Shown piece after piece: positions 1 to 64,000 of a stretch of 64,000 nt of DNA. The notes under the pieces were generated by a model. The model worked only from the letters and a program-made list of their open reading frames with translations, made no database searches and was not told the origin of the DNA. The stretch is from positions 186,001 to 250,000 of the forward strand of contig NZ_JACXWX010000005.1 of NCBI RefSeq assembly GCF_014764505.1, given 5' to 3'. Every line of letters begins with the position of its first letter. The first letter of the stretch is position 1. The translations under genes were made by a program, and so were the position numbers. The stretch is from Phormidium tenue FACHB-886 (GTDB lineage: Bacteria; Cyanobacteriota; Cyanobacteriia; Elainellales; Elainellaceae).

Positions 1-794
<794 letters not shown>

Positions 795-802
795 CGCCAA
801 GG

Positions 803-1348
803 ATGTGTAGAGATATGCTGAACTCTGAAGACTTGCAAACGCGGCTCTCGAAAGTCAAGCTTTTGGCGCTAGATGTGGATGGGACGCTGACCGACGGTGG
901 GCTTTACTACACCGACAGCGGCGAAGAACTCAAGAAGTTCAACGTCAAAGACGGTCAAGGAATAAAGTTAGTGCTGCAAACGGGTATCGACGTGGCGATT
1001 GTCTCGGCGAGTTCGTCTCCTTCCACACAGCACCGTGCTAAGAAGCTGGGAATTTCTCATGTGTATATCGGCATGGAGGACAAGCTAACGGTCATCCAAG
1101 CGCTGTGCGACCAGCTAGGAATCGATCTGATGCAGGTAGCTTATGTGGGCGATGATGTGAACGATTTGCCCGTGATGCAGGCGATCGGCTGTCCCATGAC
1201 AGTGGCAGATGCGATGCCGCAGAATCAGGAGTGCGCTTTCTACATCACCAAGCGTGCGGGTGGTGATGGAGCCGTTCGTGAGATCTGTGACTTAATTATC
1301 CTGAGCCAGCTGTCTGAAACTGGAAAAAAGAACTATAGCGATTCTTAG
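803..1348 (+). CDS. kdsC: Kdo-8-phosphate phosphatase, HAD superfamily
   Basis: Removes phosphate from Kdo-8-P to give free Kdo. 181 residues, the normal size of a tetrameric KdsC without cap domain. HAD motif I is DVDGTLTDGG with the nucleophile and acid Asp at about residues 24 and 26; motif IV is GDDVNDLPVM at about residue 115. A second ATG at 815 (MLNSED) is also possible; AAGG at 797-800 is too near the first ATG to decide. It lies directly behind kdsA. kdsB (CMP-Kdo synthetase) is not in the window and may lie upstream of its left edge. A 7-bp hairpin (1390-1406) follows the stop but lacks a U-tract. Confidence 0.93.
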   Translation: MCRDMLNSEDLQTRLSKVKLLALDVDGTLTDGGLYYTDSGEELKKFNVKDGQGIKLVLQTGIDVAIVSASSSPSTQHRAKKLGISHVYIGMEDKLTVIQALCDQLGIDLMQVAYVGDDVNDLPVMQAIGCPMTVADAMPQNQECAFYITKRAGGDGAVREICDLIILSQLSETGKKNYSDS

Positions 1349-1462
1349 CTGTGAAATGTGGTTTTCTGTGCAGCGCCTCTAGCGCTACACAGATTGCCGC
1401 AATCTGCTGGAGACAATATTCGTCTCTTTGTTTAATTGCTAAGCCGCCCATCTGGAGGAACC

Positions 1463-2437
1463 ATGACTGCTTCTCACTCCCCTATCCGGTTGTTTATTGG
1501 GTCAAGCCCTAAGAACTCAATCGAAGAGAAAGTGTTGCGATATACGCTGCAAAAATACACCGATTACCCAATCGAGATCAATATTATCGACGGTAAAGCG
1601 GGAACGGTCAAAACACTAAATACAGGGGAAGTGAAGCAGCTGCCCCACGATCTAATCGATCATGTCAAAGGGGCAACAGCCTTCTCAATGGGACGCTGGG
1701 CAATTCCGGAGTGGTGTAATTACCAGGGCAGAGCAATTTACTGCGACTCGGATCAGCTGGCGCTTGCTGATCTATCGTTGCTGTGGAACACCGAAATGCA
1801 CGGCGCAACGCTGGCAATGGTGCCGGTTAAACAAGCGAAAAGCAGCAAACATTTCTACAAGCAGACGCTAAAGTCTTATACCGAAACAGACGAAATCTAT
1901 TACCTCGCGAGCGTCATGCTAATCGACTGCGAAAAAGCCTCGGCATGGAGCTTAGCATCGCTAATCGATTTGCTCAATCGCCAAACGTTGTCGTTGCGTG
2001 AATTAATGTACGTTGGCTCCCAGTTTCGCAACCGGTTTAATGTGTCTGTGGCAGATTTACCCTGCGAATGGAATCATCTCGATTATCGCGATCGCACCAC
2101 AAAGATCCTCCACTTCAGCGATCTAACAACCCAGCCTTGGCGTTTTCATCACCACCCGATCAGCAGCTTCTGGGAAAAATACTATCTGGAAGCGGCAGAA
2201 ACTGGTTTCCTGACCTCAGAAGAAATTCTCAAGGCCCGATCGGAACGCTGGATTACAGAACGGATTAAAGCGCTGCCTGCCCTGCCCAAAAGTGTGCGCT
2301 GGTTGGTCAACCCAATCTGGCGTACCAGCAGCGCGATTGGCTGCGCCATCCAAGACTCCTTTAATGCACAGGCACGACGAGTGCGATCGCTGCCTGCCAA
2401 ACTCTCTGGGTTTCGATCAAAAGGAGTAAGTGCCTGA
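1463..2437 (+). CDS. GT8-like glycosyltransferase
   Basis: Predicted sugar transferase with a GT-A fold. The beginning reads RLFIGSSPKNSIEEKVL, and the donor/metal-binding DxD motif appears as YCDSDQLALADLSLLW at about residue 90, both typical of GT8-like families that transfer sugars from nucleotide donors. 324 residues from the ATG at 1463, chosen over an in-frame TTG at 1436 because GGAGGA at 1454-1459 sits at ideal distance. Its stop is 2 bp before the next gene, so the two are probably cotranscribed. The acceptor and sugar cannot be read from the sequence; the position behind kdsA-kdsC suggests surface glycan assembly. Confidence 0.75.
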   Translation: MTASHSPIRLFIGSSPKNSIEEKVLRYTLQKYTDYPIEINIIDGKAGTVKTLNTGEVKQLPHDLIDHVKGATAFSMGRWAIPEWCNYQGRAIYCDSDQLALADLSLLWNTEMHGATLAMVPVKQAKSSKHFYKQTLKSYTETDEIYYLASVMLIDCEKASAWSLASLIDLLNRQTLSLRELMYVGSQFRNRFNVSVADLPCEWNHLDYRDRTTKILHFSDLTTQPWRFHHHPISSFWEKYYLEAAETGFLTSEEILKARSERWITERIKALPALPKSVRWLVNPIWRTSSAIGCAIQDSFNAQARRVRSLPAKLSGFRSKGVSA

Positions 2438-2439
2438 CG

Positions 2440-3945
2440 ATGCTGAATACCATGCCCGCTTGGAATCAACACTCTATTGAAGAAGTCGATCGGCGTGCTT
2501 GGGAGGCGATTTGTAACTGGTCGGAGCATGGCAAGGTCGAGGTCGTCCGCGAGGGCATAGACTACAGCCACTTAATTCGATCGTTTCTGTGGGATAAAGT
2601 ATCGCGAGCAGTTCGTCAGCAGTGTGATCCAGACCAGTTTGAGTTTGAAGCCCAGCTGCTCGCGCCTGTTCACCTGCCGCTCACTCCAGCTCGGCAAGCG
2701 GCTTTACCGCTGTTGGAACGGCTCAAACGCCCAGTGATTTCGCTGTTTGCTGTTCGAGATGCCATTCGGCTGAAAGCACAGTCCCGCAAGCCGGTGCTGT
2801 TTGTGCCTTATCGCAACGCCCGCTTGGGTACGACGATCACCACGCTGCATCAGTCTGCCCAAGCCGCAGTCGTCGTTCCCTATGCCCGCACCGTTAAGCA
2901 TGATATCGGTATCCCAGTCCGGCTGCCCCGCCGCTCAAGTTCTTCTGCAGATATTAAGTATGCAGGCTTGCTGTATGAAGGGGTCGTGCGCGGACTGCAG
3001 GCGTTCGACATTGCGCTACTACCCCAGGATGCTGAAACCCTAAAGGGACAAATTCTCAGCCAAGTCAGGCAGATTCGAGCCGTTGCTGAAGATCTGGCAT
3101 TTCTGCTTCCGCAGGCGATCTTGGTATTCTCAGATAATCATTTTCCCATGCAAAGCTATGTTCACGTTGCCAGACGGGAAGGCATTCCCACGATCATGCT
3201 GCAGCATGGGCTGGACTGTGAACATTACTGTCTCGAAGAAGCCTACGCCTCTGTAATTGCCGTGTGGGGCAAAGCTCGACAGCAGCGCTATCAGCAGCAC
3301 TCCGTTCGGCAACCCGATCGGCTGCAGATTACGGGCAACCCAGAGTACGATCATCTGCACCTGCCCGAAAAGATCGATACCAGCGGAGACTATTGGCTTT
3401 GGGTCACCCGCCCACATACGCCAAATAAGTGCTTTTCGCCATCTCGATCGCCCCACGAAGGACTGGACATTTTGGCAGCATTTCTGCCCGTACTGCGACA
3501 GTTGCCCGATCAGCAATTGGTTATCAAGCCGCATCCCTATGATTACACCAACCTGTACCAGGACTATATCGATCGAAATGGGCTGATGCATCAAGTCAAA
3601 CTGGCTACAGCAAGCGTACCAACACTTCTGCCGAATGCCAGTCTGGTGATTTCTGAAGATTCTACAGCTGGGCTGGAAGCGATGTTTTGGGGCAAGCGAG
3701 TGATTCATGCACACTTTGCAGCCTGCCCGCCAACCGTTCCTTTTGCAGCCTACGATGCCGCGCTGCCTGCTTATTCTGCCGAAATGCTGCAGATGGCATT
3801 GGCGCAAGTGCAGCAGCTCACCCCTGTCCAACACAGCCAGATGCTGCAAGGGCAACGTAGTTTTTTAGAAGACTATGCTGGAGTTTGTGACGGGCTGGCA
3901 CATCAGCGAATTCTCTCATTGATAACTGAAGTGGTACAGCGATAG
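2440..3945 (+). CDS. GT-B-like capsular polysaccharide glycosyltransferase
   Basis: 501 residues with no signal peptide or membrane span. The second half carries motifs of capsule-type GT-B enzymes (the broad group of CDP-glycerol transferases, KpsC/S-like and epimerase-like proteins): IMLQHGLDCEHY around residue 250, ITGNPEYD, IKPHPYDYTN, and the donor-phosphate loop SEDSTAGLEAMFWGKRVI near residue 405. AAGGAG at 2421-2426 precedes the start. It follows the GT8-like gene by 2 bp. With kdsA and kdsC upstream, a role in a Kdo-containing surface polymer is attractive, but the motif set does not identify the donor sugar. Confidence 0.7.
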   Translation: MLNTMPAWNQHSIEEVDRRAWEAICNWSEHGKVEVVREGIDYSHLIRSFLWDKVSRAVRQQCDPDQFEFEAQLLAPVHLPLTPARQAALPLLERLKRPVISLFAVRDAIRLKAQSRKPVLFVPYRNARLGTTITTLHQSAQAAVVVPYARTVKHDIGIPVRLPRRSSSSADIKYAGLLYEGVVRGLQAFDIALLPQDAETLKGQILSQVRQIRAVAEDLAFLLPQAILVFSDNHFPMQSYVHVARREGIPTIMLQHGLDCEHYCLEEAYASVIAVWGKARQQRYQQHSVRQPDRLQITGNPEYDHLHLPEKIDTSGDYWLWVTRPHTPNKCFSPSRSPHEGLDILAAFLPVLRQLPDQQLVIKPHPYDYTNLYQDYIDRNGLMHQVKLATASVPTLLPNASLVISEDSTAGLEAMFWGKRVIHAHFAACPPTVPFAAYDAALPAYSAEMLQMALAQVQQLTPVQHSQMLQGQRSFLEDYAGVCDGLAHQRILSLITEVVQR

Positions 3946-4029
3946 GGGTGGGCTGGCACTGAAAATGCTTTCAAGACCGCCAACGCAAAACCGATCGAGA
4001 TTGGGATGAATGCTGGAGGAAGTGAGGTT

Positions 4030-4974
4030 ATGGTGGAGCTAGATCGTCGATCGCCTGTTGTGGTTTGCGCAGCTGATAACAACTATGCCATGCAGCTAGC
4101 CGTTGTGGTACGGTCGGCAGTTGAGCATTTAGACGGCGATCGGCGCCTGCTTATCTATGTAATAGACGGTGGAATTACCTCTAGGAACAAAGCGAAGATC
4201 CTACGCTCGATCGACTCCAGCCGCTGCAACATTACCTGGCTACAGCCATCATTAAATCTGTTAAGCCAAATGCCTGTCTCAGGACATATCACAGCTGCTG
4301 CTTATCTGCGAATCCTCATTCCAGATTTACTTCCGGATGCTGTAGAAAAAGCGATATACCTGGATAGCGATCTCATCGTCAATGCCGATTTGGGAAAGCT
4401 CTGGGATATCCCACTTGAGAAAGCGCTCTCTGCGGTTCAAGATTTTTCAGTTCCCTATGTCTCTTGCAAAGGAGGGCTGAGCAACTACCGTGAACTGAAT
4501 CTTTCAGACGATCGCAAATACTTCAATTCAGGTGTTTTAGTATTTGATCTCGAACGGTGGCGCTCAGAGAATTTGAGGCAGAAAATTTTCCAATACATTG
4601 CTCAAAATAAGCGCTCTATTCAGCTACATGACCAGGATGCCATGAATGCGGTTCTGGCATGGGACTGGCAAGAGCTTGATCCCCGATGGAATCAAACGCC
4701 TCACATCTTTAAGCCTTTATCCTGGCAGGAAAGCCCGTTCAACGAAGCAGTGTACAAGCAGATTCTACAAGATCCCTATATTATTCATTTCGCTTCTGCT
4801 GCAAAGCCCTGGAATAGCCGCGAGATTTATCCGGCTACCGATCTGTTTTTTCAGTATGTAGATAAGACAGCTTGGGCAGGCTGGCGGCTGACACGCTGGC
4901 GGCGGCTGCAAAATCGGCTGCTGCGAGAAGTGAAACAGTTCCGCAGACGCACTCCCCAATGGCTGCCCATCTAG
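4030..4974 (+). CDS. GT8 family glycosyltransferase
   Basis: Clear GT8 member: VVVCAADNNYAMQLAVVVRS at the start, AYLRILIPDLLPD, the metal/donor motif YLDSDLIVNADLGKLW, then FNSGVLVFDLERW and HDQDAMNAVL, which are the LgtC-like family blocks; the closing IIHFASAAKPW also matches the family. The ATG at 4030 is preferred because GGAGGA lies at 4015-4020, although an ATG at 4006 is in frame. 314 residues. It probably adds hexose, often galactose or glucose in this family, to a cell-surface oligosaccharide. Confidence 0.88.
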   Translation: MVELDRRSPVVVCAADNNYAMQLAVVVRSAVEHLDGDRRLLIYVIDGGITSRNKAKILRSIDSSRCNITWLQPSLNLLSQMPVSGHITAAAYLRILIPDLLPDAVEKAIYLDSDLIVNADLGKLWDIPLEKALSAVQDFSVPYVSCKGGLSNYRELNLSDDRKYFNSGVLVFDLERWRSENLRQKIFQYIAQNKRSIQLHDQDAMNAVLAWDWQELDPRWNQTPHIFKPLSWQESPFNEAVYKQILQDPYIIHFASAAKPWNSREIYPATDLFFQYVDKTAWAGWRLTRWRRLQNRLLREVKQFRRRTPQWLPI

Positions 4975-5016
4975 TTGCCTTTATCAAGCACGAGTGCTAT
5001 ACCTCGCGGAGTTGGT

Positions 5017-5922
5017 ATGAAAACCCCGATCGCCTTCCTGATCTTCAAACGTCCTGATACAACTCAACAAGTATTCAATGCAATCCGGCAGGCTCAGCCC
5101 CCTAAGCTATTAGTGGTGGCAGACGCAGCCCGACCCGACCGCCCTGGTGAAGCCGAACAGTGTGCCGCCACGCGCGCCATTATTGAGCAGGTAGATTGGG
5201 ACTGCGAGGTGCTGACGAACTACGCCGAGAAGAACTTGGGCTGCAAAGACCGAGTGGCGAGTGGCTTGGACTGGGTGTTTGACACCGTAGAAGAGGCAAT
5301 TATCCTGGAGGATGACTGTGTTCCCCATCCCAGCTTTTTCCCCTACTGTGAGGAACTGCTGGAGCGCTATCGAGAAGACGATCGCATCTTCTCTATCATG
5401 GGCTACAACATGCAGAACGGGCAGCCGCGCGGCAGCTACAGCTACTACTTCTCGCGTTACTTCCACTGCTGGGGTTGGGCCTCTTGGCGGCGAGCTTGGC
5501 AATATTACGATGTGGACATGCGCCAGTGGCAAGCGGTGAAAGAGACAGGCTTGCTGCATCACATCTTAGACGACGCAGCCGCCGTCACCTATTGGACAAG
5601 AGAGATAGAGTCAGTCTATGCTGGCAGGCTGAACACTTGGGACTATCAAGGTATTCTGTCGGCCTGGCTGCAAAGCGGGCTGCACATCTGTCCAAATGTC
5701 AATCTGATCTCCAACGTTGGCTTTGGTGAGGCTGCAACGCACACAAGCTTCAGCGACAGCCCACATGCAAATACGCCAGCCCAGCCGATCGCCCTGCCGC
5801 TCCAGCATCCCCCTTACGTGGTTCGCCATGCCGAAGCCGATCGCTTCGCTCAAACAAATTACTACGATGTCAATCGAACCAAACGCGCCATTCGCAAGCT
5901 GAAGCGGATGCTGAAACGATAG
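5017..5922 (+). CDS. GNT-I/GT2-like glycosyltransferase
   Basis: 301 residues from the ATG at 5017 (GCGGAG at 5006-5011); an in-frame TTG at 4975 directly abuts the previous stop but has no ribosome site. The start PIAFLIFKRPDTTQQVF and the acidic motif EEAIILEDDCVPHPSFF are characteristic of a GT-A family related to GNT-I and GT2 transferases that is common in bacterial glycan clusters; YFSRYFHCWGWASWRRAW and NLISNVGFGEAATHT are further family blocks. The tail is basic. Cytoplasmic or peripheral; sugar specificity unknown. Confidence 0.8.
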   Translation: MKTPIAFLIFKRPDTTQQVFNAIRQAQPPKLLVVADAARPDRPGEAEQCAATRAIIEQVDWDCEVLTNYAEKNLGCKDRVASGLDWVFDTVEEAIILEDDCVPHPSFFPYCEELLERYREDDRIFSIMGYNMQNGQPRGSYSYYFSRYFHCWGWASWRRAWQYYDVDMRQWQAVKETGLLHHILDDAAAVTYWTREIESVYAGRLNTWDYQGILSAWLQSGLHICPNVNLISNVGFGEAATHTSFSDSPHANTPAQPIALPLQHPPYVVRHAEADRFAQTNYYDVNRTKRAIRKLKRMLKR

Positions 5923-6046
5923 GCAGAACGCAAGAGTTTTAAGAGCCAGTAAAGATGCGGCACAAATCGCCAGGAATTCCTGATTCCGATCGGGCAAGGA
6001 AGAATAGGGATGCAGTGACCGTCTTCTTTTAGTTGGGTCGTCAACC

Positions 6047-7321
6047 ATGCTAAAAAATCCTTTAGAAACGGCTTTTCGGAAGCCCCTCCAAAAGTCGTCC
6101 TCCGCTCGCATCATGGTGTTTGAGCTGGCAGTGTATGGACACCATCCGGTCTATATTCAATATCTGGTGGAGTACTGGTGTAAGCATCGGTTGGCAGGAC
6201 AGCTGAGTTTCGTAGTATCCCCAGAGTTTTTGCAGGCGCATCCCCAAATTGTTGAGCTACCAGCGAGCTATGATATCTCAACTGTGGAATTTGTGGCGAT
6301 CGAGCGTGAGGAACAAACTCAGCTCTCTCGACAAAAGCATTCATTCTGGGGGCGAGCTCAGCTAGCGTTTCAGCAGTGGCGGCTGGTTTGTAAATATGTT
6401 GAGAAGCTGCAGGCAACTCGCTGTTTAATTCTGTCGCTCGATTTCTTTCAGCTGCCACTGGCGCTTGCTTCTAAACCGGATTGCCAATTCTCTGGAATTT
6501 ATTTCAAACCGATCCTGCACTATCCCACATTCTCCAACTACGCCTCTTCCTGGAAAGAGCAGATCCAACGACGGCGGGAAGCATTGATCCTCAATCAAAT
6601 CCTGCGGAAGCCCCAGCTGCAAACTCTATTTTGCCTTGATCCGTTTGCAGTTAAAGCAATTAATAAATTGCATCGGCAGCCCAAAGCTGTTTCTCTCCCT
6701 GATCCAGTGCAGCTTTACGATCCTATGGCGATCGACACGGCTGATCTAAAAGCAAAACTGCAGATCGAACCTGATCGACAGGTTTTTCTGCTGTTTGGAG
6801 AACTGACAGGACGGAAGGGGATTTACCAACTGCTGACCGCAATTCAACAGCTGGCGCCAGAGCTGTGCGAAAAGCTGTGTTTAGTAATTGTGGGTCGGGC
6901 TGGCGTTGAGGAGCAGATTCAGATTAAGGTCGCAGTGCAAACGACGCGACAGATGCAGCCTGTTCAAATTATTGAGCATTATCAGTATGTGTCCGATCAG
7001 GAAGTGCAGGCTTATTTCCAGCTATCAGATGTAATTTTGGCTCCCTACCAGAAGCATGTTGGCATGAGCGGTATTCTGCTGCTGGCGGCGGCAGCTCAAA
7101 AGCCTGTCCTCAGCTCTGACTACGGGCTCATGGGGGAAATGGTGCGGTGTTATCAACTGGGGCTAGCGCTCGATTCTACCGATGCCGTTGTCCTAGCACA
7201 GGGACTCGCCCACTGTTTGCTCACAGATCCAGCGGAGATTGGTAATCGGCAGCAAATGCAGCGATTTGCCGAAGAAAACTCTGCCGATCGGTTTGCTGCC
7301 ACAATCTTCGAGGCGATTTAG
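6047..7321 (+). CDS. GT-B glycosyltransferase, GT4-like
   Basis: 424 residues. The N-terminal half is divergent (VFELAVYGHHPVYIQYLVEYW), while the C-terminal donor-binding half is GT4-like: VFLLFGELTGRKGIYQLLTAI, the sugar/phosphate region ILAPYQKHVGMSGILLLAAAAQKPVLSSDYGLMGEMV. The classic EX7E motif is modified, with a glycine-serine loop before ILLLAAA. No strong ribosome site precedes 6047; an ATG at 6113 just before the first conserved strand is an alternative start. The downstream gene begins about 50 bp after the stop. Confidence 0.75.
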   Translation: MLKNPLETAFRKPLQKSSSARIMVFELAVYGHHPVYIQYLVEYWCKHRLAGQLSFVVSPEFLQAHPQIVELPASYDISTVEFVAIEREEQTQLSRQKHSFWGRAQLAFQQWRLVCKYVEKLQATRCLILSLDFFQLPLALASKPDCQFSGIYFKPILHYPTFSNYASSWKEQIQRRREALILNQILRKPQLQTLFCLDPFAVKAINKLHRQPKAVSLPDPVQLYDPMAIDTADLKAKLQIEPDRQVFLLFGELTGRKGIYQLLTAIQQLAPELCEKLCLVIVGRAGVEEQIQIKVAVQTTRQMQPVQIIEHYQYVSDQEVQAYFQLSDVILAPYQKHVGMSGILLLAAAAQKPVLSSDYGLMGEMVRCYQLGLALDSTDAVVLAQGLAHCLLTDPAEIGNRQQMQRFAEENSADRFAATIFEAI

Positions 7322-7370
7322 GGTACGGCTGACGGTGGCTGAAAGTTCGGCTGCTCAAACTATTGAAGTG

Positions 7371-8576
7371 ATGCTCATGAATGCTAAAACGATCGCGCTG
7401 TTTGATCTCTCTGTGACTGCTGACAGCCCTGCCGGAAGCTGTATCTTGCAAATGCTAAAAGGGCTTTGCCAAGACTATCAGTTCACAGTGTTTGCCGATC
7501 GCTTTGAGAACCCTGCTCCCGATCAAATTACCTGGGTGCGGGTGCCGCTGCCCCCAAAGCCAGTGCTTCTGCGCTACGTGGTGTTTAAGTGGTTGGCTGC
7601 CCTCTCGTATCGCCAGCATGTGCGTCATCATGGCAAACCCGACCTGATCATTGGCACAGAAGGGCAGTTTCCAGCCTGCGATATCTCCTACGCGCATTTT
7701 TGCCATCAGGCCTATCTGACCCAGCACAAGGTGAAAGCTAGCCTGCCCCGAAAGCTCGCCCGCCTGTTGACCCGTCGCTTTAATGCCGATATTGAGCGAC
7801 AGGCATTTGCTTCTGCTGAGGCGATCGTCGTTCCCTCTCAAGGGTTAGCGACCGAAATTGAACAGACCTATACCGCTTTAGTGCAGAAGAAGATTACCGT
7901 AATTCCCAATCCGGTGGATATTCAGCGGTTTACTCGTCCTGTCACGTTCGATCGACAAGCCTTTCGCAGCCAGCTAGGGTTTGGGCCAAACGATCAGGTG
8001 ATTGTGTTCTCGGCGCTAGGAGATTTTGATCGCAAAGGGTTAAACCTTCTGCTACAGGCGATTGCAGCTATAAACAACGCTAGGGTCAAACTGCTGATTG
8101 TGGGCGGTTCGCTCCCCGAAGTGAGGGAATATGAAACGATACGCGATCGCCTGCAGCTATCGAATCAGGCGGTGTTTGTAGGCTTTCAGTCGGATGTGCG
8201 CCCGTACCTCTGGTCGGCTGATTTGTTTGCGTTGCCCTCGCAATACGAAACCTTTTCTTTGGCTACCTTTCAGGCGGCAGCAGCAGGGTTACCTGTATTG
8301 GTTACAAAGCTCTATGGCGTTGAGGAGTTTTTGAAAGATGGCATCAATGGTTGGCTAGTTGAGCGGGATGCCGCATCGCTCGCTGGGGCAATTCAGCAGG
8401 CAGTTGCCGATCCCACGAAACTGGCTCAACTTGGGTCGGCGGCTCATACCGGCGCTCATGATTACGATGCCGCGATTTTTGTGGAGCGATGGAGAGCTAT
8501 TTTGCGATCGCTGATGGGTTTTGAACAGGCGGCTGATGCACCTCATAGTCTACAAACAGCTTCAGCAGAGCCATAG
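7371..8576 (+). CDS. GT4 family glycosyltransferase
   Basis: Retaining GT-B enzyme. N-terminal acceptor domain begins KTIALFDLSVTADSPAGSCI; the linker VIPNPVDIQRF, the start of the donor domain VIVFSALGDFDRKGLNLLLQAI and the nucleotide-sugar motif PSQYETFSLATFQAAAAGLPVLVTKLYGVEEFL (EX7-type E..F..A) are all present. The ATG at 7371 was chosen because the frame upstream overlaps the previous gene by 80 bp; an ATG at 7377 is equally possible. About 400 residues, the usual GT4 length. Confidence 0.88.
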   Translation: MLMNAKTIALFDLSVTADSPAGSCILQMLKGLCQDYQFTVFADRFENPAPDQITWVRVPLPPKPVLLRYVVFKWLAALSYRQHVRHHGKPDLIIGTEGQFPACDISYAHFCHQAYLTQHKVKASLPRKLARLLTRRFNADIERQAFASAEAIVVPSQGLATEIEQTYTALVQKKITVIPNPVDIQRFTRPVTFDRQAFRSQLGFGPNDQVIVFSALGDFDRKGLNLLLQAIAAINNARVKLLIVGGSLPEVREYETIRDRLQLSNQAVFVGFQSDVRPYLWSADLFALPSQYETFSLATFQAAAAGLPVLVTKLYGVEEFLKDGINGWLVERDAASLAGAIQQAVADPTKLAQLGSAAHTGAHDYDAAIFVERWRAILRSLMGFEQAADAPHSLQTASAEP

Positions 8577-8613
8577 GCTGAGATTTTCAGACAGTTGATA
8601 AGGAGGTTACTAG

Positions 8614-9930
8614 GTGCAGCAGACGATTACTCTTTCTCATGAAGACCGCCAAGGGTTTATCAAAAACTCGATTTTGGTGTCGATCGCTTTTTCCAGCATG
8701 TATCTGTCGCGGATCGCTGACGTGTTGGGAGCACCAGATTTTATCAACTTTCTCCATTTTGTGACCGTTCCTGGCGTCTGCCTCTACGCCTTGGCAACCA
8801 CAAAAACCAAAGATCGCCAGCAGATTTCGGTGATTTGGGGATTGCTGGTTGGGATGAGCGTATTTTTGGCAGTAAATCTGATCAGCGCTCTGGTGAATCA
8901 GGCAGGGGTAATTAACGTTCTGCTCAACTTCCTGCTGCTGGGCGAGCCATTCCTCATGCTGCTGGCGATCGTCAGTTTGTCGGTGACAAAAAATAGCATT
9001 ATTCAATGGCAAAATTGGCTTGCCTGCCTGGCTTGTCTGAATCTAGTCTTTGTTTTTATTCAGAAGTATGCTCTAGGAGTCTCCAATCCTGATTTGCTGT
9101 ACGGCATTTTCTTCTCGGTTGCCGGAGCTACAGTTTCTTCAATTGTGTCAATTACGTTCGCGCTTTACTACTTTGTGAGCGCCCCAAAGACACCGCTTTG
9201 GATTCGGATTGCGCTGCTAGCAGCTACGATCTGGCAAATTTTGATCTCGGATACAAAACTGGTTTTGGGATCGCTTCTGTTCGGGTTTATTCTATTGCCT
9301 TTCACTAAGGCAAGCTATCGAGCGATTCTGTACATTTTGCTGGGTGGGGCGGCTATCTATAGCTTTATTTGGGCGATGGCGAATGTGCCAATCTTCAAAG
9401 CCTATAGTATCTGGATACCGGCAGATTTTCTGTCTCCTGATGGTGAATTCTTCCGGGCAAAGTTCACAGCATTTACCTACATTCCTAAGTTCTACTCGTC
9501 AATCTGGAATTGGTTTTTTGGCTTAGGTCCAGGACATACGATCGGACGGTTAGGTGGATGGATGATGGAAAAATACGCAGATCTTCTAGATCCACTCGGT
9601 GCGACTCATCCCTATCTAAACCTGACAAGCGACGTATCGCGGCTCTCGTTTGCGCAAACTCGCAAGGCAGGCGGAACGGCGCTCTATCTGCCTACGTTCA
9701 ACTGGGCAGGTATTTGGGGCGATCTTGGAATCGTAGGATTAGCTTCTTATCTGCTTGTTTGGGCAATTGTTTTTGTTAATTTCTGTCGAACAGATCTTTC
9801 GCGCTGGCTAGTGCTGATGCTGGTTGGAATTGGCTTTTTCCCAGCCTATTTAGAAGAACCTAGCGTCATGCTGTTTATTGTGTTCGTGATCGGGCTACGC
9901 TGGCACGAAACGAAACAAACAAGCAAATAA
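8614..9930 (+). CDS. O-antigen ligase/polymerase-like membrane protein
   Basis: 438 residues, mostly hydrophobic, with roughly ten predicted membrane spans (for example around residues 55-75, 80-100, 150-175, 190-235, 360-385 and 395-425). The large hydrophilic loop between residues about 265 and 360 and the overall layout match the WaaL/Wzy type polymerase-ligase superfamily, which joins lipid-linked glycans in the periplasm. GTG start at 8614 is fixed by a perfect AAGGAGG at 8600-8606. It is the only integral-membrane protein of the glycan locus in view, so it may polymerise or ligate the product of the surrounding transferases. Confidence 0.75.
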   Translation: MQQTITLSHEDRQGFIKNSILVSIAFSSMYLSRIADVLGAPDFINFLHFVTVPGVCLYALATTKTKDRQQISVIWGLLVGMSVFLAVNLISALVNQAGVINVLLNFLLLGEPFLMLLAIVSLSVTKNSIIQWQNWLACLACLNLVFVFIQKYALGVSNPDLLYGIFFSVAGATVSSIVSITFALYYFVSAPKTPLWIRIALLAATIWQILISDTKLVLGSLLFGFILLPFTKASYRAILYILLGGAAIYSFIWAMANVPIFKAYSIWIPADFLSPDGEFFRAKFTAFTYIPKFYSSIWNWFFGLGPGHTIGRLGGWMMEKYADLLDPLGATHPYLNLTSDVSRLSFAQTRKAGGTALYLPTFNWAGIWGDLGIVGLASYLLVWAIVFVNFCRTDLSRWLVLMLVGIGFFPAYLEEPSVMLFIVFVIGLRWHETKQTSK

Positions 9931-10049
9931 ATGCTTTAGCTGCTCTAGGTCAGCCGAAGCTTCCGGATACGCCAAGCTTGGGCAGTACATTAAAAAAGAT
10001 TGCTATGCTCTTTCCCTGGGAAGTTTATAGCAACGAGGTGCAATTCAGA

Positions 10050-10754
10050 ATGAGATGCAGTATGAAAAACACAATTTTCAGATTTGAGCAAGCATTCAGA
10101 ATATTCTCAGAGATAGTTCAAGCAAATTTCTCTAGAACTAGCTCGGCACCTGAACAGGAGCATAACGCAAAACTCCATGAAAAACGGGTGCTGTTTATTG
10201 CTCCTATCTACAACTATTATCCTATCTTAGTTCATGCGCTGCAGCTTCAGTCCCACAAGAATTGGCAATTAATCTTAATTCATGACGGACCAAACTCGAC
10301 GGGTCTTCAAGAGACAGTGGAGCAATTGAAAGATGAGAGAGTTACCTATCATGAGACAACTACTCGTCACAATGATTGGGGGCATACGCTCAGACAAGAG
10401 GGACTTGAGAAGATAAAAAATGGTTTTAGTGGCGACTATGTCATTATCACCAACGCGGATAATTATTATGCGCCCTGCTTCATCGAATCTATGCTGAAGG
10501 CGCTTAAACGCGATACCGTAGCCGTATATTGCAACATGGTTCATAGCCACCGAAGCTGGAACATAGTCAGCTCTCTGCTAAGGAGAAAGTTCATTGATTG
10601 TGGCTGTGTCATGGTTAAGCGCGATGTGGCGCTAGAAGTCGGTTGGCAAAGTAAAGATTTTGCGGCCGACTGGTTTTACGTGAAAGACATATTAGCGAAG
10701 TATCCAAAATCAAGTTTTAGTAAGGTTAATAAGCCTTTGTTTGTGCATAATTAA
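10050..10754 (+). CDS. GT2-like glycosyltransferase
   Basis: About 235 residues. After a short hydrophilic lead, RVLFIAPIYNYYPILVHALQLQSHKNWQLILIHDGPNSTG is the GT-A opening of GT2-like proteins; VIITNADNYYAPCFIESML carries the DxD-equivalent (NAD), and FAADWFYVKDIL fits the catalytic acid region. Several starts are in frame (TTG 9978, ATG 10005, 10050, 10062); GAGG at 10035-10038 favours 10050. Base composition here is more AT-rich than in neighbouring genes, which may mark a recently acquired gene in the locus. Confidence 0.7.
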   Translation: MRCSMKNTIFRFEQAFRIFSEIVQANFSRTSSAPEQEHNAKLHEKRVLFIAPIYNYYPILVHALQLQSHKNWQLILIHDGPNSTGLQETVEQLKDERVTYHETTTRHNDWGHTLRQEGLEKIKNGFSGDYVIITNADNYYAPCFIESMLKALKRDTVAVYCNMVHSHRSWNIVSSLLRRKFIDCGCVMVKRDVALEVGWQSKDFAADWFYVKDILAKYPKSSFSKVNKPLFVHN

Positions 10755-10802
10755 AACACTTTGAACACGGTTTATCGCTTGCTCACACAGGGTATAGGGG
10801 CT

Positions 10803-11882
10803 ATGAAAAATACGATCTATTTTGTTGTGCCTGCTATTCCAGAATCGCTGCAAAAATTGCTAGATGAGGACAAGCCGCTTCCTCCGCCAGAATCGCTTGC
10901 ACCTGATAAACCTCCCCTGCGAGGAGCGCAATGGTCTTGGATTTTTCAGACCTTCCTCTACATGAAGCAAGCAGGCTTGAAGGTTGCCCTAGTCGATCGC
11001 CCAGTTCCGGGCGAAATCTGTGTTGCTCACTTCGCAACTACAAAAAACAAAATTTGGGCGCCAACTTCTTTTGTTGTGGGCGTGCGGGCTGACAATTCAC
11101 CTTTGCGGATGCGTGAAATTGAAATTGTTCAAAGTCCGGCAAATTTAGGCGGAGAGGATGTTTTTCTAATTCACCATTGGCCCCAGCCCAAATTAATCTC
11201 CCGCGATAGCGCAAGGGGCGATCGCATTGAACGCATCAGCTATTTTGGCGGTCAAGGTGGGCTTTCTCCTCAATTTCAAGAGGCTACATTCAGCAATGCC
11301 CTCAAAGATTTGGGAGTTGAGCTGCATCTCTGTTTCGACACTACTCGCTGGCACGACTACCAAAACACCGACTTAGTTCTGGCTGTACGGAACGATCTAC
11401 ATCCGCTATTGGTTAATACTAAACCCGCTTCAAAGCTTGTGAATGCCTGGAAAAGCGGGTGTGTTGCCCTATTAGGAAATGAGCCTGCCTTCCGGGCTGT
11501 GGGTCGAGTGGGAAAAGATTATTTTGAGGTCGATCGCCCTCAAGATGTTCTGAACTTAGTTAAACAGCTCAAGCAAGACCCGATGCTGTATAGACAGGTA
11601 CGCCAGTCTGGTCTTGAGCGATATCCAGAATATAGCTTCGAGGCACTTCAGCAGCAGTGGCTTGATTTATTCACAGGTCCGGTCGCTGAGGCGTTTGAGC
11701 AGTGGCAGAAAGGGCTGGGCAAAAACCCAACTGCTTGTCATGTCCGCCGATCTTGGCAATCTGCTTACCAATGGCTAGACCACAAATGGTTCTATTCGCA
11801 GGTTCGTTCTAGTCAGCTCGTGAGCCGGCGGCTCAGCCAATTTCAAGTGCAAAAATGGCAGCTTATAGGAGGAGAGAGATGA
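10803..11882 (+). CDS. GT-B-like surface glycan protein, first tandem paralogue
   Basis: 359 residues from the ATG at 10803. Not a recognised named family. The C-terminal part (VNAWKSGCVALLGNEPAFRA, then DYFEVDRPQDVLNLVKQLKQ and a RYPEYSFEALQQQW helix) looks like the donor-binding end of GT-B transferases. The N-terminus begins IYFVVPAIPESLQKLL. It shares most of these blocks with the next gene, so the pair arose by tandem duplication, and its stop overlaps that gene's ATG (ATGA at 11879-11882), indicating translational coupling. Likely a cytoplasmic sugar transferase or partner; specificity unknown. Confidence 0.65.
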   Translation: MKNTIYFVVPAIPESLQKLLDEDKPLPPPESLAPDKPPLRGAQWSWIFQTFLYMKQAGLKVALVDRPVPGEICVAHFATTKNKIWAPTSFVVGVRADNSPLRMREIEIVQSPANLGGEDVFLIHHWPQPKLISRDSARGDRIERISYFGGQGGLSPQFQEATFSNALKDLGVELHLCFDTTRWHDYQNTDLVLAVRNDLHPLLVNTKPASKLVNAWKSGCVALLGNEPAFRAVGRVGKDYFEVDRPQDVLNLVKQLKQDPMLYRQVRQSGLERYPEYSFEALQQQWLDLFTGPVAEAFEQWQKGLGKNPTACHVRRSWQSAYQWLDHKWFYSQVRSSQLVSRRLSQFQVQKWQLIGGER

Positions 11883-12937
11883 CGGGTACAATCTTTTTCA
11901 TTTTCCCTAATATTCCAGAGCCCATTCAGACGCTTTTAGCCACAAATCAGCCCCTGCCTGCTCCAGAAGTTTTGGCATCTCAGGTCGCACCTGAGCATCA
12001 AACAGCGAAAGCAGGCCAGTGGTGTTGGATCTTGCAAACATTCCTGTACATGCAACAAGCCGGCTTAGATGTAGCCTTAGTTGAAGAGCCTGTGGCAGGG
12101 GCAATTTGCGTGGCTCATTTCGACACCACCAAAAACAAAGTTTGGGCACCTGATGCTTTTGTGATCGGCATTCGGGCAGATCGTCCCCCGTTGCGGATGT
12201 GCGAGGTAGAAATTGTTCAGAATCCTGAGAACCTGAGAGGAAATCAGCGGTTTCTCGTCAAGCATTGGCCCCAGCCTGGATTGATTCCCCGTGATGCAGC
12301 AAGGGGCGATCGCGTTGAGCGCATCAGCTTCTTTGGCAATCATGTCAACTTCTCGCCCAGATTCCGCGATCCATCCTTTCGGGATGCGCTGAAGGAAATG
12401 GGAGTAGAGCTGAACATCTGCTGCGATCCGGCGCAATGGCATGATTTTCGTGAAACTGATCTAATCTTGGCGATTCGCAACAACATTCATTCGCTCGTTC
12501 GAAAGACCAAGCCACCCATCAAATTGATTAACGCCTGGCAGGGACAGTGCGTGGCGTTGCTGGGAGAAGAACCCGCCTATCGGGCGATCGGACGACCCGG
12601 AGAAGATTATTTTGAAATTGCAAGTCCACAAGATGTACTCAATATTGTGACTCAATTCAAGAACGATCCTTCTTTATATCAGCGCGTCCGGCAGGCAGGT
12701 ATAGAACGCTATCGAGACTTTAGCGTTGAAGCGGTACAACAGCAGTGGATCGAGCTATTAAAAGGCCCTATTGCTGAAGCATTTAAGGACTGGCAGCAAG
12801 GCGTAGGCAAAAATCATTCTGCTCGCTATGCCCGCCGTTCTTGGCAGGCTACTCATCAATGGGTCGGTCAAAAATGGTTCTGGTCACAGGTACGCTCAGG
12901 CGAATTTATGCAGCGCCGTTTGTCTCAAACTCGCTAG
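11879..12937 (+). CDS. GT-B-like surface glycan protein, second tandem paralogue
   Basis: 352 residues, start fixed by AGGAGG at 11867-11872 and the ATGA overlap with the preceding gene. Aligned by eye, it matches the first copy in nearly every block: NIPEPIQTLL, WCWILQTFLYMQQAGLDVALVEEPV, WAPDAFVIGIRAD, RDAARGDRVERISFFG, INAWQGQCVALLGEEPAYRAIGRPGEDYFEI. Retention of both copies with full-length frames suggests related but distinct acceptor or donor use. Function otherwise unknown. Confidence 0.65.
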   Translation: MTGTIFFIFPNIPEPIQTLLATNQPLPAPEVLASQVAPEHQTAKAGQWCWILQTFLYMQQAGLDVALVEEPVAGAICVAHFDTTKNKVWAPDAFVIGIRADRPPLRMCEVEIVQNPENLRGNQRFLVKHWPQPGLIPRDAARGDRVERISFFGNHVNFSPRFRDPSFRDALKEMGVELNICCDPAQWHDFRETDLILAIRNNIHSLVRKTKPPIKLINAWQGQCVALLGEEPAYRAIGRPGEDYFEIASPQDVLNIVTQFKNDPSLYQRVRQAGIERYRDFSVEAVQQQWIELLKGPIAEAFKDWQQGVGKNHSARYARRSWQATHQWVGQKWFWSQVRSGEFMQRRLSQTR

Positions 12938-13178
12938 GCTGTCTTGCAACACCGACACACGCCCTCCACAAAATCTGGCATGCCACTTCTGTGTAGAGCT
13001 GCCCAAATTTGAGGTTGCACTCTCAGATCGGGGAAGCTTTTGAATTGGGCCAGGTTCTTGAGAAGCTGCTTCCTGTCGCTAGATCGAGCTTCTGACGGAT
13101 CGCGTTTTATTCCTGATTTAACTGCCGATCGCCAGTAATAGAGAGAAGAGTCATACCATTAAATATACCGCTCAAACA

Positions 13179-14387
13179 GTGCAAGAAATACGCCCGCCCT
13201 CAGACGATCGCAACTCGATCGGCTTTGTGACTGAGGCTGTCCTCACTCGCAAGACAGTAAGCGCCAAATCTCCTCGACTGGCTTGGCTATTTCCCTCATT
13301 AGAGCAGGGAAATTACTGGCATCCTGTTTTGAAGGAACTAACGCAAGTTTATCCTCAATCGATTGTCTACACTGGCACCTGGACAGGTTATGCACCGGGA
13401 TACGAAGGCAGCTTCCAGGTGGAAGTCGTCGGTAAGATGAGATTTGTAGACACTGCAGAGAAAAGAGCTGCATATGGTCGGGGCATGATTGTGGTATCTC
13501 CAGGGATTGTGAAGGTACTGCTCAAGGATAAACCGGATGTAATCTTCACTTCTGGGTTTTCGCTCTGGACGCTGTTGGTGTTGTTGACCAAGTTTATTGG
13601 TGGCTGGCGCGTTGTGGTGATGTATGACGGCAGCTCGCCTACAGTGGATTACCTGGATGCACCAGTGCGGCTATTTGTGCGGCGGCTGATGACTCTAATG
13701 ATCGATGCCTTCGTCACCAATAGTGCTGCTGGCGAACAATACCTGACAAAAACCCTGGGTTCAAAGAACGTCTTTGCCAAACCTTACCAAGTTCCAGACG
13801 CGAAAGCCCTGCTGAACCAATCCACAGCTGCCATTGCCGATCTGCCTCAGCAAAAGCCCATCTTTCTCTTTGTTGGTCAGCTGATTCCGCGCAAAGGCAT
13901 CCAACCGCTTCTGGAAGCCTGCAAGCGGCTCAAGGATGAGGGCTGCGACTTTACGCTGCTGGTAATTGGCAAAGGTGAACAACGATCGGAACTGGAGCAA
14001 TACTGTCGAGATCATGCCCTCACTAATGTGCGCTGGGTTGGCAGCATCAGCTACGGCGAATTAGGAACTTATTTCCGGCAGTCGGATGTGTTCATTTTGC
14101 CGACGCTAGAAGATGTCTGGGGCATGGTGGTTCTAGAGGCTATGGCGCTGGGTAAGCCAGTCCTTTGCTCTCAGTGGGCGGGCGCGGCGGAGCTAGTCAA
14201 AGCGGGTGAAAATGGCTACCTATTTGACCCACATCAGCCAGAGTCGATTGTGGAAGCCATGCGTCACTTTATTGCACAGCCAGAGCAGATCGCACCTATG
14301 GGACAGCGCTCGGCTGAGCTAATTGCTCCACACACGCCAGAAGCCTCGGCTCAGTTTTTGGTGGATGTAGTTCGATCACTTGTGTGA
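13179..14387 (+). CDS. GT4 family glycosyltransferase
   Basis: 402 residues. Donor domain motifs are clear: PIFLFVGQLIPRKGIQPLLEA, LLVIGKGEQRSELE, VRWVGSISYGELGTYFRQSDVFILPTLEDVWGMVVLEAMALGKPVL, which includes the EX7E-like catalytic region. GTG at 13179 is the longest start but has no good ribosome site, and a later start near SPRLAWLFPSLEQ is possible. A 241-bp gap upstream (12938-13178) with no gene may hold its promoter. Confidence 0.88.
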   Translation: MQEIRPPSDDRNSIGFVTEAVLTRKTVSAKSPRLAWLFPSLEQGNYWHPVLKELTQVYPQSIVYTGTWTGYAPGYEGSFQVEVVGKMRFVDTAEKRAAYGRGMIVVSPGIVKVLLKDKPDVIFTSGFSLWTLLVLLTKFIGGWRVVVMYDGSSPTVDYLDAPVRLFVRRLMTLMIDAFVTNSAAGEQYLTKTLGSKNVFAKPYQVPDAKALLNQSTAAIADLPQQKPIFLFVGQLIPRKGIQPLLEACKRLKDEGCDFTLLVIGKGEQRSELEQYCRDHALTNVRWVGSISYGELGTYFRQSDVFILPTLEDVWGMVVLEAMALGKPVLCSQWAGAAELVKAGENGYLFDPHQPESIVEAMRHFIAQPEQIAPMGQRSAELIAPHTPEASAQFLVDVVRSLV

Positions 14388-14458
14388 ATGACTGCACCGT
14401 GAAGTGCAGATGCACTTCTAGACAGGCTTCTGGACAAGGGAATTTTGCGAGGCATTTC

Positions 14459-15739
14459 ATGAACGTTCTTCTATCTGCATACGCCTGTGAACCGGGGAAA
14501 GGATCGGAGCCAGGAGTCGGCTGGAGCGTGGCACAAGAGATTGCGAAGTATCACTCAGTTTGGGTGTTGACTTCTGAGACGCACCGAGACGGTATTGAGG
14601 CAGAGCTGGCGCAGCGTCCGATCGCCAACTTGCATATTGTTTATCTCGATCCGCTGGGCTGGGTATATGACTGGACGCAGGAAGGCAAACGTCCTCACTG
14701 GGATGTCCATTTGCATTATTACCTCTGGCAGCTCAAGGCGTATTCTGTCGCAAAACAGCTGCATTCCCAAGTTCAGTTTGATGTTGTTCACCATGTTACC
14801 TACGTAAAATATTCCAGCCCCAGTTTTCTGGCGTTGCTGCCGATTCCCTTTGTCTGGGGATCGGTGGGCGGGGGTGAGTCGGCTCCGGCTGCCTTTTGGC
14901 GCGATTTTGGCTTGCGTGGAAAAGTTTATGAAACGCTACGAAACGCCTCTCGCTGGCTGGGCGAACTCGATCCCTTTGTCCGGCTAACAGCGCGTCGCAG
15001 CCACCTGACTTTTGCAACCACTGAAGATACAGCTCGGCGGCTGCGATCGCTCGGCGCAGAGAATGTACAGGTTTTGCCTGCCATTGGGCTATCAGACGCT
15101 GAGCTGGAACAGCTTGACCAATCGCTTGTTTTGCCCGCCACTCCAGGCAAAATTCGCTTCATCAGCATGGCGAGGCTGCTGCATTGGAAAGGGCTACATC
15201 TGGCGCTGCAGGCTTTTGCCAAAGCAGAGCTATCAGAGGCAGAGTATTGGATTGTGGGCGAAGGCCCAGAGCGCGATCGCCTGCAGGCGCTGGCGGAAGA
15301 GCTGGGCGTTGCTCATCAGGTGAAATTTTGGGGACGCTTGCCCCGCCACGAAACGCTGCTCAAGCTTAAGGAAAGTCAGGTGTTGCTCCACCCCAGTCTG
15401 CATGAATCTGGAGGATTGGTGTGTTTGGAGGCAATGGCATCACGGCATCCTGTCATTTGCTTAGATTTGGGGGGGCCTGCGGTGCAGGTGACTGCCAAAA
15501 CTGGATTCAAAATTCCCGCCGAGTCGCCAGATCAGGTAGCTGTCGATTTGGCAAAAGCAATGCTGCATCTGGCAAAAGATACTGAACTGCTGCGGCAGAT
15601 GGGAGAAGCAGCGCGTCAGCAGGTCTGCGATCGCTTTGCTTGGACTGCCAAGGGCAAGATGTTTGCTCAACTCTATCAGGACTTGGCAAGCAAGCCCTCG
15701 TCTGTGAAAGAACTCACTAAACAACCCAGCTCCTTTTGA
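14459..15739 (+). CDS. GT4 family glycosyltransferase
   Basis: 426 residues from ATG 14459 with GAGG at 14449-14452; an in-frame GTG at 14384 overlaps the previous gene and is less likely. The start MNVLLSAYACEPGKGSEPGV is the hallmark of a GT4 subgroup with a glycine-rich acceptor loop. Donor domain: GKIRFISMARLLHWKGLHLALQAF, YWIVGEGPERDRLQ, LLHPSLHESGGLVCLEAMASRHPVICLDLGG (EX7E region). The stop is 3 bp before the next GT4 gene, so the two are coupled. Confidence 0.9.
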   Translation: MNVLLSAYACEPGKGSEPGVGWSVAQEIAKYHSVWVLTSETHRDGIEAELAQRPIANLHIVYLDPLGWVYDWTQEGKRPHWDVHLHYYLWQLKAYSVAKQLHSQVQFDVVHHVTYVKYSSPSFLALLPIPFVWGSVGGGESAPAAFWRDFGLRGKVYETLRNASRWLGELDPFVRLTARRSHLTFATTEDTARRLRSLGAENVQVLPAIGLSDAELEQLDQSLVLPATPGKIRFISMARLLHWKGLHLALQAFAKAELSEAEYWIVGEGPERDRLQALAEELGVAHQVKFWGRLPRHETLLKLKESQVLLHPSLHESGGLVCLEAMASRHPVICLDLGGPAVQVTAKTGFKIPAESPDQVAVDLAKAMLHLAKDTELLRQMGEAARQQVCDRFAWTAKGKMFAQLYQDLASKPSSVKELTKQPSSF

Positions 15740-15742
15740 TGA

Positions 15743-16900
15743 ATGCATATTCTAGAGGTTCACAATCGATATCAGATTCGGGGCGGCGAAGATGAATGCT
15801 TTGAAGCTGAAGTCTCGCTGCTGCGGCAAAAAGGACATACGGTAGAGCTGTTTGAAGAAACAAACGATCGCGTTGAGCAGCTAGGTAAACTCCGCACAAT
15901 GGTGCGAACTCTCTGGTCGAACGAAGCTTACCAAACTGCCCGTCGCATGCTTGAGGTGCAGCGCTATGACATTGTGCATGTCCAGAACTTCTTTCCGCTG
16001 ATTTCTCCATCCATCTATTACGCTGCCAAAGACAAAGGAGTTCCGGTGGTGCAGACATTGCACAACTATCGGCTACTTTGCCCAAACGCTCAGTTTTTCC
16101 GCGAGGGTCGCCCCTGTGAGGATTGCTTGGGCAAGCCGATCCCACTACCGGGAATCATTCACGCCTGCTACCGCGACAACCGGGCGGCATCAGGAGTGAC
16201 TGCTGCCATGCTAACGTTGCACCGACTGCTGAAGACTTGGAGTGACACCGTCGATTGCTACATTGCCCTAACTGAGTTTGCCCGCGAGAAATTTATTCAG
16301 GGTGGGTTGCCTGCTGAAAAAATCGTTGTGAAGCCTAACTTTGTGACAGACCCAGGGATGGGTAGCGGTAGTGGCGGCTATGCGCTGTTTGTCGGGCGGC
16401 TCTCAGCAGAGAAAGGAATTGAGCTGCTGCTGCGATCGTGGCAAACGATCGGCAAAACGATGCCGCTCAAAATTGTGGGAGACGGTCCACTAAGCCCTCA
16501 GGTTGCCGAAGCTGCTGAAATGATACCGGGCGTTGAGTGGCTGGGGCGGCGATCGCTGTCCGAGGTGTATCACCTCATGGGAGAAGCGGCGTTTCTGGTG
16601 TTTCCCTCGCTGTGGTATGAAGGATTGCCCCGCACGATCATTGAAGCCTTTGCCACGGGAACGCCTGTAGTTGCAGCAAACTTGGGCGCAATGAGCCGCT
16701 TGATCACAGCGGGCGAAACCGGGCTACACTTCAGCGCAGGCAGCGAGGAGAGCTTGGTGGCTCAGGTGGAGTGGGCTGCCACCCATCCGGAAGCCCTAGC
16801 TGAGATGCGGCAGCAAGCCCGGATTGAGTACAAGGAAAAATACACTGCAGAAGCTAACTACGAACAGCTCATGCAGATTTATAGCAGCCTTAACGGATGA
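15743..16900 (+). CDS. GT4 family glycosyltransferase
   Basis: 385 residues. N-terminus MHILEVHNRYQIRGGEDECF is diagnostic of a widespread GT4 subgroup; CPNAQFFREGRPCEDCLGKP is a Cys-rich insertion typical of that subgroup (CxxG/C..C). Donor motifs: ALFVGRLSAEKGIELLLRSW, LKIVGDGPL, FLVFPSLWYEGLPRTIIEAFATGTPVVAANLGAM (E-P-R-T-I-I-E catalytic stretch). It is the last gene of the co-directional glycan run; the following 348 bp have no gene. Confidence 0.92.
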   Translation: MHILEVHNRYQIRGGEDECFEAEVSLLRQKGHTVELFEETNDRVEQLGKLRTMVRTLWSNEAYQTARRMLEVQRYDIVHVQNFFPLISPSIYYAAKDKGVPVVQTLHNYRLLCPNAQFFREGRPCEDCLGKPIPLPGIIHACYRDNRAASGVTAAMLTLHRLLKTWSDTVDCYIALTEFAREKFIQGGLPAEKIVVKPNFVTDPGMGSGSGGYALFVGRLSAEKGIELLLRSWQTIGKTMPLKIVGDGPLSPQVAEAAEMIPGVEWLGRRSLSEVYHLMGEAAFLVFPSLWYEGLPRTIIEAFATGTPVVAANLGAMSRLITAGETGLHFSAGSEESLVAQVEWAATHPEALAEMRQQARIEYKEKYTAEANYEQLMQIYSSLNG

Positions 16901-17248
16901 GCTCTTCCCACAGCAAAAAGAGCAGAGTGATATCTGCACAGATATCATATTGATGTCAGAAATGGGATACAACATAGTATCAACGGTGTCCTAAATAATA
17001 ACATTTTGACTCTGCTAGAAGAATATTTTTTGGAAAACAGTGACCCACTCCAAATCGACGTAATCCTCACGATCAGCCAGGATTGCCTGTGTCGCTTCCG
17101 GAGGCGATCGTGCTGCCTGCCAGTCTGAAACATAGTCTAAAGGCGCTTAATCCAAAATTATTAAAGAGAACTTGTCACCCTCCCACAGACGGCGACAATG
17201 CTTGGCTGAGGATGTACGATTAATTATCGGGCTAGCCACTTCTCCTCC
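16901..17248. other. Intergenic region after the glycan locus
   Basis: No convincing gene. It is AT-rich relative to its flanks and contains the inverted repeat described separately at 16928-16947. The promoter of the downstream kinase is expected near its right end; I could not assign -35/-10 boxes with confidence. Confidence 0.5.
16928..16947. promoter_or_regulatory. Operator-like inverted repeat
   Basis: TGATATCTG-CA-CAGATATCA: two perfect 9-bp arms with a 2-bp centre. No U-tract follows on the plus strand, so it resembles a dimeric-repressor operator more than a terminator. Its location between the last glycosyltransferase and the kinase gene leaves the target open. Confidence 0.35.
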
Positions 17249-19507
17249 ATGAAATCGCTATTTCGCGGCAAGATCCTAGACAGGCGCTATCGTATCGTCC
17301 GGACACTGGCTAAAGGTGGATTCGGGGAAACCTATATTGCTGAAGATACTCGCCTCCCCGGAAATCCTTGGTGTGTTGTCAAGCACTTGAAACCCGGTAA
17401 CTCCAACACGACGCTGCTAGAAAATGCCAAACGCCTGTTTTCATCTGAGGCAGAAACCCTGCAAAAGCTGGGACGGCATAACCAAATTCCTCAGCTCCTG
17501 GCTTACTTTGAGGAGAACCGCGAGTTTTACCTGGTACAAGAGCTAATCGAGGGACATACCTTAACCCGCGAACTCATCTCAGGACGATTGTGGTCTGACC
17601 CTCAAATTTGCTTGCTGCTGCAAGAAATCTGCACCATCTTAGCGTTTGTGCATGGGCAGGGAGTGATCCACCGCGACATTAAACCCGATAACATCTTGAG
17701 ACGGACGCACGACCAGAAGCTAGTACTCGTGGACTTTGGCACAGTCAAGCAGGTTGTGGCGCAAAACCACATCAGCACCACTATCATTGCTGGGACGCCA
17801 GGCTATATGCCCACCGAACAAGGGCGGGGTAAGCCCCGTCCCACCAGCGATCTCTACGCCCTCGGCATTATTGGCATTCAAGCGGCAACTGGCTTAAAAC
17901 CTGCCCAGCTTCAGGAAGATGCCAACACGGGCGAGATTCAGTGGCAGCCTTGGGCAAAATGTAGCGAGGAATTGGCAGCGATTTTGTCAAAGATGGTGCG
18001 CTATCACTTCAAAGAACGCTACCAAACGGCTGAGGCGGTGCTGCAAGATGTAGAACGATTGCTGAGCAGCTTTGAACTTCCGGTTCCTGTTCCAGATGCT
18101 TCGATCGACGCACCTAGCGCAGAGATTCTAGCTGAGGAACCGCAAACCACTACATTCGCACTCCCTGCCCCAATTGCTCACTCCGATCGGATGACAGCAA
18201 TTGGCAGTCTGGTAGAGAGTTTGGAGAATCCCACAGCCTTACCTACGCTGTCGCTAAACACGACTGAAATCTCAGCCGATACCTTAGCCGAGCCAACGGC
18301 TATTTTGCAAACCTCCCTGTCGCCGGTCGAAACTGTCCTTTCAAATCCGCTGTCTGCCTCCACTGATGTCGCTGAGCCACTGCTCGTGCAAACTGCCCTC
18401 TCGGAGGCACCGCTCCCTACCCCGCCCATCGAAACGATGGTTTCGCAGCCACCCAACTCGTCTGCTGACCTTGTGCTGCCGTCGATCGTTGACGAGGAAT
18501 CGATCGATCGCAGTTCTGATACGGTAGTTTTGTCTCCCCATTACCCCGATTCCTCATCCAGTCCAGAGGCTCATACCACTCTGATTGCTCAACCGGCATC
18601 TGCTCCTCAATCTACGCTTCTTCAAAACGATAGACAGGTCGTATCGCCGCGTCGGTTCCGCTGGCTGCTTGGCATCGGGGCGGTCGGCGTAGCGATCAGT
18701 GCGATCGCTAGCTCGACTTATCTTTGGCAGCAGCGACAGGCTTATCTGAAGCAGCAGCAGATACTCCAGGATGCTAGAACGCAACAGGTGCAGCGCAGCT
18801 ACTTGGTTTGCATTCAGCAAGCACAAACGGTTCCCCAGCAGTACACCGACCTTTACAAAACGGCTCAAATTCTGTTGGGAGATTGTCAACTGGCGCTGGC
18901 GCAGCAGATGGCTCAACAAAGCCGCTTTAGAGAGGCGATCGTCACTGCCAGCCAAATTTCGCTCAGCCACGCAGCATATCAGCAAGCTCAACCCCTGCTC
19001 GCCCAATGGGCAAAGAGCATCTTGAAAAGGGCGACAGACCGTTATCAAGGCGGCAAGCTAGATGAAGCTGTGGCAATTGCCAGCGCAATTCCACAGACCA
19101 GTTCGATCTATTTTGAGGCGCAAGCTGCGATTAAAAAGTGGAACCAGGAATGGAAAACAAATGATACATACTTTAAGGCAATACAAAAATCATTGAAAGA
19201 AGGGCGCTGGGAATCTGTGCTGGCTGAAGCAAAGAAGCTAACCACGACCTACTGGCAGCAAAAAGTGAAGCCAATCGTTCAACAGGCGAATACTAAAATT
19301 GCTGCTGCAAATGCTGCCCGATCGCTCGAAGCTCAGGAATCTAAACGAGAAGACTATGCCTCACCGCCAGCATCCTACTCGTCCGGTGGCTCTGGTTCGT
19401 CCGGCTCCTATTCGTCGGGTGGTGCTGACTCAGGCTATAGCGCGCCCGTAGCTCCGCCTGCAGGCTCTGGTTCGTCTGGCGGCGGTTGGGGCAGCAGACG
19501 CTGGTAA
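17249..19507 (+). CDS. Transmembrane Ser/Thr protein kinase
   Basis: 752 residues. N-terminal Hanks-type kinase domain (about 10-275): glycine loop LAKGGFGETYIAED, catalytic loop HRDIKPDNIL, DFGTVKQV, and GTPGYMPTEQGRGKPRPTSDLYALG. A long Pro/Ser/Thr-rich linker (about 280-465) follows, then one membrane span at about 471-491 (WLLGIGAVGVAISAIASSTYL), an alpha-helical periplasmic region with Gln-rich repeats, and a Gly/Ser-rich tail ending GGGWGSRRW. This is the layout of cyanobacterial PknB/Spk kinases. The stop lies 4 bp from the stop of the convergent WD40 gene, so the two transcripts probably overlap. Confidence 0.93.
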   Translation: MKSLFRGKILDRRYRIVRTLAKGGFGETYIAEDTRLPGNPWCVVKHLKPGNSNTTLLENAKRLFSSEAETLQKLGRHNQIPQLLAYFEENREFYLVQELIEGHTLTRELISGRLWSDPQICLLLQEICTILAFVHGQGVIHRDIKPDNILRRTHDQKLVLVDFGTVKQVVAQNHISTTIIAGTPGYMPTEQGRGKPRPTSDLYALGIIGIQAATGLKPAQLQEDANTGEIQWQPWAKCSEELAAILSKMVRYHFKERYQTAEAVLQDVERLLSSFELPVPVPDASIDAPSAEILAEEPQTTTFALPAPIAHSDRMTAIGSLVESLENPTALPTLSLNTTEISADTLAEPTAILQTSLSPVETVLSNPLSASTDVAEPLLVQTALSEAPLPTPPIETMVSQPPNSSADLVLPSIVDEESIDRSSDTVVLSPHYPDSSSSPEAHTTLIAQPASAPQSTLLQNDRQVVSPRRFRWLLGIGAVGVAISAIASSTYLWQQRQAYLKQQQILQDARTQQVQRSYLVCIQQAQTVPQQYTDLYKTAQILLGDCQLALAQQMAQQSRFREAIVTASQISLSHAAYQQAQPLLAQWAKSILKRATDRYQGGKLDEAVAIASAIPQTSSIYFEAQAAIKKWNQEWKTNDTYFKAIQKSLKEGRWESVLAEAKKLTTTYWQQKVKPIVQQANTKIAAANAARSLEAQESKREDYASPPASYSSGGSGSSGSYSSGGADSGYSAPVAPPAGSGSSGGGWGSRRW

Positions 19508-19511
19508 GGTG

Positions 19512-20639
19512 CTATTCATCCGAGCGAAAAACGTTAATTGTCCCATCGCCGCTGCCTAGTGCAAAGGCTCGACCATCCAATCTGAAGCTAACCGCTAAGA
19601 TTCTCTCTGTTCTTTCAGAGAAGTCGCGAATCACTTCGCCCGTTTGCACATTCCAAATCTTGGCAGTGTTATCCCAGCTTCCGCTAATCAGGGTACGACC
19701 GCTGGGACTAAAGGCAAGAGAGGTAATGTAGTCACTATGCCCTCTTAAAGGCTGCCCTACTTGTTTTCCTGCCAGGTTGACGAAGTAGATTGTGTTGCTC
19801 TCAGGCTGCGCTGCAGTCTGATTCTGGGCTGCTTGCTGACGAGAATTAGGGCTAAAGGCGAGAGTCTGCCCGTCTGGGCTAAAGGCGATCGCATAGATCG
19901 CAGATGCATATCCTGTTAAGGTCCGGATGGGCCTACCCGTTTGCCAATTCCATAGTTCAATCACGCGTTCTAAGCCTGCGCTGGCGATCGTAGAACCATC
20001 AGAACTAAAGGCGATCGCCTCGATCCACTGATTCGTTGAAATTGTCCGCTCTAAGGCACCAGTCTCTACATCCCAGAGCCGAATTGTTTTATCTGCGCTG
20101 GCGCTGCCCAAGACTTGACCATCTGGGCTGAACTTAACAGAGGTCACAACATCGGAGTGCGCGGCTAGAGTATTGAGCAGTCGTCCATTTCGCCAATCCC
20201 ATACTTTAACTGTGCCATCTAAACTGGCGCTCGCCAGCAGGCGACCATCCGGACTGATGGCGATCTCGCTGATTTGGTCAGAGCTAGGCGATAGAACCCG
20301 CTCTAACGATCGAGCCTGCAAATTCCACACTCTAATCGCTTTATCTGCTCCACCGCTGAAGAGATAGCGTCCATCTGGGCTAAATACCACCGATCGCACT
20401 GGAGATGAACTGCCGTTGGGGTCGGAGATCGTATCTAAAGTTACAGTTCCAGGCTGCCACGAGGGATCGATAATATCTGCTGCTGCATTCGGCTGCTGCG
20501 AGAATTGCTGAGTGGTAGGCTGCTGTGAGCTGAGAAAAGCTGACGTGAATGCCGGCGTCGCCGAGCCTAAGGGCTGAACGGGCAGCCATACAGACACTAG
20601 ACCGAGCGAAATTGCAGAACCAACAGACCGAAATAGCAT
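19512..20639 (-). CDS. Secreted WD40 repeat protein
   Basis: 375 residues. A signal-peptide-like N-terminus (SVGSAISLGLVSVWLPVQPLGSATPAF) precedes seven WD40-type blades, each with the FSPDGxxLxS and xxxIRxWxx pattern, for example VRSVVFSPDGRYLFSGGADK and ITSLAFSPSGRTLISGSWDN. A seven-bladed propeller is a protein-interaction scaffold; an extracytoplasmic location is inferred. One blade near residue 265 has a Gln/Asn-rich insertion. It is convergent with the kinase gene. Confidence 0.88.
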   Translation of the reverse strand: MLFRSVGSAISLGLVSVWLPVQPLGSATPAFTSAFLSSQQPTTQQFSQQPNAAADIIDPSWQPGTVTLDTISDPNGSSSPVRSVVFSPDGRYLFSGGADKAIRVWNLQARSLERVLSPSSDQISEIAISPDGRLLASASLDGTVKVWDWRNGRLLNTLAAHSDVVTSVKFSPDGQVLGSASADKTIRLWDVETGALERTISTNQWIEAIAFSSDGSTIASAGLERVIELWNWQTGRPIRTLTGYASAIYAIAFSPDGQTLAFSPNSRQQAAQNQTAAQPESNTIYFVNLAGKQVGQPLRGHSDYITSLAFSPSGRTLISGSWDNTAKIWNVQTGEVIRDFSERTERILAVSFRLDGRAFALGSGDGTINVFRSDE

Positions 20640-20771
20640 AGTTAGATCAATAGTTAGACCAGGAGACAGCAGAATTAGCTAGGACTTGCGCCCCATCCAT
20701 CCAATATATGGCAGGACAAATAATGCGCAAAACTATAAGAATTGTCGCAGCTGCCACCCCCAATCGACCCC

Positions 20772-22088
20772 TTACAAAAAACCTGCTGATTCATACAGCC
20801 GCCGCACGATCGCGATTAGCTTCGTCCCATACTGTGGGTCTGCTGACCACCGCTCACTCAATTGAGAAACCGTTGGTGCAACCCCTCGCCGCACAAACCG
20901 AAACCGAGGATCAACCGACTGTTGAATCAACGGTTCAGGACTTGCATAAGCCTTAAGATGCTGCACATGAGCCCGTACGCCAATTCGCGCATCCAGGAAA
21001 GTTTGCGTTGCTGCCCCAATTCCACTCAGCCCCGCAAAATTGTTCTGCTCAGGTGTAGCGCTATAGGGGAATCGCAGAAAGTCCGTTTCCAGACACATCT
21101 GGGCAAATGCGAGGTCGTGGTTGACCCCCTCGATCGCCGCTTCCTCCCGATAAAGCTTCGGTAGATCCGCAAACTGAGACAGCTCTGACTGCTGAGCCTT
21201 CAAAAACATCAGCATCTGCACCTCGGAGGTATTGCCCCGCCCCATGATCTGGTTTGGCAACGCCGTCAGCATCAGCAGCGATCGCAAATTCAAAGTGCTG
21301 CTGTCTTTATCCCAGCTCACCGAGAGATTATGATCCCGCAGATCGATCGCCCGAGCGTAAACCAAATGGCGATAGCGTAGTCGATGCAGGGCAGCGCCTC
21401 CTACCTCAACTCCTAGCTGATCAACTAAATCCACTGGAATGTAGGGGTTTCCCTCTACCAAAATTCCCTCATCGTCATAAAACGCTCCGTTGAGCGTAAT
21501 GCCAATCGTTGGATAATCTGCTGCTGCACTGTCCATTGCTTGGCTCCAGCCTGCCAGACCCTCTGCCATTCCCAGCGCCACATCCTGCGGCTGCGCCGGA
21601 ATTACCCACTGGTCTTCCAGGTTAGTCAGCCGCCCCACCTGCATCAGCAAAGCCGGAACAGCCAGATCGCGGCAAAAAGCCAGCCGCCCTAAGTTCGTTT
21701 GCGAATCCGACTTTGTGCCCTGGCTAGCTAGCTGCGGTACTCGTCGCAAATAGGCTTGCAGCAGCTGTTGAGCTTGAATGCGGCGTTGCTCATTCTCGGC
21801 GATGTAGTAAATGGCAGTCCCCTGATCGATCGGCGGCATGGCAGCATACAGATCCAGCGCTACATCTCCCTTCTGTGCCCGCGCATTAATCCACTCGATT
21901 GCCTGACTCAAACTCAGGTCGTCAGGAACTGCAACTGCCTCAAACTGGCGCGATCGCAAAATTTGCACGACCAAATCTCGTAGCAGCAGGATCTGACGAA
22001 CGGTTGTGCCCCGATGCACTGTCAGCCGATGGGCATAGTCTCCCTGCTCCGCAGCCATCAGCCCAGCCGCGATAAAAATCCGTCCCAT
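20772..22088 (-). CDS. Cell-wall hydrolase: degenerate amidase domain plus glucosaminidase domain
   Basis: 438 residues. Residues 1-195 align with the Amidase_3 fold of cyanobacterial N-acetylmuramoyl-L-alanine amidases (RIFIAAG.., DDLSLSQAIEWINARA, ALLMQVGRLTN). However, each residue expected to bind zinc or catalyse is replaced: the AGHGG position reads AGLMA, the Glu before LLLRDL is absent, the IHA His position reads LYA, and EVG reads QVG. The C-terminal part (about 325-410) resembles GH73 glucosaminidase, with the putative catalytic Glu in MCLETDF and the NNFAGLSG block intact. So it probably cleaves glycan strands while the amidase half only binds. There is no signal peptide in view. 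Confidence 0.75.
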   Translation of the reverse strand: MGRIFIAAGLMAAEQGDYAHRLTVHRGTTVRQILLLRDLVVQILRSRQFEAVAVPDDLSLSQAIEWINARAQKGDVALDLYAAMPPIDQGTAIYYIAENEQRRIQAQQLLQAYLRRVPQLASQGTKSDSQTNLGRLAFCRDLAVPALLMQVGRLTNLEDQWVIPAQPQDVALGMAEGLAGWSQAMDSAAADYPTIGITLNGAFYDDEGILVEGNPYIPVDLVDQLGVEVGGAALHRLRYRHLVYARAIDLRDHNLSVSWDKDSSTLNLRSLLMLTALPNQIMGRGNTSEVQMLMFLKAQQSELSQFADLPKLYREEAAIEGVNHDLAFAQMCLETDFLRFPYSATPEQNNFAGLSGIGAATQTFLDARIGVRAHVQHLKAYASPEPLIQQSVDPRFRFVRRGVAPTVSQLSERWSADPQYGTKLIAIVRRLYESAGFL

Positions 22089-22199
22089 TAGCGCTCCTCA
22101 CTTCAGCACGGCGATCGATGTATGACCTCCGCTCCAAATCATAGTCATCAAATCGCAAATGGGCACAGGCGATCGGAGAAATCCTGGGGCGATTTGAAA

Positions 22200-23723
22200 T
22201 TACTCTCTGCCCCGCTGATAGGCAGCGATCGTAGTAAACTCATTCACCAATTGGCTATAAACCTGCTGATACAGCCCAAACAGCGTTTGATAGCGCTCAG
22301 ACAGCTCTAAATTAGGCAAATGGTAATCGCGGATCTGAATCAACGACTGCACCTCCGACAAATCGTTCAGCGCCCCAACCGCATACATCGCTAGTGCAGC
22401 CGCCCCAAAACCGCTTGCCTCATAAACTTCTGGAATCAACACCTTGTAGCCAAACACATCTGCCATCATTTGCAGCCAGGGTTTCGATCGGGCAAAGCCA
22501 CCCGATGCCCGTACCACCTTCTCGCCCTCTGCTAGCTCACTCAACACAGCCGTAATGCTGTAAACGCTATAAAGAATGCCTTCCAAAACTGCTCTTACAA
22601 AGTGAGCGCGATCGTGGTGCAGCGCTACCCCAAAAAATACTCCCCTCGCGTCTGAGTTCCAATTAGGAGCACGTTCGCCCGTTAGAAATGGCAGAAACAC
22701 TAAGCCATCTGCGCCTGCTGGCACGCTCTCAGCTACCTGAATCAAAATCTCGTAAGGGTCAACGTTCTGTTGCTTGGCTTGCTCTATTTCCGCCTGCCCA
22801 AACCGATCGCGGAACCAGCGCAGCACAAGTCCACCGCTATTCGACGCGCCGCCAATCAACCAATGCTTTTCAGTCAGGGCATAGCAGAAAGTGCGTCCTT
22901 GGGGGTCGGTTAGCGGCTGTGAAACCACCTGACGTACCGCTCCACTCGTGCCCACTGTCACTGCAAGCTGGTCTGAGCCGATCGCCCCCACGCCCAAATT
23001 CGCCAGCGCTCCATCGCTCGACCCCACAATCACAGGAGTATCAGCATCCAGCCCGGCGGCTTCGGCATATTCGCGCCGCATACCGCGCAGCTTGTAAGTA
23101 GTGGGAACAAGCTCACTCAGCTGCTCAGCCCGAATCCCAGCAATCGCCAGCGCTTCTTCATCCCAGCGCAACAAGCGCAAGTTCAGCAGCCCTGTTGCAG
23201 AAGCGATCGAATAATCCACCACATAGCGACCAAACAGCCGAAACAAAACGTACTCTTTGATAGAGATAAACTTAGACGCTCGTTGGAACCGCTCTGGGTC
23301 TTGCTCCCGCATCCACATCAGCTTTGGCAAAGGAGACATCGGATGAATCGGCGTGCCGGTGCGTTGGTAGATAGCAAAGCCGCTCCCCTGCTTCAGCCGC
23401 TCGACCTGCTCCACGCTGCGGTTGTCTGCCCAAGTGATGCTGTTTGTTAGCGGGCGATCTTCAGTATCCATCGCAATCAGGCTGTGCATTGCTCCGCTAA
23501 AGCCGATCGCCTCCACTTGGTCAGGCGCGATATTTTGCTTCAGCAAGTCCTGCAGTCCAGCGATAACTGCTGCAAAAATGACTTCTGGATCTTGCTCGGA
23601 GTAGCCAGGCTGGGGAGCGCTGAGCGGATAGCCATGGGTCGCAATCGCTTGCATTTCGCCCGCAGAGGTAAAAGCAATAGTTTTGGTGCTAGTTGTGCCA
23701 ATGTCTATGCCAATGAAAACCAT
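22200..23723 (-). CDS. FGGY-family carbohydrate kinase, probably gluconokinase
   Basis: 507 residues, full FGGY length. N-terminal phosphate-1 motif MVFIGIDIGTTSTKTIAF, GFSGAMHSLIAMD, ITWADNRS, and the second ATPase half VGSSDGALANLGVGA and VTVGTSGAVRQV with RASGGFARSKPWLQMMADVFG. The pattern matches gluconate kinases more than xylulo- or glycerol kinases, judged by GAMHSLIAMD and the IHPMSPLPKL stretch. It would make 6-phosphogluconate from gluconate, feeding the oxidative pentose phosphate or Entner-Doudoroff path. It stands alone: no gluconate transporter or dehydratase is nearby. Confidence 0.8.
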   Translation of the reverse strand: MVFIGIDIGTTSTKTIAFTSAGEMQAIATHGYPLSAPQPGYSEQDPEVIFAAVIAGLQDLLKQNIAPDQVEAIGFSGAMHSLIAMDTEDRPLTNSITWADNRSVEQVERLKQGSGFAIYQRTGTPIHPMSPLPKLMWMREQDPERFQRASKFISIKEYVLFRLFGRYVVDYSIASATGLLNLRLLRWDEEALAIAGIRAEQLSELVPTTYKLRGMRREYAEAAGLDADTPVIVGSSDGALANLGVGAIGSDQLAVTVGTSGAVRQVVSQPLTDPQGRTFCYALTEKHWLIGGASNSGGLVLRWFRDRFGQAEIEQAKQQNVDPYEILIQVAESVPAGADGLVFLPFLTGERAPNWNSDARGVFFGVALHHDRAHFVRAVLEGILYSVYSITAVLSELAEGEKVVRASGGFARSKPWLQMMADVFGYKVLIPEVYEASGFGAAALAMYAVGALNDLSEVQSLIQIRDYHLPNLELSERYQTLFGLYQQVYSQLVNEFTTIAAYQRGRE

Positions 23724-23988
23724 AAAAAGCTATAGGTGCGGCATTGTTTCGCCGCTACAGAACCAAGAAGATTTCCGTCTTATATCAAACTGCAGCAACG
23801 AGCGCTTCGACCAGATGGGAGAAACTAGGGAGTTCCAGCTCGGTTCTGCGAGCCTAGGTGGCGCCGAAATCTTTCTGGATCGAAATCTTTCACACAAAAA
23901 CTTGCCCTGACGTATAGGCGTAGCGCTAGACAATCGAGAAACTGGCGCTTTGGGGTACGCTGAAGAAAATAAAGCTCAACTCCCATTC

Positions 23989-24831
23989 ATGCTAGAACTG
24001 CACTGCCACACCACCTGCTCCGACGGAACCCTTACCCCCACTCAGCTTGTCGAAGCCGCGATCGCTGCTGGAGTGCGCGTCCTGGCAATTACTGACCACG
24101 ATACGATGTTCGGCTGGGACGAAGCATTTACTGCCGCTCAGCGTCGAGCGGTTGAGATCGTTCCTGGCTTGGAGCTAAGCACGGTACACAATGAGCGTTC
24201 GATGCATATCCTCGGCTTCTATCCCGATCGCAGCAAGCTAGCCCAACCCTTGCAGGAACGCTTGGCAGGGCGGCAGCGACGGGCACAGCGGATGATCGAG
24301 AAACTAGCAGACCTTGGCTACCCGATTGTGCTGCCGCAGCGGGCGGCAATGGCGCCCGGTCGCCCCCACATTGCCGCTGCCTTGATTAAAGCGGGCTACA
24401 TTCACTCGCAGCAGGAGGCATTCGAGCGGTTTATTGGTGAGGGTAAGCCTGCCTATGTGGAGTACGAGAAGTTTTCAGCGATCGAAGGCATCCAGCTTTT
24501 GCGGAGCTGTGGGGCAGTTCCCGTTTGGGCCCATCCTTATTTGTTTCGGGGTGGCACGGTGGAAACTGTCTTGCCCAACTTGGTTGCTGCTGGGCTGATG
24601 GGCATCGAGGTGTATCACCCCAGCCACTCCCCCAGCGACTGCCGCACGCTAGAAGCCCTCTGTCGGCAGTACAGCCTGCTGATGACGGGCGGCAGCGATT
24701 TTCACGGCAGCAAACTCGGTGAGAAAGACGATCGCCACACGGGGCTAAATCAGCTCCAGCTCTCGGATGAACTGTTGGCGCCTTTGCAGCGGGCTGCCTT
24801 TGGCTTACGGCAGCAGCTAGTCCAGAGTTAA
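23989..24831 (+). CDS. PHP-domain phosphoesterase (TrpH/YciV-like)
   Basis: 280 residues from ATG 23989, which begins exactly at the conserved strand MLELHCHTTCSDG. PHP metal ligands are visible in order: HCHTTCSDGTLTP, ITDHDTMFGW, VPGLELS, SMHILGFYPD, VPVWAHPYLF, GIEVYHPSHSP and GGSDFHGSK. The order matches the family of 3',5'-nucleoside bisphosphate phosphatase / RNase AM. It probably hydrolyses short RNA ends or pAp; specificity is inferred from family only. Confidence 0.88.
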   Translation: MLELHCHTTCSDGTLTPTQLVEAAIAAGVRVLAITDHDTMFGWDEAFTAAQRRAVEIVPGLELSTVHNERSMHILGFYPDRSKLAQPLQERLAGRQRRAQRMIEKLADLGYPIVLPQRAAMAPGRPHIAAALIKAGYIHSQQEAFERFIGEGKPAYVEYEKFSAIEGIQLLRSCGAVPVWAHPYLFRGGTVETVLPNLVAAGLMGIEVYHPSHSPSDCRTLEALCRQYSLLMTGGSDFHGSKLGEKDDRHTGLNQLQLSDELLAPLQRAAFGLRQQLVQS

Positions 24832-24857
24832 CGATGCCTGCTCTATAGCCAGTGCGA

Positions 24858-25460
24858 TCATATGCGCACCCACATTGCCACCCCACCGCCTCGTCCTCGC
24901 GCGGCAACCAGGACATCTGTGGCTAGAAAGAAGGCGAAAAACGGCAGCTTGGCAACAGGCTGCTGCTCAAATTCTTCTGGGCTGTGCTTGCCAAATTTCC
25001 CCTGATAAAGCAGGCGATCGAACCCCAAAATTTGCATTTGGTGAAAATCAAATGCCAGCAGGTTGCGCTTGCCTACATAGCGACAGCGCCCCCTCAGCAA
25101 AACTCGCAGTCCGGCAAAGGCAATTTGGTTGGTAATCTCTCCCAGATGGGTCGGTGAATCAGCGGTGCTAAAACCAATTTGAGCAGGCGAAAACTTGGGC
25201 ATGTAAAAGCCCCTGCCTAGCACAATACCCCCTCGCTGAACTTTGCGCGTTCCCGTGGAAAAACAAAGCTGCCAATCGCCTAGAAATGCCTCAAAGGGAT
25301 AGATAAGCCGCTGCTGTTTAGCAACTTTTTCAGCCTGCAGCAGTGCCTCAACCATTGCGCTGGCAGCAGGGCGATGTCCCTCTCCCCGAAATGCCTGTGC
25401 TGCTTGCGTTAGCACTGCAATATAATCTGGAACAGCATCAGGTAGAGCAGCAGGTGCCAT
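24858..25460 (-). CDS. Conserved cyanobacterial protein, possibly PAP/fibrillin-like
   Basis: 200 residues, no membrane span. A helical N-terminus is followed by GDWQLCFSTGTRKVQRGGIVLG and ITNQIAFAGLRVLLRGRCRYVGKRNLLAFDF, a beta-rich pattern resembling the lipocalin-like plastid-lipid-associated (fibrillin) fold, where a W-L-x-Y/F strand near the start is typical. The similarity is by eye and weak. The start lies 15 bp after the stop of the upstream 78-residue gene, so the two form a small operon. Confidence 0.6.
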   Translation of the reverse strand: MAPAALPDAVPDYIAVLTQAAQAFRGEGHRPAASAMVEALLQAEKVAKQQRLIYPFEAFLGDWQLCFSTGTRKVQRGGIVLGRGFYMPKFSPAQIGFSTADSPTHLGEITNQIAFAGLRVLLRGRCRYVGKRNLLAFDFHQMQILGFDRLLYQGKFGKHSPEEFEQQPVAKLPFFAFFLATDVLVAARGRGGGVAMWVRI

Positions 25461-25475
25461 CGGATCGCCTTCTGG

Positions 25476-25715
25476 CTAATTTGACTTCTGTAAACGGGGC
25501 AGGAAGGTTGCGCCATGCTGCGTCACTAGATATGTCCCTGACTGTTGCTGAATCAGCAGTTCTCCGACTGCTTCATCATCCACAAATTCAAACTCTTCAG
25601 CAACTTTATCTGCCCGCTGCAGAGCAGCGATCGCTTTTTCGTCGCCCTGCTGCGCCAGAATCGTTAGCATGTTGAGAATAGTTTGATGAATCGATCGGGA
25701 CATTCGTTCTGACAT
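25476..25715 (-). CDS. Small conserved protein of unknown function
   Basis: 79 residues from ATG 25715 (a GTG directly before it is also in frame). Two helices (RSIHQTILNMLTILAQQGDEKAIAALQRADKVAEEF) and a short beta region (GELLIQQQSGTYLVTQHGATFLP). I do not recognise a named family. It heads a two-gene operon with the 200-residue protein. Confidence 0.6.
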   Translation of the reverse strand: MSERMSRSIHQTILNMLTILAQQGDEKAIAALQRADKVAEEFEFVDDEAVGELLIQQQSGTYLVTQHGATFLPRLQKSN

Positions 25716-25782
25716 CACGCTAGCTCTGATGGTATGTTAAAGCCTAGTTCTGTATCGTATCACTTTATGTGGATTGGAATCC

Positions 25783-26892
25783 ATGCAAGATGACGTTGGT
25801 TGGTACAGGGAAGGTAAAGCTAAATTTCAAATTGGGAACGCATTCTATCGCTTGCAAAGTCAACTTGCTAGGGATTTGGGTGTTCTAGCTGCAGCAGTTT
25901 ATCGGGCTAATGTTGGATCGTTAAAAGTGCTGGATGCAATGGCAGGATGCGGAGTGCGATCGCTGCGGTACCATCTGGAAAGCCAAGCAGATTATCTATG
26001 GGTGAACGATAGTAATCCAGATGTTCACCTGGTTCTTTCCAAAAATTTGAGCAGCACGATCGCACCTAATTGCTACCAGCTCACGCACTTCGACGCCAAC
26101 CGTGTTTTCTTCGAGTGCTACAATCAACAGAACTTTTATGATCTCGTTGATGTAGATGCCTTTGGTGCGCCTGCTCCCTACGTGGCAACAAGTTTGTGGG
26201 CAGTGGCGATTGGCGGCTTGCTTTATTTAACTAGCACCGACGGACGCAGTGCCACTGGGCACAATTTTCACGGCAGCTTGGCAAATTACGGTGCCTATGC
26301 TCGTTCACATCCCGCTGCACATGAACAGGGGCTGCGGCTGTTAATTGGTACTACTCTGCAGCTTGCAGCAGCGAAAGGATTGGGGATTGAGCCGGTCTTT
26401 TCTTTGTTTAATGGGCAGGTTTACCGAGTCATGGTACGGCTGATAGCAAAATCACAGCTCACGGCAGCTCACTACGGTTTCTTGGGATATTGTCGATCAT
26501 GCGGCAACTACCAATCGATCGCTTGGCGGCAGCTTGGTAAAATCACGTGTCCGCATGATGCCTACCCGCTAGAAGTAAGCGGCGCAATGTGGCTGGGACG
26601 GCTACATGATACCCACTATCTGGAGCGTATGATCGCGATCGCGCGGCAGCCCGATTGCATCGCCTTGATGCAGCTAATGCAGGCTGAAGCCGAACTACCG
26701 CCTTACTTCTATACGCTTGGTGAAATTGGGCGACGCGGGAAATTGGATATTCCAAAGCGATCGCACCTGATCAAAATTCTGCAGGGCTGGGGATATGCAG
26801 CGAGTACCACTCATGTCAATTCACAGGCGATTAAAACAAATGCAACGCTACAAACTTGCATTGAAGCAGCTCGGCAAATGACAGAAAGATAA
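25783..26892 (+). CDS. tRNA (guanine-26-N2)-dimethyltransferase, Trm1 family
   Basis: 369 residues from ATG 25783. Trm1 features: EGKAKFQIGNAFYRLQSQLARDLGV (the E-G-x-A ... RDL opening), SAM motif I VLDAMAGCGVRSLRYH, YLWVNDSNPDV, the catalytic DVDAFGAPAPYV (equivalent of DxDPFG), and a Cys cluster GYCRSCGNYQSIAWRQLGKITCPHD that probably binds zinc. Trm1 is standard in archaea and eukaryotes; among bacteria I know it mainly from Aquifex and some cyanobacteria. It would use SAM to dimethylate G26, or G26/G27, of tRNA. Confidence 0.85.
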   Translation: MQDDVGWYREGKAKFQIGNAFYRLQSQLARDLGVLAAAVYRANVGSLKVLDAMAGCGVRSLRYHLESQADYLWVNDSNPDVHLVLSKNLSSTIAPNCYQLTHFDANRVFFECYNQQNFYDLVDVDAFGAPAPYVATSLWAVAIGGLLYLTSTDGRSATGHNFHGSLANYGAYARSHPAAHEQGLRLLIGTTLQLAAAKGLGIEPVFSLFNGQVYRVMVRLIAKSQLTAAHYGFLGYCRSCGNYQSIAWRQLGKITCPHDAYPLEVSGAMWLGRLHDTHYLERMIAIARQPDCIALMQLMQAEAELPPYFYTLGEIGRRGKLDIPKRSHLIKILQGWGYAASTTHVNSQAIKTNATLQTCIEAARQMTER

Positions 26893-26981
26893 AGCGGTAG
26901 CGTATTGCTGTTTCCTCTAAAGATCAGTAGATAGATCAGTAGATGATGTAAGCGCGTAGCGCTATATTTCAGAATTGCCGG

Positions 26982-27617
26982 CTAACGTCCCAGATCGTGC
27001 AGCGAATGAATCACCTTCACACATTGAGCTGTAACCGCTTCTAATGCTTCTCGATCGGTAGAATTGGGCGGCAGAATTGGCTTGCCGATCCGCACAGTGA
27101 TGGGAGTGGGTTGAGGCAGTTTGTTCCCCTTCTGGACAATTGCCTGCGTTCCCCAGAGGCTGACAGGCAGTAGCAGAGCCTGTGTTTTAGCGGCAAGCAT
27201 GGCAGCCCCTAGCTTGGGGGCGGAAATGCGGGCATCAGGGGTGCGGGTTCCCTGGAGAAACACCCCTACCGCCCAGCCATTTTCTAGCTGCTGCAGAGCG
27301 GCACGGATGGCGCTGCGATCGGCTGAACCTCGCTTCACAGGATAAGCGCCATAGGCGCGAATCGCCTGCTTCAACATGGGAACCTTAAACAGCTCCTCTT
27401 TCGCCATGTACGATACCGGACGGCAGACACAGTTAGAGACAATCGGCGGGTCAAAGTCGCTAGCGTGGTTTGCCACAACGATCAACGCCCCTTGCTGCGG
27501 CACATTCTCTGCGCCATAGATGCGTCCCCGAAAGTAAAGGTGCAGCATGGGGCTGACCACCGACCATTTGAACAGGTGATAGAGCGCAAGACTCATTCGG
27601 GGTTCCCGTTGGCGCAT
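26982..27617 (-). CDS. plsC: 1-acyl-sn-glycerol-3-phosphate acyltransferase
   Basis: 211 residues. Acyltransferase motif I NHASDFDP has the catalytic His at 51 and Asp at 56; KRGSADRSAIRAAL and the substrate-binding loop FLQGTRTPD follow, the latter with Gln where most PlsC proteins have Glu (EGTR). It makes phosphatidic acid from lysophosphatidate at the inner face of the membrane. It is the last gene of the plsX-fabH-fabD-plsC cluster, 9 bp after fabD. ATG at 27617 is the longest start; MSLALYHLF seven residues later is an alternative. Confidence 0.9.
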   Translation of the reverse strand: MRQREPRMSLALYHLFKWSVVSPMLHLYFRGRIYGAENVPQQGALIVVANHASDFDPPIVSNCVCRPVSYMAKEELFKVPMLKQAIRAYGAYPVKRGSADRSAIRAALQQLENGWAVGVFLQGTRTPDARISAPKLGAAMLAAKTQALLLPVSLWGTQAIVQKGNKLPQPTPITVRIGKPILPPNSTDREALEAVTAQCVKVIHSLHDLGR

Positions 27618-27626
27618 AGCTAGACC

Positions 27627-28529
27627 TCAAACATCGTCTAGTTCAGTAGTCGGATTCGGTAACTCAGACAGAGCACTTACATTCCCCAACACAAGTTCTG
27701 GGCAAGTCCGTTTGATGATCCCTGTCAGTACTTTGCCAGGTCCAATTTCAATGACCTGTTCAATTCCTTCTTCTGGCATCCGCAGGCTGATTTCTCGCCA
27801 GCGCACGGCACCCGTCATCTGTTGCACCAGCCGGTTTTTAAGCACGGCTGCATCAGTAGCGGGACTGGGTTCCACATTAGACAATACTGGAACTTTTGCA
27901 GACTGAAACTTTACCGCATCCAAAACGGGCTGAAATTCTGCCGCTGCTGTTGCCATCATCGGTGAGTGAAATGCACCATTGACATTCAGCTTCACGGCTC
28001 GCTTTGATTTGACGTTGGCAAGCACAGAATCCACAGCTTCTGGTGATCCAGAAATCACAACCTGTCCGGCATTGTTATCATTTGCTAACACAACGTCTGG
28101 CGTTTGGGAAATGGCTTGCTGGAGCTGATTGCGATCGAACCCTAACAGAGCTGCCATGACTCCACCTGATGCGTTTTCCATCAGCTCCGCTCTGCGCTTC
28201 ACCAGCCGTAGCCCTGCTTCAAAATCAAACACGCCTGCTGCGTATAGCGCTACATATTCACCTAAGCTATGACCTGCTACCAAATCTGGCTGATGAGCAC
28301 GATCGCCCATCAGATCCACCAAAATAGACTCGATTGTATACAGGCAAGGCTGCGTGTACAGCGTTTTGGAGACGCGATCGTCTGGATCTTGACACACTTC
28401 TGGCACAGACCAGCCCAAGATGTCTGCTGCCTGTTCAAACTTTGCTTTGGCTGCTGGCAAGTCGTAGAAATCTGCTCCCATGCCAATGGTTTGAGATCCC
28501 TGTCCCGGAAACACCCACGCCGTTTTCAT
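27627..28529 (-). CDS. fabD: Malonyl-CoA:ACP transacylase
   Basis: 300 residues, the normal size. FPGQGSQTIGMG at the start, the nucleophile elbow GHSLGEY with Ser at 88, FHSPMM containing the catalytic His, and VIEIGPGKVLTGI near the end. Transfers malonyl groups from CoA to acyl carrier protein to feed fatty-acid elongation. It lies between fabH and plsC on the same strand. Confidence 0.96.
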   Translation of the reverse strand: MKTAWVFPGQGSQTIGMGADFYDLPAAKAKFEQAADILGWSVPEVCQDPDDRVSKTLYTQPCLYTIESILVDLMGDRAHQPDLVAGHSLGEYVALYAAGVFDFEAGLRLVKRRAELMENASGGVMAALLGFDRNQLQQAISQTPDVVLANDNNAGQVVISGSPEAVDSVLANVKSKRAVKLNVNGAFHSPMMATAAAEFQPVLDAVKFQSAKVPVLSNVEPSPATDAAVLKNRLVQQMTGAVRWREISLRMPEEGIEQVIEIGPGKVLTGIIKRTCPELVLGNVSALSELPNPTTELDDV

Positions 28530-28687
28530 CGATTTCTTGCTAACTCCTAATCGCTCTCAGTAGATTAGTGTCGCACATCCAGTCCAATCAAAATGAAACA
28601 CTTTCCTCAAGATTGCGATTGATGAGATGAAGGATGAGACACCTGCGGAACGGCAAAATATTCCTTTACAGAAGTATTAGAGCGCCC

Positions 28688-29692
28688 CTACCTGCCCCAC
28701 CGGAAAATGGCTGCGCCCCAGGTTAACCCTGCTCCAAAGCCAGCCGCTGCGATTGCATCTCCCACCTGAATTTTGCCCGCCCGCACTACTTCATCCAGGG
28801 CGATCGGAATAGATGCTGCAGAAGTATTGCCATACTTTGCCATATTGCTGATCACTTTTTGGTGAGGAATGTGGAGGCGATCGGCAACGGCTTCTAAAAT
28901 CCGCTGGTTTGCCTGGTGCAGCAACAGCCAGTCTACTTGCTCGGTGCTGAGTTCGGCGCGAAATAGCGCTTTCTCAATCACTTCTGGTACTTTTTTGACT
29001 GCAAAACGGTAGACTTCTTGTCCATTCATCTGGATGAACTGGAAGCCCCCCTGCCCAATCGTCACATCGTCTATCAGCGCTTTGGGTTCAGGCTGATATG
29101 CCAAAGTTAGGCAGCTATGCTGTGTGCCATCGCTGCGGAGTTCAAAGCCAAGCAGATGGTCAGCGCCAGAATTTGCCTGCATGACGATCGCCCCAGCCCC
29201 ATCGCCAAACAAAACGCAGGTGCGGCGATCGCTCCAATCTACCCAACGCGACAGCACATCCCCACCAATCAGCAGCACATTCTGAAAAACGCCTGTGCGG
29301 ATATACTGAGCGGCTGTCACCATGCCAAAAATGAAGCCAGAGCAGGCTGCCGTCAAGTCAAACGCGACCGCTTTAGTGGCGCCCAGTGCGGCCTGAATCT
29401 GACAAGCCGTGCCGAATAAGTCATCCGGCGTAGAGGTGGCAAGCAGGATCAGATCGACTTCAGATGGGGCAATGCCTGCCATCTCAATTGCCCGCTGTCC
29501 GGCTTGTACAGCGATCGTCTTGAGCGATTCAGGCGGCTGCGAGAGGCGACGCGAGCGAATCCCGGTGCGGCTAGAGATCCACTCGTCTGAGGTTTCTACT
29601 AGCTGGCTCATCCGATCATTGTCAAACGCGATCGGGGGCAGGGCCGAGCCGCTTCCTGTAATGGCAATGCCTATTCCTGACTCGTTTAGCAT
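28688..29692 (-). CDS. fabH: 3-oxoacyl-ACP synthase III
   Basis: 334 residues. Thiolase-fold initiating condensing enzyme: active-site Cys 117 in DLTAACSGF, His in LLHQANQRI and Asn in KYGNTSAASIP. Condenses a CoA-linked starter with malonyl-ACP. It follows plsX by about 90 bp and precedes fabD by about 160 bp, so internal promoters are possible in this cluster. Confidence 0.96.
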   Translation of the reverse strand: MLNESGIGIAITGSGSALPPIAFDNDRMSQLVETSDEWISSRTGIRSRRLSQPPESLKTIAVQAGQRAIEMAGIAPSEVDLILLATSTPDDLFGTACQIQAALGATKAVAFDLTAACSGFIFGMVTAAQYIRTGVFQNVLLIGGDVLSRWVDWSDRRTCVLFGDGAGAIVMQANSGADHLLGFELRSDGTQHSCLTLAYQPEPKALIDDVTIGQGGFQFIQMNGQEVYRFAVKKVPEVIEKALFRAELSTEQVDWLLLHQANQRILEAVADRLHIPHQKVISNMAKYGNTSAASIPIALDEVVRAGKIQVGDAIAAAGFGAGLTWGAAIFRWGR

Positions 29693-29783
29693 CGATTTTC
29701 CATGGCTATGTGGTGGGTAGAATCATCAGCCTGTCATTCTACAGGTCTACTGACTTCACACCGGAGGACTGGTAGTCTGCTGG

Positions 29784-30818
29784 CTATTCGTCTTCTGCGG
29801 CGGCAGCATTTGTCTTAGCGTACTGGGCATGAATGCGGTCTAGCACGCTGTTGTCAACCGCTTCTTTCGCCAATCGCACCGCATTGAAGATTGAAGGCGC
29901 TTGTGAGCTGCCGTGACTAATGATGCAAATCCCATCTACACCCAGCAGTAGGCCCCCTCCATGCTCAGCATGATCCATCCGCTGCCGAATTCGCTTAAGG
30001 TTAGGCTTCAGCAGGAGAGTTCCCAGCTTACCGCGCCAGCCTTGAGGTAGCTCTTCGCGGATGATTTGCAGCAGTGCCTCCGCCATAGCCTCTGCGAACT
30101 TCAGCAGCACATTGCCGACAAACCCATCGCAAACGATCACATCAAAATGACCAGACAACGCATCCCGTCCTTCAGCGTTGCCCACAAAGTTGATGCGAGT
30201 ATTCTCTTGCAGAAGCTGGTGAGTCCGTAGCGCTAAGTCATTGCCCTTGGAAGGTTCTTCACCAATGTTCAAAAGCCCAACTTTGGGTGTTTCGATTCCC
30301 AGCACATACTCGGAATAAACCGTGCCCATTACCGCAAACTGCTCTAGAAACTTGGGACGGCAATCGACGTTAGCCCCGACATCCAAAATCATCACCGACT
30401 TACCCGCCATCAGCGTGGGCAATACGGTGCCGATCGCCGGACGATCAATTCCTGGCAAACGACCTAGCCGCAGCAGCGCTGAAGCCATTGCTGCACCAGA
30501 GTGACCTGCCGAAACTACAGCATCTGCCTTCCCCTGCTTCACCAAATCCATCGCTACATTGATTGAAGCTTTAGGCTTGCGACGGATGGCGCTTAACGGC
30601 TCTTCATGCATCTCCACTAGAGTTTCAGACGGCACAATCTCCATCTGAATGGAAGAATTATGCAGCTTAATCAGGTCTGCGAGTTGCTGAGGCTCACCTA
30701 CAAGTAGGATTTTGACCCCCAGCTCTGCTTGCGCTCTAAGCGCACCAGCTACTATTTCGGCGGGAGCGAAATCTCCCCCCATTGCGTCTACTGCGATTCG
30801 TGCCTGAGTTGATCTCAT
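29784..30818 (-). CDS. plsX: Phosphate acyltransferase
   Basis: 344 residues. Family signature RIAVDAMGGDFAPAEIVAGAL at the start, VSAGHSGAAMASALLRLGRLPGI, DVGANVDCRP, NIGEEPSKGNDL and CDGFVGNVLLKFAEA. Converts acyl-ACP to acyl-phosphate for phosphatidate synthesis. First gene of the lipid cluster; the C-terminal tail (KTNAAAAEDE) is unconserved. It starts about 100 bp downstream of the rpaB stop, on the same strand. Confidence 0.95.
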   Translation of the reverse strand: MRSTQARIAVDAMGGDFAPAEIVAGALRAQAELGVKILLVGEPQQLADLIKLHNSSIQMEIVPSETLVEMHEEPLSAIRRKPKASINVAMDLVKQGKADAVVSAGHSGAAMASALLRLGRLPGIDRPAIGTVLPTLMAGKSVMILDVGANVDCRPKFLEQFAVMGTVYSEYVLGIETPKVGLLNIGEEPSKGNDLALRTHQLLQENTRINFVGNAEGRDALSGHFDVIVCDGFVGNVLLKFAEAMAEALLQIIREELPQGWRGKLGTLLLKPNLKRIRQRMDHAEHGGGLLLGVDGICIISHGSSQAPSIFNAVRLAKEAVDNSVLDRIHAQYAKTNAAAAEDE

Positions 30819-30919
30819 TGATCAAAGTGATAGAAACCTCACAAATTTTATCAGATGGAATCTACCGATTGGTGCAGGAGACGGAAAAAGGAGAAAGAAG
30901 GCATGACAAACAGGCAAAT

Positions 30920-31651
30920 TTATTCAACTTCGCCGGGTGGCACGATCCGCTGGAATAGATAGCCTGTACCGCGAGCCGTCAGAATTAGCTCTGGATTGCT
31001 GGGATCGTCTTCTAGCTTGGCGCGCAGGCGGGAGATATGCACATCTACCACACGAGTATCTACATGGCGCTCAGGCGTGTAGCCCCAAACTTCTTGAAGA
31101 ATCTCAGAACGGGAAAAGGGTTCGCCCGATCGCCCCACCAGCAGCTCTAGCAGGCTAAACTCCATGCCCGTCAGCCGGATACGCTCGTCGCCTTTGTAGA
31201 CCTGCCGCTTATTGGTGTCGATGCGGATGTTGTTGATGTGGATGACGCCAGAGCTGGGAATGCCAGATGTCCCCACTTTCTCGACCCGCCGCAGCACTGA
31301 GCGAATCCGCGCTTCTAGCTCTTTGGGCGAAAAGGGCTTCACGACATAATCATCTGCGCCCAGCTCTAGACCTGTGATTCGATCGGCAACATCGCCCAGC
31401 GCCGTTAGCATAATGATCGGCACGTCTGATTCTTTACGAAGTTCTTGACAAACGCCATAGCCATCTAGCTTTGGCATCATCACATCCAGCACCACTAAGT
31501 CAGGGTCAGCATTGCGGAAGGTTTCTAGTGCCTCTTCACCATCTGCTGCGGTCACTACGTCATAGCCAATCATCGAGAGGCGCGTTTCCAAAATTCGCCG
31601 AATGCTGGCTTCATCGTCTACAACTAAGATCTTTTCTTTGTGATTTTCCAA
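30920..31651 (-). CDS. rpaB: OmpR-type response regulator RpaB (Ycf27)
   Basis: 243 residues. Receiver domain with phosphoacceptor Asp 56 in LVVLDVMMPKLDGYG, acidic pocket VDDEAS and Lys in DDYVVKPFSP; C-terminal winged helix with SEILQEVWGYTPERHVDTRVVDVHISRLRAKLEDDP. The sequence is almost that of known RpaB, the essential regulator of light-stress and photosystem genes. The start is TTG at 31651: it gives MENHKEKILVVDDE, the conserved N-terminus, and AAGGAG (minus strand, 31663-31668) lies 11 nt before it. A GTG at 31663 sits directly against that ribosome site and is unlikely to be used. Confidence 0.95.
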   Translation of the reverse strand: MENHKEKILVVDDEASIRRILETRLSMIGYDVVTAADGEEALETFRNADPDLVVLDVMMPKLDGYGVCQELRKESDVPIIMLTALGDVADRITGLELGADDYVVKPFSPKELEARIRSVLRRVEKVGTSGIPSSGVIHINNIRIDTNKRQVYKGDERIRLTGMEFSLLELLVGRSGEPFSRSEILQEVWGYTPERHVDTRVVDVHISRLRAKLEDDPSNPELILTARGTGYLFQRIVPPGEVE

Positions 31652-31966
31652 TTTACTTAACACTCCTTAAAGTGCTGTTTTGATAGTTAATTTTTGCCGC
31701 TTTATCATTAAGATATTAGCTCATTCAATTGCGATTAGAACTTTCAATTCACCGCAAAACGCACATTTCAAGGTTTTTTAACTTTTATCTCGTATCAGTA
31801 TATTAAGGCAAGGTATGGCTAAGTTACAGGCTTTAGAGAAGTGAAATAGATAAGTGAAAATTAGAAGATTCTTTGCAATCTCAGCTCATAGTTTGCAGCT
31901 TGCTATCCCTGTCGGTCGTTTATCACTAACTCCTCAATTCTTTGCAAATTATTAAATTTTCTCAGC
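31652..31966. other. Divergent intergenic region rpaB / radA
   Basis: No gene. AT-rich, containing the rpaB ribosome site next to its left end and, by position, the divergent promoters of rpaB and radA. I found one GTTACA half near 31827 but not the paired repeat of an RpaB (HLR1) box. Confidence 0.5.
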
Positions 31967-33430
31967 ATGGCAAAGACTCGATCGCTTTACGTTTGTAATC
32001 AATGTGGTGCAGAATTTCCTCAGTATTTTGGTAAATGCCCTGCTTGTAGCGAGTGGAATACTTTAGTAGAACAAGCGCTGCCCTCTGCCCCGGCCGCCAA
32101 TCGCGCCACTGCTTTAGTAGCCACTCGCACCAGCAAAAAAAGCCGCACTGCTACAGAAGTGCAGCCGATCGCCGCCCTAACTCTGAGCGAGATTGCCGAC
32201 TACCCGCAGGCAAGGCTGTCCTCCGGCTATGCCGAACTCGATCGGGTCTTGGGTGGAGGCATTGTTCCGGGGTCGCTGGTGCTGATTGGCGGCGATCCGG
32301 GCATTGGTAAATCAACGCTGTTGCTGCAAGCTGCCAACCAGCTGGCAACTCAGTACCGGATGCTATACGTCTGTGCTGAAGAGTCGGGGCAGCAGGTGAA
32401 GCTACGATCGCAGCGCTTAGGGATTGGCAAAGGGAAAACAGCAACCGAAGCCGCAGATCTGTATCTGCTGCCTGAAACAGATTTAGAGTCGATCATTCGG
32501 GAGCTGGAGTCTTTGCGTCCACAGGTGGCTGTAATCGACAGTATCCAGGCGCTCTACTTCGCTGCGCTCAATTCGGCTCCTGGCTCGGTGGCGCAGGTGC
32601 GGGAATGCACGGCCGCCCTGATGCAGGTGGCAAAACGGGAAACCATTACGCTGTTTATCGTGGGGCATGTCACCAAAGAAGGGGCGATCGCCGGACCCAA
32701 AGTCTTAGAACACTTAGTGGATACGGTGCTCTACTTCGAGGGCGATCGCTTTGCCAGCCACCGCTTGCTAAGAGCCGTCAAAAATCGCTTTGGAGCAACC
32801 AATGAACTGGGCGTATTTGAAATGGTCGATCGCGGTTTAGAAGAAGTAAAAAATCCTTCTGAGCTGTTCCTGGGCAACCGTGAGGAGCAGTCTCCGGGTA
32901 CGGCAACGATCGTCGCTTGTGAAGGAACCCGCCCCATTGTCGTGGAGCTGCAGGCGCTCGTCAGCCCCACCAGCTATTCCTCACCTCGCCGCTCAACTAC
33001 TGGCATTGAATACAATCGCCTGCTGCAAATTTTGGCAGTGCTGGAAAAGCGAGTTGGCATTCCCCTCTCCAAGCTAGATGCCTACGTTGCTTCTTCAGGC
33101 GGGCTAAGTGTGGGTGAGCCTGCTGCCGATCTGGGAGTTGCCGTTGCCGTTGCCGCTAGCTTCCGCGATCGGGTGGTCGATCCATCTACGGTGCTGATCG
33201 GCGAAGTGGGTCTTGGCGGACAGATCCGTCCCGTCTCGCAAATGGAGATGCGGCTACGGGAAGCTGCCAAGCTGGGCTTCAAAAAAGCAATCATCCCGGC
33301 TGCCCAGGCTGAAACGCCTGCTGAGCTAGAGATCATTCCGGTCGCACGGGTGATGGATGCGATCGCCATTGGGCTAGGAAGCAAAGGAGCTGGAGAGCCA
33401 GAGCGGGTCGCAGTCGACGAGGAGTATTGA
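31967..33430 (+). CDS. radA: DNA repair protein RadA
   Basis: 487 residues. N-terminal C4 zinc finger with Cys 10, 13, 24 and 27; Walker A GGDPGIGKSTLLLQ near residue 107; the RadA-specific KNRFG motif (VKNRFGATNELGVFEM); and a C-terminal Lon-like domain ending in GLGGQIRPVSQMEMRLREAAKLGF. It is a RecA-family helicase that drives branch migration in recombinational repair. The closing VDEEY tail is unconserved. Full length, no defects seen. Confidence 0.96.
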   Translation: MAKTRSLYVCNQCGAEFPQYFGKCPACSEWNTLVEQALPSAPAANRATALVATRTSKKSRTATEVQPIAALTLSEIADYPQARLSSGYAELDRVLGGGIVPGSLVLIGGDPGIGKSTLLLQAANQLATQYRMLYVCAEESGQQVKLRSQRLGIGKGKTATEAADLYLLPETDLESIIRELESLRPQVAVIDSIQALYFAALNSAPGSVAQVRECTAALMQVAKRETITLFIVGHVTKEGAIAGPKVLEHLVDTVLYFEGDRFASHRLLRAVKNRFGATNELGVFEMVDRGLEEVKNPSELFLGNREEQSPGTATIVACEGTRPIVVELQALVSPTSYSSPRRSTTGIEYNRLLQILAVLEKRVGIPLSKLDAYVASSGGLSVGEPAADLGVAVAVAASFRDRVVDPSTVLIGEVGLGGQIRPVSQMEMRLREAAKLGFKKAIIPAAQAETPAELEIIPVARVMDAIAIGLGSKGAGEPERVAVDEEY

Positions 33431-33557
33431 TTGGTTCTGGTTGCTTGGATGGCTCTGCTATGCAAAGTTATGCAGAAGCGGACCCTATGCTTTTGACAGA
33501 TAGCTGCCTCAAAACAATGTGATATGGTACGAAAACTAATTTTTCCGGGGAGCGGAC

Positions 33558-33854
33558 ATGGAAGACTTGAGAGCCGAACTCACCAAAATGGTTGATGAGG
33601 CGGAGTGGGAGTGGCTGATGCCTCATGCCCAACGTGATGCGCTCGTCATGGTCAATTCGGCTTTAGATTTGGTCGAGGTGGGAGTGGCTATCGCCAGCGA
33701 CAATGTGCCCACGGTGCAGCACTGGATTAGCGAGCAGTTAATCTACAAGCCTTCACCTGAGCAGCTATCTGATTGGGCAGGCGATCGGAGCCATCGGTTT
33801 AATGCGTTGATCGTGCAGCCATATGTATTGGCACAAGATTTGGCAGTTGCTTAA
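33558..33854 (+). CDS. DUF2288 family protein
   Basis: 98 residues. The pattern EDLRAELTKMVDEAEWEWLMPHAQRDALVMV and DNVPTVQHWISEQLIYKPSPEQLSDW is that of DUF2288, a small helical protein family found in cyanobacteria and proteobacteria with no assigned function. GGGGAGCGGAC precedes the ATG at 33558. It is followed by a HIP1-armed hairpin. Confidence 0.85.
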   Translation: MEDLRAELTKMVDEAEWEWLMPHAQRDALVMVNSALDLVEVGVAIASDNVPTVQHWISEQLIYKPSPEQLSDWAGDRSHRFNALIVQPYVLAQDLAVA

Positions 33855-33856
33855 GA

Positions 33857-33898
33857 GCGATCGTTACTCGCTAAGAATTAGCAGCGAATAACGATCGC
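33857..33898 (+). terminator. Hairpin terminator with HIP1-type arms
   Basis: Arms 33857-33872 and 33883-33898 are 16 bp with one mismatch and a 10-nt loop, starting 2 nt after the DUF2288 stop. Each arm begins or ends with GCGATCG. There is no clear U-tract. Confidence 0.5.
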
Positions 33899-33976
33899 CC
33901 GGTTGTACCAGCAGCTGTAGGTGGTCATCGTTGAATGTTGCGCTGGCTAGAACCGATCAAAAACACTCCATGCGCC

Positions 33977-35287
33977 CTAGCGCTCGTCCCACTCTACTGC
34001 CGCATCTGTTAGCGCTTGGTCTACGCTCTTTTCGCCTAGCATTGCAGCTTGCAGGTTGTCATAGACAATTTTCTGTAGCTCCTTAATATCCTTGATGTTG
34101 GGCAACAGCACCTCGGCATCCTGCATCTGTCTAGCACTAATCGCCCGGGCTTGATCTAGCGACGGCGCAGTCTCGGTAACGGCAGTAAAATAGCTATCTT
34201 GCAGCGCTTTTTGCGTAGAAGGCAGCACGTTTGCAGCTTTGGCAAAGGCAAGCTGGTTTTCGTCGTTGGTCACAAATAGCGCAAACTTGAGCGCAGCATC
34301 AGGTACGTTGGTGTTGCGAGGAATCACCAAATTCATTACCGCTACATTCTTTTTGTTGGTGCTGCCAGAGATCTGTGGGGCAGAAGCAGAGACCTTAGCA
34401 ACCGCAGGTGCATTCGTTTTGATCGTCTTCAAGAACTGTGGACCAGTGGAAAGCAGCGCTGTTTCGCCAGACTGGTAAAGCTCGATCGCCCGTCGGTGTC
34501 CTTGGGTCAGGGCTTCTTTGGGCAGCAAACCTTGGGTGTAAAGGTCTGTCCAATACTGAAAAGCAGCTTTGCCTTCAGGGGTATTAAATGCTGCTTTGCC
34601 TTGCTCATCTAGCAGCGGCACGCCCATCTGCACTAAGGATTGCAGCACTTCTGCCGAATCTTCTGGTACAAAAGTGGCAAAGAAAGCGTACTTCCCAGTT
34701 TTTTCTTTAATCTGCTTTGCAACTTGAGCAAGCTCTGTATAGGTAGTTGGCGGCTGTGCTATACCCGCTTGCTTCAACAAGTCCTGGTTGTAGATCGTAA
34801 TGCTAGTTGAGAGGTACCAGGGAAATCCAAAGCTTTTGTTCTCTAAGGTGTTAGCCTGCCAAATCTTGGGAAGATATTGAGCACGATCGCCCTCTTTCAC
34901 CTTGCTGTCTAGCTCAAGCCAAGCATTCCGTCCTGCTAGCTGTGCCGCAAAATCGGGGTTGAGATTCACCACGTCTGGCGCTGTTCCTGCCGACACCGCC
35001 GTCAGGATTTTGCTCTGCATGTCTGCCCAAGGCACATCAACCCATTTGACGGTTGTACCAGGATTCTCTTTCTCAAACTGAGCAATCAGTTGATTAAAGT
35101 AGTCTGTAAACTGCGGCTGAAGCTGCATTGTCCAAAACTCTACTTCACCGCCCCCGCCCGAACCTGTCTGCCCGGAACTTGCCTGTTCAGAACTAGAGGG
35201 AGTTGGGCTACAGCTGGCAATTGCCCAACTTAAGACTAGTCCCAGCAGCGCAAAAACTCCGATTTTTCGCCACGTTTTTATCTTCAT
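33977..35287 (-). CDS. ABC transporter sugar-binding lipoprotein
   Basis: 436 residues. Lipoprotein signal peptide with lipobox AIASC (lipidated Cys 26), a Ser/Gly-rich tether, then a family-1 solute-binding fold: VEFWTMQLQPQFTDYFNQLI, WVDVPWADMQSKILTAVSAGTAPDVVNLN, GFPWYLSTSITIYNQDLLKQAGI and YQSGETALLSTGPQFL. Such proteins capture oligosaccharides or glycerol-3-phosphate compounds for import. No permease or ATPase gene is adjacent, so partners must be encoded elsewhere. Confidence 0.9.
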   Translation of the reverse strand: MKIKTWRKIGVFALLGLVLSWAIASCSPTPSSSEQASSGQTGSGGGGEVEFWTMQLQPQFTDYFNQLIAQFEKENPGTTVKWVDVPWADMQSKILTAVSAGTAPDVVNLNPDFAAQLAGRNAWLELDSKVKEGDRAQYLPKIWQANTLENKSFGFPWYLSTSITIYNQDLLKQAGIAQPPTTYTELAQVAKQIKEKTGKYAFFATFVPEDSAEVLQSLVQMGVPLLDEQGKAAFNTPEGKAAFQYWTDLYTQGLLPKEALTQGHRRAIELYQSGETALLSTGPQFLKTIKTNAPAVAKVSASAPQISGSTNKKNVAVMNLVIPRNTNVPDAALKFALFVTNDENQLAFAKAANVLPSTQKALQDSYFTAVTETAPSLDQARAISARQMQDAEVLLPNIKDIKELQKIVYDNLQAAMLGEKSVDQALTDAAVEWDER

Positions 35288-35917
35288 ATTGAATAATCAA
35301 TTGCTCTCAAGTCTCAGTCCAATAGCCTATCATCTGCTCAATAAGGTCATGGTGGATCTAGCCTGTAAATGGTTCTTGTAAATGGTTTTTTGCTTCTCAA
35401 GAACCTGCTCCAAAGAGCGAATCGTTGACCAAACTATCTCAGACCCAGTTTTTGTATGGAGTGTGCCACAGCAAGGAATTTATCAAAGATTTAAGGTAAC
35501 AGCAGGTTTTTTGGTTCAATAGCCGGGAATCTGGCGTTGGCTGGGTCAGGAGTGCATCCTGCCGATGCGATACCTGCTGGGAGCTGATTCTTGCGATCGC
35601 TGATTTCTTGCACCTTCCGCTAAATCTGGGGTGATATGCTAAGTTTTTCCGCTACAACTAGAGTATGTAGTGGAAATTTTTTCTTAAGGTTTGTATCCTT
35701 GTGGCAAGATTCAAATTCACTGCATTTACAGTGAGGTAGATTTTAGACATCCGCTTCAAGACTCTGTAGTTTGGGTATCCTGGGTGGATGTAAATTGAGC
35801 GGAATCTGATTTCCACTGTTTCTCTTGATTGCCTCAGGTACATATCAGGTTGGCATTTGCCGGAGGGCTGTTTCTAGCCCAGCCTGTCTTTATTCGTGAT
35901 TCAAATGGATAAACGCT
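35288..35917. other. Intergenic region upstream of pilM
   Basis: 630 bp with no convincing gene. It should hold the promoter of the leftward sugar-binding lipoprotein at its left side and the pilM promoter at its right. It contains the terminator-like hairpin at 35646-35685, which has no upstream gene on its strand. Confidence 0.5.
35646..35685 (+). terminator. Orphan hairpin with U-tract upstream of pilM
   Basis: TTTCCGCTACA (35646-35656) pairs with TGTAGTGGAAA (35666-35676) over 11 bp including one G-U pair, 9-nt loop, followed by TTTTTTCTT. This is a textbook intrinsic terminator on the plus strand, but no plus-strand gene ends before it. It may end a small RNA or act as an attenuator in a pilM leader. 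Confidence 0.5.
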
Positions 35918-37030
35918 GTGGTTAGCCTCAAAAATATATTCTCGAAAAAAACAAGGGGAGTCGGCGTTGAACTCACGCCCGATCGAGTGAATGTAGCGCG
36001 GCTCAAGAAGAAGGGCGCAGGCTTTCAGCTGGTGACCCTTGCCTCAGCGGAAGTGCCAGAGGGGATTTTCCAGGAAGGACAAATCCTCGACTCTGGGGCA
36101 ATGGCGGAAATTATTCAGTCGGTAATCGCAGAGAGCAAGCTGAAGGTGAAACACGCTGCGACTGCCATTCCTAGCGGTCGGGATACTGTGACGCGCATCA
36201 TTCCCGTTCCGGCAGAGCTAGACGATCGGGAGCTACGCGAGATGGTGTTGAACCAAGAAGCAGGGCTATATCTACCCTTCCCGCGTGAGGAAGCCGATGT
36301 AGACTACCAGAAGCTTGGCTTCTTTGTGGATGAGGACGGCATTGAAAAAGTGCAGGTGCTCCTGGTTGCCACTCGCAAGGAAGTTACAGATCTCTATATA
36401 GAAACATTTCGGCAGGCAGGCTTACTGGTTGATATTCTAGAAATTAGCAGCTTCTCCCTGATTCGAACAATTCGACAGCAGCTCCGGCAGTTCACCCCTC
36501 AAGAGGCAGCTGCGATCGTCGATATCGAATTCGAGAATACGGAGATTTCGATTGTGGTGGATGGGGTTCCGCAGTTTTCTCGAACTGTTCCGATCGGCAC
36601 GTACCAAGTCCAGAATGCTCTCAGTCGCGCTATGAACTTGCCTTCCTCCCGCAATACTGAACTGCTGCAAGGCATGACAGTTCCCATTACACCGCTAGAC
36701 AGCATGGGCGCGATCCCCAAAGTGGGTGGCACTAATCCTGGAACGGCGGCAATGTTGCGCGTGTTGGGCGAACTAGCAGACGAACTTCGTCGGTCGATCG
36801 ACTTCTACCACAACCAGGGTGAGAATATGGAAGTGGCACAGCTACTGCTGGCAGGACCCGGTGGAGCGATCGGTCAGCTCGATGAATTCTTCTCGCAGCG
36901 CCTTAGTCTGCCTGCCAGCCAAATTGATCCGGTTTCGGCGATGTCGTTAGATGTGAGCCAGGCACTTCCGCCTGCTCAGCGAGTTGGATTGGGCGTGGTG
37001 TTGGGGTTGGGGTTACGAGAAGCATGGTAA
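35918..37030 (+). CDS. pilM: Type IV pilus assembly protein PilM
   Basis: 370 residues, actin-like ATPase that sits on the cytoplasmic side of the pilus base and binds the N-terminus of PilN. VGVELTPDRVNVARLKKKG at the start, VNLNQEAGLYLPFP-like region, and AAIVDIEFENTEISIVVDGVPQFSRTVPIG phosphate-binding strands. GTG start at 35918. pilN begins 17 bp after its stop. Confidence 0.93.
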   Translation: MVSLKNIFSKKTRGVGVELTPDRVNVARLKKKGAGFQLVTLASAEVPEGIFQEGQILDSGAMAEIIQSVIAESKLKVKHAATAIPSGRDTVTRIIPVPAELDDRELREMVLNQEAGLYLPFPREEADVDYQKLGFFVDEDGIEKVQVLLVATRKEVTDLYIETFRQAGLLVDILEISSFSLIRTIRQQLRQFTPQEAAAIVDIEFENTEISIVVDGVPQFSRTVPIGTYQVQNALSRAMNLPSSRNTELLQGMTVPITPLDSMGAIPKVGGTNPGTAAMLRVLGELADELRRSIDFYHNQGENMEVAQLLLAGPGGAIGQLDEFFSQRLSLPASQIDPVSAMSLDVSQALPPAQRVGLGVVLGLGLREAW

Positions 37031-37046
37031 CGGGAGGCTTGGTAGC

Positions 37047-37889
37047 ATGTACGGGCTAGATATTAATTTCCTGAAGGATCGAACCCAACGTCCCGCTGAG
37101 GCAGGGCTGAGACCTGTGGGTCAAGTTGGAAGCGATCCCCGACCCTATTACATTGGTCTGGCGGTTGCAATAGCCTTGCTGGCAGTGACGGGTGGGGCTT
37201 GGGCGGTGTTCAAGAGCCAGAATGCCGAGCTAGAAGCGCAGCGTGCTGACCTAGATAGTCAGCTAGCGGCTTTGCAGCTGCAGCTTGGTGAAGTGCAAAA
37301 TGTGACGGAGCAAGTCAACCAAATTGACGCAGAAAACCAGGCGCTAGCCACAGTGTTCGATCGAATTAAACCATGGTCTGCAGTTATGCAAGATGTACGC
37401 GATCGAGTTCCGAACGGAGTGCAGATCGATGCCATTGAGCAGCTTGCCCCCCCTGAAGTTGCTGCGGCTCCCAGCCCCAGCCCTACTGCAAGTCCAACTG
37501 ATGGCTCCAGTCCGACGGCTGCAGCAACGCCTGCGCCACCGACACAAGTTCCTACCTCTCGCATTGGCATCTCAGGAAAGGCACGTTCGTTTAATGATGT
37601 TAATGATTTTCTGCTAACCTTGCAGCGATCGCCCTTCCTGAAGGGAGAAGACGTTAAGCTCGTCACCTCAACGTTGATTGATAATCCCACTGAGGTAGAA
37701 TTCTCGTCGCAGCCCGCCGCAGGCGGTGAGATTAGAGTGCAGCTACCCCAAGTGGTGGAGTATAGGATTGAGGGCAGCTTTACAGATCAAACGGCATCAG
37801 AGCTGCTGCAAGATCTGGAGCGTACCTTGTCAGTAGGGCTAGCAACTAGAATTCAGGCACTTCGGGATAGAGGAGTTCTTAAACCATGA
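37047..37889 (+). CDS. pilN: Type IV pilus assembly protein PilN
   Basis: 280 residues from ATG 37047, set by GGGAGG at 37032-37037. The N-terminal motif MYGLDINFLKDRTQR is the PilM-binding INLLP equivalent; one membrane span at about 34-55; a coiled coil (QNAELEAQRADLDSQLAALQLQL) and a Pro/Ala/Ser-rich linker (about 145-170) precede the periplasmic ferredoxin-like domain. The stop overlaps pilO's start (ATGA). Confidence 0.92.
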   Translation: MYGLDINFLKDRTQRPAEAGLRPVGQVGSDPRPYYIGLAVAIALLAVTGGAWAVFKSQNAELEAQRADLDSQLAALQLQLGEVQNVTEQVNQIDAENQALATVFDRIKPWSAVMQDVRDRVPNGVQIDAIEQLAPPEVAAAPSPSPTASPTDGSSPTAAATPAPPTQVPTSRIGISGKARSFNDVNDFLLTLQRSPFLKGEDVKLVTSTLIDNPTEVEFSSQPAAGGEIRVQLPQVVEYRIEGSFTDQTASELLQDLERTLSVGLATRIQALRDRGVLKP

Positions 37890-38647
37890 CGGCAAGCGGA
37901 GATTTCATCCCCCAAGACGGAAATGCACCCGCCTACCCTAAAATATTTGGGGTCAGCATTACTCCTACAGTAGGGGGCATTTTGATTGCCCTGCTAGGTT
38001 TGGTTGGCGCTTACCTGCTCTGGAGCAACCTGCTTCAGCCTGAGTTGGACAAGAACCGGCAGCTAAAAGCTGAAATCGCCGACAAGCAACAGCAGCTCTT
38101 AGCACAGCAGGAAACCCAAAGGCGGATTACTGAAGCTAGAGCCAGGCTGCAGGCTGCTCGACAGCTACAGGCAGATGTCTTAGGTCTATTTGCAACTGAA
38201 CAGAGTATTGACACACTACTGCTGGACGTAAACGAGCGCGTCAATTCAGTCAACGCTGGCATTCAAAATCCTGAACAACGGGCAACGCTTTCTAGGTTTG
38301 ATTTGAACAATGAACTGTCGGGTCCGGTTGCAGATGGTTCGCTTGGTACAGCGGTCGATAATCGACTACAGCGCTACGTGTACAATGTGGAGCTGAAAGG
38401 AACGTTCCCGCAGACTGCCTCAATTATTCGCAACATCGAGCGGCTGCAACCGCTGCTGATCATTAGCGAGCTACAGTCTGAGCTGGACGGCACCCAGAAA
38501 ATTGTTTTGGATAGCCAAGGGCGATTAGTTCCTGCCAACCAGCCCAATACTCGAATTACAACTGGTTTCCGTATGGATGCCCTTGTGCCAATACGAGATC
38601 AGGCGACTGCAACGCCTACAGCAACGCCTTCTGCAGCTGCTCAGTAA
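37886..38647 (+). CDS. pilO: Type IV pilus assembly protein PilO
   Basis: 253 residues. Membrane span at about 26-48 (PTVGGILIALLGLVGAYLLW), coiled coil 50-90, and a periplasmic domain that pairs with PilN. Coupled to pilN by an ATGA overlap. In most cyanobacteria pilQ follows; here a long hairpin and an oppositely oriented ferredoxin gene follow instead. Confidence 0.92.
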   Translation: MTASGDFIPQDGNAPAYPKIFGVSITPTVGGILIALLGLVGAYLLWSNLLQPELDKNRQLKAEIADKQQQLLAQQETQRRITEARARLQAARQLQADVLGLFATEQSIDTLLLDVNERVNSVNAGIQNPEQRATLSRFDLNNELSGPVADGSLGTAVDNRLQRYVYNVELKGTFPQTASIIRNIERLQPLLIISELQSELDGTQKIVLDSQGRLVPANQPNTRITTGFRMDALVPIRDQATATPTATPSAAAQ

Positions 38648-38685
38648 AGTTAGAAGCACATTCTTAGTTAATTCAAAAGGTTTCA

Positions 38686-38729
38686 ACTAGAAGCGGCAAC
38701 AGCAAGATCCTGCTGTTGCCGCTTCTAGT
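38686..38729. terminator. Bidirectional hairpin terminator between pilO and ferredoxin
   Basis: Perfect 19-bp arms at 38686-38704 and 38711-38729 with a 6-nt loop (AGATCC). It lies between two convergent genes and can fold on either transcript. No clear U-tract on either side. Confidence 0.7.
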
Positions 38730-38744
38730 ACTGTGTCAGAAGAC

Positions 38745-39044
38745 TTAGTATAGTTCTTCTTCTTGGTGCGTGATGATAGTGACATCAGAAGTGGGATAAG
38801 CCACGCAGGTGAGGACAAATCCAGCTTCGATTTGATCATCATCCAGGAAGGACTGATCGCCTTGATCAACGGTGCCAGAAGTGAGCTTGCCTGCGCAGGT
38901 AGAGCAAGCGCCAGCGCGACAGGAGTAGGGGAGGTCAAGCCCTTGCTCTTCGGCAGCATCCAGAATGTACTCGTCATCTGGAACTTCGATCGTGGTATTC
39001 AATCCTTCAGCTTCGTTGATCAATGTGACCTTATAGGACGGCAT
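38745..39044 (-). CDS. petF: Plant-type [2Fe-2S] ferredoxin
   Basis: 99 residues. Cluster ligands Cys 42, 47, 50 and 80 in the order [10 protein letters not shown] ... VLTC, and the photosynthetic ferredoxin C-terminus [12 protein letters not shown]. It carries electrons from photosystem I to FNR, nitrite reductase and thioredoxin reductase. Monocistronic; the sequence is typical of cyanobacterial Fd1. Confidence 0.96.
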
Positions 39045-39736
39045 GTGGTAATCCTCTCAGTGTTCGATACGGCAGTTTGAGTCCGCCCACAACAAACCCA
39101 TCGGTTCCCAAATCGAGCAAGCTTGCTTGGGCTAACTCTACTCTGATACTACGGGAAAACTTTGAACCTGTAACCTCTAATCGATGGGTACGATGAATGG
39201 GATTCGTAATCAGAGTGACCCTGTTAATCCTAAATTGCTTATACTTTGAAAGTTTTTAGGGAAGTACTCTAATTTGCTGTTCCCGTAAGAACAGTAGATC
39301 AAGCCAACAAAAATTACTTCTTGCTAATAGATGAAACGGCTACAAGCTATATCGATTCAGCAATGCAGCGACCACGTTGAAGTAGTCAATGCTGCACTCT
39401 AAATCAATTTCCTATAGTCTTTACTAACGTTAGAAGCTTGAATAAATTAGTAGGAATTATCAGTTTTATGAGCTGTTGCAATCAGCGAGAAGCTAAGCGG
39501 CTGCTAACAACAAACTAGCGGGTTTTGTGGAAAGTATCTTCCCTGCTCGCTCTCAATATCGTGCAAAAAATCTATTGATTACAGCAACTCCCAGTCGCAT
39601 GAGGTACAGGTATTGTTGCCGCACTTCATGCAGCATATAACAATACGCTCCTTCAATTGAGCGCGAAGCGTTATATAGTTCTGCGCTGATATGAAATGCC
39701 CAGTTCAACGGCGTGCTGAACGCAACAAACAGAATC
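39045..39736. other. Intergenic region upstream of ferredoxin
   Basis: About 690 bp between petF and the amylase stop, both on the minus strand. AT-rich. A 67-residue minus-strand reading frame (39553-39756) overlaps the amylase end and has no recognisable protein character, so I left it out. The petF promoter and 5' leader should lie near 39050-39250. Confidence 0.45.
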
Positions 39737-41278
39737 CTATTGCTGTAGCTTCTCACTCAGATGAATAGCAATTGCTCCCAACTTATCTACTTGAACATGG
39801 ATGTGCCCTTGGCGATCGACTGCAATCGCCTCACCTGTACAGCTTTTGCCATCAGCAGCTAAACGTCCAGCTGTGATGTTGCAATAAATACCAGCCGTCA
39901 GATCAGTTTGAAAGGTATGGCTAAGAGGTTCGTCACTGCGATTGATGACTACAAAACCACTGCTGCCGCGCCCAAAAGCAATTTGGTTGCCGTTGCTCCA
40001 CCAGTGGGTTAACGGTGCATCAGGTGGAATCTGATTCCGAAAGTTGACCATTGCGGCGACTATAGGATGGCGGTGTTCGCAGATCCAATCTTCACCGCAC
40101 AGAGCCTGTCCATTGCTATAGATGCGATTTGTCTGTCCCTTGGGGTCGGCAGGTGGTCCTTGGCTTTCAGACTCGAAAGCATAGCTAGACATCACTTGAG
40201 GTCTCCCATAAGGAAATGCCAGCATAAAGAGGGTAGCAAGGTCGTACAGTCTGCCGTTTTTATAAGTCAGATAGTGACCACCACCACCATGTCCGCGCTG
40301 CTTGTCATGGTTGTCAATGAAGACGATCGCCTTCTCGCTAGGCATTAAACCCCAGCTCTCGCCCAAAGTTTCTAGCTGAGCAAGCGTTTGCCCATCAATT
40401 CCTAAAAAGGACTCACCGACGCTCCTGCCGTATTCAAACTCAATCACTTTGCCGTTTGTATAGTACTCGCTCTTGCGAATTACCTCATTGCCTGGATCAA
40501 TGACCTCCTGATAAATATAGGGGTCTGGATCAACGGCAGCATTAACCTTCTGCAAGATTGCTGCCACATCTTTGCTGCTGATATGTTTGGCAGCGTCAAT
40601 CCGAAAACCATCGATGCCAAGATGTACCAGATCGATTAAATAATCAGCGATCTGCTGTTGCACTTTATTCGATTTAGTTTTGAGGTCTGCCAAGCCCACT
40701 AGCTCACACTCTGTCACTTCCTGCCGATTTTGGTAGTCGGCAATCGCTTTTTTGCAGGAATGAAAATCGGGCGGTTGATAGAGCCCTGGGTAATTGTACT
40801 TAGTGAAGCTTGACCCAGCATTTCCCACCCCTTGTGTTAGTGCCGCCATGTGATTAATGACAGCATCCGCATAAAGCTTAATTCCGACGGCATGACAGCG
40901 CTGCACCATTGCTGCAAACTCAGAGCGGCTGCCGCTGCGGCTCTCGATCCTATAGCTAACAGGCTGGTAGCGCTGCCACCAAGGAAATCCTTTTTCTGGT
41001 ACAACTACATGCTCAGCTGCAGGTGAAAGCTGTACAGCACCGTAGCCGCTTGGAGCCAAAAAAGCTTCGCATTCCTGCGCCACATCTTCCCACTGCCACT
41101 CAAACAAATGAACGAATACGGGAGTATTCGTTTGAGTGGCTGACTGGAGACCAAGATGGGAAACAGGGTGGTGGGTATCCTTAGCGCTACCAAGCGCAAC
41201 TGCCAAACAAAGTGAGAACAGAATCAGGAAAACAGCTAGCCGCAATGAAAATTTAAACTTTGCAAGGAGATTGATCAT
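39737..41278 (-). CDS. Secreted alpha-amylase, animal-type GH13
   Basis: 513 residues with a signal peptide (about 1-31). The sequence follows the animal-type branch of GH13: FVHLFEWQWEDVAQEC, YADAVINHMA, DGFRIDAAKH with nucleophile Asp 228, YIYQEVID with acid Glu 258, FIDNHDKQRGHGGGG with Asp 325, and CGEDWICEHRHPIVAAMVNFRN. The chloride-ligand Arg that precedes VMSSY in animal enzymes is Gln here (GRPQVMSSY), as I recall for chloride-independent insect amylases. It hydrolyses alpha-1,4-glucans outside the cytoplasm. Its start overlaps the stop of the upstream secreted protein gene. Confidence 0.93.
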   Translation of the reverse strand: MINLLAKFKFSLRLAVFLILFSLCLAVALGSAKDTHHPVSHLGLQSATQTNTPVFVHLFEWQWEDVAQECEAFLAPSGYGAVQLSPAAEHVVVPEKGFPWWQRYQPVSYRIESRSGSRSEFAAMVQRCHAVGIKLYADAVINHMAALTQGVGNAGSSFTKYNYPGLYQPPDFHSCKKAIADYQNRQEVTECELVGLADLKTKSNKVQQQIADYLIDLVHLGIDGFRIDAAKHISSKDVAAILQKVNAAVDPDPYIYQEVIDPGNEVIRKSEYYTNGKVIEFEYGRSVGESFLGIDGQTLAQLETLGESWGLMPSEKAIVFIDNHDKQRGHGGGGHYLTYKNGRLYDLATLFMLAFPYGRPQVMSSYAFESESQGPPADPKGQTNRIYSNGQALCGEDWICEHRHPIVAAMVNFRNQIPPDAPLTHWWSNGNQIAFGRGSSGFVVINRSDEPLSHTFQTDLTAGIYCNITAGRLAADGKSCTGEAIAVDRQGHIHVQVDKLGAIAIHLSEKLQQ

Positions 41279-41751
41279 CTGCCTAAGTCAGCCTGATAGG
41301 TTGGGCACTGGGTCTGAATGGCAGCGATCGTTACGGCAACTTCAAATTCACTGGGCAGAGTACCACTTGTCTGAATTTGACGAAGCTGGTTGATTGTGCC
41401 TCCATTCTCTAAAAAAGGGCAGATAGTATCACTGTAGGCAAGGATGGCTTCCTGATCGAGAGTTCGGGCATAGGCGATCGCTCTTGGAGCTGCTGCCGCG
41501 GCAAATGCTTGCCAAAAAGGAGCATGGCTCAGTTGCGTGCGTACTTGCAGCTGGCAATATTGTTTCAGGTTGATTAAGCTGCCTGTTGCATCAATGGCAC
41601 TGTAGCCTGATAGATTTTGCAATGGACAAAGCCGTAGCGGATCTAGAGCTTGTGTGGTTGATACATCGGCCCAAGCGGGCTGAACTTTTGATGCCACAAG
41701 GCTTCCTATTAAGACAATACCGAGAACCAATGGCGACGCTTTTAGAACCAT
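41275..41751 (-). CDS. Small secreted protein, DUF732-like
   Basis: 158 residues from ATG 41751 (an in-frame GTG at 41778 is possible). Signal peptide LVLGIVLIGSLVASKVQPAWA. The C-terminal block AYSDTICPFLENGGTINQLRQIQTSG ... IAAIQTQCPTYQ, with two Cys, resembles the DUF732-type small secreted helical domain by eye. It is translationally coupled to the amylase (ATGA overlap at 41275-41278), so the two exported proteins are probably made together. Function unknown. Confidence 0.7.
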   Translation of the reverse strand: MVLKASPLVLGIVLIGSLVASKVQPAWADVSTTQALDPLRLCPLQNLSGYSAIDATGSLINLKQYCQLQVRTQLSHAPFWQAFAAAAAPRAIAYARTLDQEAILAYSDTICPFLENGGTINQLRQIQTSGTLPSEFEVAVTIAAIQTQCPTYQADLGR

Positions 41752-41929
41752 AGAGCCACAAACGGTTAGGATCTGCACAAACTTGTTGACCGTAATGAGC
41801 GATCGTCATCTAACTCACTTGTGTGAAGTATTCCCAAGCATTTTCTGGTGTTAACCGGAGTACAGCGCTTCTAGGTTCTCGATGGACCAGAACTTACACC
41901 CTTGATTTTTAGCGCTGTGATTTCTATTG

Positions 41930-41971
41930 CAGTAAGCGGATGGTGAGATTCAACCTACCATCCGCTTACTG
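41930..41971 (-). terminator. Hairpin after the acidic HTH gene
   Basis: Perfect 15-bp arms (41930-41944 and 41957-41971) with a 12-nt loop, about 35 nt downstream of the stop of the minus-strand HTH gene. No U-tract, so its terminator role is inferred from position and stability. Confidence 0.5.
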
Positions 41972-41979
41972 AGCGCACA

Positions 41980-42006
41980 GTTTCCGGAAACCATAAGCGC
42001 TTATGG
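41980..42006. repeat. Two adjacent perfect palindromes at a gene end
   Basis: GTTTCCGGAAAC (41980-41991) and CCATAAGCGCTTATGG (41991-42006) are both perfect palindromes that share one base and abut the stop codon at 42007. They may be a double operator, or part of the same terminator region. Confidence 0.4.
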
Positions 42007-43026
42007 CTACAGCGAATAGATCTGACCGTCAATCAGTAACCGTGTGATCCCCTTGGCTTGCAGATACGGGCGTACCTTTTGAAAGACTCGCCCATCTGGC
42101 ACTTTAACGACGCGCTGCATCCGGCGCAAAAATCGCTTGGCAATGCGATGATTGTCGAAAATCGGTAAGGTCTTTTCCAGAATCTCTGCGTCTGGAATTT
42201 GCCCTAGCTCCGCAAAATCTTTAAGAGGACGGGTAATCAGCTCTGAGGCACGATCAACTACCACATAGCAAGTGCGAGGAATCTGCGCTTCAGAGAGGGG
42301 CAGCACTTGTAGACTCTTGCCCTTGGCAATCTGAACAGGGCTGAAGCCCTCGATCGCCTCTCCATCTACTTCATCATCTAGATCATCGTCTAAATCATCA
42401 TCTAGATCATCGTCTAGGTCATCTTCATCCAGATCATCTAAGGCTTCTTCTAGATCTTCGTCTACTAAGCCTGCATAAGCACTGCTCGATGTCTCAGCGG
42501 CAACGCTCTTAAGTTCTACTGAGGCGGACGTGCTTTGAGCTGTGTTAGCTTGCGAGCTGTTCTTTACTAACAAGATGGGCTTATTAACGCTATCAAACTT
42601 CTCATTAACCTGTGGCTCATCCACAACGCTAGTCACAGCTGCTTCCAGCTCTAGCTGAGCCATCTGTGGTTCTGGTAGGGGAGAATCATCTGCCGTCTGC
42701 TGAGGGTTCGATCGCTTCCGCTGACGGCGAGTAGGAGTTAAATCTACCGGAATGGGGACTGCATCTACTGGAGCGGTTGCAACATCAGGATCGACTGACT
42801 GCGATGCTTCTTCAACTTCAGGACCATCTTCTGCCTTCGCCCCTAAGCGCCGCTGCTGCACCAGCGCTTCATATTCCTCCTCTGGCAAACTTTGCTTTAG
42901 GATGCGGCTGATAGTGCTGTTGCTGACTCCATAGCGACCGGCAAGCGTTGCCGTAGTCTCGCCGGACTGGCGATACGCCTCAATTACCGCTTGCTTGTCT
43001 GCCTCAGAGAGTTTTCTGGGAGCCAT
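42007..43026 (-). CDS. Helix-turn-helix protein with acidic repeat
   Basis: 339 residues. N-terminal HTH (MAPRKLSEADKQAVIEAYRQ ... TATLAGRYGVSNSTISRIL), like that of transposase/Hin-type domains. The middle is low-complexity and includes an acidic run of alternating Asp/Leu/Glu around 195-220, followed by a conserved C-terminal domain (RTCYVVVDRASELITRPLKDFAELGQIPD ... RRMQRVVKVPDGRVFQKV). I know this C-terminal domain from conserved cyanobacterial proteins often labelled transposase-like, but there is no catalytic DDE core. Probably a domesticated DNA-binding regulator. Confidence 0.7.
   Translation of the reverse strand: MAPRKLSEADKQAVIEAYRQSGETTATLAGRYGVSNSTISRILKQSLPEEEYEALVQQRRLGAKAEDGPEVEEASQSVDPDVATAPVDAVPIPVDLTPTRRQRKRSNPQQTADDSPLPEPQMAQLELEAAVTSVVDEPQVNEKFDSVNKPILLVKNSSQANTAQSTSASVELKSVAAETSSSAYAGLVDEDLEEALDDLDEDDLDDDLDDDLDDDLDDEVDGEAIEGFSPVQIAKGKSLQVLPLSEAQIPRTCYVVVDRASELITRPLKDFAELGQIPDAEILEKTLPIFDNHRIAKRFLRRMQRVVKVPDGRVFQKVRPYLQAKGITRLLIDGQIYSL
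42371..42440. repeat. Short tandem repeat encoding an acidic tract
   Basis: Imperfect 12-bp units of the form GATCATC(A/G)TCTA encode the alternating D-D-L-D run of the HTH protein. The repeat is in multiples of three, so unit changes would alter length but not frame. Confidence 0.6.
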
Positions 43027-43219
43027 GTCGATTCGTTTCCTTCAGTCGCCAAACCATTTAGAACTTTGCTTTGCCGGAGAAGGGCGGCAAAGTTGCCCTT
43101 CAGCTAACAACAATACTAATAATCCCTATCTACTGTACCAAACGGAACGCTGAGCGGGTGTAGGGTTCACAAAGACTGAAGCCGACTTTGGTAAAGATTA
43201 AAGTCTTGATGCAAGAACT

Positions 43220-44185
43220 TCATCCGCGTCTACGCCCGGTGCGGCGACGAGTGGAAAGGTCGTATTCCAGGGCAGCACCGATCGCAATTAAACAGCCGCT
43301 AAAGATCCAAAAGACTTCTGGAAGTGCACCCGTTTGGTAGTTAGGAATGTTGGTAGTTGCGTAGTTGAACCAGACATCTGCAATGTAGTAGGAAAAGGCA
43401 GCGAAGGCAATAAATCGCCAGGACAGTGCAAACCGTCCACCCCAAAATGCCAGCAGTAAAGTAGTTGCCATCACCACTAGGATCACATCACCGATGATGT
43501 AGAGCCAGCCAACTGCATCGGCAAAAGGAGATAGCTGTTGGTCGAGAGCGGTTGCCCAGGCAGGTGCGGTGCTAATTGCCTCGGCAGGTGCAGGATCTCC
43601 CGGACTAGCTGCGGCATCTGCGGGTGTTGCGGCTGGAGAGACTAGCTGAGAGGTCATTGTTGTAGCCTCTTCAGTCACCGTTGTGTCAATCGGCTGTGTG
43701 GCAACAGTGGCAATTGCGATACCTGCTACGGCGATCCCAACCAGAATTGCCCACTGTATAGGTGTCAGATCGAGCCGCTTAGACATCACTGCCCGCAAAA
43801 TGCCCCAGCCTAGAAAAACATAAGCGGGAATAAAGAAAAAATCACCCGGAGACACATCAGGGTCAATGCCTAAACCCAGCTCCCAATAGGCAAACAACAA
43901 GTTGCCAATGAAGTAAGAGAACATGCCCAAGCCGATCGCCAGCCACACTGTCCGACCGCTAACAATCGCTGAGCTGCGCCAGTTGCGGAAGCATAAAAAC
44001 CCAGCGCCCAGAAAGGCAACTTCTTCCAGAACATAGGTCATGATGCTATACCACTGTGGATGCTCTTGCTCTGGCGAAACGCTGAACAGCAGAAAGAACA
44101 GCAGCGCAATGACTGCCCAAGCGGTAGCAGCGAAAACAATTGTTTGGACTGCTAAAGGTTTTGCGGTAGAAGCTTTGTTAGTCAA
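43220..44185 (-). CDS. Multi-span membrane protein of unknown function
   Basis: 321 residues with about eight membrane spans in two blocks (residues about 14-165 and 215-305), separated by an Ala/Pro/Thr-rich hydrophilic loop (about 170-205). Conserved-looking features are LEEVAFLGAGFLCFRNW, GDFFFIPAYVFLGWG and SYYIADVWFNY. The tail is Arg-rich (RRRTGRRRG), suggesting a cytoplasmic C-terminus. I do not recognise a named family. Confidence 0.7.
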   Translation of the reverse strand: MTNKASTAKPLAVQTIVFAATAWAVIALLFFLLFSVSPEQEHPQWYSIMTYVLEEVAFLGAGFLCFRNWRSSAIVSGRTVWLAIGLGMFSYFIGNLLFAYWELGLGIDPDVSPGDFFFIPAYVFLGWGILRAVMSKRLDLTPIQWAILVGIAVAGIAIATVATQPIDTTVTEEATTMTSQLVSPAATPADAAASPGDPAPAEAISTAPAWATALDQQLSPFADAVGWLYIIGDVILVVMATTLLLAFWGGRFALSWRFIAFAAFSYYIADVWFNYATTNIPNYQTGALPEVFWIFSGCLIAIGAALEYDLSTRRRTGRRRG

Positions 44186-44368
44186 GGTACAGATTCCTCG
44201 GAGAGCGTGGCGAAAGGGGCGATCGGCACACGAACACAGGTTTGCATGAATCTTTAGTTACCTTATTATGCCCAAGTGCGGGAAACTTGAACGGGTTTAT
44301 TTTAGAGGACTTGGTTCACCTTTTAGAAGGAGGGTGAAAGCCTGTATTTTTTCATCTTCTTTCTTGCT

Positions 44369-45040
44369 TTAGTGCCACAGCTTCCCGGCGGGAGCCTGTT
44401 TTAACCAGTTCAAAAATTGGCTGCGATCTTTAGAGGGCATGTCCTGCAGTGCATCCATAACACGCTGTGTAAAGGTGGCATTGCCGAAGTGCTGCTTGCC
44501 CAATCGGTATAGCTCTTGAAGCAACGTGTTGAGATGGTGCTCTTGCCAGAGGGGAACCTGCAGCGAGGCTAGCGGGTCTACTGTTAGGAGATGCTGAATT
44601 GCATCAGGAGATTGAGTTTGTGGAAAGCGCCACTGCTGAAAAACGGCTGCAATTTCCTTCTGAAAAGTGCTGATTTGTCTAGCTCCCAGCAAATCTTCAA
44701 TATCTAGATAAACTGCTTGCAGCAGCAGAAGCGCTGCCTGCACCATGGAGGATGGAGTTTCTCCACTCATCGGTGCTTCTGCAACTTCTCCAGCAAGCTG
44801 ATCGAGTCGAATCTTGCCCCAAACGCTAAAACGTTCCGGTTCTTCTAGCAGAACGCAAGCTTTGCCCCTGTTATCGGTGAGATCACGCCAGAAAGACTTA
44901 GCTTCTTCTTCTTGGGCAGCATTGAAAACGCTAATCAGACGGAAGGGTTGACCCTGATACTGCAGAATCGGGATCTGTTGATCCTTCTTGGGATGCTGAA
45001 CAGACGTAATCTCAACGTCTTGCCGTTTCAAGATAAACAT
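44369..45040 (-). CDS. Conserved cyanobacterial protein
   Basis: 223 residues, soluble. FILKRQDVEITSVQHPKKDQQIPILQYQGQPFRL at the start and DNRGKACVLLEEPERFSVWGKIRLDQL are blocks I associate with a conserved cyanobacterial family (labelled Npun_F0813 in my memory, not checked). The function is unknown. It is the last chromosomal protein gene before the tRNA and the integrated element. Confidence 0.7.
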   Translation of the reverse strand: MFILKRQDVEITSVQHPKKDQQIPILQYQGQPFRLISVFNAAQEEEAKSFWRDLTDNRGKACVLLEEPERFSVWGKIRLDQLAGEVAEAPMSGETPSSMVQAALLLLQAVYLDIEDLLGARQISTFQKEIAAVFQQWRFPQTQSPDAIQHLLTVDPLASLQVPLWQEHHLNTLLQELYRLGKQHFGNATFTQRVMDALQDMPSKDRSQFLNWLKQAPAGKLWH

Positions 45041-45399
45041 GGTGCCGCTAGTTGACTCCTATCGGGGTCGGAAGAAGAACGGAGCTAGTCGCCGCGCTGG
45101 GGTGCATCTCAACGCGTTTAGCCTGTCTGGTGAAATGAGCGAGCCTGCTTCAAACACCCAACAGGATAGACTTGGGATGCACTCATCTCACTATCCTAGT
45201 GTTGCGGCAGTAAGATGTTGACAAATCGCTCAGATTCACTATGGAATTAGTAGATTCCTGAGCTTTATGCTACAGTTTCTTGTGCCTAATGCTATAGTAA
45301 TCACCAGCTACAGCCACATTGCCTCTATTCTGCCCACAATTGTCCATTAAGGAACGATTGGCAGAACAAGTCAAAAACGGTAGCTGTCTAGCATTAACT
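45041..45399. other. Intergenic region before tRNA-Arg
   Basis: No convincing protein gene in about 360 bp. It holds the promoter of the leftward conserved gene and presumably that of tRNA-Arg. A 60-residue plus-strand frame here reads as a shadow. Confidence 0.45.
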
Positions 45400-45473
45400 G
45401 CTCCAGTAGCTCAGCTGGATAGAGCAACTGCCTTCTAAGCAGTCGGTCACAGGTTCGAGTCCTGTCTGGGGCG
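45400..45473 (+). tRNA. tRNA-Arg (anticodon UCU)
   Basis: 74-nt cloverleaf. Acceptor arm GCTCCAG pairs with CTGGGGC plus discriminator G; D-arm around AGCTCAGCTGGATAGAGC; anticodon stem ACTGC/GCAGT with loop CTTCTAA, anticodon TCT; T-arm CACAGGTTCGAGTCCTGT. CCA is not encoded. A tyrosine integrase starts 130 bp downstream, so its 3' half (about 45440-45473) is the likely attachment site of the element. Confidence 0.96.
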
Positions 45474-45603
45474 TGCCTCTAAAATCAGGTGTTTCAGCCT
45501 TCTTGACCTTGATTTCAGAGCGATTAACCATCTATAGGAGTTACGAATAATTGGTTCTAATTCCTTCTAATTCATCCTAAATTAGATCAGCTTTAGGATT
45601 TTG

Positions 45604-46725
45604 ATGGCGCGAAAGATCTACACGCTAGAGGCAGTAAACGATCGCCTGAGAGCCTCTCACATCGGTGTTGAGGTACTTCAGCGTGGGCGAAAACTGTCGC
45701 TGAGGGCCACCCTACCACCGAAACCAGGCAGCGACAAATCTAAGCCGCATCAACAGATTATCTCGACTGGCAAATACTCCACGCCGGAAGGACTTGAGGA
45801 AGCAGAGGCGATCGCCATGGAACTGCGATCCCAGCTTCAACGCGGACGTTTTAGCTGGGAGGCTTGGTCAGAGGAATCAGCACCCGTCGATCGAGAATCG
45901 TGCGGGTCGGTTATAGCTCGCTATAAACCTTACTGCCTTAAGCAGATCATCAAGAAATCTGGTGAGGAAGGCGAGCGGGTTTGGCACAAACAATTTTGGC
46001 TCTACTTAAAACATCTTCCTGCCGAGTCGAAGCTAACACCAGAGATGCTGATCCGAGTCGCTGAAAATTCAACCGAGGAAAATACTCGCAGCAGACAAAT
46101 TTGCTGTCAGGAATTTAAAAGATTGGCAGAGTTCGCGGGAGTGGCGATCGATTTTTCGTCTTACACCGGAAACTACTCGCCCAAATCAGCGAAGCGTGAG
46201 ATCCCTTCGGATGAGGAGATCGCCGAAGCGATCGACCAGATGAAAAATCTGAAGTGGCGCTGGATCGCTGGCATGATGGCAACCTTTGGGCTACGCGACC
46301 ATGAGTGCTGGCTCTGCTCGGTAACGTGGCAGCAGTCGGACCAGTCCCCCGTGCTGGCAGTGCGGGTTGAAGATGAAACAAAAACAGGAGAGCGAGAGGT
46401 GCTGCCATTTCATCCAGAATGGGTGGAGCGCTGGCAACTCTGGGATGTGCAGCGCCCAGATGTAACAGCGAAGTGGCTGAAAGATTACAGCGATCGCACC
46501 TGTAAAGCGTTCAAGCGATTGAAAGTAGGGTTCACGCCTTACACACTTCGCCACGCCTGGTGCATCCGTGCTTCAGTTTTCTATAAACTGCCTCTGCCTG
46601 TCGCGTCCGCCATGGCTGGACATTCTCCAGCGGTGCATCTGGCAACCTATAATCGCTGGATTTCAGCGGCACAATACCACAGCGCCTACAGCGAGGCGAT
46701 CGCCCAAGTGCGACGAGGAATTTAA
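45604..46725 (+). CDS. Tyrosine site-specific integrase
   Basis: 373 residues from ATG 45604. N-terminal arm-binding and SAM-like DNA-binding regions, then the catalytic domain: Arg 231 in MMATFGLRDHE, Lys 260 in the TKTGEREV hairpin, TPYTLRHAW (Arg 316; the box-II His position is Tyr, a common variant), AGHS with His 340, and nucleophile Tyr 349 in ATYNRW. It catalyses integration and excision at the adjacent tRNA-Arg. It reads away from the tRNA and marks the left end of the element. Confidence 0.93.
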   Translation: MARKIYTLEAVNDRLRASHIGVEVLQRGRKLSLRATLPPKPGSDKSKPHQQIISTGKYSTPEGLEEAEAIAMELRSQLQRGRFSWEAWSEESAPVDRESCGSVIARYKPYCLKQIIKKSGEEGERVWHKQFWLYLKHLPAESKLTPEMLIRVAENSTEENTRSRQICCQEFKRLAEFAGVAIDFSSYTGNYSPKSAKREIPSDEEIAEAIDQMKNLKWRWIAGMMATFGLRDHECWLCSVTWQQSDQSPVLAVRVEDETKTGEREVLPFHPEWVERWQLWDVQRPDVTAKWLKDYSDRTCKAFKRLKVGFTPYTLRHAWCIRASVFYKLPLPVASAMAGHSPAVHLATYNRWISAAQYHSAYSEAIAQVRRGI

Positions 46726-46728
46726 AAA

Positions 46729-47283
46729 ATGACCATGACAGAGCAAGAGGAAAAATTTGTCCATTTCACATCCAGCATTGAGAGGTTCAACGACACTTGG
46801 AGAATTCTGCAGCGAATAAAAAAGGATAAGGGACACCCCCTTGTAATCCCTGCTTTTCGATTTGCTCTAGTCCAATACTCAATACCTTACAAAGGTTCTA
46901 GGAGTGCTGAGGCAAAACGTAAATTGCATTACCTCGATAGCACATACATACCGAAAGAGCATTTTGCTTTACATGAAAGACTGCTTGCTGAGCGCGACCA
47001 GCTTCACGCTCATGATGATCTCAGCGTCAAGGACGCCGCGCTTCATGTTAAAGACACAGCGGATGGACCTATCGTCACCACAACAAAAAACAGGACCTAT
47101 GGCATTGACGAGTTTGGAAATATTGACGCAATCATTGATCTGATCGAAAAAACGGTAAAGAGTATGCGCGCGGATCAGCTTCGGTTGCAGCAAGAACTAA
47201 GTTCTAACTGCTCCGAGCGTTATGGCGTCTATCATGGCTTCCGCTCACCCGGTGATAGCTCCAGCCGATCGAGGCAGCGCTGA
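46729..47283 (+). CDS. Unknown element protein with HEPN-like RX5H motif
   Basis: 184 residues starting 3 bp after the integrase stop, with GAGGA at 46715-46719. The helical centre HERLLAERDQLHAHDDLSVKDA contains R-x5-H within a helix after an H-E-R, the arrangement seen in HEPN-type ribonucleases and related R-D-x-x-x-A-H proteins; the resemblance is short and unproven. The last 50 bp overlap the 3' end of the opposite-strand gene ending at 47232. A role in element defence or abortive infection is a guess from context. Confidence 0.6.
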   Translation: MTMTEQEEKFVHFTSSIERFNDTWRILQRIKKDKGHPLVIPAFRFALVQYSIPYKGSRSAEAKRKLHYLDSTYIPKEHFALHERLLAERDQLHAHDDLSVKDAALHVKDTADGPIVTTTKNRTYGIDEFGNIDAIIDLIEKTVKSMRADQLRLQQELSSNCSERYGVYHGFRSPGDSSSRSRQR

Positions 47284-47618
47284 ACGTGGACATAGTAGAC
47301 AGGCTTGCTGGTTCCAGGCTTACGGCGATCGCTCACTTCTTTACCTTTGCCCACACGCAGCAGTCCGGAGTCGATCGCTTCCCAGAGTTGGCGATAGGAG
47401 TCATAGCCCAGCAGGTCATAGGCAGAACTGGCGGGATGCCACTGCCGCCGGGGAGTAATCGTGCGATCTTCGAGCTGCTGCCTGAGTTCGCGGATCGTCG
47501 TGGTTAATTCTGCCAAAATTTTGGGCAGGGCGGGCGGCTCCTCAATATCTTCTAGCTCCCAATCTCGCTCTGGCAGATCGGCTTGATTGAGTTCGTAATG
47601 CTCTAGATCCTCTGGCAT
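47232..47618 (-). CDS. Unknown element protein, last gene of the leftward operon
   Basis: 128 residues. Acidic N-terminus with a coiled coil (LAELTTTIRELRQQLEDR), then a region SSAYDLLGYDSYRQLWEAIDSGLLRVGKGKEVSDRR that looks like a small DNA-binding fold (helix then R-V-G beta-wing), ending VQRCLDRLELSPGERKP. Its ATG follows the stop of the gene above directly (TAGATG). Confidence 0.65.
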   Translation of the reverse strand: MPEDLEHYELNQADLPERDWELEDIEEPPALPKILAELTTTIRELRQQLEDRTITPRRQWHPASSAYDLLGYDSYRQLWEAIDSGLLRVGKGKEVSDRRKPGTSKPVYYVHVQRCLDRLELSPGERKP

Positions 47619-47939
47619 CTATTGCTCTCCTTCCAACTGCCCTCGAACTTTCAGCCAAGCCTCGATCTCTAACTTAGCCCTATCGAGGTCAAAATAAAAT
47701 CTGCCCGGACTCCAGCCGTCTGCCCAATCCATGTGCAGCTCATGCCCATCCAGCACTTCGAGCTTTGCCAACCATCTGCCGCGATCGCAGTAGCCGGGGC
47801 GCGCTTCCAGGGCAATCATGCAGTGCTTGCCTCTGATATGGAGGTAGTTGAGTCCTTGCTCGGTCAGCACCGTTATCCATTCGCCGATCGGCGTGCTCTT
47901 GAGGTCTCCCCAAGTTGGTTCAAATAGTGCGATGGTCAT
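47619..47939 (-). CDS. Unknown element protein
   Basis: 106 residues from ATG 47939. GGAGG and a HIP1 octamer precede the start, and its ATG overlaps the stop of the gene above (ATGA). Mixed alpha/beta with Trp-rich patches (TWGDLKSTPIGEWITVL, MDWADGWSPGRFYFDLDRA). No recognised family. Confidence 0.65.
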   Translation of the reverse strand: MTIALFEPTWGDLKSTPIGEWITVLTEQGLNYLHIRGKHCMIALEARPGYCDRGRWLAKLEVLDGHELHMDWADGWSPGRFYFDLDRAKLEIEAWLKVRGQLEGEQ

Positions 47940-48214
47940 GGGCGATCGCCCTCCCACTTCACAGCGCGGAGAGCATCGCGCGCCTTCATCAAGTCGGCAT
48001 ACGCATCAGGATCTTCTGCCATGATCTGCACCAACTCAGATTGCTCCAATTTCTGCAATGCAAACTTCTTTCCAAACTGAAGAAATCCATGACACTTTAC
48101 ACAGACAGATAGATCGCCAGGGCTAGGGGACGCTATCCCAAACGCCTCTGTATGGCTGTCGATCTCATACCCACACCAGGGGCAAGGGGTTTTAGATACT
48201 CGTATCGTTTTCAT
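47936..48214 (-). CDS. Small zinc-ribbon-like element protein
   Basis: 92 residues. PCPWCGYEIDSHT and VCVKCHGF form a CxxC ... CxxC pair, so it probably binds zinc. The rest is a helix (LVQIMAEDPDAYADLMKARDAL). It ends in GDRP, encoded by the HIP1 junction that also carries the next gene's start. Such short CxxC proteins are common in phage early regions. Confidence 0.7.
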   Translation of the reverse strand: MKTIRVSKTPCPWCGYEIDSHTEAFGIASPSPGDLSVCVKCHGFLQFGKKFALQKLEQSELVQIMAEDPDAYADLMKARDALRAVKWEGDRP

Positions 48215-48516
48215 GGGCGATCGCGTAGTCCTAAACTAATTTCCAGAACTTGAATGTAGTAGTCGTCCCAATTCTTATCGGGCAGCAGATCGTCTCTCAA
48301 TCCGTGGTCTCGCAGCATATTTCTCAACTGCATCCCAGCACCGAGATGCCAGCACGTTATCCAGTCGTCAGGTTCAATTGCGTGTCGCGCTTTGCACTCA
48401 GCCTTGAACTCTTGAGGCAAGGTTTGAAAGACTGCGATCGCCTTCTCTAGCACGTCTGGAGGAATCTCTCTTAGCTTTTCCTCAAAATATTGCTTGCGTT
48501 CCTCTGGGGTTTTCAT
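48211..48516 (-). CDS. Element protein, DUF6794-like
   Basis: 101 residues. The block WHLGAGMQLRNMLRDHGLRDDLLPDKNWDDYYIQVLE matches a small phage/bacterial family (DUF6794 as I recall it) with conserved W-H-L-G and NWDDYY. Start and stop both lie in HIP1 junctions (48215-48224 and 48517-48527). Function unknown. Confidence 0.7.
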   Translation of the reverse strand: MKTPEERKQYFEEKLREIPPDVLEKAIAVFQTLPQEFKAECKARHAIEPDDWITCWHLGAGMQLRNMLRDHGLRDDLLPDKNWDDYYIQVLEISLGLRDRP

Positions 48517-49166
48517 GGGCGATCGCCTCCTCTAAACATTTCCTCTAACTGCCTGCGCTGACGGAATGTTTGAAATTCAGCAATCAGCGGATAGGTTTCT
48601 TCTGCCTCAATGCCAGTTCGCTCCATCAAGAACCAGCGGAAATAGGCATCGCTCTCGGCTGCTTCAGCGGTCTCAATCAGGAGGATCGCATGGTCGATCG
48701 CCTGCACCGTTTCCCACTGCACTGGCTCACCGTACCAGAACACGTTAATGAGTGCCTTGCGGGTTTTCAGTCCAAAGATAACCTCAACGCCTTCCAGTAA
48801 GGGCGATCGTCCCTGCTTGAGAAATTCACGCAGTTGGGCGGCCATCGTCAGCGCTTCCTGCTCTGCGGATGACAGACGAGATGCAAACTGCTGTAAAGAG
48901 GCGCTGTCAAACCCTTTAGGCTTGGACTTCTCAGCAGCATCTCTGTGTAAAACCATCATGCCTTTGACGATCGCCGCTTCTCCCTCGGCATAGCCAACCG
49001 CTTGAAACAGTGCCTGTGCTCTGGCTCTGGTTTCGGTCAGCGAGAGCAGTCCATTTTTCTGATTGAGCTGCCAGTAGACAGCGGGCTGATTATCCTCTCG
49101 GAAATAGGCGTTTGTGAAAATGATGTCCGGCTCAACGTCCGGCATTAAAGGGAGTGGGTTTGTCAT
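48513..49166 (-). CDS. Unknown element protein
   Basis: 217 residues from ATG 49166. Largely helical: SLQQFASRLSSAEQEALTMAAQLREFLKQ and a C-terminal helix EFQTFRQRRQLEEMF; the middle VEVIFGLKTRKALINVFWYGEPVQWETVQ is beta-rich. No family recognised. Coupled on both sides by HIP1 junctions; ends GGDRP. Confidence 0.65.
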   Translation of the reverse strand: MTNPLPLMPDVEPDIIFTNAYFREDNQPAVYWQLNQKNGLLSLTETRARAQALFQAVGYAEGEAAIVKGMMVLHRDAAEKSKPKGFDSASLQQFASRLSSAEQEALTMAAQLREFLKQGRSPLLEGVEVIFGLKTRKALINVFWYGEPVQWETVQAIDHAILLIETAEAAESDAYFRWFLMERTGIEAEETYPLIAEFQTFRQRRQLEEMFRGGDRP

Positions 49167-49432
49167 GGGCGATCGCCTCTCAAGCATTCAAAGCATTGCC
49201 CATCTGTGATTACTTTTGCGTCGTGCTCAACGCACCATTCGATCGGGTTACCTTCTGCGTCGTAATGTTGGTCATCTGGTGCAGGGCTACTTGCTCTAAG
49301 CAATGCCAGTTCTTCAACTGAAAAGTCATCAGCTTTGCAGCCTCGTTCTAAGCAATGCCAAAGATTTGTTAGTCCATCCAACACAAGCTCATCGCCACAA
49401 TAGGGGCATTCATAATAGGGAGCGTTACTCAT
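49163..49432 (-). CDS. Zinc-ribbon element protein
   Basis: 89 residues. N-terminal CPYCGDELVLDG ... WHCLERGC and C-terminal CVEHDAKVITDGQCFEC give two candidate zinc-binding knuckles. It starts inside the preceding gene's end (GDRHE tail) and ends GDRP at the next HIP1 junction. Likely nucleic-acid or protein binding. Confidence 0.7.
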   Translation of the reverse strand: MSNAPYYECPYCGDELVLDGLTNLWHCLERGCKADDFSVEELALLRASSPAPDDQHYDAEGNPIEWCVEHDAKVITDGQCFECLRGDRP

Positions 49433-49778
49433 GGCGATCGCCTCCCTTTATCCAAGCTTCTAACCGCAGCAGAACATCATCAGAGGTGTGCCCGTCAAAC
49501 ACTGGAGCACAGTCTAGATACTCAACCTTGCCTTCAAGTAGATTCCAAAACTTCTCAGGAATGTGATAGGTAATTTGCCCTGTTGATAAATTCATACCCG
49601 CAATGAACCAGCCAGCCCAAACAGAACCATCATGATGTTTGCGCGATCGCCAAGAGAGCCTCGGGTGAGCAATCATCAAAGCAACGAAGAGTAAGCATCT
49701 GTGATTGTAAAGTTCATCAAATGTGTGATATCCATCTGATACTTTGCCTGCATCGCACGGAATAATTAGCTGTCCCAT
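49425..49778 (-). CDS. Phage-type protein with FDGHT motif
   Basis: 117 residues from ATG 49778. SDGYHTFDELYNHRCLLFVAL, WRSRKHHDGSVWAGWFIAGMNL, ITYHIPEKFWNLL and APVFDGHTSDDVLLRLEAW are the blocks of a widespread phage protein family (WDGH-type) of unknown function. Its ATG overlaps the stop of the gene above as TAATG. Its presence supports a phage-like origin of the operon. Confidence 0.75.
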   Translation of the reverse strand: MGQLIIPCDAGKVSDGYHTFDELYNHRCLLFVALMIAHPRLSWRSRKHHDGSVWAGWFIAGMNLSTGQITYHIPEKFWNLLEGKVEYLDCAPVFDGHTSDDVLLRLEAWIKGGDRHE

Positions 49779-50026
49779 TAGCCCCACCTCAACAAATCTT
49801 CTAGCTGTTCTTTCAACCGTTCAAACCAGTCGCATACAAAGCTTTCTGCCGTCTCAAAATCAGGGAATTGCTTTGCAAGAATTCGCGTTCCTCCAGCGTA
49901 AATAGTCAGTCCATACACAAAGCTGTCATCTTCCAGCCTGGAGGGCGATATCCAGACAGCGATCGGGAAACCCTCGGTGGGCGGTTTCATCTCGTAATTA
50001 GCAGCGTGGCGCGTCCAGTGAATCAT
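49778..50026 (-). CDS. Small unknown element protein
   Basis: 82 residues. AVWISPSRLEDDSFVYGLTIYAGGTRILAKQFPDFETAESFVCDWFERLKEQL: a beta-beta-alpha fold with an aromatic surface. Coupled by ATGA to the large gene above and by TAATG to the gene below. Function unknown. Confidence 0.65.
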   Translation of the reverse strand: MIHWTRHAANYEMKPPTEGFPIAVWISPSRLEDDSFVYGLTIYAGGTRILAKQFPDFETAESFVCDWFERLKEQLEDLLRWG

Positions 50027-52113
50027 GCCACCTCCTTACGCCGATCGAACTCCTCATTCATCCAAAGCTCGATCGTCTCCAGTTCACCATCACTGCACCA
50101 GCTCAATATCTTGATCGCAACATCCTTCATGCTCAATCCCCTTCCAAACTGGACGATGAACTGCTCTGCTGCAGCACGGGCGCGATCGACAGGCTTAACT
50201 GCGCTTAAGTTGACAGACTCAACGGTTTCGACTGCATTAGATGGTGCAACTGTAGGAACAGCCTGCTCAACTTGTGGCACTTCCAAATCCGAAACGGTTT
50301 CGGTTTTGGCATCCGCTCTGCGATAACCGAAATCAACGAACTGACCGGGCGTGAGTTTATCGAGTGTGCCATCCTCCCACTGCACTTCCAAATGAGGCGC
50401 GATCGCCATCACCCTCCCACCCTGCAGCTCTGATTCGATCGCATCTCCAGTCTGCAAGCCAGCAATCGCAGCAGGCGGATTCTGATAGTTGTGGATGCGG
50501 GCAGCTTTAGCGCGGCAGTAGTCGAGCTTTGCCTGTGCTTGAGTCAGGCTATCGAAGACGATGCTCCAGCCAACAACCTCGAAGCAGTAGGGATGCTTAC
50601 CGGATACCGCTCGCTTGAACGCTCCAGGCGCGAACTCATCGAACTTCTGCTGCACTTCTTCAAAGGGTGGCTCATCAGCAGGTACAGCAGACTTGAGCCG
50701 CCGAAGGATACCGATCGCATCTTTGTAGGTCGTATCCGGCTGCATCACCGCTTCGAGCTGCTGCCAGTTCTCTGGCTTGGCGATCTGCATGTAGAGCTGA
50801 GCCGATCGATCTCCCACAGCAGGGCAGTTTTCCTTCAGCCATGTGCCCCACTGTCCGTGAGGGACATGTGATTTTGCCTCTAACAGCCGATCGCCCTGCT
50901 GCTTACGGAGCTGGAGAGCAGCTTTACCCGCAGCGATCGAGGTGGTTTCGGCTTCGTCTGCCTGGGACTGGAGATCATTGATTTGGGTAGCGAGTTGGTG
51001 CAGGTCTGAGGGGACGATCGCGGTTGAGATATCCGACAGGCTGTCGCTTTTCTCCAGGTCTGGGGCGATCGCCTGCTCTGGTGGGATAAGCTCTTCATCC
51101 TGGGATTCTAGTTCGGTAGTAATCAAACCTTCTGGCTCTGCTGCTCCTCCTGCGATCGGTTCCACTGGCTCTGCTGCTGCCTGCATTGCCTTATCCATTT
51201 CCTCTATGACCTGCTCAGCGGTCATCGGCGGCGCGGCTGGCTCTGGCTCTGGCAAGGGTTCATTGCCCGCATAGGGTTGCAAGCATTGCGGATTGACCAT
51301 GCACACAGACATCGAACCTTCTGCGGTGCGGATTTGCGGGTAAAACTTGCCGCTGCTTCTAGTGAAACAGACGATCGTTCCGTGCTGTCGATTGAGTTCG
51401 CTTGCCCAGCCATCCTTGTAGGCGTTCTCGGTGTTGATATCTTCGGTAACACGATCGCCCACCTTCCAGTGCAACTCAAACGGTAGAAGCTCCTGCAGTT
51501 GGATTTTGCTGGTTTCGCCTGTGTCCCATTCCACAACGGCTTCCACGGTATCCGCATGGCTATAGCCATCGATTATCTTGCCGGGAATCCAGCCCTGCTC
51601 AAACTTAGCAATGACGCGATCGCCGTCATCCAGGTTTACCCAAGCGGGTTCGCTAACCTCGTACTCGATCTCGCCCTGGGCAATGGTTTTATGGTCTTCG
51701 TCTCCCAGCCAGTTTGCTGCCAGCGCTTTGTAATATCTCACGCCGTCATCTGGCTCGGTTCTAAACAAATCAACTTCATCGATGTACAGCGGATATGCTG
51801 CGCCTTTCACTTTGACCCACTGCTCTGGGTAATACTTGAACTCCCAGGGGCGCAACCTTGAAAGCTCAAAGGTATTTTCAAAGCGATTGGAAAGCTTCTG
51901 GAGATGGGCGATCGCTCCATCGATTTTCAGAATCTTCCATGCTGCTTGAGAATTCGTATCAATGTAGACTCGATCGCCTACCTTAAACCCCTCGTTTTTG
52001 CCCTCAGAAGAAACTTGGGCGGGTTCAACGGCTTCTGATACCTGTGGGGTGGGTTTAACCGCCTTGCTGCGGCTTGTTCGTGCGTTGCTTGTTCGTTTTG
52101 TTTGAGCTGCCAT
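50023..52113 (-). CDS. Large element protein with DUF3102-like and KOW/Tudor-like segments
   Basis: 696 residues from ATG 52113 (the frame continues upstream to 52425 but there it shadows two other genes). N-terminus basic; three or four beta segments beginning VGDRV or DGDRV (near residues 45, 165 and 230, and a later QTGDAIESELQGG), which look like KOW/Tudor-type repeats; an acidic Pro/Ala/Glu linker; a central block LRKQQGDRLLEAKSHVPHGQWGTWLKENCPAVGDRSAQLYMQIAK typical of DUF3102; and a C-terminal helix. It contains one copy of the dispersed palindrome (50289-50303). Function unknown; DUF3102 proteins occur on phages and plasmids. Confidence 0.7.
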   Translation of the reverse strand: MAAQTKRTSNARTSRSKAVKPTPQVSEAVEPAQVSSEGKNEGFKVGDRVYIDTNSQAAWKILKIDGAIAHLQKLSNRFENTFELSRLRPWEFKYYPEQWVKVKGAAYPLYIDEVDLFRTEPDDGVRYYKALAANWLGDEDHKTIAQGEIEYEVSEPAWVNLDDGDRVIAKFEQGWIPGKIIDGYSHADTVEAVVEWDTGETSKIQLQELLPFELHWKVGDRVTEDINTENAYKDGWASELNRQHGTIVCFTRSSGKFYPQIRTAEGSMSVCMVNPQCLQPYAGNEPLPEPEPAAPPMTAEQVIEEMDKAMQAAAEPVEPIAGGAAEPEGLITTELESQDEELIPPEQAIAPDLEKSDSLSDISTAIVPSDLHQLATQINDLQSQADEAETTSIAAGKAALQLRKQQGDRLLEAKSHVPHGQWGTWLKENCPAVGDRSAQLYMQIAKPENWQQLEAVMQPDTTYKDAIGILRRLKSAVPADEPPFEEVQQKFDEFAPGAFKRAVSGKHPYCFEVVGWSIVFDSLTQAQAKLDYCRAKAARIHNYQNPPAAIAGLQTGDAIESELQGGRVMAIAPHLEVQWEDGTLDKLTPGQFVDFGYRRADAKTETVSDLEVPQVEQAVPTVAPSNAVETVESVNLSAVKPVDRARAAAEQFIVQFGRGLSMKDVAIKILSWCSDGELETIELWMNEEFDRRKEVA
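50289..50303. repeat. Dispersed palindrome copy 1
   Basis: CCGAAACGGTTTCGG, perfect 7-bp arms around one base, inside the DUF3102-like gene where it encodes part of KTETVSD. Flanks match copy 4 through ATCC...TTTTGGC. Confidence 0.7.
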
Positions 52114-52207
52114 AGTTAGATTTCTGTTTTGGTGAAGCGGGGTGGTTAGATTTTGGGTGAGGAGGTCAGTTATCTCTGAGCCTCTTGAGTTCTTCCAAGG
52201 CAGCCGC

Positions 52208-52432
52208 TCACAGAGCCAACAGCCTGCTGGTTTCGTGTCGTCTGACCTCTGCAGAGCAACGGGAACTGCCGACAAAGCGATTAATGAGGCTGAGATAGTA
52301 GGCAGCTTTGGCTTCCTGCCAAGCAATCGCGTGAGGATTTGGAGGTGGGGCGATCGGCTGGAGGTTCTCGCAAACTCCGAGAACTTCGGTTTCCTTTGGG
52401 GTGAGCTGGTAGGTGAGGAGGTCAAGCTGCAT
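52208..52432 (-). CDS. Small unknown element protein
   Basis: 74 residues, overlapping the end of the gene above by 11 bp with GGAGG just before its ATG. The helical stretch AIAWQEAKAAYYLSLINRF and an N-terminal LTPKETEVLGVCENL suggest a small regulatory protein. No family recognised, and the gene is supported mainly by context. Confidence 0.5.
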   Translation of the reverse strand: MQLDLLTYQLTPKETEVLGVCENLQPIAPPPNPHAIAWQEAKAAYYLSLINRFVGSSRCSAEVRRHETSRLLAL

Positions 52433-52826
52433 CGCTACCTCCTCCCTGCAACGGCTCGATCGCCCATTGGATCAGGTAACCGTCAAAAGGGTAGCCATGC
52501 GTTTTAACAAAGAAGCTTAGAAAATCCGCGATGCAGCTAAAACCGTCTGCAATTGCCATCTCCATCGCTGCATCAGCTCTGAGTGGCGCTGCTGAACCGT
52601 CAAGCCAAATGGCTCCATCGTTGATATGGATTGGTCTTACAGCAATACAGACAGGATCTGGCTCAACAAGCTTGCGGCAGTGGCGTGTTCGCATTCCGGT
52701 GTAGAGCTGAAGCCGATCGCCTACTTTGGCGTGGCGTCCATCTTTTCGAGGTGCGCGGATGGTTTGAGTTTTCTGACCAGTGCGAACCAGCTCAGCAAAC
52801 CGAGATTGAAAGTTATAGGCAACCAT
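52422..52826 (-). CDS. ASCH-like phage protein
   Basis: 134 residues. YNFQSRFAELVRTGQKTQTIRAPRKDGRHAKVGDRLQLYTGMRTRHCRKL is the core of a small beta-barrel family, ASCH-like, frequent in phages and mobile elements and thought to bind RNA or modified bases. The ATG overlaps the stop of the gene above (TGATG). Probably an accessory nucleic-acid-binding protein. Confidence 0.75.
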   Translation of the reverse strand: MVAYNFQSRFAELVRTGQKTQTIRAPRKDGRHAKVGDRLQLYTGMRTRHCRKLVEPDPVCIAVRPIHINDGAIWLDGSAAPLRADAAMEMAIADGFSCIADFLSFFVKTHGYPFDGYLIQWAIEPLQGGGSDAA

Positions 52827-53209
52827 CAGTCCTCCTCCACAATCACGCCATTGAACGCAGAGGCGATCGCCTCTGCCGCCATCTGCGCCGCCTCATCGTC
52901 AGGAGGAATCCGCACGCCTACCTTGCGAGTGCCGTCTGTCACGATGAAGCCATCGGGTCCTAGGATCCGAATCGATCGATCGCGGTAGATGGTCAGCGGC
53001 ATCTCTTCAGTCACCAGCAGCGCTACGCCGTTGAGGTGATGAAGTTGGAGCCGATCGCACTGGTGCAGCGGGTAGAACTGCTCGCACACATCCAGCAGGC
53101 AGGGAACGCCATTGCGGGGGACGATGCGCCGCTGTGGAGCGAAGATCGTCTTGTCGGGAACGTGACAGACCAGCGGGGCGGTTTTGAGCCATTCTGGAGC
53201 GGCGATCAT
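52826..53209 (-). CDS. Unknown element protein
   Basis: 127 residues. Beta-rich: VPCLLDVCEQFYPLHQCDRLQLHHLNGVALLV, SIRILGPDGFIVTDGTRKVGVRIPP, followed by a helix QMAAEAIASAF. No family recognised. ATGA overlap with the candidate helicase loader above. Confidence 0.6.
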   Translation of the reverse strand: MIAAPEWLKTAPLVCHVPDKTIFAPQRRIVPRNGVPCLLDVCEQFYPLHQCDRLQLHHLNGVALLVTEEMPLTIYRDRSIRILGPDGFIVTDGTRKVGVRIPPDDEAAQMAAEAIASAFNGVIVEED

Positions 53210-53655
53210 TGTGCGGCTCCCTTCACATCGCTGCCAGCTTGAGCCGCCTTCGCTGCATCAACAAACTGCTGCGTTTCGACTGCCAGCACATCGACGATCG
53301 AACTCATCTGCGCCTGCTGAGAGCGGAGGTTTGAGATCTGCAGCCGGGTCTGCTGGAGGACAGCACGATATTCGGCTTGCTCCTCCGGGGTCATATCGAC
53401 GTAGGCTTTGACCTCGCCAGCGGGAAGCTGCGGCTGGGGGGAGAGCGATCGAGCTAGCTTGATGAACTCAACTGGCGTGGGTAACGGAGGGACGCCCTCG
53501 GTGAATAGCTTCTGCGCCGCTTTGACAAACTCCTCGGTGGTGAGCCGCTCATTGATGCTGGCGTAGTAGAGCGCGATCGTCGTTGGGCTAAACCGGATGC
53601 TGAACCGCTCCAGCACGCCGATGAATAGGGGTTCAAAGGTCTTGTAGTCGATCAT
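53206..53655 (-). CDS. Candidate helicase loader (G39P / lambda P-like)
   Basis: 149 residues, directly after the initiator gene and coupled to it by ATGA. The N-terminal half TFEPLFIGVLERFSIRFSPTTIALYYASINERLTTEEFVKAAQKLFTEGVPPLPTPVEF has the pattern of phage loader N-domains: a helix bundle ending in a G-x-PPLPTPVEF turn, where G39P and lambda-P-type proteins have G-x-FPTP-E-F. A coiled-coil region follows (MTPEEQAEYRAVLQQTRLQISNL). The assignment rests on this motif and gene order. Confidence 0.55.
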   Translation of the reverse strand: MIDYKTFEPLFIGVLERFSIRFSPTTIALYYASINERLTTEEFVKAAQKLFTEGVPPLPTPVEFIKLARSLSPQPQLPAGEVKAYVDMTPEEQAEYRAVLQQTRLQISNLRSQQAQMSSIVDVLAVETQQFVDAAKAAQAGSDVKGAAQ

Positions 53656-54716
53656 GGCTTGAGTCCTAGTAGCTGCATCGCCTGACTAACAGCCGCCGCC
53701 GCTGAATAGCCACTGCCGGTAGAGACAGGCGTAGGGGAAGGGGGATTGTGGTGAAGGTCGATCGCCAGCTGCCACAGATCCTGCAACTCGCGAGTTTCAT
53801 CGCATTTGAGGCTGTAGTTGGAATGGAGCGCTGAGGTGTCTTTGCGCCTCAGAATCTTGTTGATGTTGGGCAGGTTGGGCTGTCCGTTGGGCAGGTCGTA
53901 AATGCTGCCGGGCTTGTGCGGATTGCGCCCGGTCTGAAGAACTGCCTGCACCATCTGCGGGTGAAAGCTGCCATCTTCCAGCCGCCATGGTGGGCGCTTG
54001 TGCTGCTTGTAAAACTCACGCCAGTTTTCCACAGGCGGCGGCGCAGCGGCGGAAAAGTCGTCCTGTTTCTCACCTACAGGCTGAGTTGTTAACAGCGGTT
54101 CCAAGCATTGACGATCGCAGTTCCCTTCCGGCTTGGGTTCGGATTCCATTTCCGAAACCGTTTCGGATTTAACTTCGATCGCTTCTTCGTTTTTGTGGGT
54201 GGGTGCGCTGTTTAAACAAGTTTGATTAGTATTTAAAGTCTTTAAAGTATGAGGAGATCTAGAACCCTTGTCCTGTGCGGATTCTGGAGGCTGAAAGTTG
54301 TCTGTAGACAACAATTGTTGTGTAGCGATCATCTCGGTTGTCTGTAGACAACTCAAATGATCTGTAGACAACTCAGATGATCCACAGACAACACCTTGAT
54401 CACTACACAACGGGTTGTCTGTAGACAACGGGTTGTCTGTAGACAACACCCCTTTGGAGTGCAACCGGACTTTAGCGTGGGTAATTTCCAGGTCAATCCA
54501 GCTTTTTTCGTTCAATGCCTTTAATGCCCGACTGACCGTACCTTTGTTGACCTTTAGTTGATTGGCGATTGATGTCACCTCAACTTCAATGTCTCTATCC
54601 CCAAAGGGGTCAAGTGTCCTCAAATAGAATAAAACTGCCATCTCTGCAGGCTTTAGCTCTGCATAGGCTTTCAGCCATTCATCGGTTGTCAGAGGATAGT
54701 AGAGTCGCTTGCTCAC
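53652..54716 (-). CDS. Winged-helix replication initiator (lambda O-like) with internal iterons
   Basis: 354 residues, GTG start at 54716 behind a GGAGGTGAGGA stretch. Residues 1-85 form a winged helix (KPAEMAVLFYLRTLDPFGDRD ... TSIANQLKVNKGTVSRALKAL) like RepA/O-type DNA-binding domains. Residues about 90-140 are a linker in which LSTDN or a variant recurs; each is encoded by a 16-bp palindrome. A Ser/Pro-rich linker and a conserved-looking C-terminal part (ENWREFYKQHKRPPWRLEDG) follow, which could contact the loader encoded next. Lambda O has the same order of DNA-binding domain, origin within the gene, and loader gene after it. It also holds one dispersed palindrome (54152-54166). Confidence 0.65.
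   Translation of the reverse strand: MSKRLYYPLTTDEWLKAYAELKPAEMAVLFYLRTLDPFGDRDIEVEVTSIANQLKVNKGTVSRALKALNEKSWIDLEITHAKVRLHSKGVLSTDNPLSTDNPLCSDQGVVCGSSELSTDHLSCLQTTEMIATQQLLSTDNFQPPESAQDKGSRSPHTLKTLNTNQTCLNSAPTHKNEEAIEVKSETVSEMESEPKPEGNCDRQCLEPLLTTQPVGEKQDDFSAAAPPPVENWREFYKQHKRPPWRLEDGSFHPQMVQAVLQTGRNPHKPGSIYDLPNGQPNLPNINKILRRKDTSALHSNYSLKCDETRELQDLWQLAIDLHHNPPSPTPVSTGSGYSAAAAVSQAMQLLGLKP
54152..54166. repeat. Dispersed palindrome copy 2
   Basis: CCGAAACCGTTTCGG, the reverse-strand form of the same 15-mer, in the initiator gene 45 bp beyond the AT-rich stretch. Encodes part of KSETVSE, the same residues as copy 1. Confidence 0.7.
54211..54250. other. AT-rich candidate unwinding element
   Basis: 40 nt with 33 A/T inside the initiator gene, beside the iterons and far richer in A/T than the coding sequence around it. 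Contains the direct repeat TTTAAAGT twice, 10 bp apart. Position and composition fit a DNA unwinding element. Confidence 0.55.
54297..54447. repeat. Palindromic iteron cluster, candidate replication origin
   Basis: Four perfect copies of GTTGTCTGTAGACAAC at 54297-54312, 54337-54352, 54414-54429 and 54432-54447, plus two degenerate copies at 54361-54372 and 54381-54392. The last two perfect copies are 18 bp apart. All are inside the initiator gene, where each unit encodes LSTDN or a variant. Confidence 0.75.
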
Positions 54717-54802
54717 TCCTCACCTCCGAGGGCGTATCTTTCGTGGTTCATGGTTTTATCTCTTTGCATTGGTTGAGGTAAGGACTTGGTTGGTCAAAAC
54801 TT

Positions 54803-55003
54803 TTAATTCGCAGCGTCAAACAAACTCTGCTGCACTGGCACTGGACGGGCTTCCTCAATCACGTCGATCGCTCACTCGATCGCCTCTATCCGATGAGCCG
54901 CTGTTTTCTGCGAAAGCTTGCCGTCTCTGACCCAGTTGGGATAAACCGACTTCCGCACACCCAGTTCACGTCGCAGCTCTGCCAAAACTTGCTCAGGTGT
55001 CAT
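54803..55003 (-). pseudogene. Small phage-type protein interrupted by a TGA
   Basis: ATG 55003 overlaps the stop of the gene above (ATGA). The frame encodes MTPEQVLAELRRELGVRKSV and continues for 43 residues to a TGA at 54872-54874, after which the same frame continues for 22 residues to TAA at 54803. The N-terminus is that of a common phage/element protein (MTPEQVLxELRREL.xRxxVYPxWV) that normally runs on. A CGA to TGA change would explain the stop. The 43-residue product may still be made. Confidence 0.6.
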
Positions 55004-55395
55004 GCTGCATCTCCCTCGTCTGCCGCACTAGCAGCAGCTGCACCGTCTTCGTGTCCAAACTCCAGCCAGTCAATGAAAGCCGCTGCTAGTGCGATCGCCA
55101 TATCCTCGTCGCTTTCAGAGAAGCGAGCGGGCAGTTCCGTGTCTAGCAGTTTCACCATCCACTGCCCTCGGCTGTGTCGGATTTCCAGCAGCACTTCGGG
55201 AGGCAGCGCTAAAACGATCGCCCTCAGCAAATAGGCGAGTCCCTGCTGATGGAGCCGATCGTCCTCTGCACTGAGTTCGATGCTCAACGGGGAGTCATTA
55301 ATCTGCACCTGGTACCAAGTGCCATGGATTTGTTTGCAGAGGCTTGGCTGCAATTCTGCCAAGCGTTTGAGTAAGGGTTCTAAGTCCTTCGTCAC
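55000..55395 (-). CDS. Unknown element protein
   Basis: 131 residues, GTG start at 55395 within GGAGGAATGACGTG. An alpha/beta pattern: LEPLLKRLAELQPSLCKQI, WYQVQINDSPLSIELSAEDDRLHQQGLAYLLRAIVLAL, and an Ala/Glu/Asp-rich tail. No family recognised. Confidence 0.6.
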   Translation of the reverse strand: MTKDLEPLLKRLAELQPSLCKQIHGTWYQVQINDSPLSIELSAEDDRLHQQGLAYLLRAIVLALPPEVLLEIRHSRGQWMVKLLDTELPARFSESDEDMAIALAAAFIDWLEFGHEDGAAAASAADEGDAA

Positions 55396-55396
55396 G

Positions 55397-56269
55397 TCAT
55401 TCCTCCCAGTTGGGGTAAAAGTTCTCTAGCCAAAACAGCAGGGCATTGCGGTTGTAGTAGCCCTCGATCGCCTCGATCGTTGGCATCTTCAGCAGGTGGT
55501 GCAGCTCTCGAAATGCAGCCGCATCTCCTCGCAGCAGGCGAGTGATTAAGTGGGGCGTTAGGTTGCAGTTTTGAATCTGTCTGCCTGCTGCTAGCTCGAT
55601 CGCAATCCCTACCCAGCGCTGCTTCCAGTTCACTAGCAGCGGCTCTAGCCGTTCATCGCTGCTGAATGACAAACTCCCATCACTCCAGCGGACGATCGGC
55701 TGCTCTGATCGGGTAGCTCGGTGCAGCTTCCAGCCTTCCACCACGCCATAACGCTCGGAAGGTAAGCCCTGAAACTCCACAACAAACCAGCCTGGCTCCA
55801 GCGGCAGTGGTGGGCGATAGAGGTTTGTGGGTGAACTGCTCCTGGCTCGCTCCTTATGAACGAATGCTCCTTTGTCTGCCAAGCGACGGCAGGCAGTATT
55901 CAAGGAATGAATGCCCATCTGATAGCCTTCGCTTTCAGCGCGGCGTTTAATCTCTGAGGTGTTGAGCGAAGGAGTTCCAGGGGGCAGCAGCTCTAACAGA
56001 ATCTGCTCATAGCGCTCGATCGTCGTGGGTCGGGCAAGGCGATCGTCAAAAACAGCAACGGTTGCGGTTATCTGAAAGCGACGGCGTTCCACTACTGAAT
56101 AGCGGCCCGTCGATCGCAACCACAGCTCAACGAACTCATCGTCAATCTGCTTCTGCAGGACAGCGACACGCCGCCAGCGTTTCTGGAAGAAGCATTCAAA
56201 CTCATCGCCCCGCCGCAATTCGCTGTAAGGCTTGAGAGTGGTAGAACGTGGGTTGAGGGAGGCGATCAT
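55397..56269 (-). CDS. Unknown element protein with winged-helix-like segment
   Basis: 290 residues. SLNTSEIKRRAESEGYQMGIHSLNTACRRLADKGAFVHKERARSSSPTNLYRPP looks like a winged helix (recognition helix HSLNTACRRLADKG), preceded by a beta-barrel-like region (YSELRRGDEFECFFQKRWRRVAVLQKQ). The C-terminal third is helical. Coupled by ATGA to the gene above. Possible DNA-binding replication or regulation factor; no named family. Confidence 0.6.
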   Translation of the reverse strand: MIASLNPRSTTLKPYSELRRGDEFECFFQKRWRRVAVLQKQIDDEFVELWLRSTGRYSVVERRRFQITATVAVFDDRLARPTTIERYEQILLELLPPGTPSLNTSEIKRRAESEGYQMGIHSLNTACRRLADKGAFVHKERARSSSPTNLYRPPLPLEPGWFVVEFQGLPSERYGVVEGWKLHRATRSEQPIVRWSDGSLSFSSDERLEPLLVNWKQRWVGIAIELAAGRQIQNCNLTPHLITRLLRGDAAAFRELHHLLKMPTIEAIEGYYNRNALLFWLENFYPNWEE

Positions 56270-56529
56270 TTTCTACCTCCACACTTGGAGCCGTGGCGCT
56301 GCCAGATCACGTCTAGTACGCTTAGCTCACGCTTGGAGATGACGGACTTAGCGCGAAGCCGCGCTATGAATTCCCCTTCAAAACAGGTCAAACCCGCAAG
56401 ATTACGTAAGCGATCTAATTTTTCACGGATCGTTAACTTGCGTGTTTCTCCTGACGATCTTTCCGGCTTTTCATGCTGTACACTTGTAGATGAAGATATC
56501 GAAGTGTAGCTCAGTGCTACAAAACGCAT
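56266..56529 (-). CDS. Small unknown element protein
   Basis: 87 residues from ATG 56529, chosen because AAGGAG lies 7 nt before it. A Ser/Thr-rich lead is followed by basic helices (KLTIREKLDRLRNLAGLTCFEGEFIARLRAKSVISKRELSVLDVIWQRHG). No family recognised. Confidence 0.55.
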   Translation of the reverse strand: MRFVALSYTSISSSTSVQHEKPERSSGETRKLTIREKLDRLRNLAGLTCFEGEFIARLRAKSVISKRELSVLDVIWQRHGSKCGGRK

Positions 56530-56602
56530 ATTGCAACTCCTTTGCAATGTGTGGAAGTGAAAAACAGTCGCTTGGCTTTGGACGGCTTAGGGCGGCTGTT
56601 TT

Positions 56603-56869
56603 TTATTGGGAAAACCAAGAGAGGCGTTGGGGCTGTGGCTCTAGCGCCTCTCTGCCTTTGGGGGTGATCGCGAAGCGCTGGGCATCTTCGCTGAAGTGGT
56701 ATGTCACAAGCTTTTGAGCAATTAGCGGATCGAGCGATCGTTTCAGCGCTTGGTAGTCATTGCTGGTTGCATCCAGCAGTTCGTAGCGGTAGCGATCGGC
56801 TGATTTCAATAGCTCTAGAATCGAGCGCTGCTGTGCATTGAAAGCGGGTAGATGCGGGCGATTGGTCAT
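56603..56869 (-). CDS. Small winged-helix protein
   Basis: 88 residues. AFNAQQRSILELLKSADRYRYELLDATSNDYQALKRSLDPLIAQKLVTYHFSEDAQRFAITPKGREAL has the helix-helix-helix-wing order of a winged-helix regulator. It is coupled to the small ribbon-helix-helix gene above by ATGA. Candidate early regulator of the operon. Confidence 0.65.
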   Translation of the reverse strand: MTNRPHLPAFNAQQRSILELLKSADRYRYELLDATSNDYQALKRSLDPLIAQKLVTYHFSEDAQRFAITPKGREALEPQPQRLSWFSQ

Positions 56870-57039
56870 GCGGCTTGCTCGCTTTGCTCAACCTGTTTCA
56901 GGCGATCGCATTCATCCAAATACTTTTCGAGAGCGGCAATGACGAGCTTTACTCGTTTGGTTCGTAGATCGAGAGCAGTTTGAGCTAAACGATGGTTTAG
57001 CTCCACGGGCAGCTCAAACGTTGCCTTGTGAATTTCCAT
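56866..57039 (-). CDS. Ribbon-helix-helix-like small protein, first gene of leftward operon
   Basis: 57 residues, ATG 57039, stop TGA 56866-56868 overlapping the next ATG. MEIHKATFELPVELNHRLAQ followed by TALDLRTKRVKLVIAALEKYLDE is the beta-alpha-alpha pattern of CopG/ParD-type DNA-binding proteins (KATFELPVEL strand, then two helices). It sits directly at the divergent control region, so it may repress its own operon. Confidence 0.65.
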   Translation of the reverse strand: MEIHKATFELPVELNHRLAQTALDLRTKRVKLVIAALEKYLDECDRLKQVEQSEQAA

Positions 57040-57179
57040 GTATCCCTGTAAAACTGTAGGATTATTTTCAAAATGATAATAGGCTTATCAGTAAAAATGC
57101 AATAGTCCTATCAGCTTTTTAGCGAAAGCTGTGTATATCAACTTGGCGATATTCTTGTTTTCAAATATCGAAAGCAGTT
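57040..57179. promoter_or_regulatory. Divergent control region of the element
   Basis: 140 bp between the leftward operon and the XRE repressor gene, strongly AT-rich. Operator-like inverted repeats: TGATAA-5-TTATCA (57074-57090), AGCTTT-6-AAAGCT (about 57113-57130) and GATATT-10-AATATC (57148-57169). CTTATCAG and CCTATCAG also repeat directly about 24 bp apart. The layout resembles a phage immunity switch. Confidence 0.55.
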
Positions 57180-57566
57180 TTGGATGTAGTGGAAACGGGG
57201 CAGAAACGAGAGCGACTGGCTAGCCTGTTAATTGATTTTGCTGAGAAAGAGGGATTATCAGGGCATCAATTGTCGAGGCGAATTGGTGTATCCCAACCTT
57301 CTACCAGAGCGTATTTGGATGGGGTGACATATCCATCGGAGGAAACGCGACGGAAGATTGCAAAAGCGATGGGACTAACGTTTGAAGAGTTTCAGTCCAA
57401 AATTGACGACACAGTCGTTCAGCGGGAACGAACCACTGAAGAAGTGTGCCGTGAGATTCGAATTATGTCCGATGAAGACTTTGTTGAGGTTGCAGGCGTT
57501 GTATTTGAACGATCGCTCGCTCAACTTCAGCTAAAGGCGCATGAGCTGACCAATCAGCCGCAATAG
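57180..57566 (+). CDS. XRE/Cro-CI-type HTH repressor
   Basis: 128 residues. HTH: RLASLLIDFAEKEGLSGHQLSRRIGVSQPSTRAYLDGVTYPSEETRRKIAKAMG, then a short helical C-terminal part (TTEEVCREIRIMSDEDFVEVAGVVFERSLAQL) likely for dimerisation. Starts TTG 57180 or GTG 57189; neither has a strong ribosome site. It faces the leftward replication operon across the control region, the expected position of an element repressor. It overlaps the opposite-strand gene by 36 bp at its 3' end. Confidence 0.85.
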   Translation: MDVVETGQKRERLASLLIDFAEKEGLSGHQLSRRIGVSQPSTRAYLDGVTYPSEETRRKIAKAMGLTFEEFQSKIDDTVVQRERTTEEVCREIRIMSDEDFVEVAGVVFERSLAQLQLKAHELTNQPQ

Positions 57567-57818
57567 ACAGGCATAGGCGCTAGGGTGCAAAGTCCCTGAT
57601 TCAACAAGTGGGTCTAGCACTGCATCAATTTTTGTGCGAATAATTTGCCGATCGATGAACTGCTGCGCCTTTGTGTAAGCAGCTTCAGAAGTCGGATAGT
57701 GTTCATGATCTGACAGCGGCTCTGCGCCTTCTTCCGCATCAGCATGGTATGCAAAAAACTGCCAAGTCGTTTGATTTGTCGATAGCACCATGATTTTCCA
57801 GTCTTGGTAAGAACGCAT
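57531..57818 (-). CDS. Small unknown element protein
   Basis: 95 residues, convergent with and overlapping the XRE gene. SYQDWKIMVLSTNQTTWQFFAYHADAEEG and HYPTSEAAYTKAQQFIDRQI, a beta-sheet then helix pattern with the Y-x-T-x-E-x-A-x-x-x-A-x-x-F-I-D motif seen in small phage and cyanobacterial proteins. The other reading frame over the same bases (57614-57925) looks like a shadow. Confidence 0.6.
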   Translation of the reverse strand: MRSYQDWKIMVLSTNQTTWQFFAYHADAEEGAEPLSDHEHYPTSEAAYTKAQQFIDRQIIRTKIDAVLDPLVESGTLHPSAYACLLRLIGQLMRL

Positions 57819-58008
57819 ATAGAGAACAAGTGATCCTTACCTTTACTAATGTGCTTAATTGCTTGGTTTGGCGCTTCAGGGCAGCCGAGCATGAAGTAAG
57901 TATCAGTCAGAATAGAGTTAGCCACCCCGATCGGCTCCCGTGGAAAGCAGCGGAGAGGGGTGGCTCCTCTTTGGGCACTCTGGTGGAATTCAATTCCACG
58001 GGAGAACC

Positions 58009-58284
58009 ATGCAACAGGAATTTAAATGGCGAGAGAATGTCTTGGCGATCGGCGTCCTGCTGACAATCCTCACCACAGTTACTTACAGTTGTGGACGACC
58101 CTGGACGTGTGCTGAGGCTGAGAGTGAACTGAAAGCCGTCGATCGCGAGCGTGAGCATGCTTACGATGCGCTTGATACGGGACTTGTTAATCTTGACTAC
58201 CGGGAGGATAACGCAGCATACGATCGCGCGCTTAACCGTTGGGCAGAGGCACAGCGTACTCGCGATAACAAATGTGCAGGCTGA
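58009..58284 (+). CDS. Small membrane-anchored helical protein
   Basis: 91 residues from ATG 58009. One membrane span (VLAIGVLLTILTTVTYSC, about 13-30), then a charged helix with a coiled-coil character (AEAESELKAVDREREHAYDAL). Similar small spanin- or Lys-type proteins occur in phages, but no specific motif identifies it. Confidence 0.55.
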   Translation: MQQEFKWRENVLAIGVLLTILTTVTYSCGRPWTCAEAESELKAVDREREHAYDALDTGLVNLDYREDNAAYDRALNRWAEAQRTRDNKCAG

Positions 58285-58308
58285 CCACAACTAAGCTCCT
58301 TGCCAAAT

Positions 58309-58323
58309 CCGAAACGGTTTCAT
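58309..58323. repeat. Dispersed palindrome copy 3 (imperfect)
   Basis: CCGAAACGGTTTCAT, 13 of 15 positions as in the other copies, with the same AAATCC and TTTTGGA flanks. Intergenic, 25 bp after the membrane-protein stop. Confidence 0.6.
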
Positions 58324-58367
58324 TTTTGGAAGCGGTTCAACTCAGACAAGAAATGGCGATATCATGA

Positions 58368-58391
58368 CCGAACAGTTCACCCGAACAGTTC
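58368..58391. promoter_or_regulatory. Tandem operator-like repeat at a start codon
   Basis: CCGAACAGTTC occurs twice, 13 bp apart (58368-58378 and 58381-58391), and each contains the near-palindrome GAAC-A-GTTC. The second ends 3 bp before the ATG at 58395, so a bound protein would block translation start or transcription. Confidence 0.5.
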
Positions 58392-58394
58392 GCC

Positions 58395-58922
58395 ATGACC
58401 ACCACAACCCTCGATCGCTTCCCGATTGCCCAGCTCCCCGATCGCTACACTATCGGGCGCACTGCTCTTTACGATCGCATCAATGCGCTGTCGATCGAGC
58501 CAGAGAGGGAGCGCAATCGCGCCTATGTTAGCCCAGAGCAGCTTCGCCTGTTGGATGCTCTAGACACTCACCTGAAGCAGGGCAAGACTGTGGAAGCATT
58601 CCTTAACCGCTTGAGCGAACAGAGTGAACTGTCCGTTATGTCTGTTCAGCCAGCGAACGAACAGAGTGAACTAACTCCCTTGCCGCCAAGCTGGATGCTG
58701 CTTGTAGAGTCGCTTGCTGCTCGCCTCACGCCACAGCCGCTAGACCCGCTGCTGCCTCAGCGACAGCTGGAGGAGATAGCCGATCGCGGGTGGGTGGTGT
58801 CGAGTTCGCAGCTCCGGCAGGTGCTAGGGGTGAACGTTCGGGAGGGTGAACGGTTAGGGTTTGTTTTCAGACGATCGGGCAGAGTGGGGCGGGAGTGTGG
58901 GTGGAAAGTGGTGAAGGTGTAA
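58395..58922 (+). CDS. Putative DNA-binding element protein
   Basis: 175 residues. The N-terminus RFPIAQLPDRYTIGRTALYDRINALSIEPERERNRAYVSPEQLRLLDALDTHLKQG has the helix-turn-helix-plus-wing order of MerR-like excisionase/regulator domains. The middle repeats EQSEL twice. The C-terminal part (LEEIADRGWVVSSSQLRQVLGV ... RLGFVFRRSGRVGRECGWKV) looks like a second winged-helix motif. Two operator-like repeats precede its ATG, suggesting autoregulation. I know this type from cyanobacterial mobile elements; exact role unknown. Confidence 0.65.
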   Translation: MTTTTLDRFPIAQLPDRYTIGRTALYDRINALSIEPERERNRAYVSPEQLRLLDALDTHLKQGKTVEAFLNRLSEQSELSVMSVQPANEQSELTPLPPSWMLLVESLAARLTPQPLDPLLPQRQLEEIADRGWVVSSSQLRQVLGVNVREGERLGFVFRRSGRVGRECGWKVVKV

Positions 58923-58959
58923 GCAAAATTGCTAGAGCGGTGATTTGGTAGGCGATCGC

Positions 58960-61419
58960 TCATTGGAATCGTGGCAGAAGTGATACGGGTAGCAGCAGTG
59001 TTTCCTCAATCTCTTGGCGAACTTCATGGCTCACATAGCAATCGCTGTTGAGACAATTGACCAGCAGCAGATTCGCGTCGTAGTACTGTTTCAATACTTG
59101 TTTTTGATCGTTGCTAAACTGCCAATCATGACCAATGTTGCGATGTTCAATCATCACAGTTCTTAATTGCTCAGTCCAGCTTTGACTATTTGCTTGCCAC
59201 CACTTCTTCAAATTGTCCAAGCTCTCAAAGTCTGCACTCTTAAAGTCTGCATTTGATAGCCGATTCCTAAGCTGTTGCAGTGCTAGGTGCAATTTACGGG
59301 CGCGGTCGAGGTCGAGGTCGAGGTCACGGTCGCGGTCGCGGTCGAGGTCGAGGTCGTGGGCGAGGTCGTGGGCGAGGTCGAGAGCGCGGTCGAGGTCGAG
59401 GTCGTGGGCGAGGTCGAGGGCGCGGGCGAGGTCGCGGACGAGGGCGCGGTTGAGGTTGAGGGCGCGGACGAGGGCGCGGTCGCGGTCGCGGTTGAGGTCG
59501 AGGTCGAGGTCGCGGACGAGGGCGCGGTTGAGGTTGAGGGCGCGGGCGCGGTCGCGGTCGCGGTCGCGGGCGCGGGCGAGGGCGCGACCGCGGTCGAGGT
59601 CGAGGTCGAGGGCGCGGGCGAGGGCGCGACCGCGCTCAAGGTAGAAGGCTCGAATAGCAGCAGGTTTATAGGGTGCTCCTACAGAAAGAGACTTTTCATT
59701 CACCCAAGATAGGAAGCGCTGAAGCTTCTCATCTCGGCTTACCAAGCTATCGATCTGCTGTTTCATCAGCTGCAATAAATCATCTGCACTCTCCAGCATC
59801 CCCACGCTCAGCAAGAACACTTCTCTCCAGCGCTGTTCAGTCACATGACTTGCTAGTTGTTGCAGTAGTTCATCGCTCCGTCTTTCTTTAATCCGTCTGG
59901 CAGCAAAGTACTCCTGGAACGTGAGATGCGAAAAGGAGTAGATACCCCGCGCTCGTTCGACCAGTAGCCCATGCTGTGCCTCAATCGACTTGAGGATGAC
60001 TTCACTGTCTTGTTCTATTTCCTCTCGATTAACATTGACGCGGGATAGGTTGCGAATATAGCGAGCAATCTGCTGCTCAACCGCTGTTTGTTTAAAGAAG
60101 TAATTCCCCTGTTCAAAGGTTTCCAGTGCAATCTGACTTAGCAAATCTTCCTTGCGCTGCAGCGACAGCTTCTTGTAGACTTGGTCGCGCTCGATGTTGC
60201 GTTTGATGTCCCACTTTTTGAGCAATACATCCAACCCCTCTTTGTATAGCTCAGCGCGATTGACCGGGAAACTGCCGGATTCCTCAAACACAATACAAAG
60301 CAGCGTTAGCAACAACGGATTGGTGGCTAGCTCCCGGATGCGCGATTCTTCTTTTATCTTCTGCATGAATCGCTCTGCCTTCACCAGGTCATCTTTAGCT
60401 AAAAACCATTTGTTAGCAAAGCTCTTAATTTGTTCATTATCGAAGTCGGCAATTTCAACTTCAGTAAACTGTTCAAAAGTGTATTCTCGGGCTGCAATGC
60501 GACAAGTCATTACAACCTGGTTGCTATCAAACTTGTCAGTGAAGTCTCGAATTTCTTGCAATACACGAGAGCTATCGGCTTCCTTGACCTCGTCTAAGCC
60601 ATCCAACAATACAAGCAGGCGTCCTGCCTTCAGGAGCTGCTCAACAGAGGTTTCGGTCCAGTTCAGAAAAGCCTGAATCAAGCCTGCTTTCATCTTCAAA
60701 TTAGAGGTCAAGCCATAGCTACTGAAAAGTTGATGCAAATAGTTCAATAGACTCGGCTGATCAACGGCTTCTGCAAAGTCTTTGAGCGTCACAAATACTG
60801 GAATCCGTTCTGCTTGGAATGCCCCACCAATGCATTGAATCGCCAAATACTTGAGGAATGTCGTCTTTCCAGCTCCCGGTTTACCCAAGATCATTAGCTT
60901 AGAGTGTTGTTCAACAGCGTCTAATCCTGGAGTTCGAGTTTCACGTATGTTGCTCAAGCCAAAGCGCTCGAAGTCATCCACAGGAGCATCTTTGAGTAAT
61001 TGATCGATTCCTAATCGTCTGCGTCCAGCAATCTTCTCTAAAAGGTTGACGTGGGTGTAGATGTCATCTAGTCCAATAGGGTGGCTCATATCCAACACCC
61101 GCATCGTGCCACACCGCTTTTGTATTTTGTCTCGGATGGCTTCGCGCACTTGCTGCACTAACTCGTCGATGCTGGTCGGTAAATCTGCTTGCTGCACTCC
61201 AGCTTCCGGTTCAGCAATCTCGCCCCACTCTAGCCCCAGCTCCGTGCAGATCGCTTGAAAGAGTGACTTCTCAACCGCTCGTCTAGCGAAGAAGTTGCCC
61301 ACCACCTGACGGGTACAGCGTGCACCGCCTGCCAAGTAATCTTGGGTCCATCCCTTGCGCTTAAAGGCAAGATTCGCCTGTTCCAATCCTGTGATCGACG
61401 CCCGGAGTGATCTTGTCAT
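58960..61419 (-). CDS. NACHT NTPase, NLR-like candidate defence protein
   Basis: 819 residues from ATG 61419 (830 from an ATG at 61452). N-terminal HTH-like domain (RKGWTQDYLAGGARCTRQVVGNFFARRAVE), then NACHT: Walker A ILGKPGAGKTTFLKYLA near 190 (long numbering), Walker B LLVLLDGLDEV, sensor VVMTCRIAAREY, and the NACHT-associated LTFQEYFAARRI. The C-terminal part has about 115 residues in which Arg or Leu alternates with Ala/Asp/Asn, then a helical end domain (IGHDWQFSNDQKQVLKQYYDANLLLVNCLN). By family knowledge such proteins act in anti-phage defence, the C-terminus sensing and the N-terminus acting as effector. The repeat type resembles the helical C-terminal domain of cyanobacterial NACHT proteins, as I recall it. 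Confidence 0.88.
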   Translation of the reverse strand: MTRSLRASITGLEQANLAFKRKGWTQDYLAGGARCTRQVVGNFFARRAVEKSLFQAICTELGLEWGEIAEPEAGVQQADLPTSIDELVQQVREAIRDKIQKRCGTMRVLDMSHPIGLDDIYTHVNLLEKIAGRRRLGIDQLLKDAPVDDFERFGLSNIRETRTPGLDAVEQHSKLMILGKPGAGKTTFLKYLAIQCIGGAFQAERIPVFVTLKDFAEAVDQPSLLNYLHQLFSSYGLTSNLKMKAGLIQAFLNWTETSVEQLLKAGRLLVLLDGLDEVKEADSSRVLQEIRDFTDKFDSNQVVMTCRIAAREYTFEQFTEVEIADFDNEQIKSFANKWFLAKDDLVKAERFMQKIKEESRIRELATNPLLLTLLCIVFEESGSFPVNRAELYKEGLDVLLKKWDIKRNIERDQVYKKLSLQRKEDLLSQIALETFEQGNYFFKQTAVEQQIARYIRNLSRVNVNREEIEQDSEVILKSIEAQHGLLVERARGIYSFSHLTFQEYFAARRIKERRSDELLQQLASHVTEQRWREVFLLSVGMLESADDLLQLMKQQIDSLVSRDEKLQRFLSWVNEKSLSVGAPYKPAAIRAFYLERGRALARALDLDLDRGRALARARDRDRDRARALNLNRALVRDLDLDLNRDRDRALVRALNLNRALVRDLARALDLAHDLDLDRALDLAHDLAHDLDLDRDRDRDLDLDLDRARKLHLALQQLRNRLSNADFKSADFESLDNLKKWWQANSQSWTEQLRTVMIEHRNIGHDWQFSNDQKQVLKQYYDANLLLVNCLNSDCYVSHEVRQEIEETLLLPVSLLPRFQ
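59293..59640. repeat. Hexamer-based tandem repeat in the NACHT gene
   Basis: About 345 bp built almost entirely of 6-bp units such as GAGGTC, GCGGTC, GGGCGC and GTGGGC, with no stop codon in several frames on both strands. On the coding strand each unit encodes a dipeptide (D-L, D-R, A-L, N-R). Length is in multiples of three, so slippage by whole units keeps the frame. Confidence 0.85.
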
Positions 61420-61535
61420 ATGCTTACCAGAACATTTACATAAGTCTGACATAACCCCAACGCCTTACCCTAACCCAGCTTCGGCGATTCTCAAAGATGC
61501 TGAAAGAGTCCACTTAACGAACTCGGTATAAGGCA

Positions 61536-61742
61536 ATGTCAATTTCTACTCAGCCTCAATCTACTCCACTGCTCGGTCCAGTTCAAACCCCCCAAATTGC
61601 TCAGAGCCAGCCTGCTGCGGGGGTTTCCTGTCTACCTGCCCCTACTCCTTCCCTTCAGGGAGACTTAATCACATTTTTAATTCTTGTCGCGGCGACTGTT
61701 TTGGCAAAGGTGTTGATGGGGCAATCTCCTGCATCAAAGTAG
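61536..61742 (+). CDS. Small membrane protein
   Basis: 68 residues. A Pro/Gln/Ser-rich lead followed by one membrane span (LITFLILVAATVLAKVLM, about 44-61) and a short tail. It is followed by a strong terminator, which supports real transcription. Function unknown; it is divergent from the NACHT gene and may share a promoter region with it. Confidence 0.55.
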   Translation: MSISTQPQSTPLLGPVQTPQIAQSQPAAGVSCLPAPTPSLQGDLITFLILVAATVLAKVLMGQSPASK

Positions 61743-61759
61743 ACTCTGGCAGATTAGGG

Positions 61760-61804
61760 GCGATCGTCTGTGTTTTGAAGAGCAGAGACGATCGCTGCTT
61801 TTTT
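61760..61804 (+). terminator. Intrinsic terminator
   Basis: Perfect 10-bp arms GCGATCGTCT (61760-61769) and AGACGATCGC (61786-61795), followed by TGCTTTTTT. Arms contain GCGATCG. It ends the small membrane-protein transcript. Confidence 0.75.
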
Positions 61805-61809
61805 CACAT

Positions 61810-61824
61810 CCGAAACGGTTTCGG
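61810..61824. repeat. Dispersed palindrome copy 4
   Basis: CCGAAACGGTTTCGG, intergenic, 5 bp after the terminator U-tract. Flanks ATCC...TTTTGGC are identical to copy 1. Confidence 0.7.
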
Positions 61825-62000
61825 TTTTGGCTTGGTACTTCCTCTCGTCAAAACACGCTTAAATCCTGGAGCTTGAGAAAGTCGCGCGGTGTTAATTTCA
61901 AGCCCAGTGTTAAACCCTCAAAAGCTTGTGCCTTAGTAGTTTCAGGTTCTAAAGCTTAAATCCGTCCAGTGTTAAAATTCTGCAGGATTTCAAGCCAACA
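61825..62000. other. Gene-poor stretch with short repeats
   Basis: No gene. CAGTGTTAAA occurs twice (near 61910 and 61968) and ATTTCAAGCC recurs at about 61899, 61988 and 62064 (the last inside the next gene end). Meaning unknown. Confidence 0.4.
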
Positions 62001-62035
62001 AAAAACCGCCGACTGCATATAGATCGGCGGTTTTT
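62001..62035. terminator. Bidirectional intrinsic terminator
   Basis: AAAAACCGCCGA (62001-62012) and TCGGCGGTTTTT (62024-62035) form a 12-bp stem with an 11-nt loop and U-tracts in both directions. It lies just after the stop of the leftward 150-residue gene. Confidence 0.85.
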
Positions 62036-62050
62036 GTTGTTGAGTTTTTG

Positions 62051-62503
62051 CTAGCACGCCATTATTTCAAGCCAACGAACATCGTAGACTTTGTGAACGC
62101 AGAAGCCTGGTATGCGCCGGTAGAGATCTGAGAGTCCAACAGATGCGCCTCTATTCGACAGGGCGATCGGCGCATCTCGCCCCACTACCTTTCCCGACGC
62201 ATCCAAAAACTCAATTGCTTTGACAATGCCCGCTTGAAAATCCGAGCTGGATGCTAAGGTGCAAACTTCATCTCGGCTTAGCTCACGGTAGCGGTTTTCG
62301 TCCTCAGCTCGAATCTGAGCGACTGCTGCTAAAAAAGTAAATTGCTCAAAGGTCATCAAGCGCGATCGGTGTGGCACGTTTGCCCATGTCCGCCAGTTCC
62401 CCCATGCGTCATTAGAGATCGCCTTCCCATAGATGACACTGCAGCAGGACCGGACAACTGAAGCTGGAAACTCGCGCTGTTTCAACTCAATCGTCATCGT
62501 CAT
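62051..62503 (-). CDS. Unknown element protein
   Basis: 150 residues. ISNDAWGNWRTWANVPHRSRLMTFEQFTFLAAVAQIRAEDENRYRELSRDEVCTLA is helical with a basic patch; the C-terminal DLYRRIPGFCVHKVYDVRWLEI is beta-rich. I do not recognise it. It overlaps the RHH gene above by 17 bp and ends at a strong terminator. Confidence 0.6.
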   Translation of the reverse strand: MTMTIELKQREFPASVVRSCCSVIYGKAISNDAWGNWRTWANVPHRSRLMTFEQFTFLAAVAQIRAEDENRYRELSRDEVCTLASSSDFQAGIVKAIEFLDASGKVVGRDAPIALSNRGASVGLSDLYRRIPGFCVHKVYDVRWLEIMAC

Positions 62504-62729
62504 CGGCTCCCTCCTCTTTGTCCACCTCAGCTCGAATTCTGCTTAGTTTGTCAATGTAGCCACTTGCTATCGCCCGATATAACCCTTCGGCTATCTGCTC
62601 CTGCACCCACTGCGACACTGTAATTCCTCTGGCTTGGCAGATCCGGGTAATCGCCAGATGATCGGCATCTCCTACAGTGGCGGTTATCTTTTTCCCTTGA
62701 GGCGATCGAGGCATTGACTTCTTGCTCAT
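62487..62729 (-). CDS. Ribbon-helix-helix-like protein with acidic tail
   Basis: 80 residues from ATG 62729. GKKITATVGDADHLAITRICQARGITVSQWVQEQIAEGLYRAIASGYID has the RHH order (basic strand KKITATV, then two helices around ARGITVSQWVQEQI), followed by an acidic DDDDD tail. Its gene faces the phased CTAAG array at 62797-62852, its probable binding site. Regulators of this size control plasmid copy, partition or transfer. Confidence 0.65.
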   Translation of the reverse strand: MSKKSMPRSPQGKKITATVGDADHLAITRICQARGITVSQWVQEQIAEGLYRAIASGYIDKLSRIRAEVDKEEGADDDDD

Positions 62730-62872
62730 GGCTACTCTTCCGATTCTCTCATCTCTCAAATTTACTCCTAGTTTCTATTCAGCTACTACTAATAGTCTAA
62801 GAAAAGCCTAAGAAGTTGCTAAGTAGAAAATTCTAAGATAGATTCTACTTAGTCACCATATAGGGATTTGGC
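62730..62872. promoter_or_regulatory. Divergent promoter with phased CTAAG repeats
   Basis: CTAAG occurs at 62797-62801, 62808-62812, 62819-62823 and 62833-62837, the first three exactly 11 bp apart, with an inverted copy CTTAG at 62848-62852. Such helically phased short repeats are typical of RHH-protein operators or partition sites. Confidence 0.6.
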
Positions 62873-63292
62873 ATGAAAGAAACCAACCAAAGCGGGGCAA
62901 TTGCACCTACAAGCACCAGCAAACCTGCACGCCGCAAGCGTGGTGAAGTAACAGCGCCAAAAGCTGACGAACAAGTAGCACGCGAGCGAGAAGCTGCTAA
63001 TGCGGCTGAACACCCAATCACTCAACGGTTTCAACAAACAGAGCAGACTGTGACAGGACTGCTCAACGCCCGCGACGCTTATGTAGACGATCGAATTCGC
63101 AGCGTCGGGCAAGCATTTGAAACGATGGAAAGCGACGTTCTATTAGGCGTTGCAGACTATCTAAACGAAGGGCGTCAGGCTAGGGAGGCGTTAGGGAATG
63201 CCCCGTTTCAATGCCTCGTGGACAAGTTTGTTTCATTCAGCAATTCAGCTGCACCAGCAGAAGCTGAAGGCGCAAGAGCTGAAGGACAGTAA
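62873..63292 (+). CDS. Unknown element protein
   Basis: 139 residues. A basic Ser/Thr/Lys-rich N-terminus (ARRKRGEVTAPKADEQ), then helices (ITQRFQQTEQTVTGLLNARDAYVDDRIRSVGQAFETMESDVLLGVADYL) and an Ala/Glu tail. No family recognised. It overlaps the next gene by 95 bp. Confidence 0.6.
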   Translation: MKETNQSGAIAPTSTSKPARRKRGEVTAPKADEQVAREREAANAAEHPITQRFQQTEQTVTGLLNARDAYVDDRIRSVGQAFETMESDVLLGVADYLNEGRQAREALGNAPFQCLVDKFVSFSNSAAPAEAEGARAEGQ

Positions 63293-63422
63293 GCAAGTAT
63301 TGACGATCGTTGGCATTGCGATCGGTGTTGTAGTTGGGATTTTAGGAATTAGCGCAGCGGTACAGGGCTATCAAGATGCAACCAAACCAGCCTATATACG
63401 ACTTCTGGAGCGAACCGACTGA
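63198..63422 (+). CDS. Small membrane protein overlapping its neighbours
   Basis: 74 residues with one membrane span (VLTIVGIAIGVVVGILGISAAV, about 34-55) and a basic helix before it (LHQQKLKAQELKDSKQ). GGAGG near 63184 lies about 9 nt before the ATG at 63198. It overlaps the upstream gene by 95 bp and the downstream gene by about 47 bp, an unusually dense arrangement. Confidence 0.6.
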   Translation: MPRFNASWTSLFHSAIQLHQQKLKAQELKDSKQVLTIVGIAIGVVVGILGISAAVQGYQDATKPAYIRLLERTD

Positions 63423-64000
63423 TACGCAAAACGGGTATCAGGTGCCACCTAATGTGGTCATGAATCCGCCGCAGGGTGCGATCGTTCCGCCCAGTCCTGC
63501 AGCTGCGCCTGCACCTCGCCTTGAGGTTCAGCCTCGGCTAATGCCGCCAATTAATCCCACACTGCAGCAAACACGCGATCGCTTGGCAGGGCTGAAGCCT
63601 GCACCTGTTCGCCCCTGGTGGTTCCCGTTGGCGATGATTGGCGCTCCTTCTGTCGCCTTTATGGTCGTTGGCGTAACTGCTGTAATTGCCAGTTCAGGGC
63701 AAAACGCGCTAGTGCGATCGGCGCTGGAGGCAAACAGCGCCGTGACGATGGAAGGAATGAGAAACCGCACAGACTTTAGCCCAGTGTGTGTGATCTCTTG
63801 CTTCGGTATGGATATGGGTGCAGCTGCACAAGCCGCTACGCAAGCTCAACCCGTTCAGCCGATCGCCCCTAAATATGCAACCGCTGTGGCGATCGACGGC
63901 GTAGGGCTGAATGTATGGAATGGTGAGCGAGTAGTGAACACGATTCCCGCAGGCGACAAGCTGAAGGTAATACAGGTTTCTGGCGAGTGGACGCTGGTGG
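63376..64000 (+). CDS. Membrane protein with SH3b-like domain, 3' truncated by window
   Basis: Open from ATG 63376 to the window edge (208 codons seen). A Pro/Ala/Gln-rich N-terminus, a membrane span around residues 85-108 (WWFPLAMIGAPSVAFMVVGVTAVIA), a Cys-containing stretch (SPVCVISCFGMDMG), and at the edge GLNVWNGERVVNTIPAGDKLKVIQVSGEW, which looks like the start of an SH3b domain. The start is uncertain because it overlaps the previous gene. Probably a surface or secretion-associated protein; a transfer role is possible but not shown. Confidence 0.55.
   Translation, partial: MQPNQPIYDFWSEPTDTQNGYQVPPNVVMNPPQGAIVPPSPAAAPAPRLEVQPRLMPPINPTLQQTRDRLAGLKPAPVRPWWFPLAMIGAPSVAFMVVGVTAVIASSGQNALVRSALEANSAVTMEGMRNRTDFSPVCVISCFGMDMGAAAQAATQAQPVQPIAPKYATAVAIDGVGLNVWNGERVVNTIPAGDKLKVIQVSGEWTLV

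Follow-up and report, generated by a model that had tools for sequence, protein, structure and literature searches.

The locus described here raises the question of whether an array of repeats inside a cyanobacterial winged-helix gene could be an origin of replication, carried within the gene of its own initiator and followed by the gene of a helicase loader, as in the O/P module of phage lambda. In lambda, the origin lies within O and consists of four inverted repeats, each hyphenated and 18 bp long, together with an A/T-rich region of 39 bp (PMC6022878). The window, that is, the whole stretch of DNA analyzed, spans 64,000 nucleotides of Phormidium tenue FACHB-886, and the features that bear most directly on the question are as follows:

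53652..54716, minus strand: gene of the 354-aa initiator, in which a winged-helix domain (about residues 10-85) is followed by a long disordered linker and by small helices at the C terminus
54462..54689, minus strand: winged-helix domain coding sequence; recognition helix NKGTVSRAL
54297..54447, unstranded: iteron array with half-sites every 18-20 bp, made up of four hyphenated dyads and further, decayed copies
54211..54250, unstranded: A/T-rich box, candidate DNA unwinding element; 33 of 40 bases A/T, with TTTAAAGACTTTAAA at 54232-54246
53206..53655, minus strand: 149-aa protein gene, candidate DnaB recruiter; ATGA-coupled, helical N-terminal domain with a TTEEFVKAAQKLF...LPTPVEF motif, long C-terminal helix

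Exact copies of GTTGTCTGTAGACAAC start at positions 54297, 54337, 54414 and 54432, and these four are the only ones in the 8.9-Mb genome, all of them within the winged-helix gene. When up to three mismatches are allowed, nine matches are found against an expected 0.36, a number that none of the shuffles reaches. Each copy is a 16-bp hyphenated dyad (GTTGTCT-GT-AGACAAC) with 7-bp arms around a GT centre; since the reverse complement of that centre reads AC, the palindrome is imperfect, and the preliminary description, which had reported four perfect 16-bp palindromes, was right about the four exact copies but not about their symmetry. It had further counted two decayed copies, all within 150 bp; the array, which measures 151 bp, has more half-sites than that description gave. 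The half-site AGACAAC occurs at 54306, 54346, 54366, 54386, 54405 (with one mismatch), 54423 and 54441, while GTTGTST occurs at 54297, 54317 and 54337 and also forms the left arm of each dyad at 54414 and 54432. Read by half-sites instead of whole dyads, the true period of the array is 18-20 bp. The copies fall in different frames and orientations, encoding such peptides as LSTDN, CLQTT and VVCG, which argues that it is the DNA and not the peptide that is conserved. Like the phased dyad iterons of an O-type origin, the array sits inside the winged-helix gene, 3′ of the codons for the DNA-binding domain. In viral contigs, the exact 16-mer occurs at most once per contig where it is present at all, which looks like chance.

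The A/T-rich box lies 47 bp from the array, also within the initiator gene. It is the most A/T-rich 40-mer of the window and the sole one to reach 33 A/T, and the 40-nt stretch that had been pointed out earlier is thus borne out in position, composition and distance from the repeats. Equally correct were the coordinates given for the gene, its GTG start, which stands behind GGAGGTGAGGA, and its ATGA overlap with the gene for the 149-aa protein.

In the AlphaFold model of the initiator, residues 11-80 have block-mean pLDDT values of 87-97, and values below 50 prevail over residues 82-224. The latter include those encoded by the iterons and the A/T box and are mostly predicted to be disordered, so that the putative origin would be written into the linker of the protein. 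The winged helix itself matches other winged-helix proteins with Z scores of up to 7.9 over 70 residues, as expected of a common fold, and the Pfam matches of the protein are exclusively of the helix-turn-helix type, with none to the DUF3854 or helicase-related domains of CyRepA and CyRepX. Against an O-like PHROG, the window protein scores an E-value of 0.12, and when profiles were compared directly, neither lambda O nor P22 gp18 gave a significant match. Its relatives reach E-values of 3e-6 to an O-like PHROG and 5e-9 to a replication initiation PHROG, matches that suggest homology with lambda O; for the window protein, this homology appears weak and not significant.

The gene lies in an element marked by two further features:

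45399..45474, plus strand: tRNA-Arg(TCT); an exact second copy of its bases 45427-45474 lies at window-relative 109677-109724 (contig 295677-295724), the two forming attachment repeats
45601..46725, plus strand: prophage gene for a tyrosine integrase (E 1.5e-8 to an integrase PHROG)

The exact 48-bp repeat corresponds to the last 48 bp of the tRNA gene, and its second copy lies 64,250 bp further on. Between the two are genes for terminase (7e-102), portal (6e-86), scaffold, tape measure and ParA proteins. By these features, the element can be identified as a prophage of 64 kb, located in tRNA-Arg, in agreement with its earlier designation as prophage-like: the integrase stands at the tRNA, the attachment repeats are direct, and packaging and structural genes are present. 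Two other large reading frames can be mentioned here. One (50023-52425), adjoining the replication module, encodes a protein of 800 aa in which a DUF3102 domain is recognized (E 1e-6). The other (58960-61452), inside the prophage, encodes a P-loop NTPase (GKPGAGKTTFLKYL) with a long RALDLDLDRD-type stretch that seems to be derived from a short DNA repeat; the product looks like a NACHT-type defence protein.

Initial scans of genomes and viral sequences with the window initiator alone as the query found nothing. Searches by tblastn identified homologues on 28 cyanobacterial plasmids and in no phage record, and genome searches added more, so that chromosomes are represented beside plasmids in the set of 46 non-redundant genes left once near-copies had been removed. 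Repeats were scored in each gene as 9-mers on both strands and compared with 100 synonymous-codon shuffles of the same gene. The homologues exceeded all 100 shuffles in 38 of 46 cases, a result that 7 of 60 control genes taken from these loci also gave; the remaining eight include truncated genes and others with diverged copies. The repeats lie mostly around nt 300-430 of the gene, just past the winged-helix codons, and their sequence differs by group. Exact spacings of 20 bp occur in 35 of the 46 genes, of 40 bp in 28 and of 60 bp in 21, and the copies occupy all three frames; as 20 cannot be divided by 3, the phasing is that of the DNA. The core words are almost confined to the genes, with 176 inside them, none in the 400 bp upstream and a single one in 402 kb of flanking DNA. 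As positive controls, lambda O and P22 gene 18 displayed repeats near nt 376-412, with the 20-bp spacing present. The check proposed earlier, namely whether the repeats stay in position among homologues while their sequence changes, therefore turned out in favor of the original reading of an origin within an initiator gene, the more so as dnaB is often the next gene.

Other indicators of an origin were less uniform. The DnaA-box consensus was found in 6 of the 46 genes without any pattern, and GC skew marks the gene as the origin in one of four replicons tested (plasmid p1FD4, but not the other three). Two of these plasmids are listed by MOB-suite under replicon type rep_cluster_1657. The Microcystis plasmid p1FD4, which carries this replicon, also encodes genes of a diversity-generating retroelement, including avd and a reverse transcriptase (L111 10966-11319, 26945-30293).

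The A/T box that follows the iterons is also constrained in the homologues. Excess codon identity, scored at columns with a conserved amino acid, is 0.78 in the box as compared with 0.08 in the winged helix and 0.12 in the C terminus. Its codons are nearly fixed, for example with Lys as AAG (28/28), Thr as ACT (26/26), Tyr as TAT (32/32), Phe as TTT (28/28) and Leu as CTC (36/37), a pattern that indicates selection on the DNA. The box holds AAGACT-like words about 10-11 bp apart, of which TTTAAAGACTTTAAA is the counterpart in the window, and its near-frozen state fits a candidate unwinding element.

If the winged helix reads the repeats, the two might be expected to vary together, and they do. 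The recognition helix [HN]RST goes with GTTGY in 10 of 10 genes, HRQT with GGTGY in 5 of 5, KG[TA]VSK with GTTTCC in 4 of 4 and [ST]RR[ST] with TGTCG in 9 of 9. A gene found in a relative of the host after this rule had been seen combines TKGTVSKAL with GTTTCCTACAGGA, and the window itself, with NKGTVSRAL and GTTGTC, stands between two of the classes. In a partial Mantel test that related helix to repeats while controlling for the remainder of the domain, the correlation was r 0.18 (p 0.0015); with downstream coding DNA as a control, it was r 0.003 (p 0.47). These values support a helix-specific signal in the repeat sequence. The co-variation is also in part shared ancestry, because the sites lie within the gene itself, and the remainder of the domain correlates as well.

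Signs of exchange of the segment can be seen at two kinds of loci. Between L010 and L031, two loci on Nostoc plasmids, DNA identity is 93% over dnaB and the 3′ half of the initiator gene, whereas it is 72% for the winged helix and the iterons do not align; by this comparison, the pair is a natural swap of winged helix and iterons together. At eight other loci (L088, L089, L090, L091, L092, L101, L102 and L104), a truncated initiator N terminus of 33-98 residues (KIQG.FYPLQHEEWL...) is immediately followed by another initiator, which differs from it and bears iterons. Such truncated copies are probably scars left by the replacement of an initiator-origin cassette.

The gene after the initiator is a DnaB gene in at least 19 of the 46 relatives, including most of the plasmid homologues that were examined first, and the one such DnaB that was tested scores above the NCBIfam DnaB cut-off. 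Eighteen of the downstream genes at the 46 loci begin with a 4-base ATGA overlap. In 15 of 46, the initiator is instead followed by a protein of roughly 120-220 aa with a CC.D.G motif, and the rest have other followers or none that could be assigned. Examples of this Cys-rich follower (W.CFCC.DTG...) are found at L027 6073-6645, L034 5798-6355 and L105 4840-5349; those tested had no Pfam, PHROG or NCBIfam family match, and the protein is a candidate for a new helicase recruiter.

The 149-aa protein that takes this place in the window had been proposed to be a loader of the lambda P or G39P type. It has no Pfam match, and no family or fold match was found for it; the PF11417 (G39P) profile fails to detect it, and the lambda P motif TT.E.V.A...LPSPGQF aligns to it at a non-significant P of 0.17. 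Foldseek and VIA searches with its model, which is of low confidence, returned weak and unrelated matches, a setting in which the absence of G39P is not telling. One relative is encoded on plasmid pLBA of Leptolyngbya boryana (31% identity over the alignment, E 2e-8), and none beyond it was found in phages, viral contigs or 386 cyanobacterial genomes. The pLBA relative directly follows an iteron-bearing gene (L052 4926-5990), and the 149-aa family is thus tied to in-gene origins twice. That gene is initiator-like; although no relation to the window gene is detectable in its sequence, it has the same layout, with eight 21-bp GTGC...GCAC iterons at the same place and a repeated TTCTTCAGATCT stretch; judged from its sequence, it extends the in-gene-origin layout beyond the initiator family. 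With position, a short motif and the pLBA relative for it, and the P of 0.17 and the failure of PF11417 against it, a role for the 149-aa protein as DnaB recruiter or loader is likely but unproven. The proposal of a P- or G39P-type loader is accordingly weaker than first put, with no significant match to either protein.

Several known systems place an origin within an initiator gene. In phage SPP1, the initiator G38P carries the origin in its gene and is followed by the small loader G39P and then by the DnaB-type helicase G40P. By this general description, the window is alike in having the proposed origin within the initiator gene and a small protein next to it; it differs in that PF11417 has no match to that protein. 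The record of phage P22 annotates an origin in gene 18 followed by the DnaB-type gene 12, and an initiator with its origin followed by the element's own DnaB is the commonest cyanobacterial arrangement as well. The window departs from it with the 149-aa protein in the place of the helicase, and its similarity to the P22 initiator is not significant. With lambda, the window shares hyphenated dyads of 16-18 bp that recur about every 20 bp midway along the initiator gene, an A/T-rich region of some 40 bp just 3′ of these dyads, an ATGA overlap with the next gene, and a partner that is not a helicase. Lambda differs in that neither the initiator and O nor the 149-aa protein and P match significantly, the sequences of dyads and box are unrelated, and the host here is a cyanobacterium. 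Of the lambda O/P-like replicon proposed at the outset, the array, candidate unwinding region, coupling and prophage setting therefore stand, while homology to O is not significant and the loader is unproven.

Known cyanobacterial plasmid replication proteins are few (PMC10899382). They include CyRepA and CyRepX (PMC10079941, PMC10899382), which have been described with DUF3854 or helicase-type (DEXDc/HELICc) regions, in contrast to the winged helix and intragenic iterons of the window initiator; the main text of these papers mentions neither iterons nor helix-turn-helix proteins (PMC10079941, PMC10899382). No description of this cyanobacterial initiator family was found in the open-access literature, closed journals being outside the scope of the search, and the earlier remark that no cyanobacterial case had been described holds to that extent.

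The best explanation is very probably that the gene at 54716-53652 encodes the replication initiator of the prophage and that the array inside it is its origin, resembling lambda ori. The winged-helix domain would bind the half-sites spaced 18-20 bp apart, probably as dimers, a step for which the co-variation of helix and repeats lends support. The complex of initiator and array would then strain and open the following A/T box, and the replicative DnaB helicase could be placed on the opened strand to begin replication. Many relatives would use the element's own DnaB, made from the next, overlapping gene; for the window prophage, it would most likely be host DnaB, brought by the 149-aa protein.

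A MarR-like regulator binding inside its own gene, for autorepression or as a road-block of the operon, would make the array an operator. The winged helix is indeed a common regulator fold, some relatives are annotated in their records as MarR or helix-turn-helix proteins, and initiators commonly autoregulate at their origin, so that such regulation could coexist with an origin role. As an explanation of its own, it is unlikely, since no half-site words precede any of 42 genes within 400 bp, the many helically phased sites and the nucleotide-conserved A/T box exceed what an operator needs, and the coupled gene is a DnaB gene in many relatives. That coupling, together with the A/T box, would also be left unexplained if the array were a centromere-like partition or incompatibility site. 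Plasmid iteron arrays can serve in both of these functions, ParA/ParB genes occur near some homologues and the prophage encodes a ParA; yet parAB, where present, forms a separate operon and many loci have none, and we regard this reading as rather improbable, more so than the operator.

It has the least chance of all, next to none, that the repeats are a feature of the protein, with a repetitive linker generating repeated DNA as a by-product. Three loci (L006, L052 and L067) do have in-frame repeats of 18 or 21 bp, and hence repeated peptides. In the window and most homologues, the copies are found in several frames and on both strands, the repeats exceed those of synonymous shuffles and the region is predicted to be disordered; on the grounds of frame, orientation and synonymous shuffles, this reading was rejected.

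On the preferred reading of an initiator with its origin inside its gene, site and protein share one DNA segment and would be inherited and exchanged together. We lean, with some reserve, toward a class of plasmids and prophages, extending across the cyanobacterial phylum, with origins in winged-helix genes, in which the domain and its iterons travel as a single cassette, the A/T box is frozen and the partners (own DnaB, the Cys-rich protein or the 149-aa protein) swap independently. If this is true, the class would offer a readable code of protein-DNA recognition along with a naturally occurring set of replicons that are compatible with one another, and it would include at least two unrecognized families of helicase recruiters. 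A candidate initiator, and an origin placed to within about 200 bp, can now be named for dozens of plasmids and some prophages. A protein-site pair specific to each replicon would explain how many compatible replicons can belong to one family, and may be a source of orthogonal vectors. The same pairs provide a test set for how winged helices read DNA, as in the change from Ser to Gln that goes with T to G in the site. Finally, if the class is independent of lambda, the same origin-in-initiator design would have arisen again, and if it is related, the lambdoid module would extend to another phylum.
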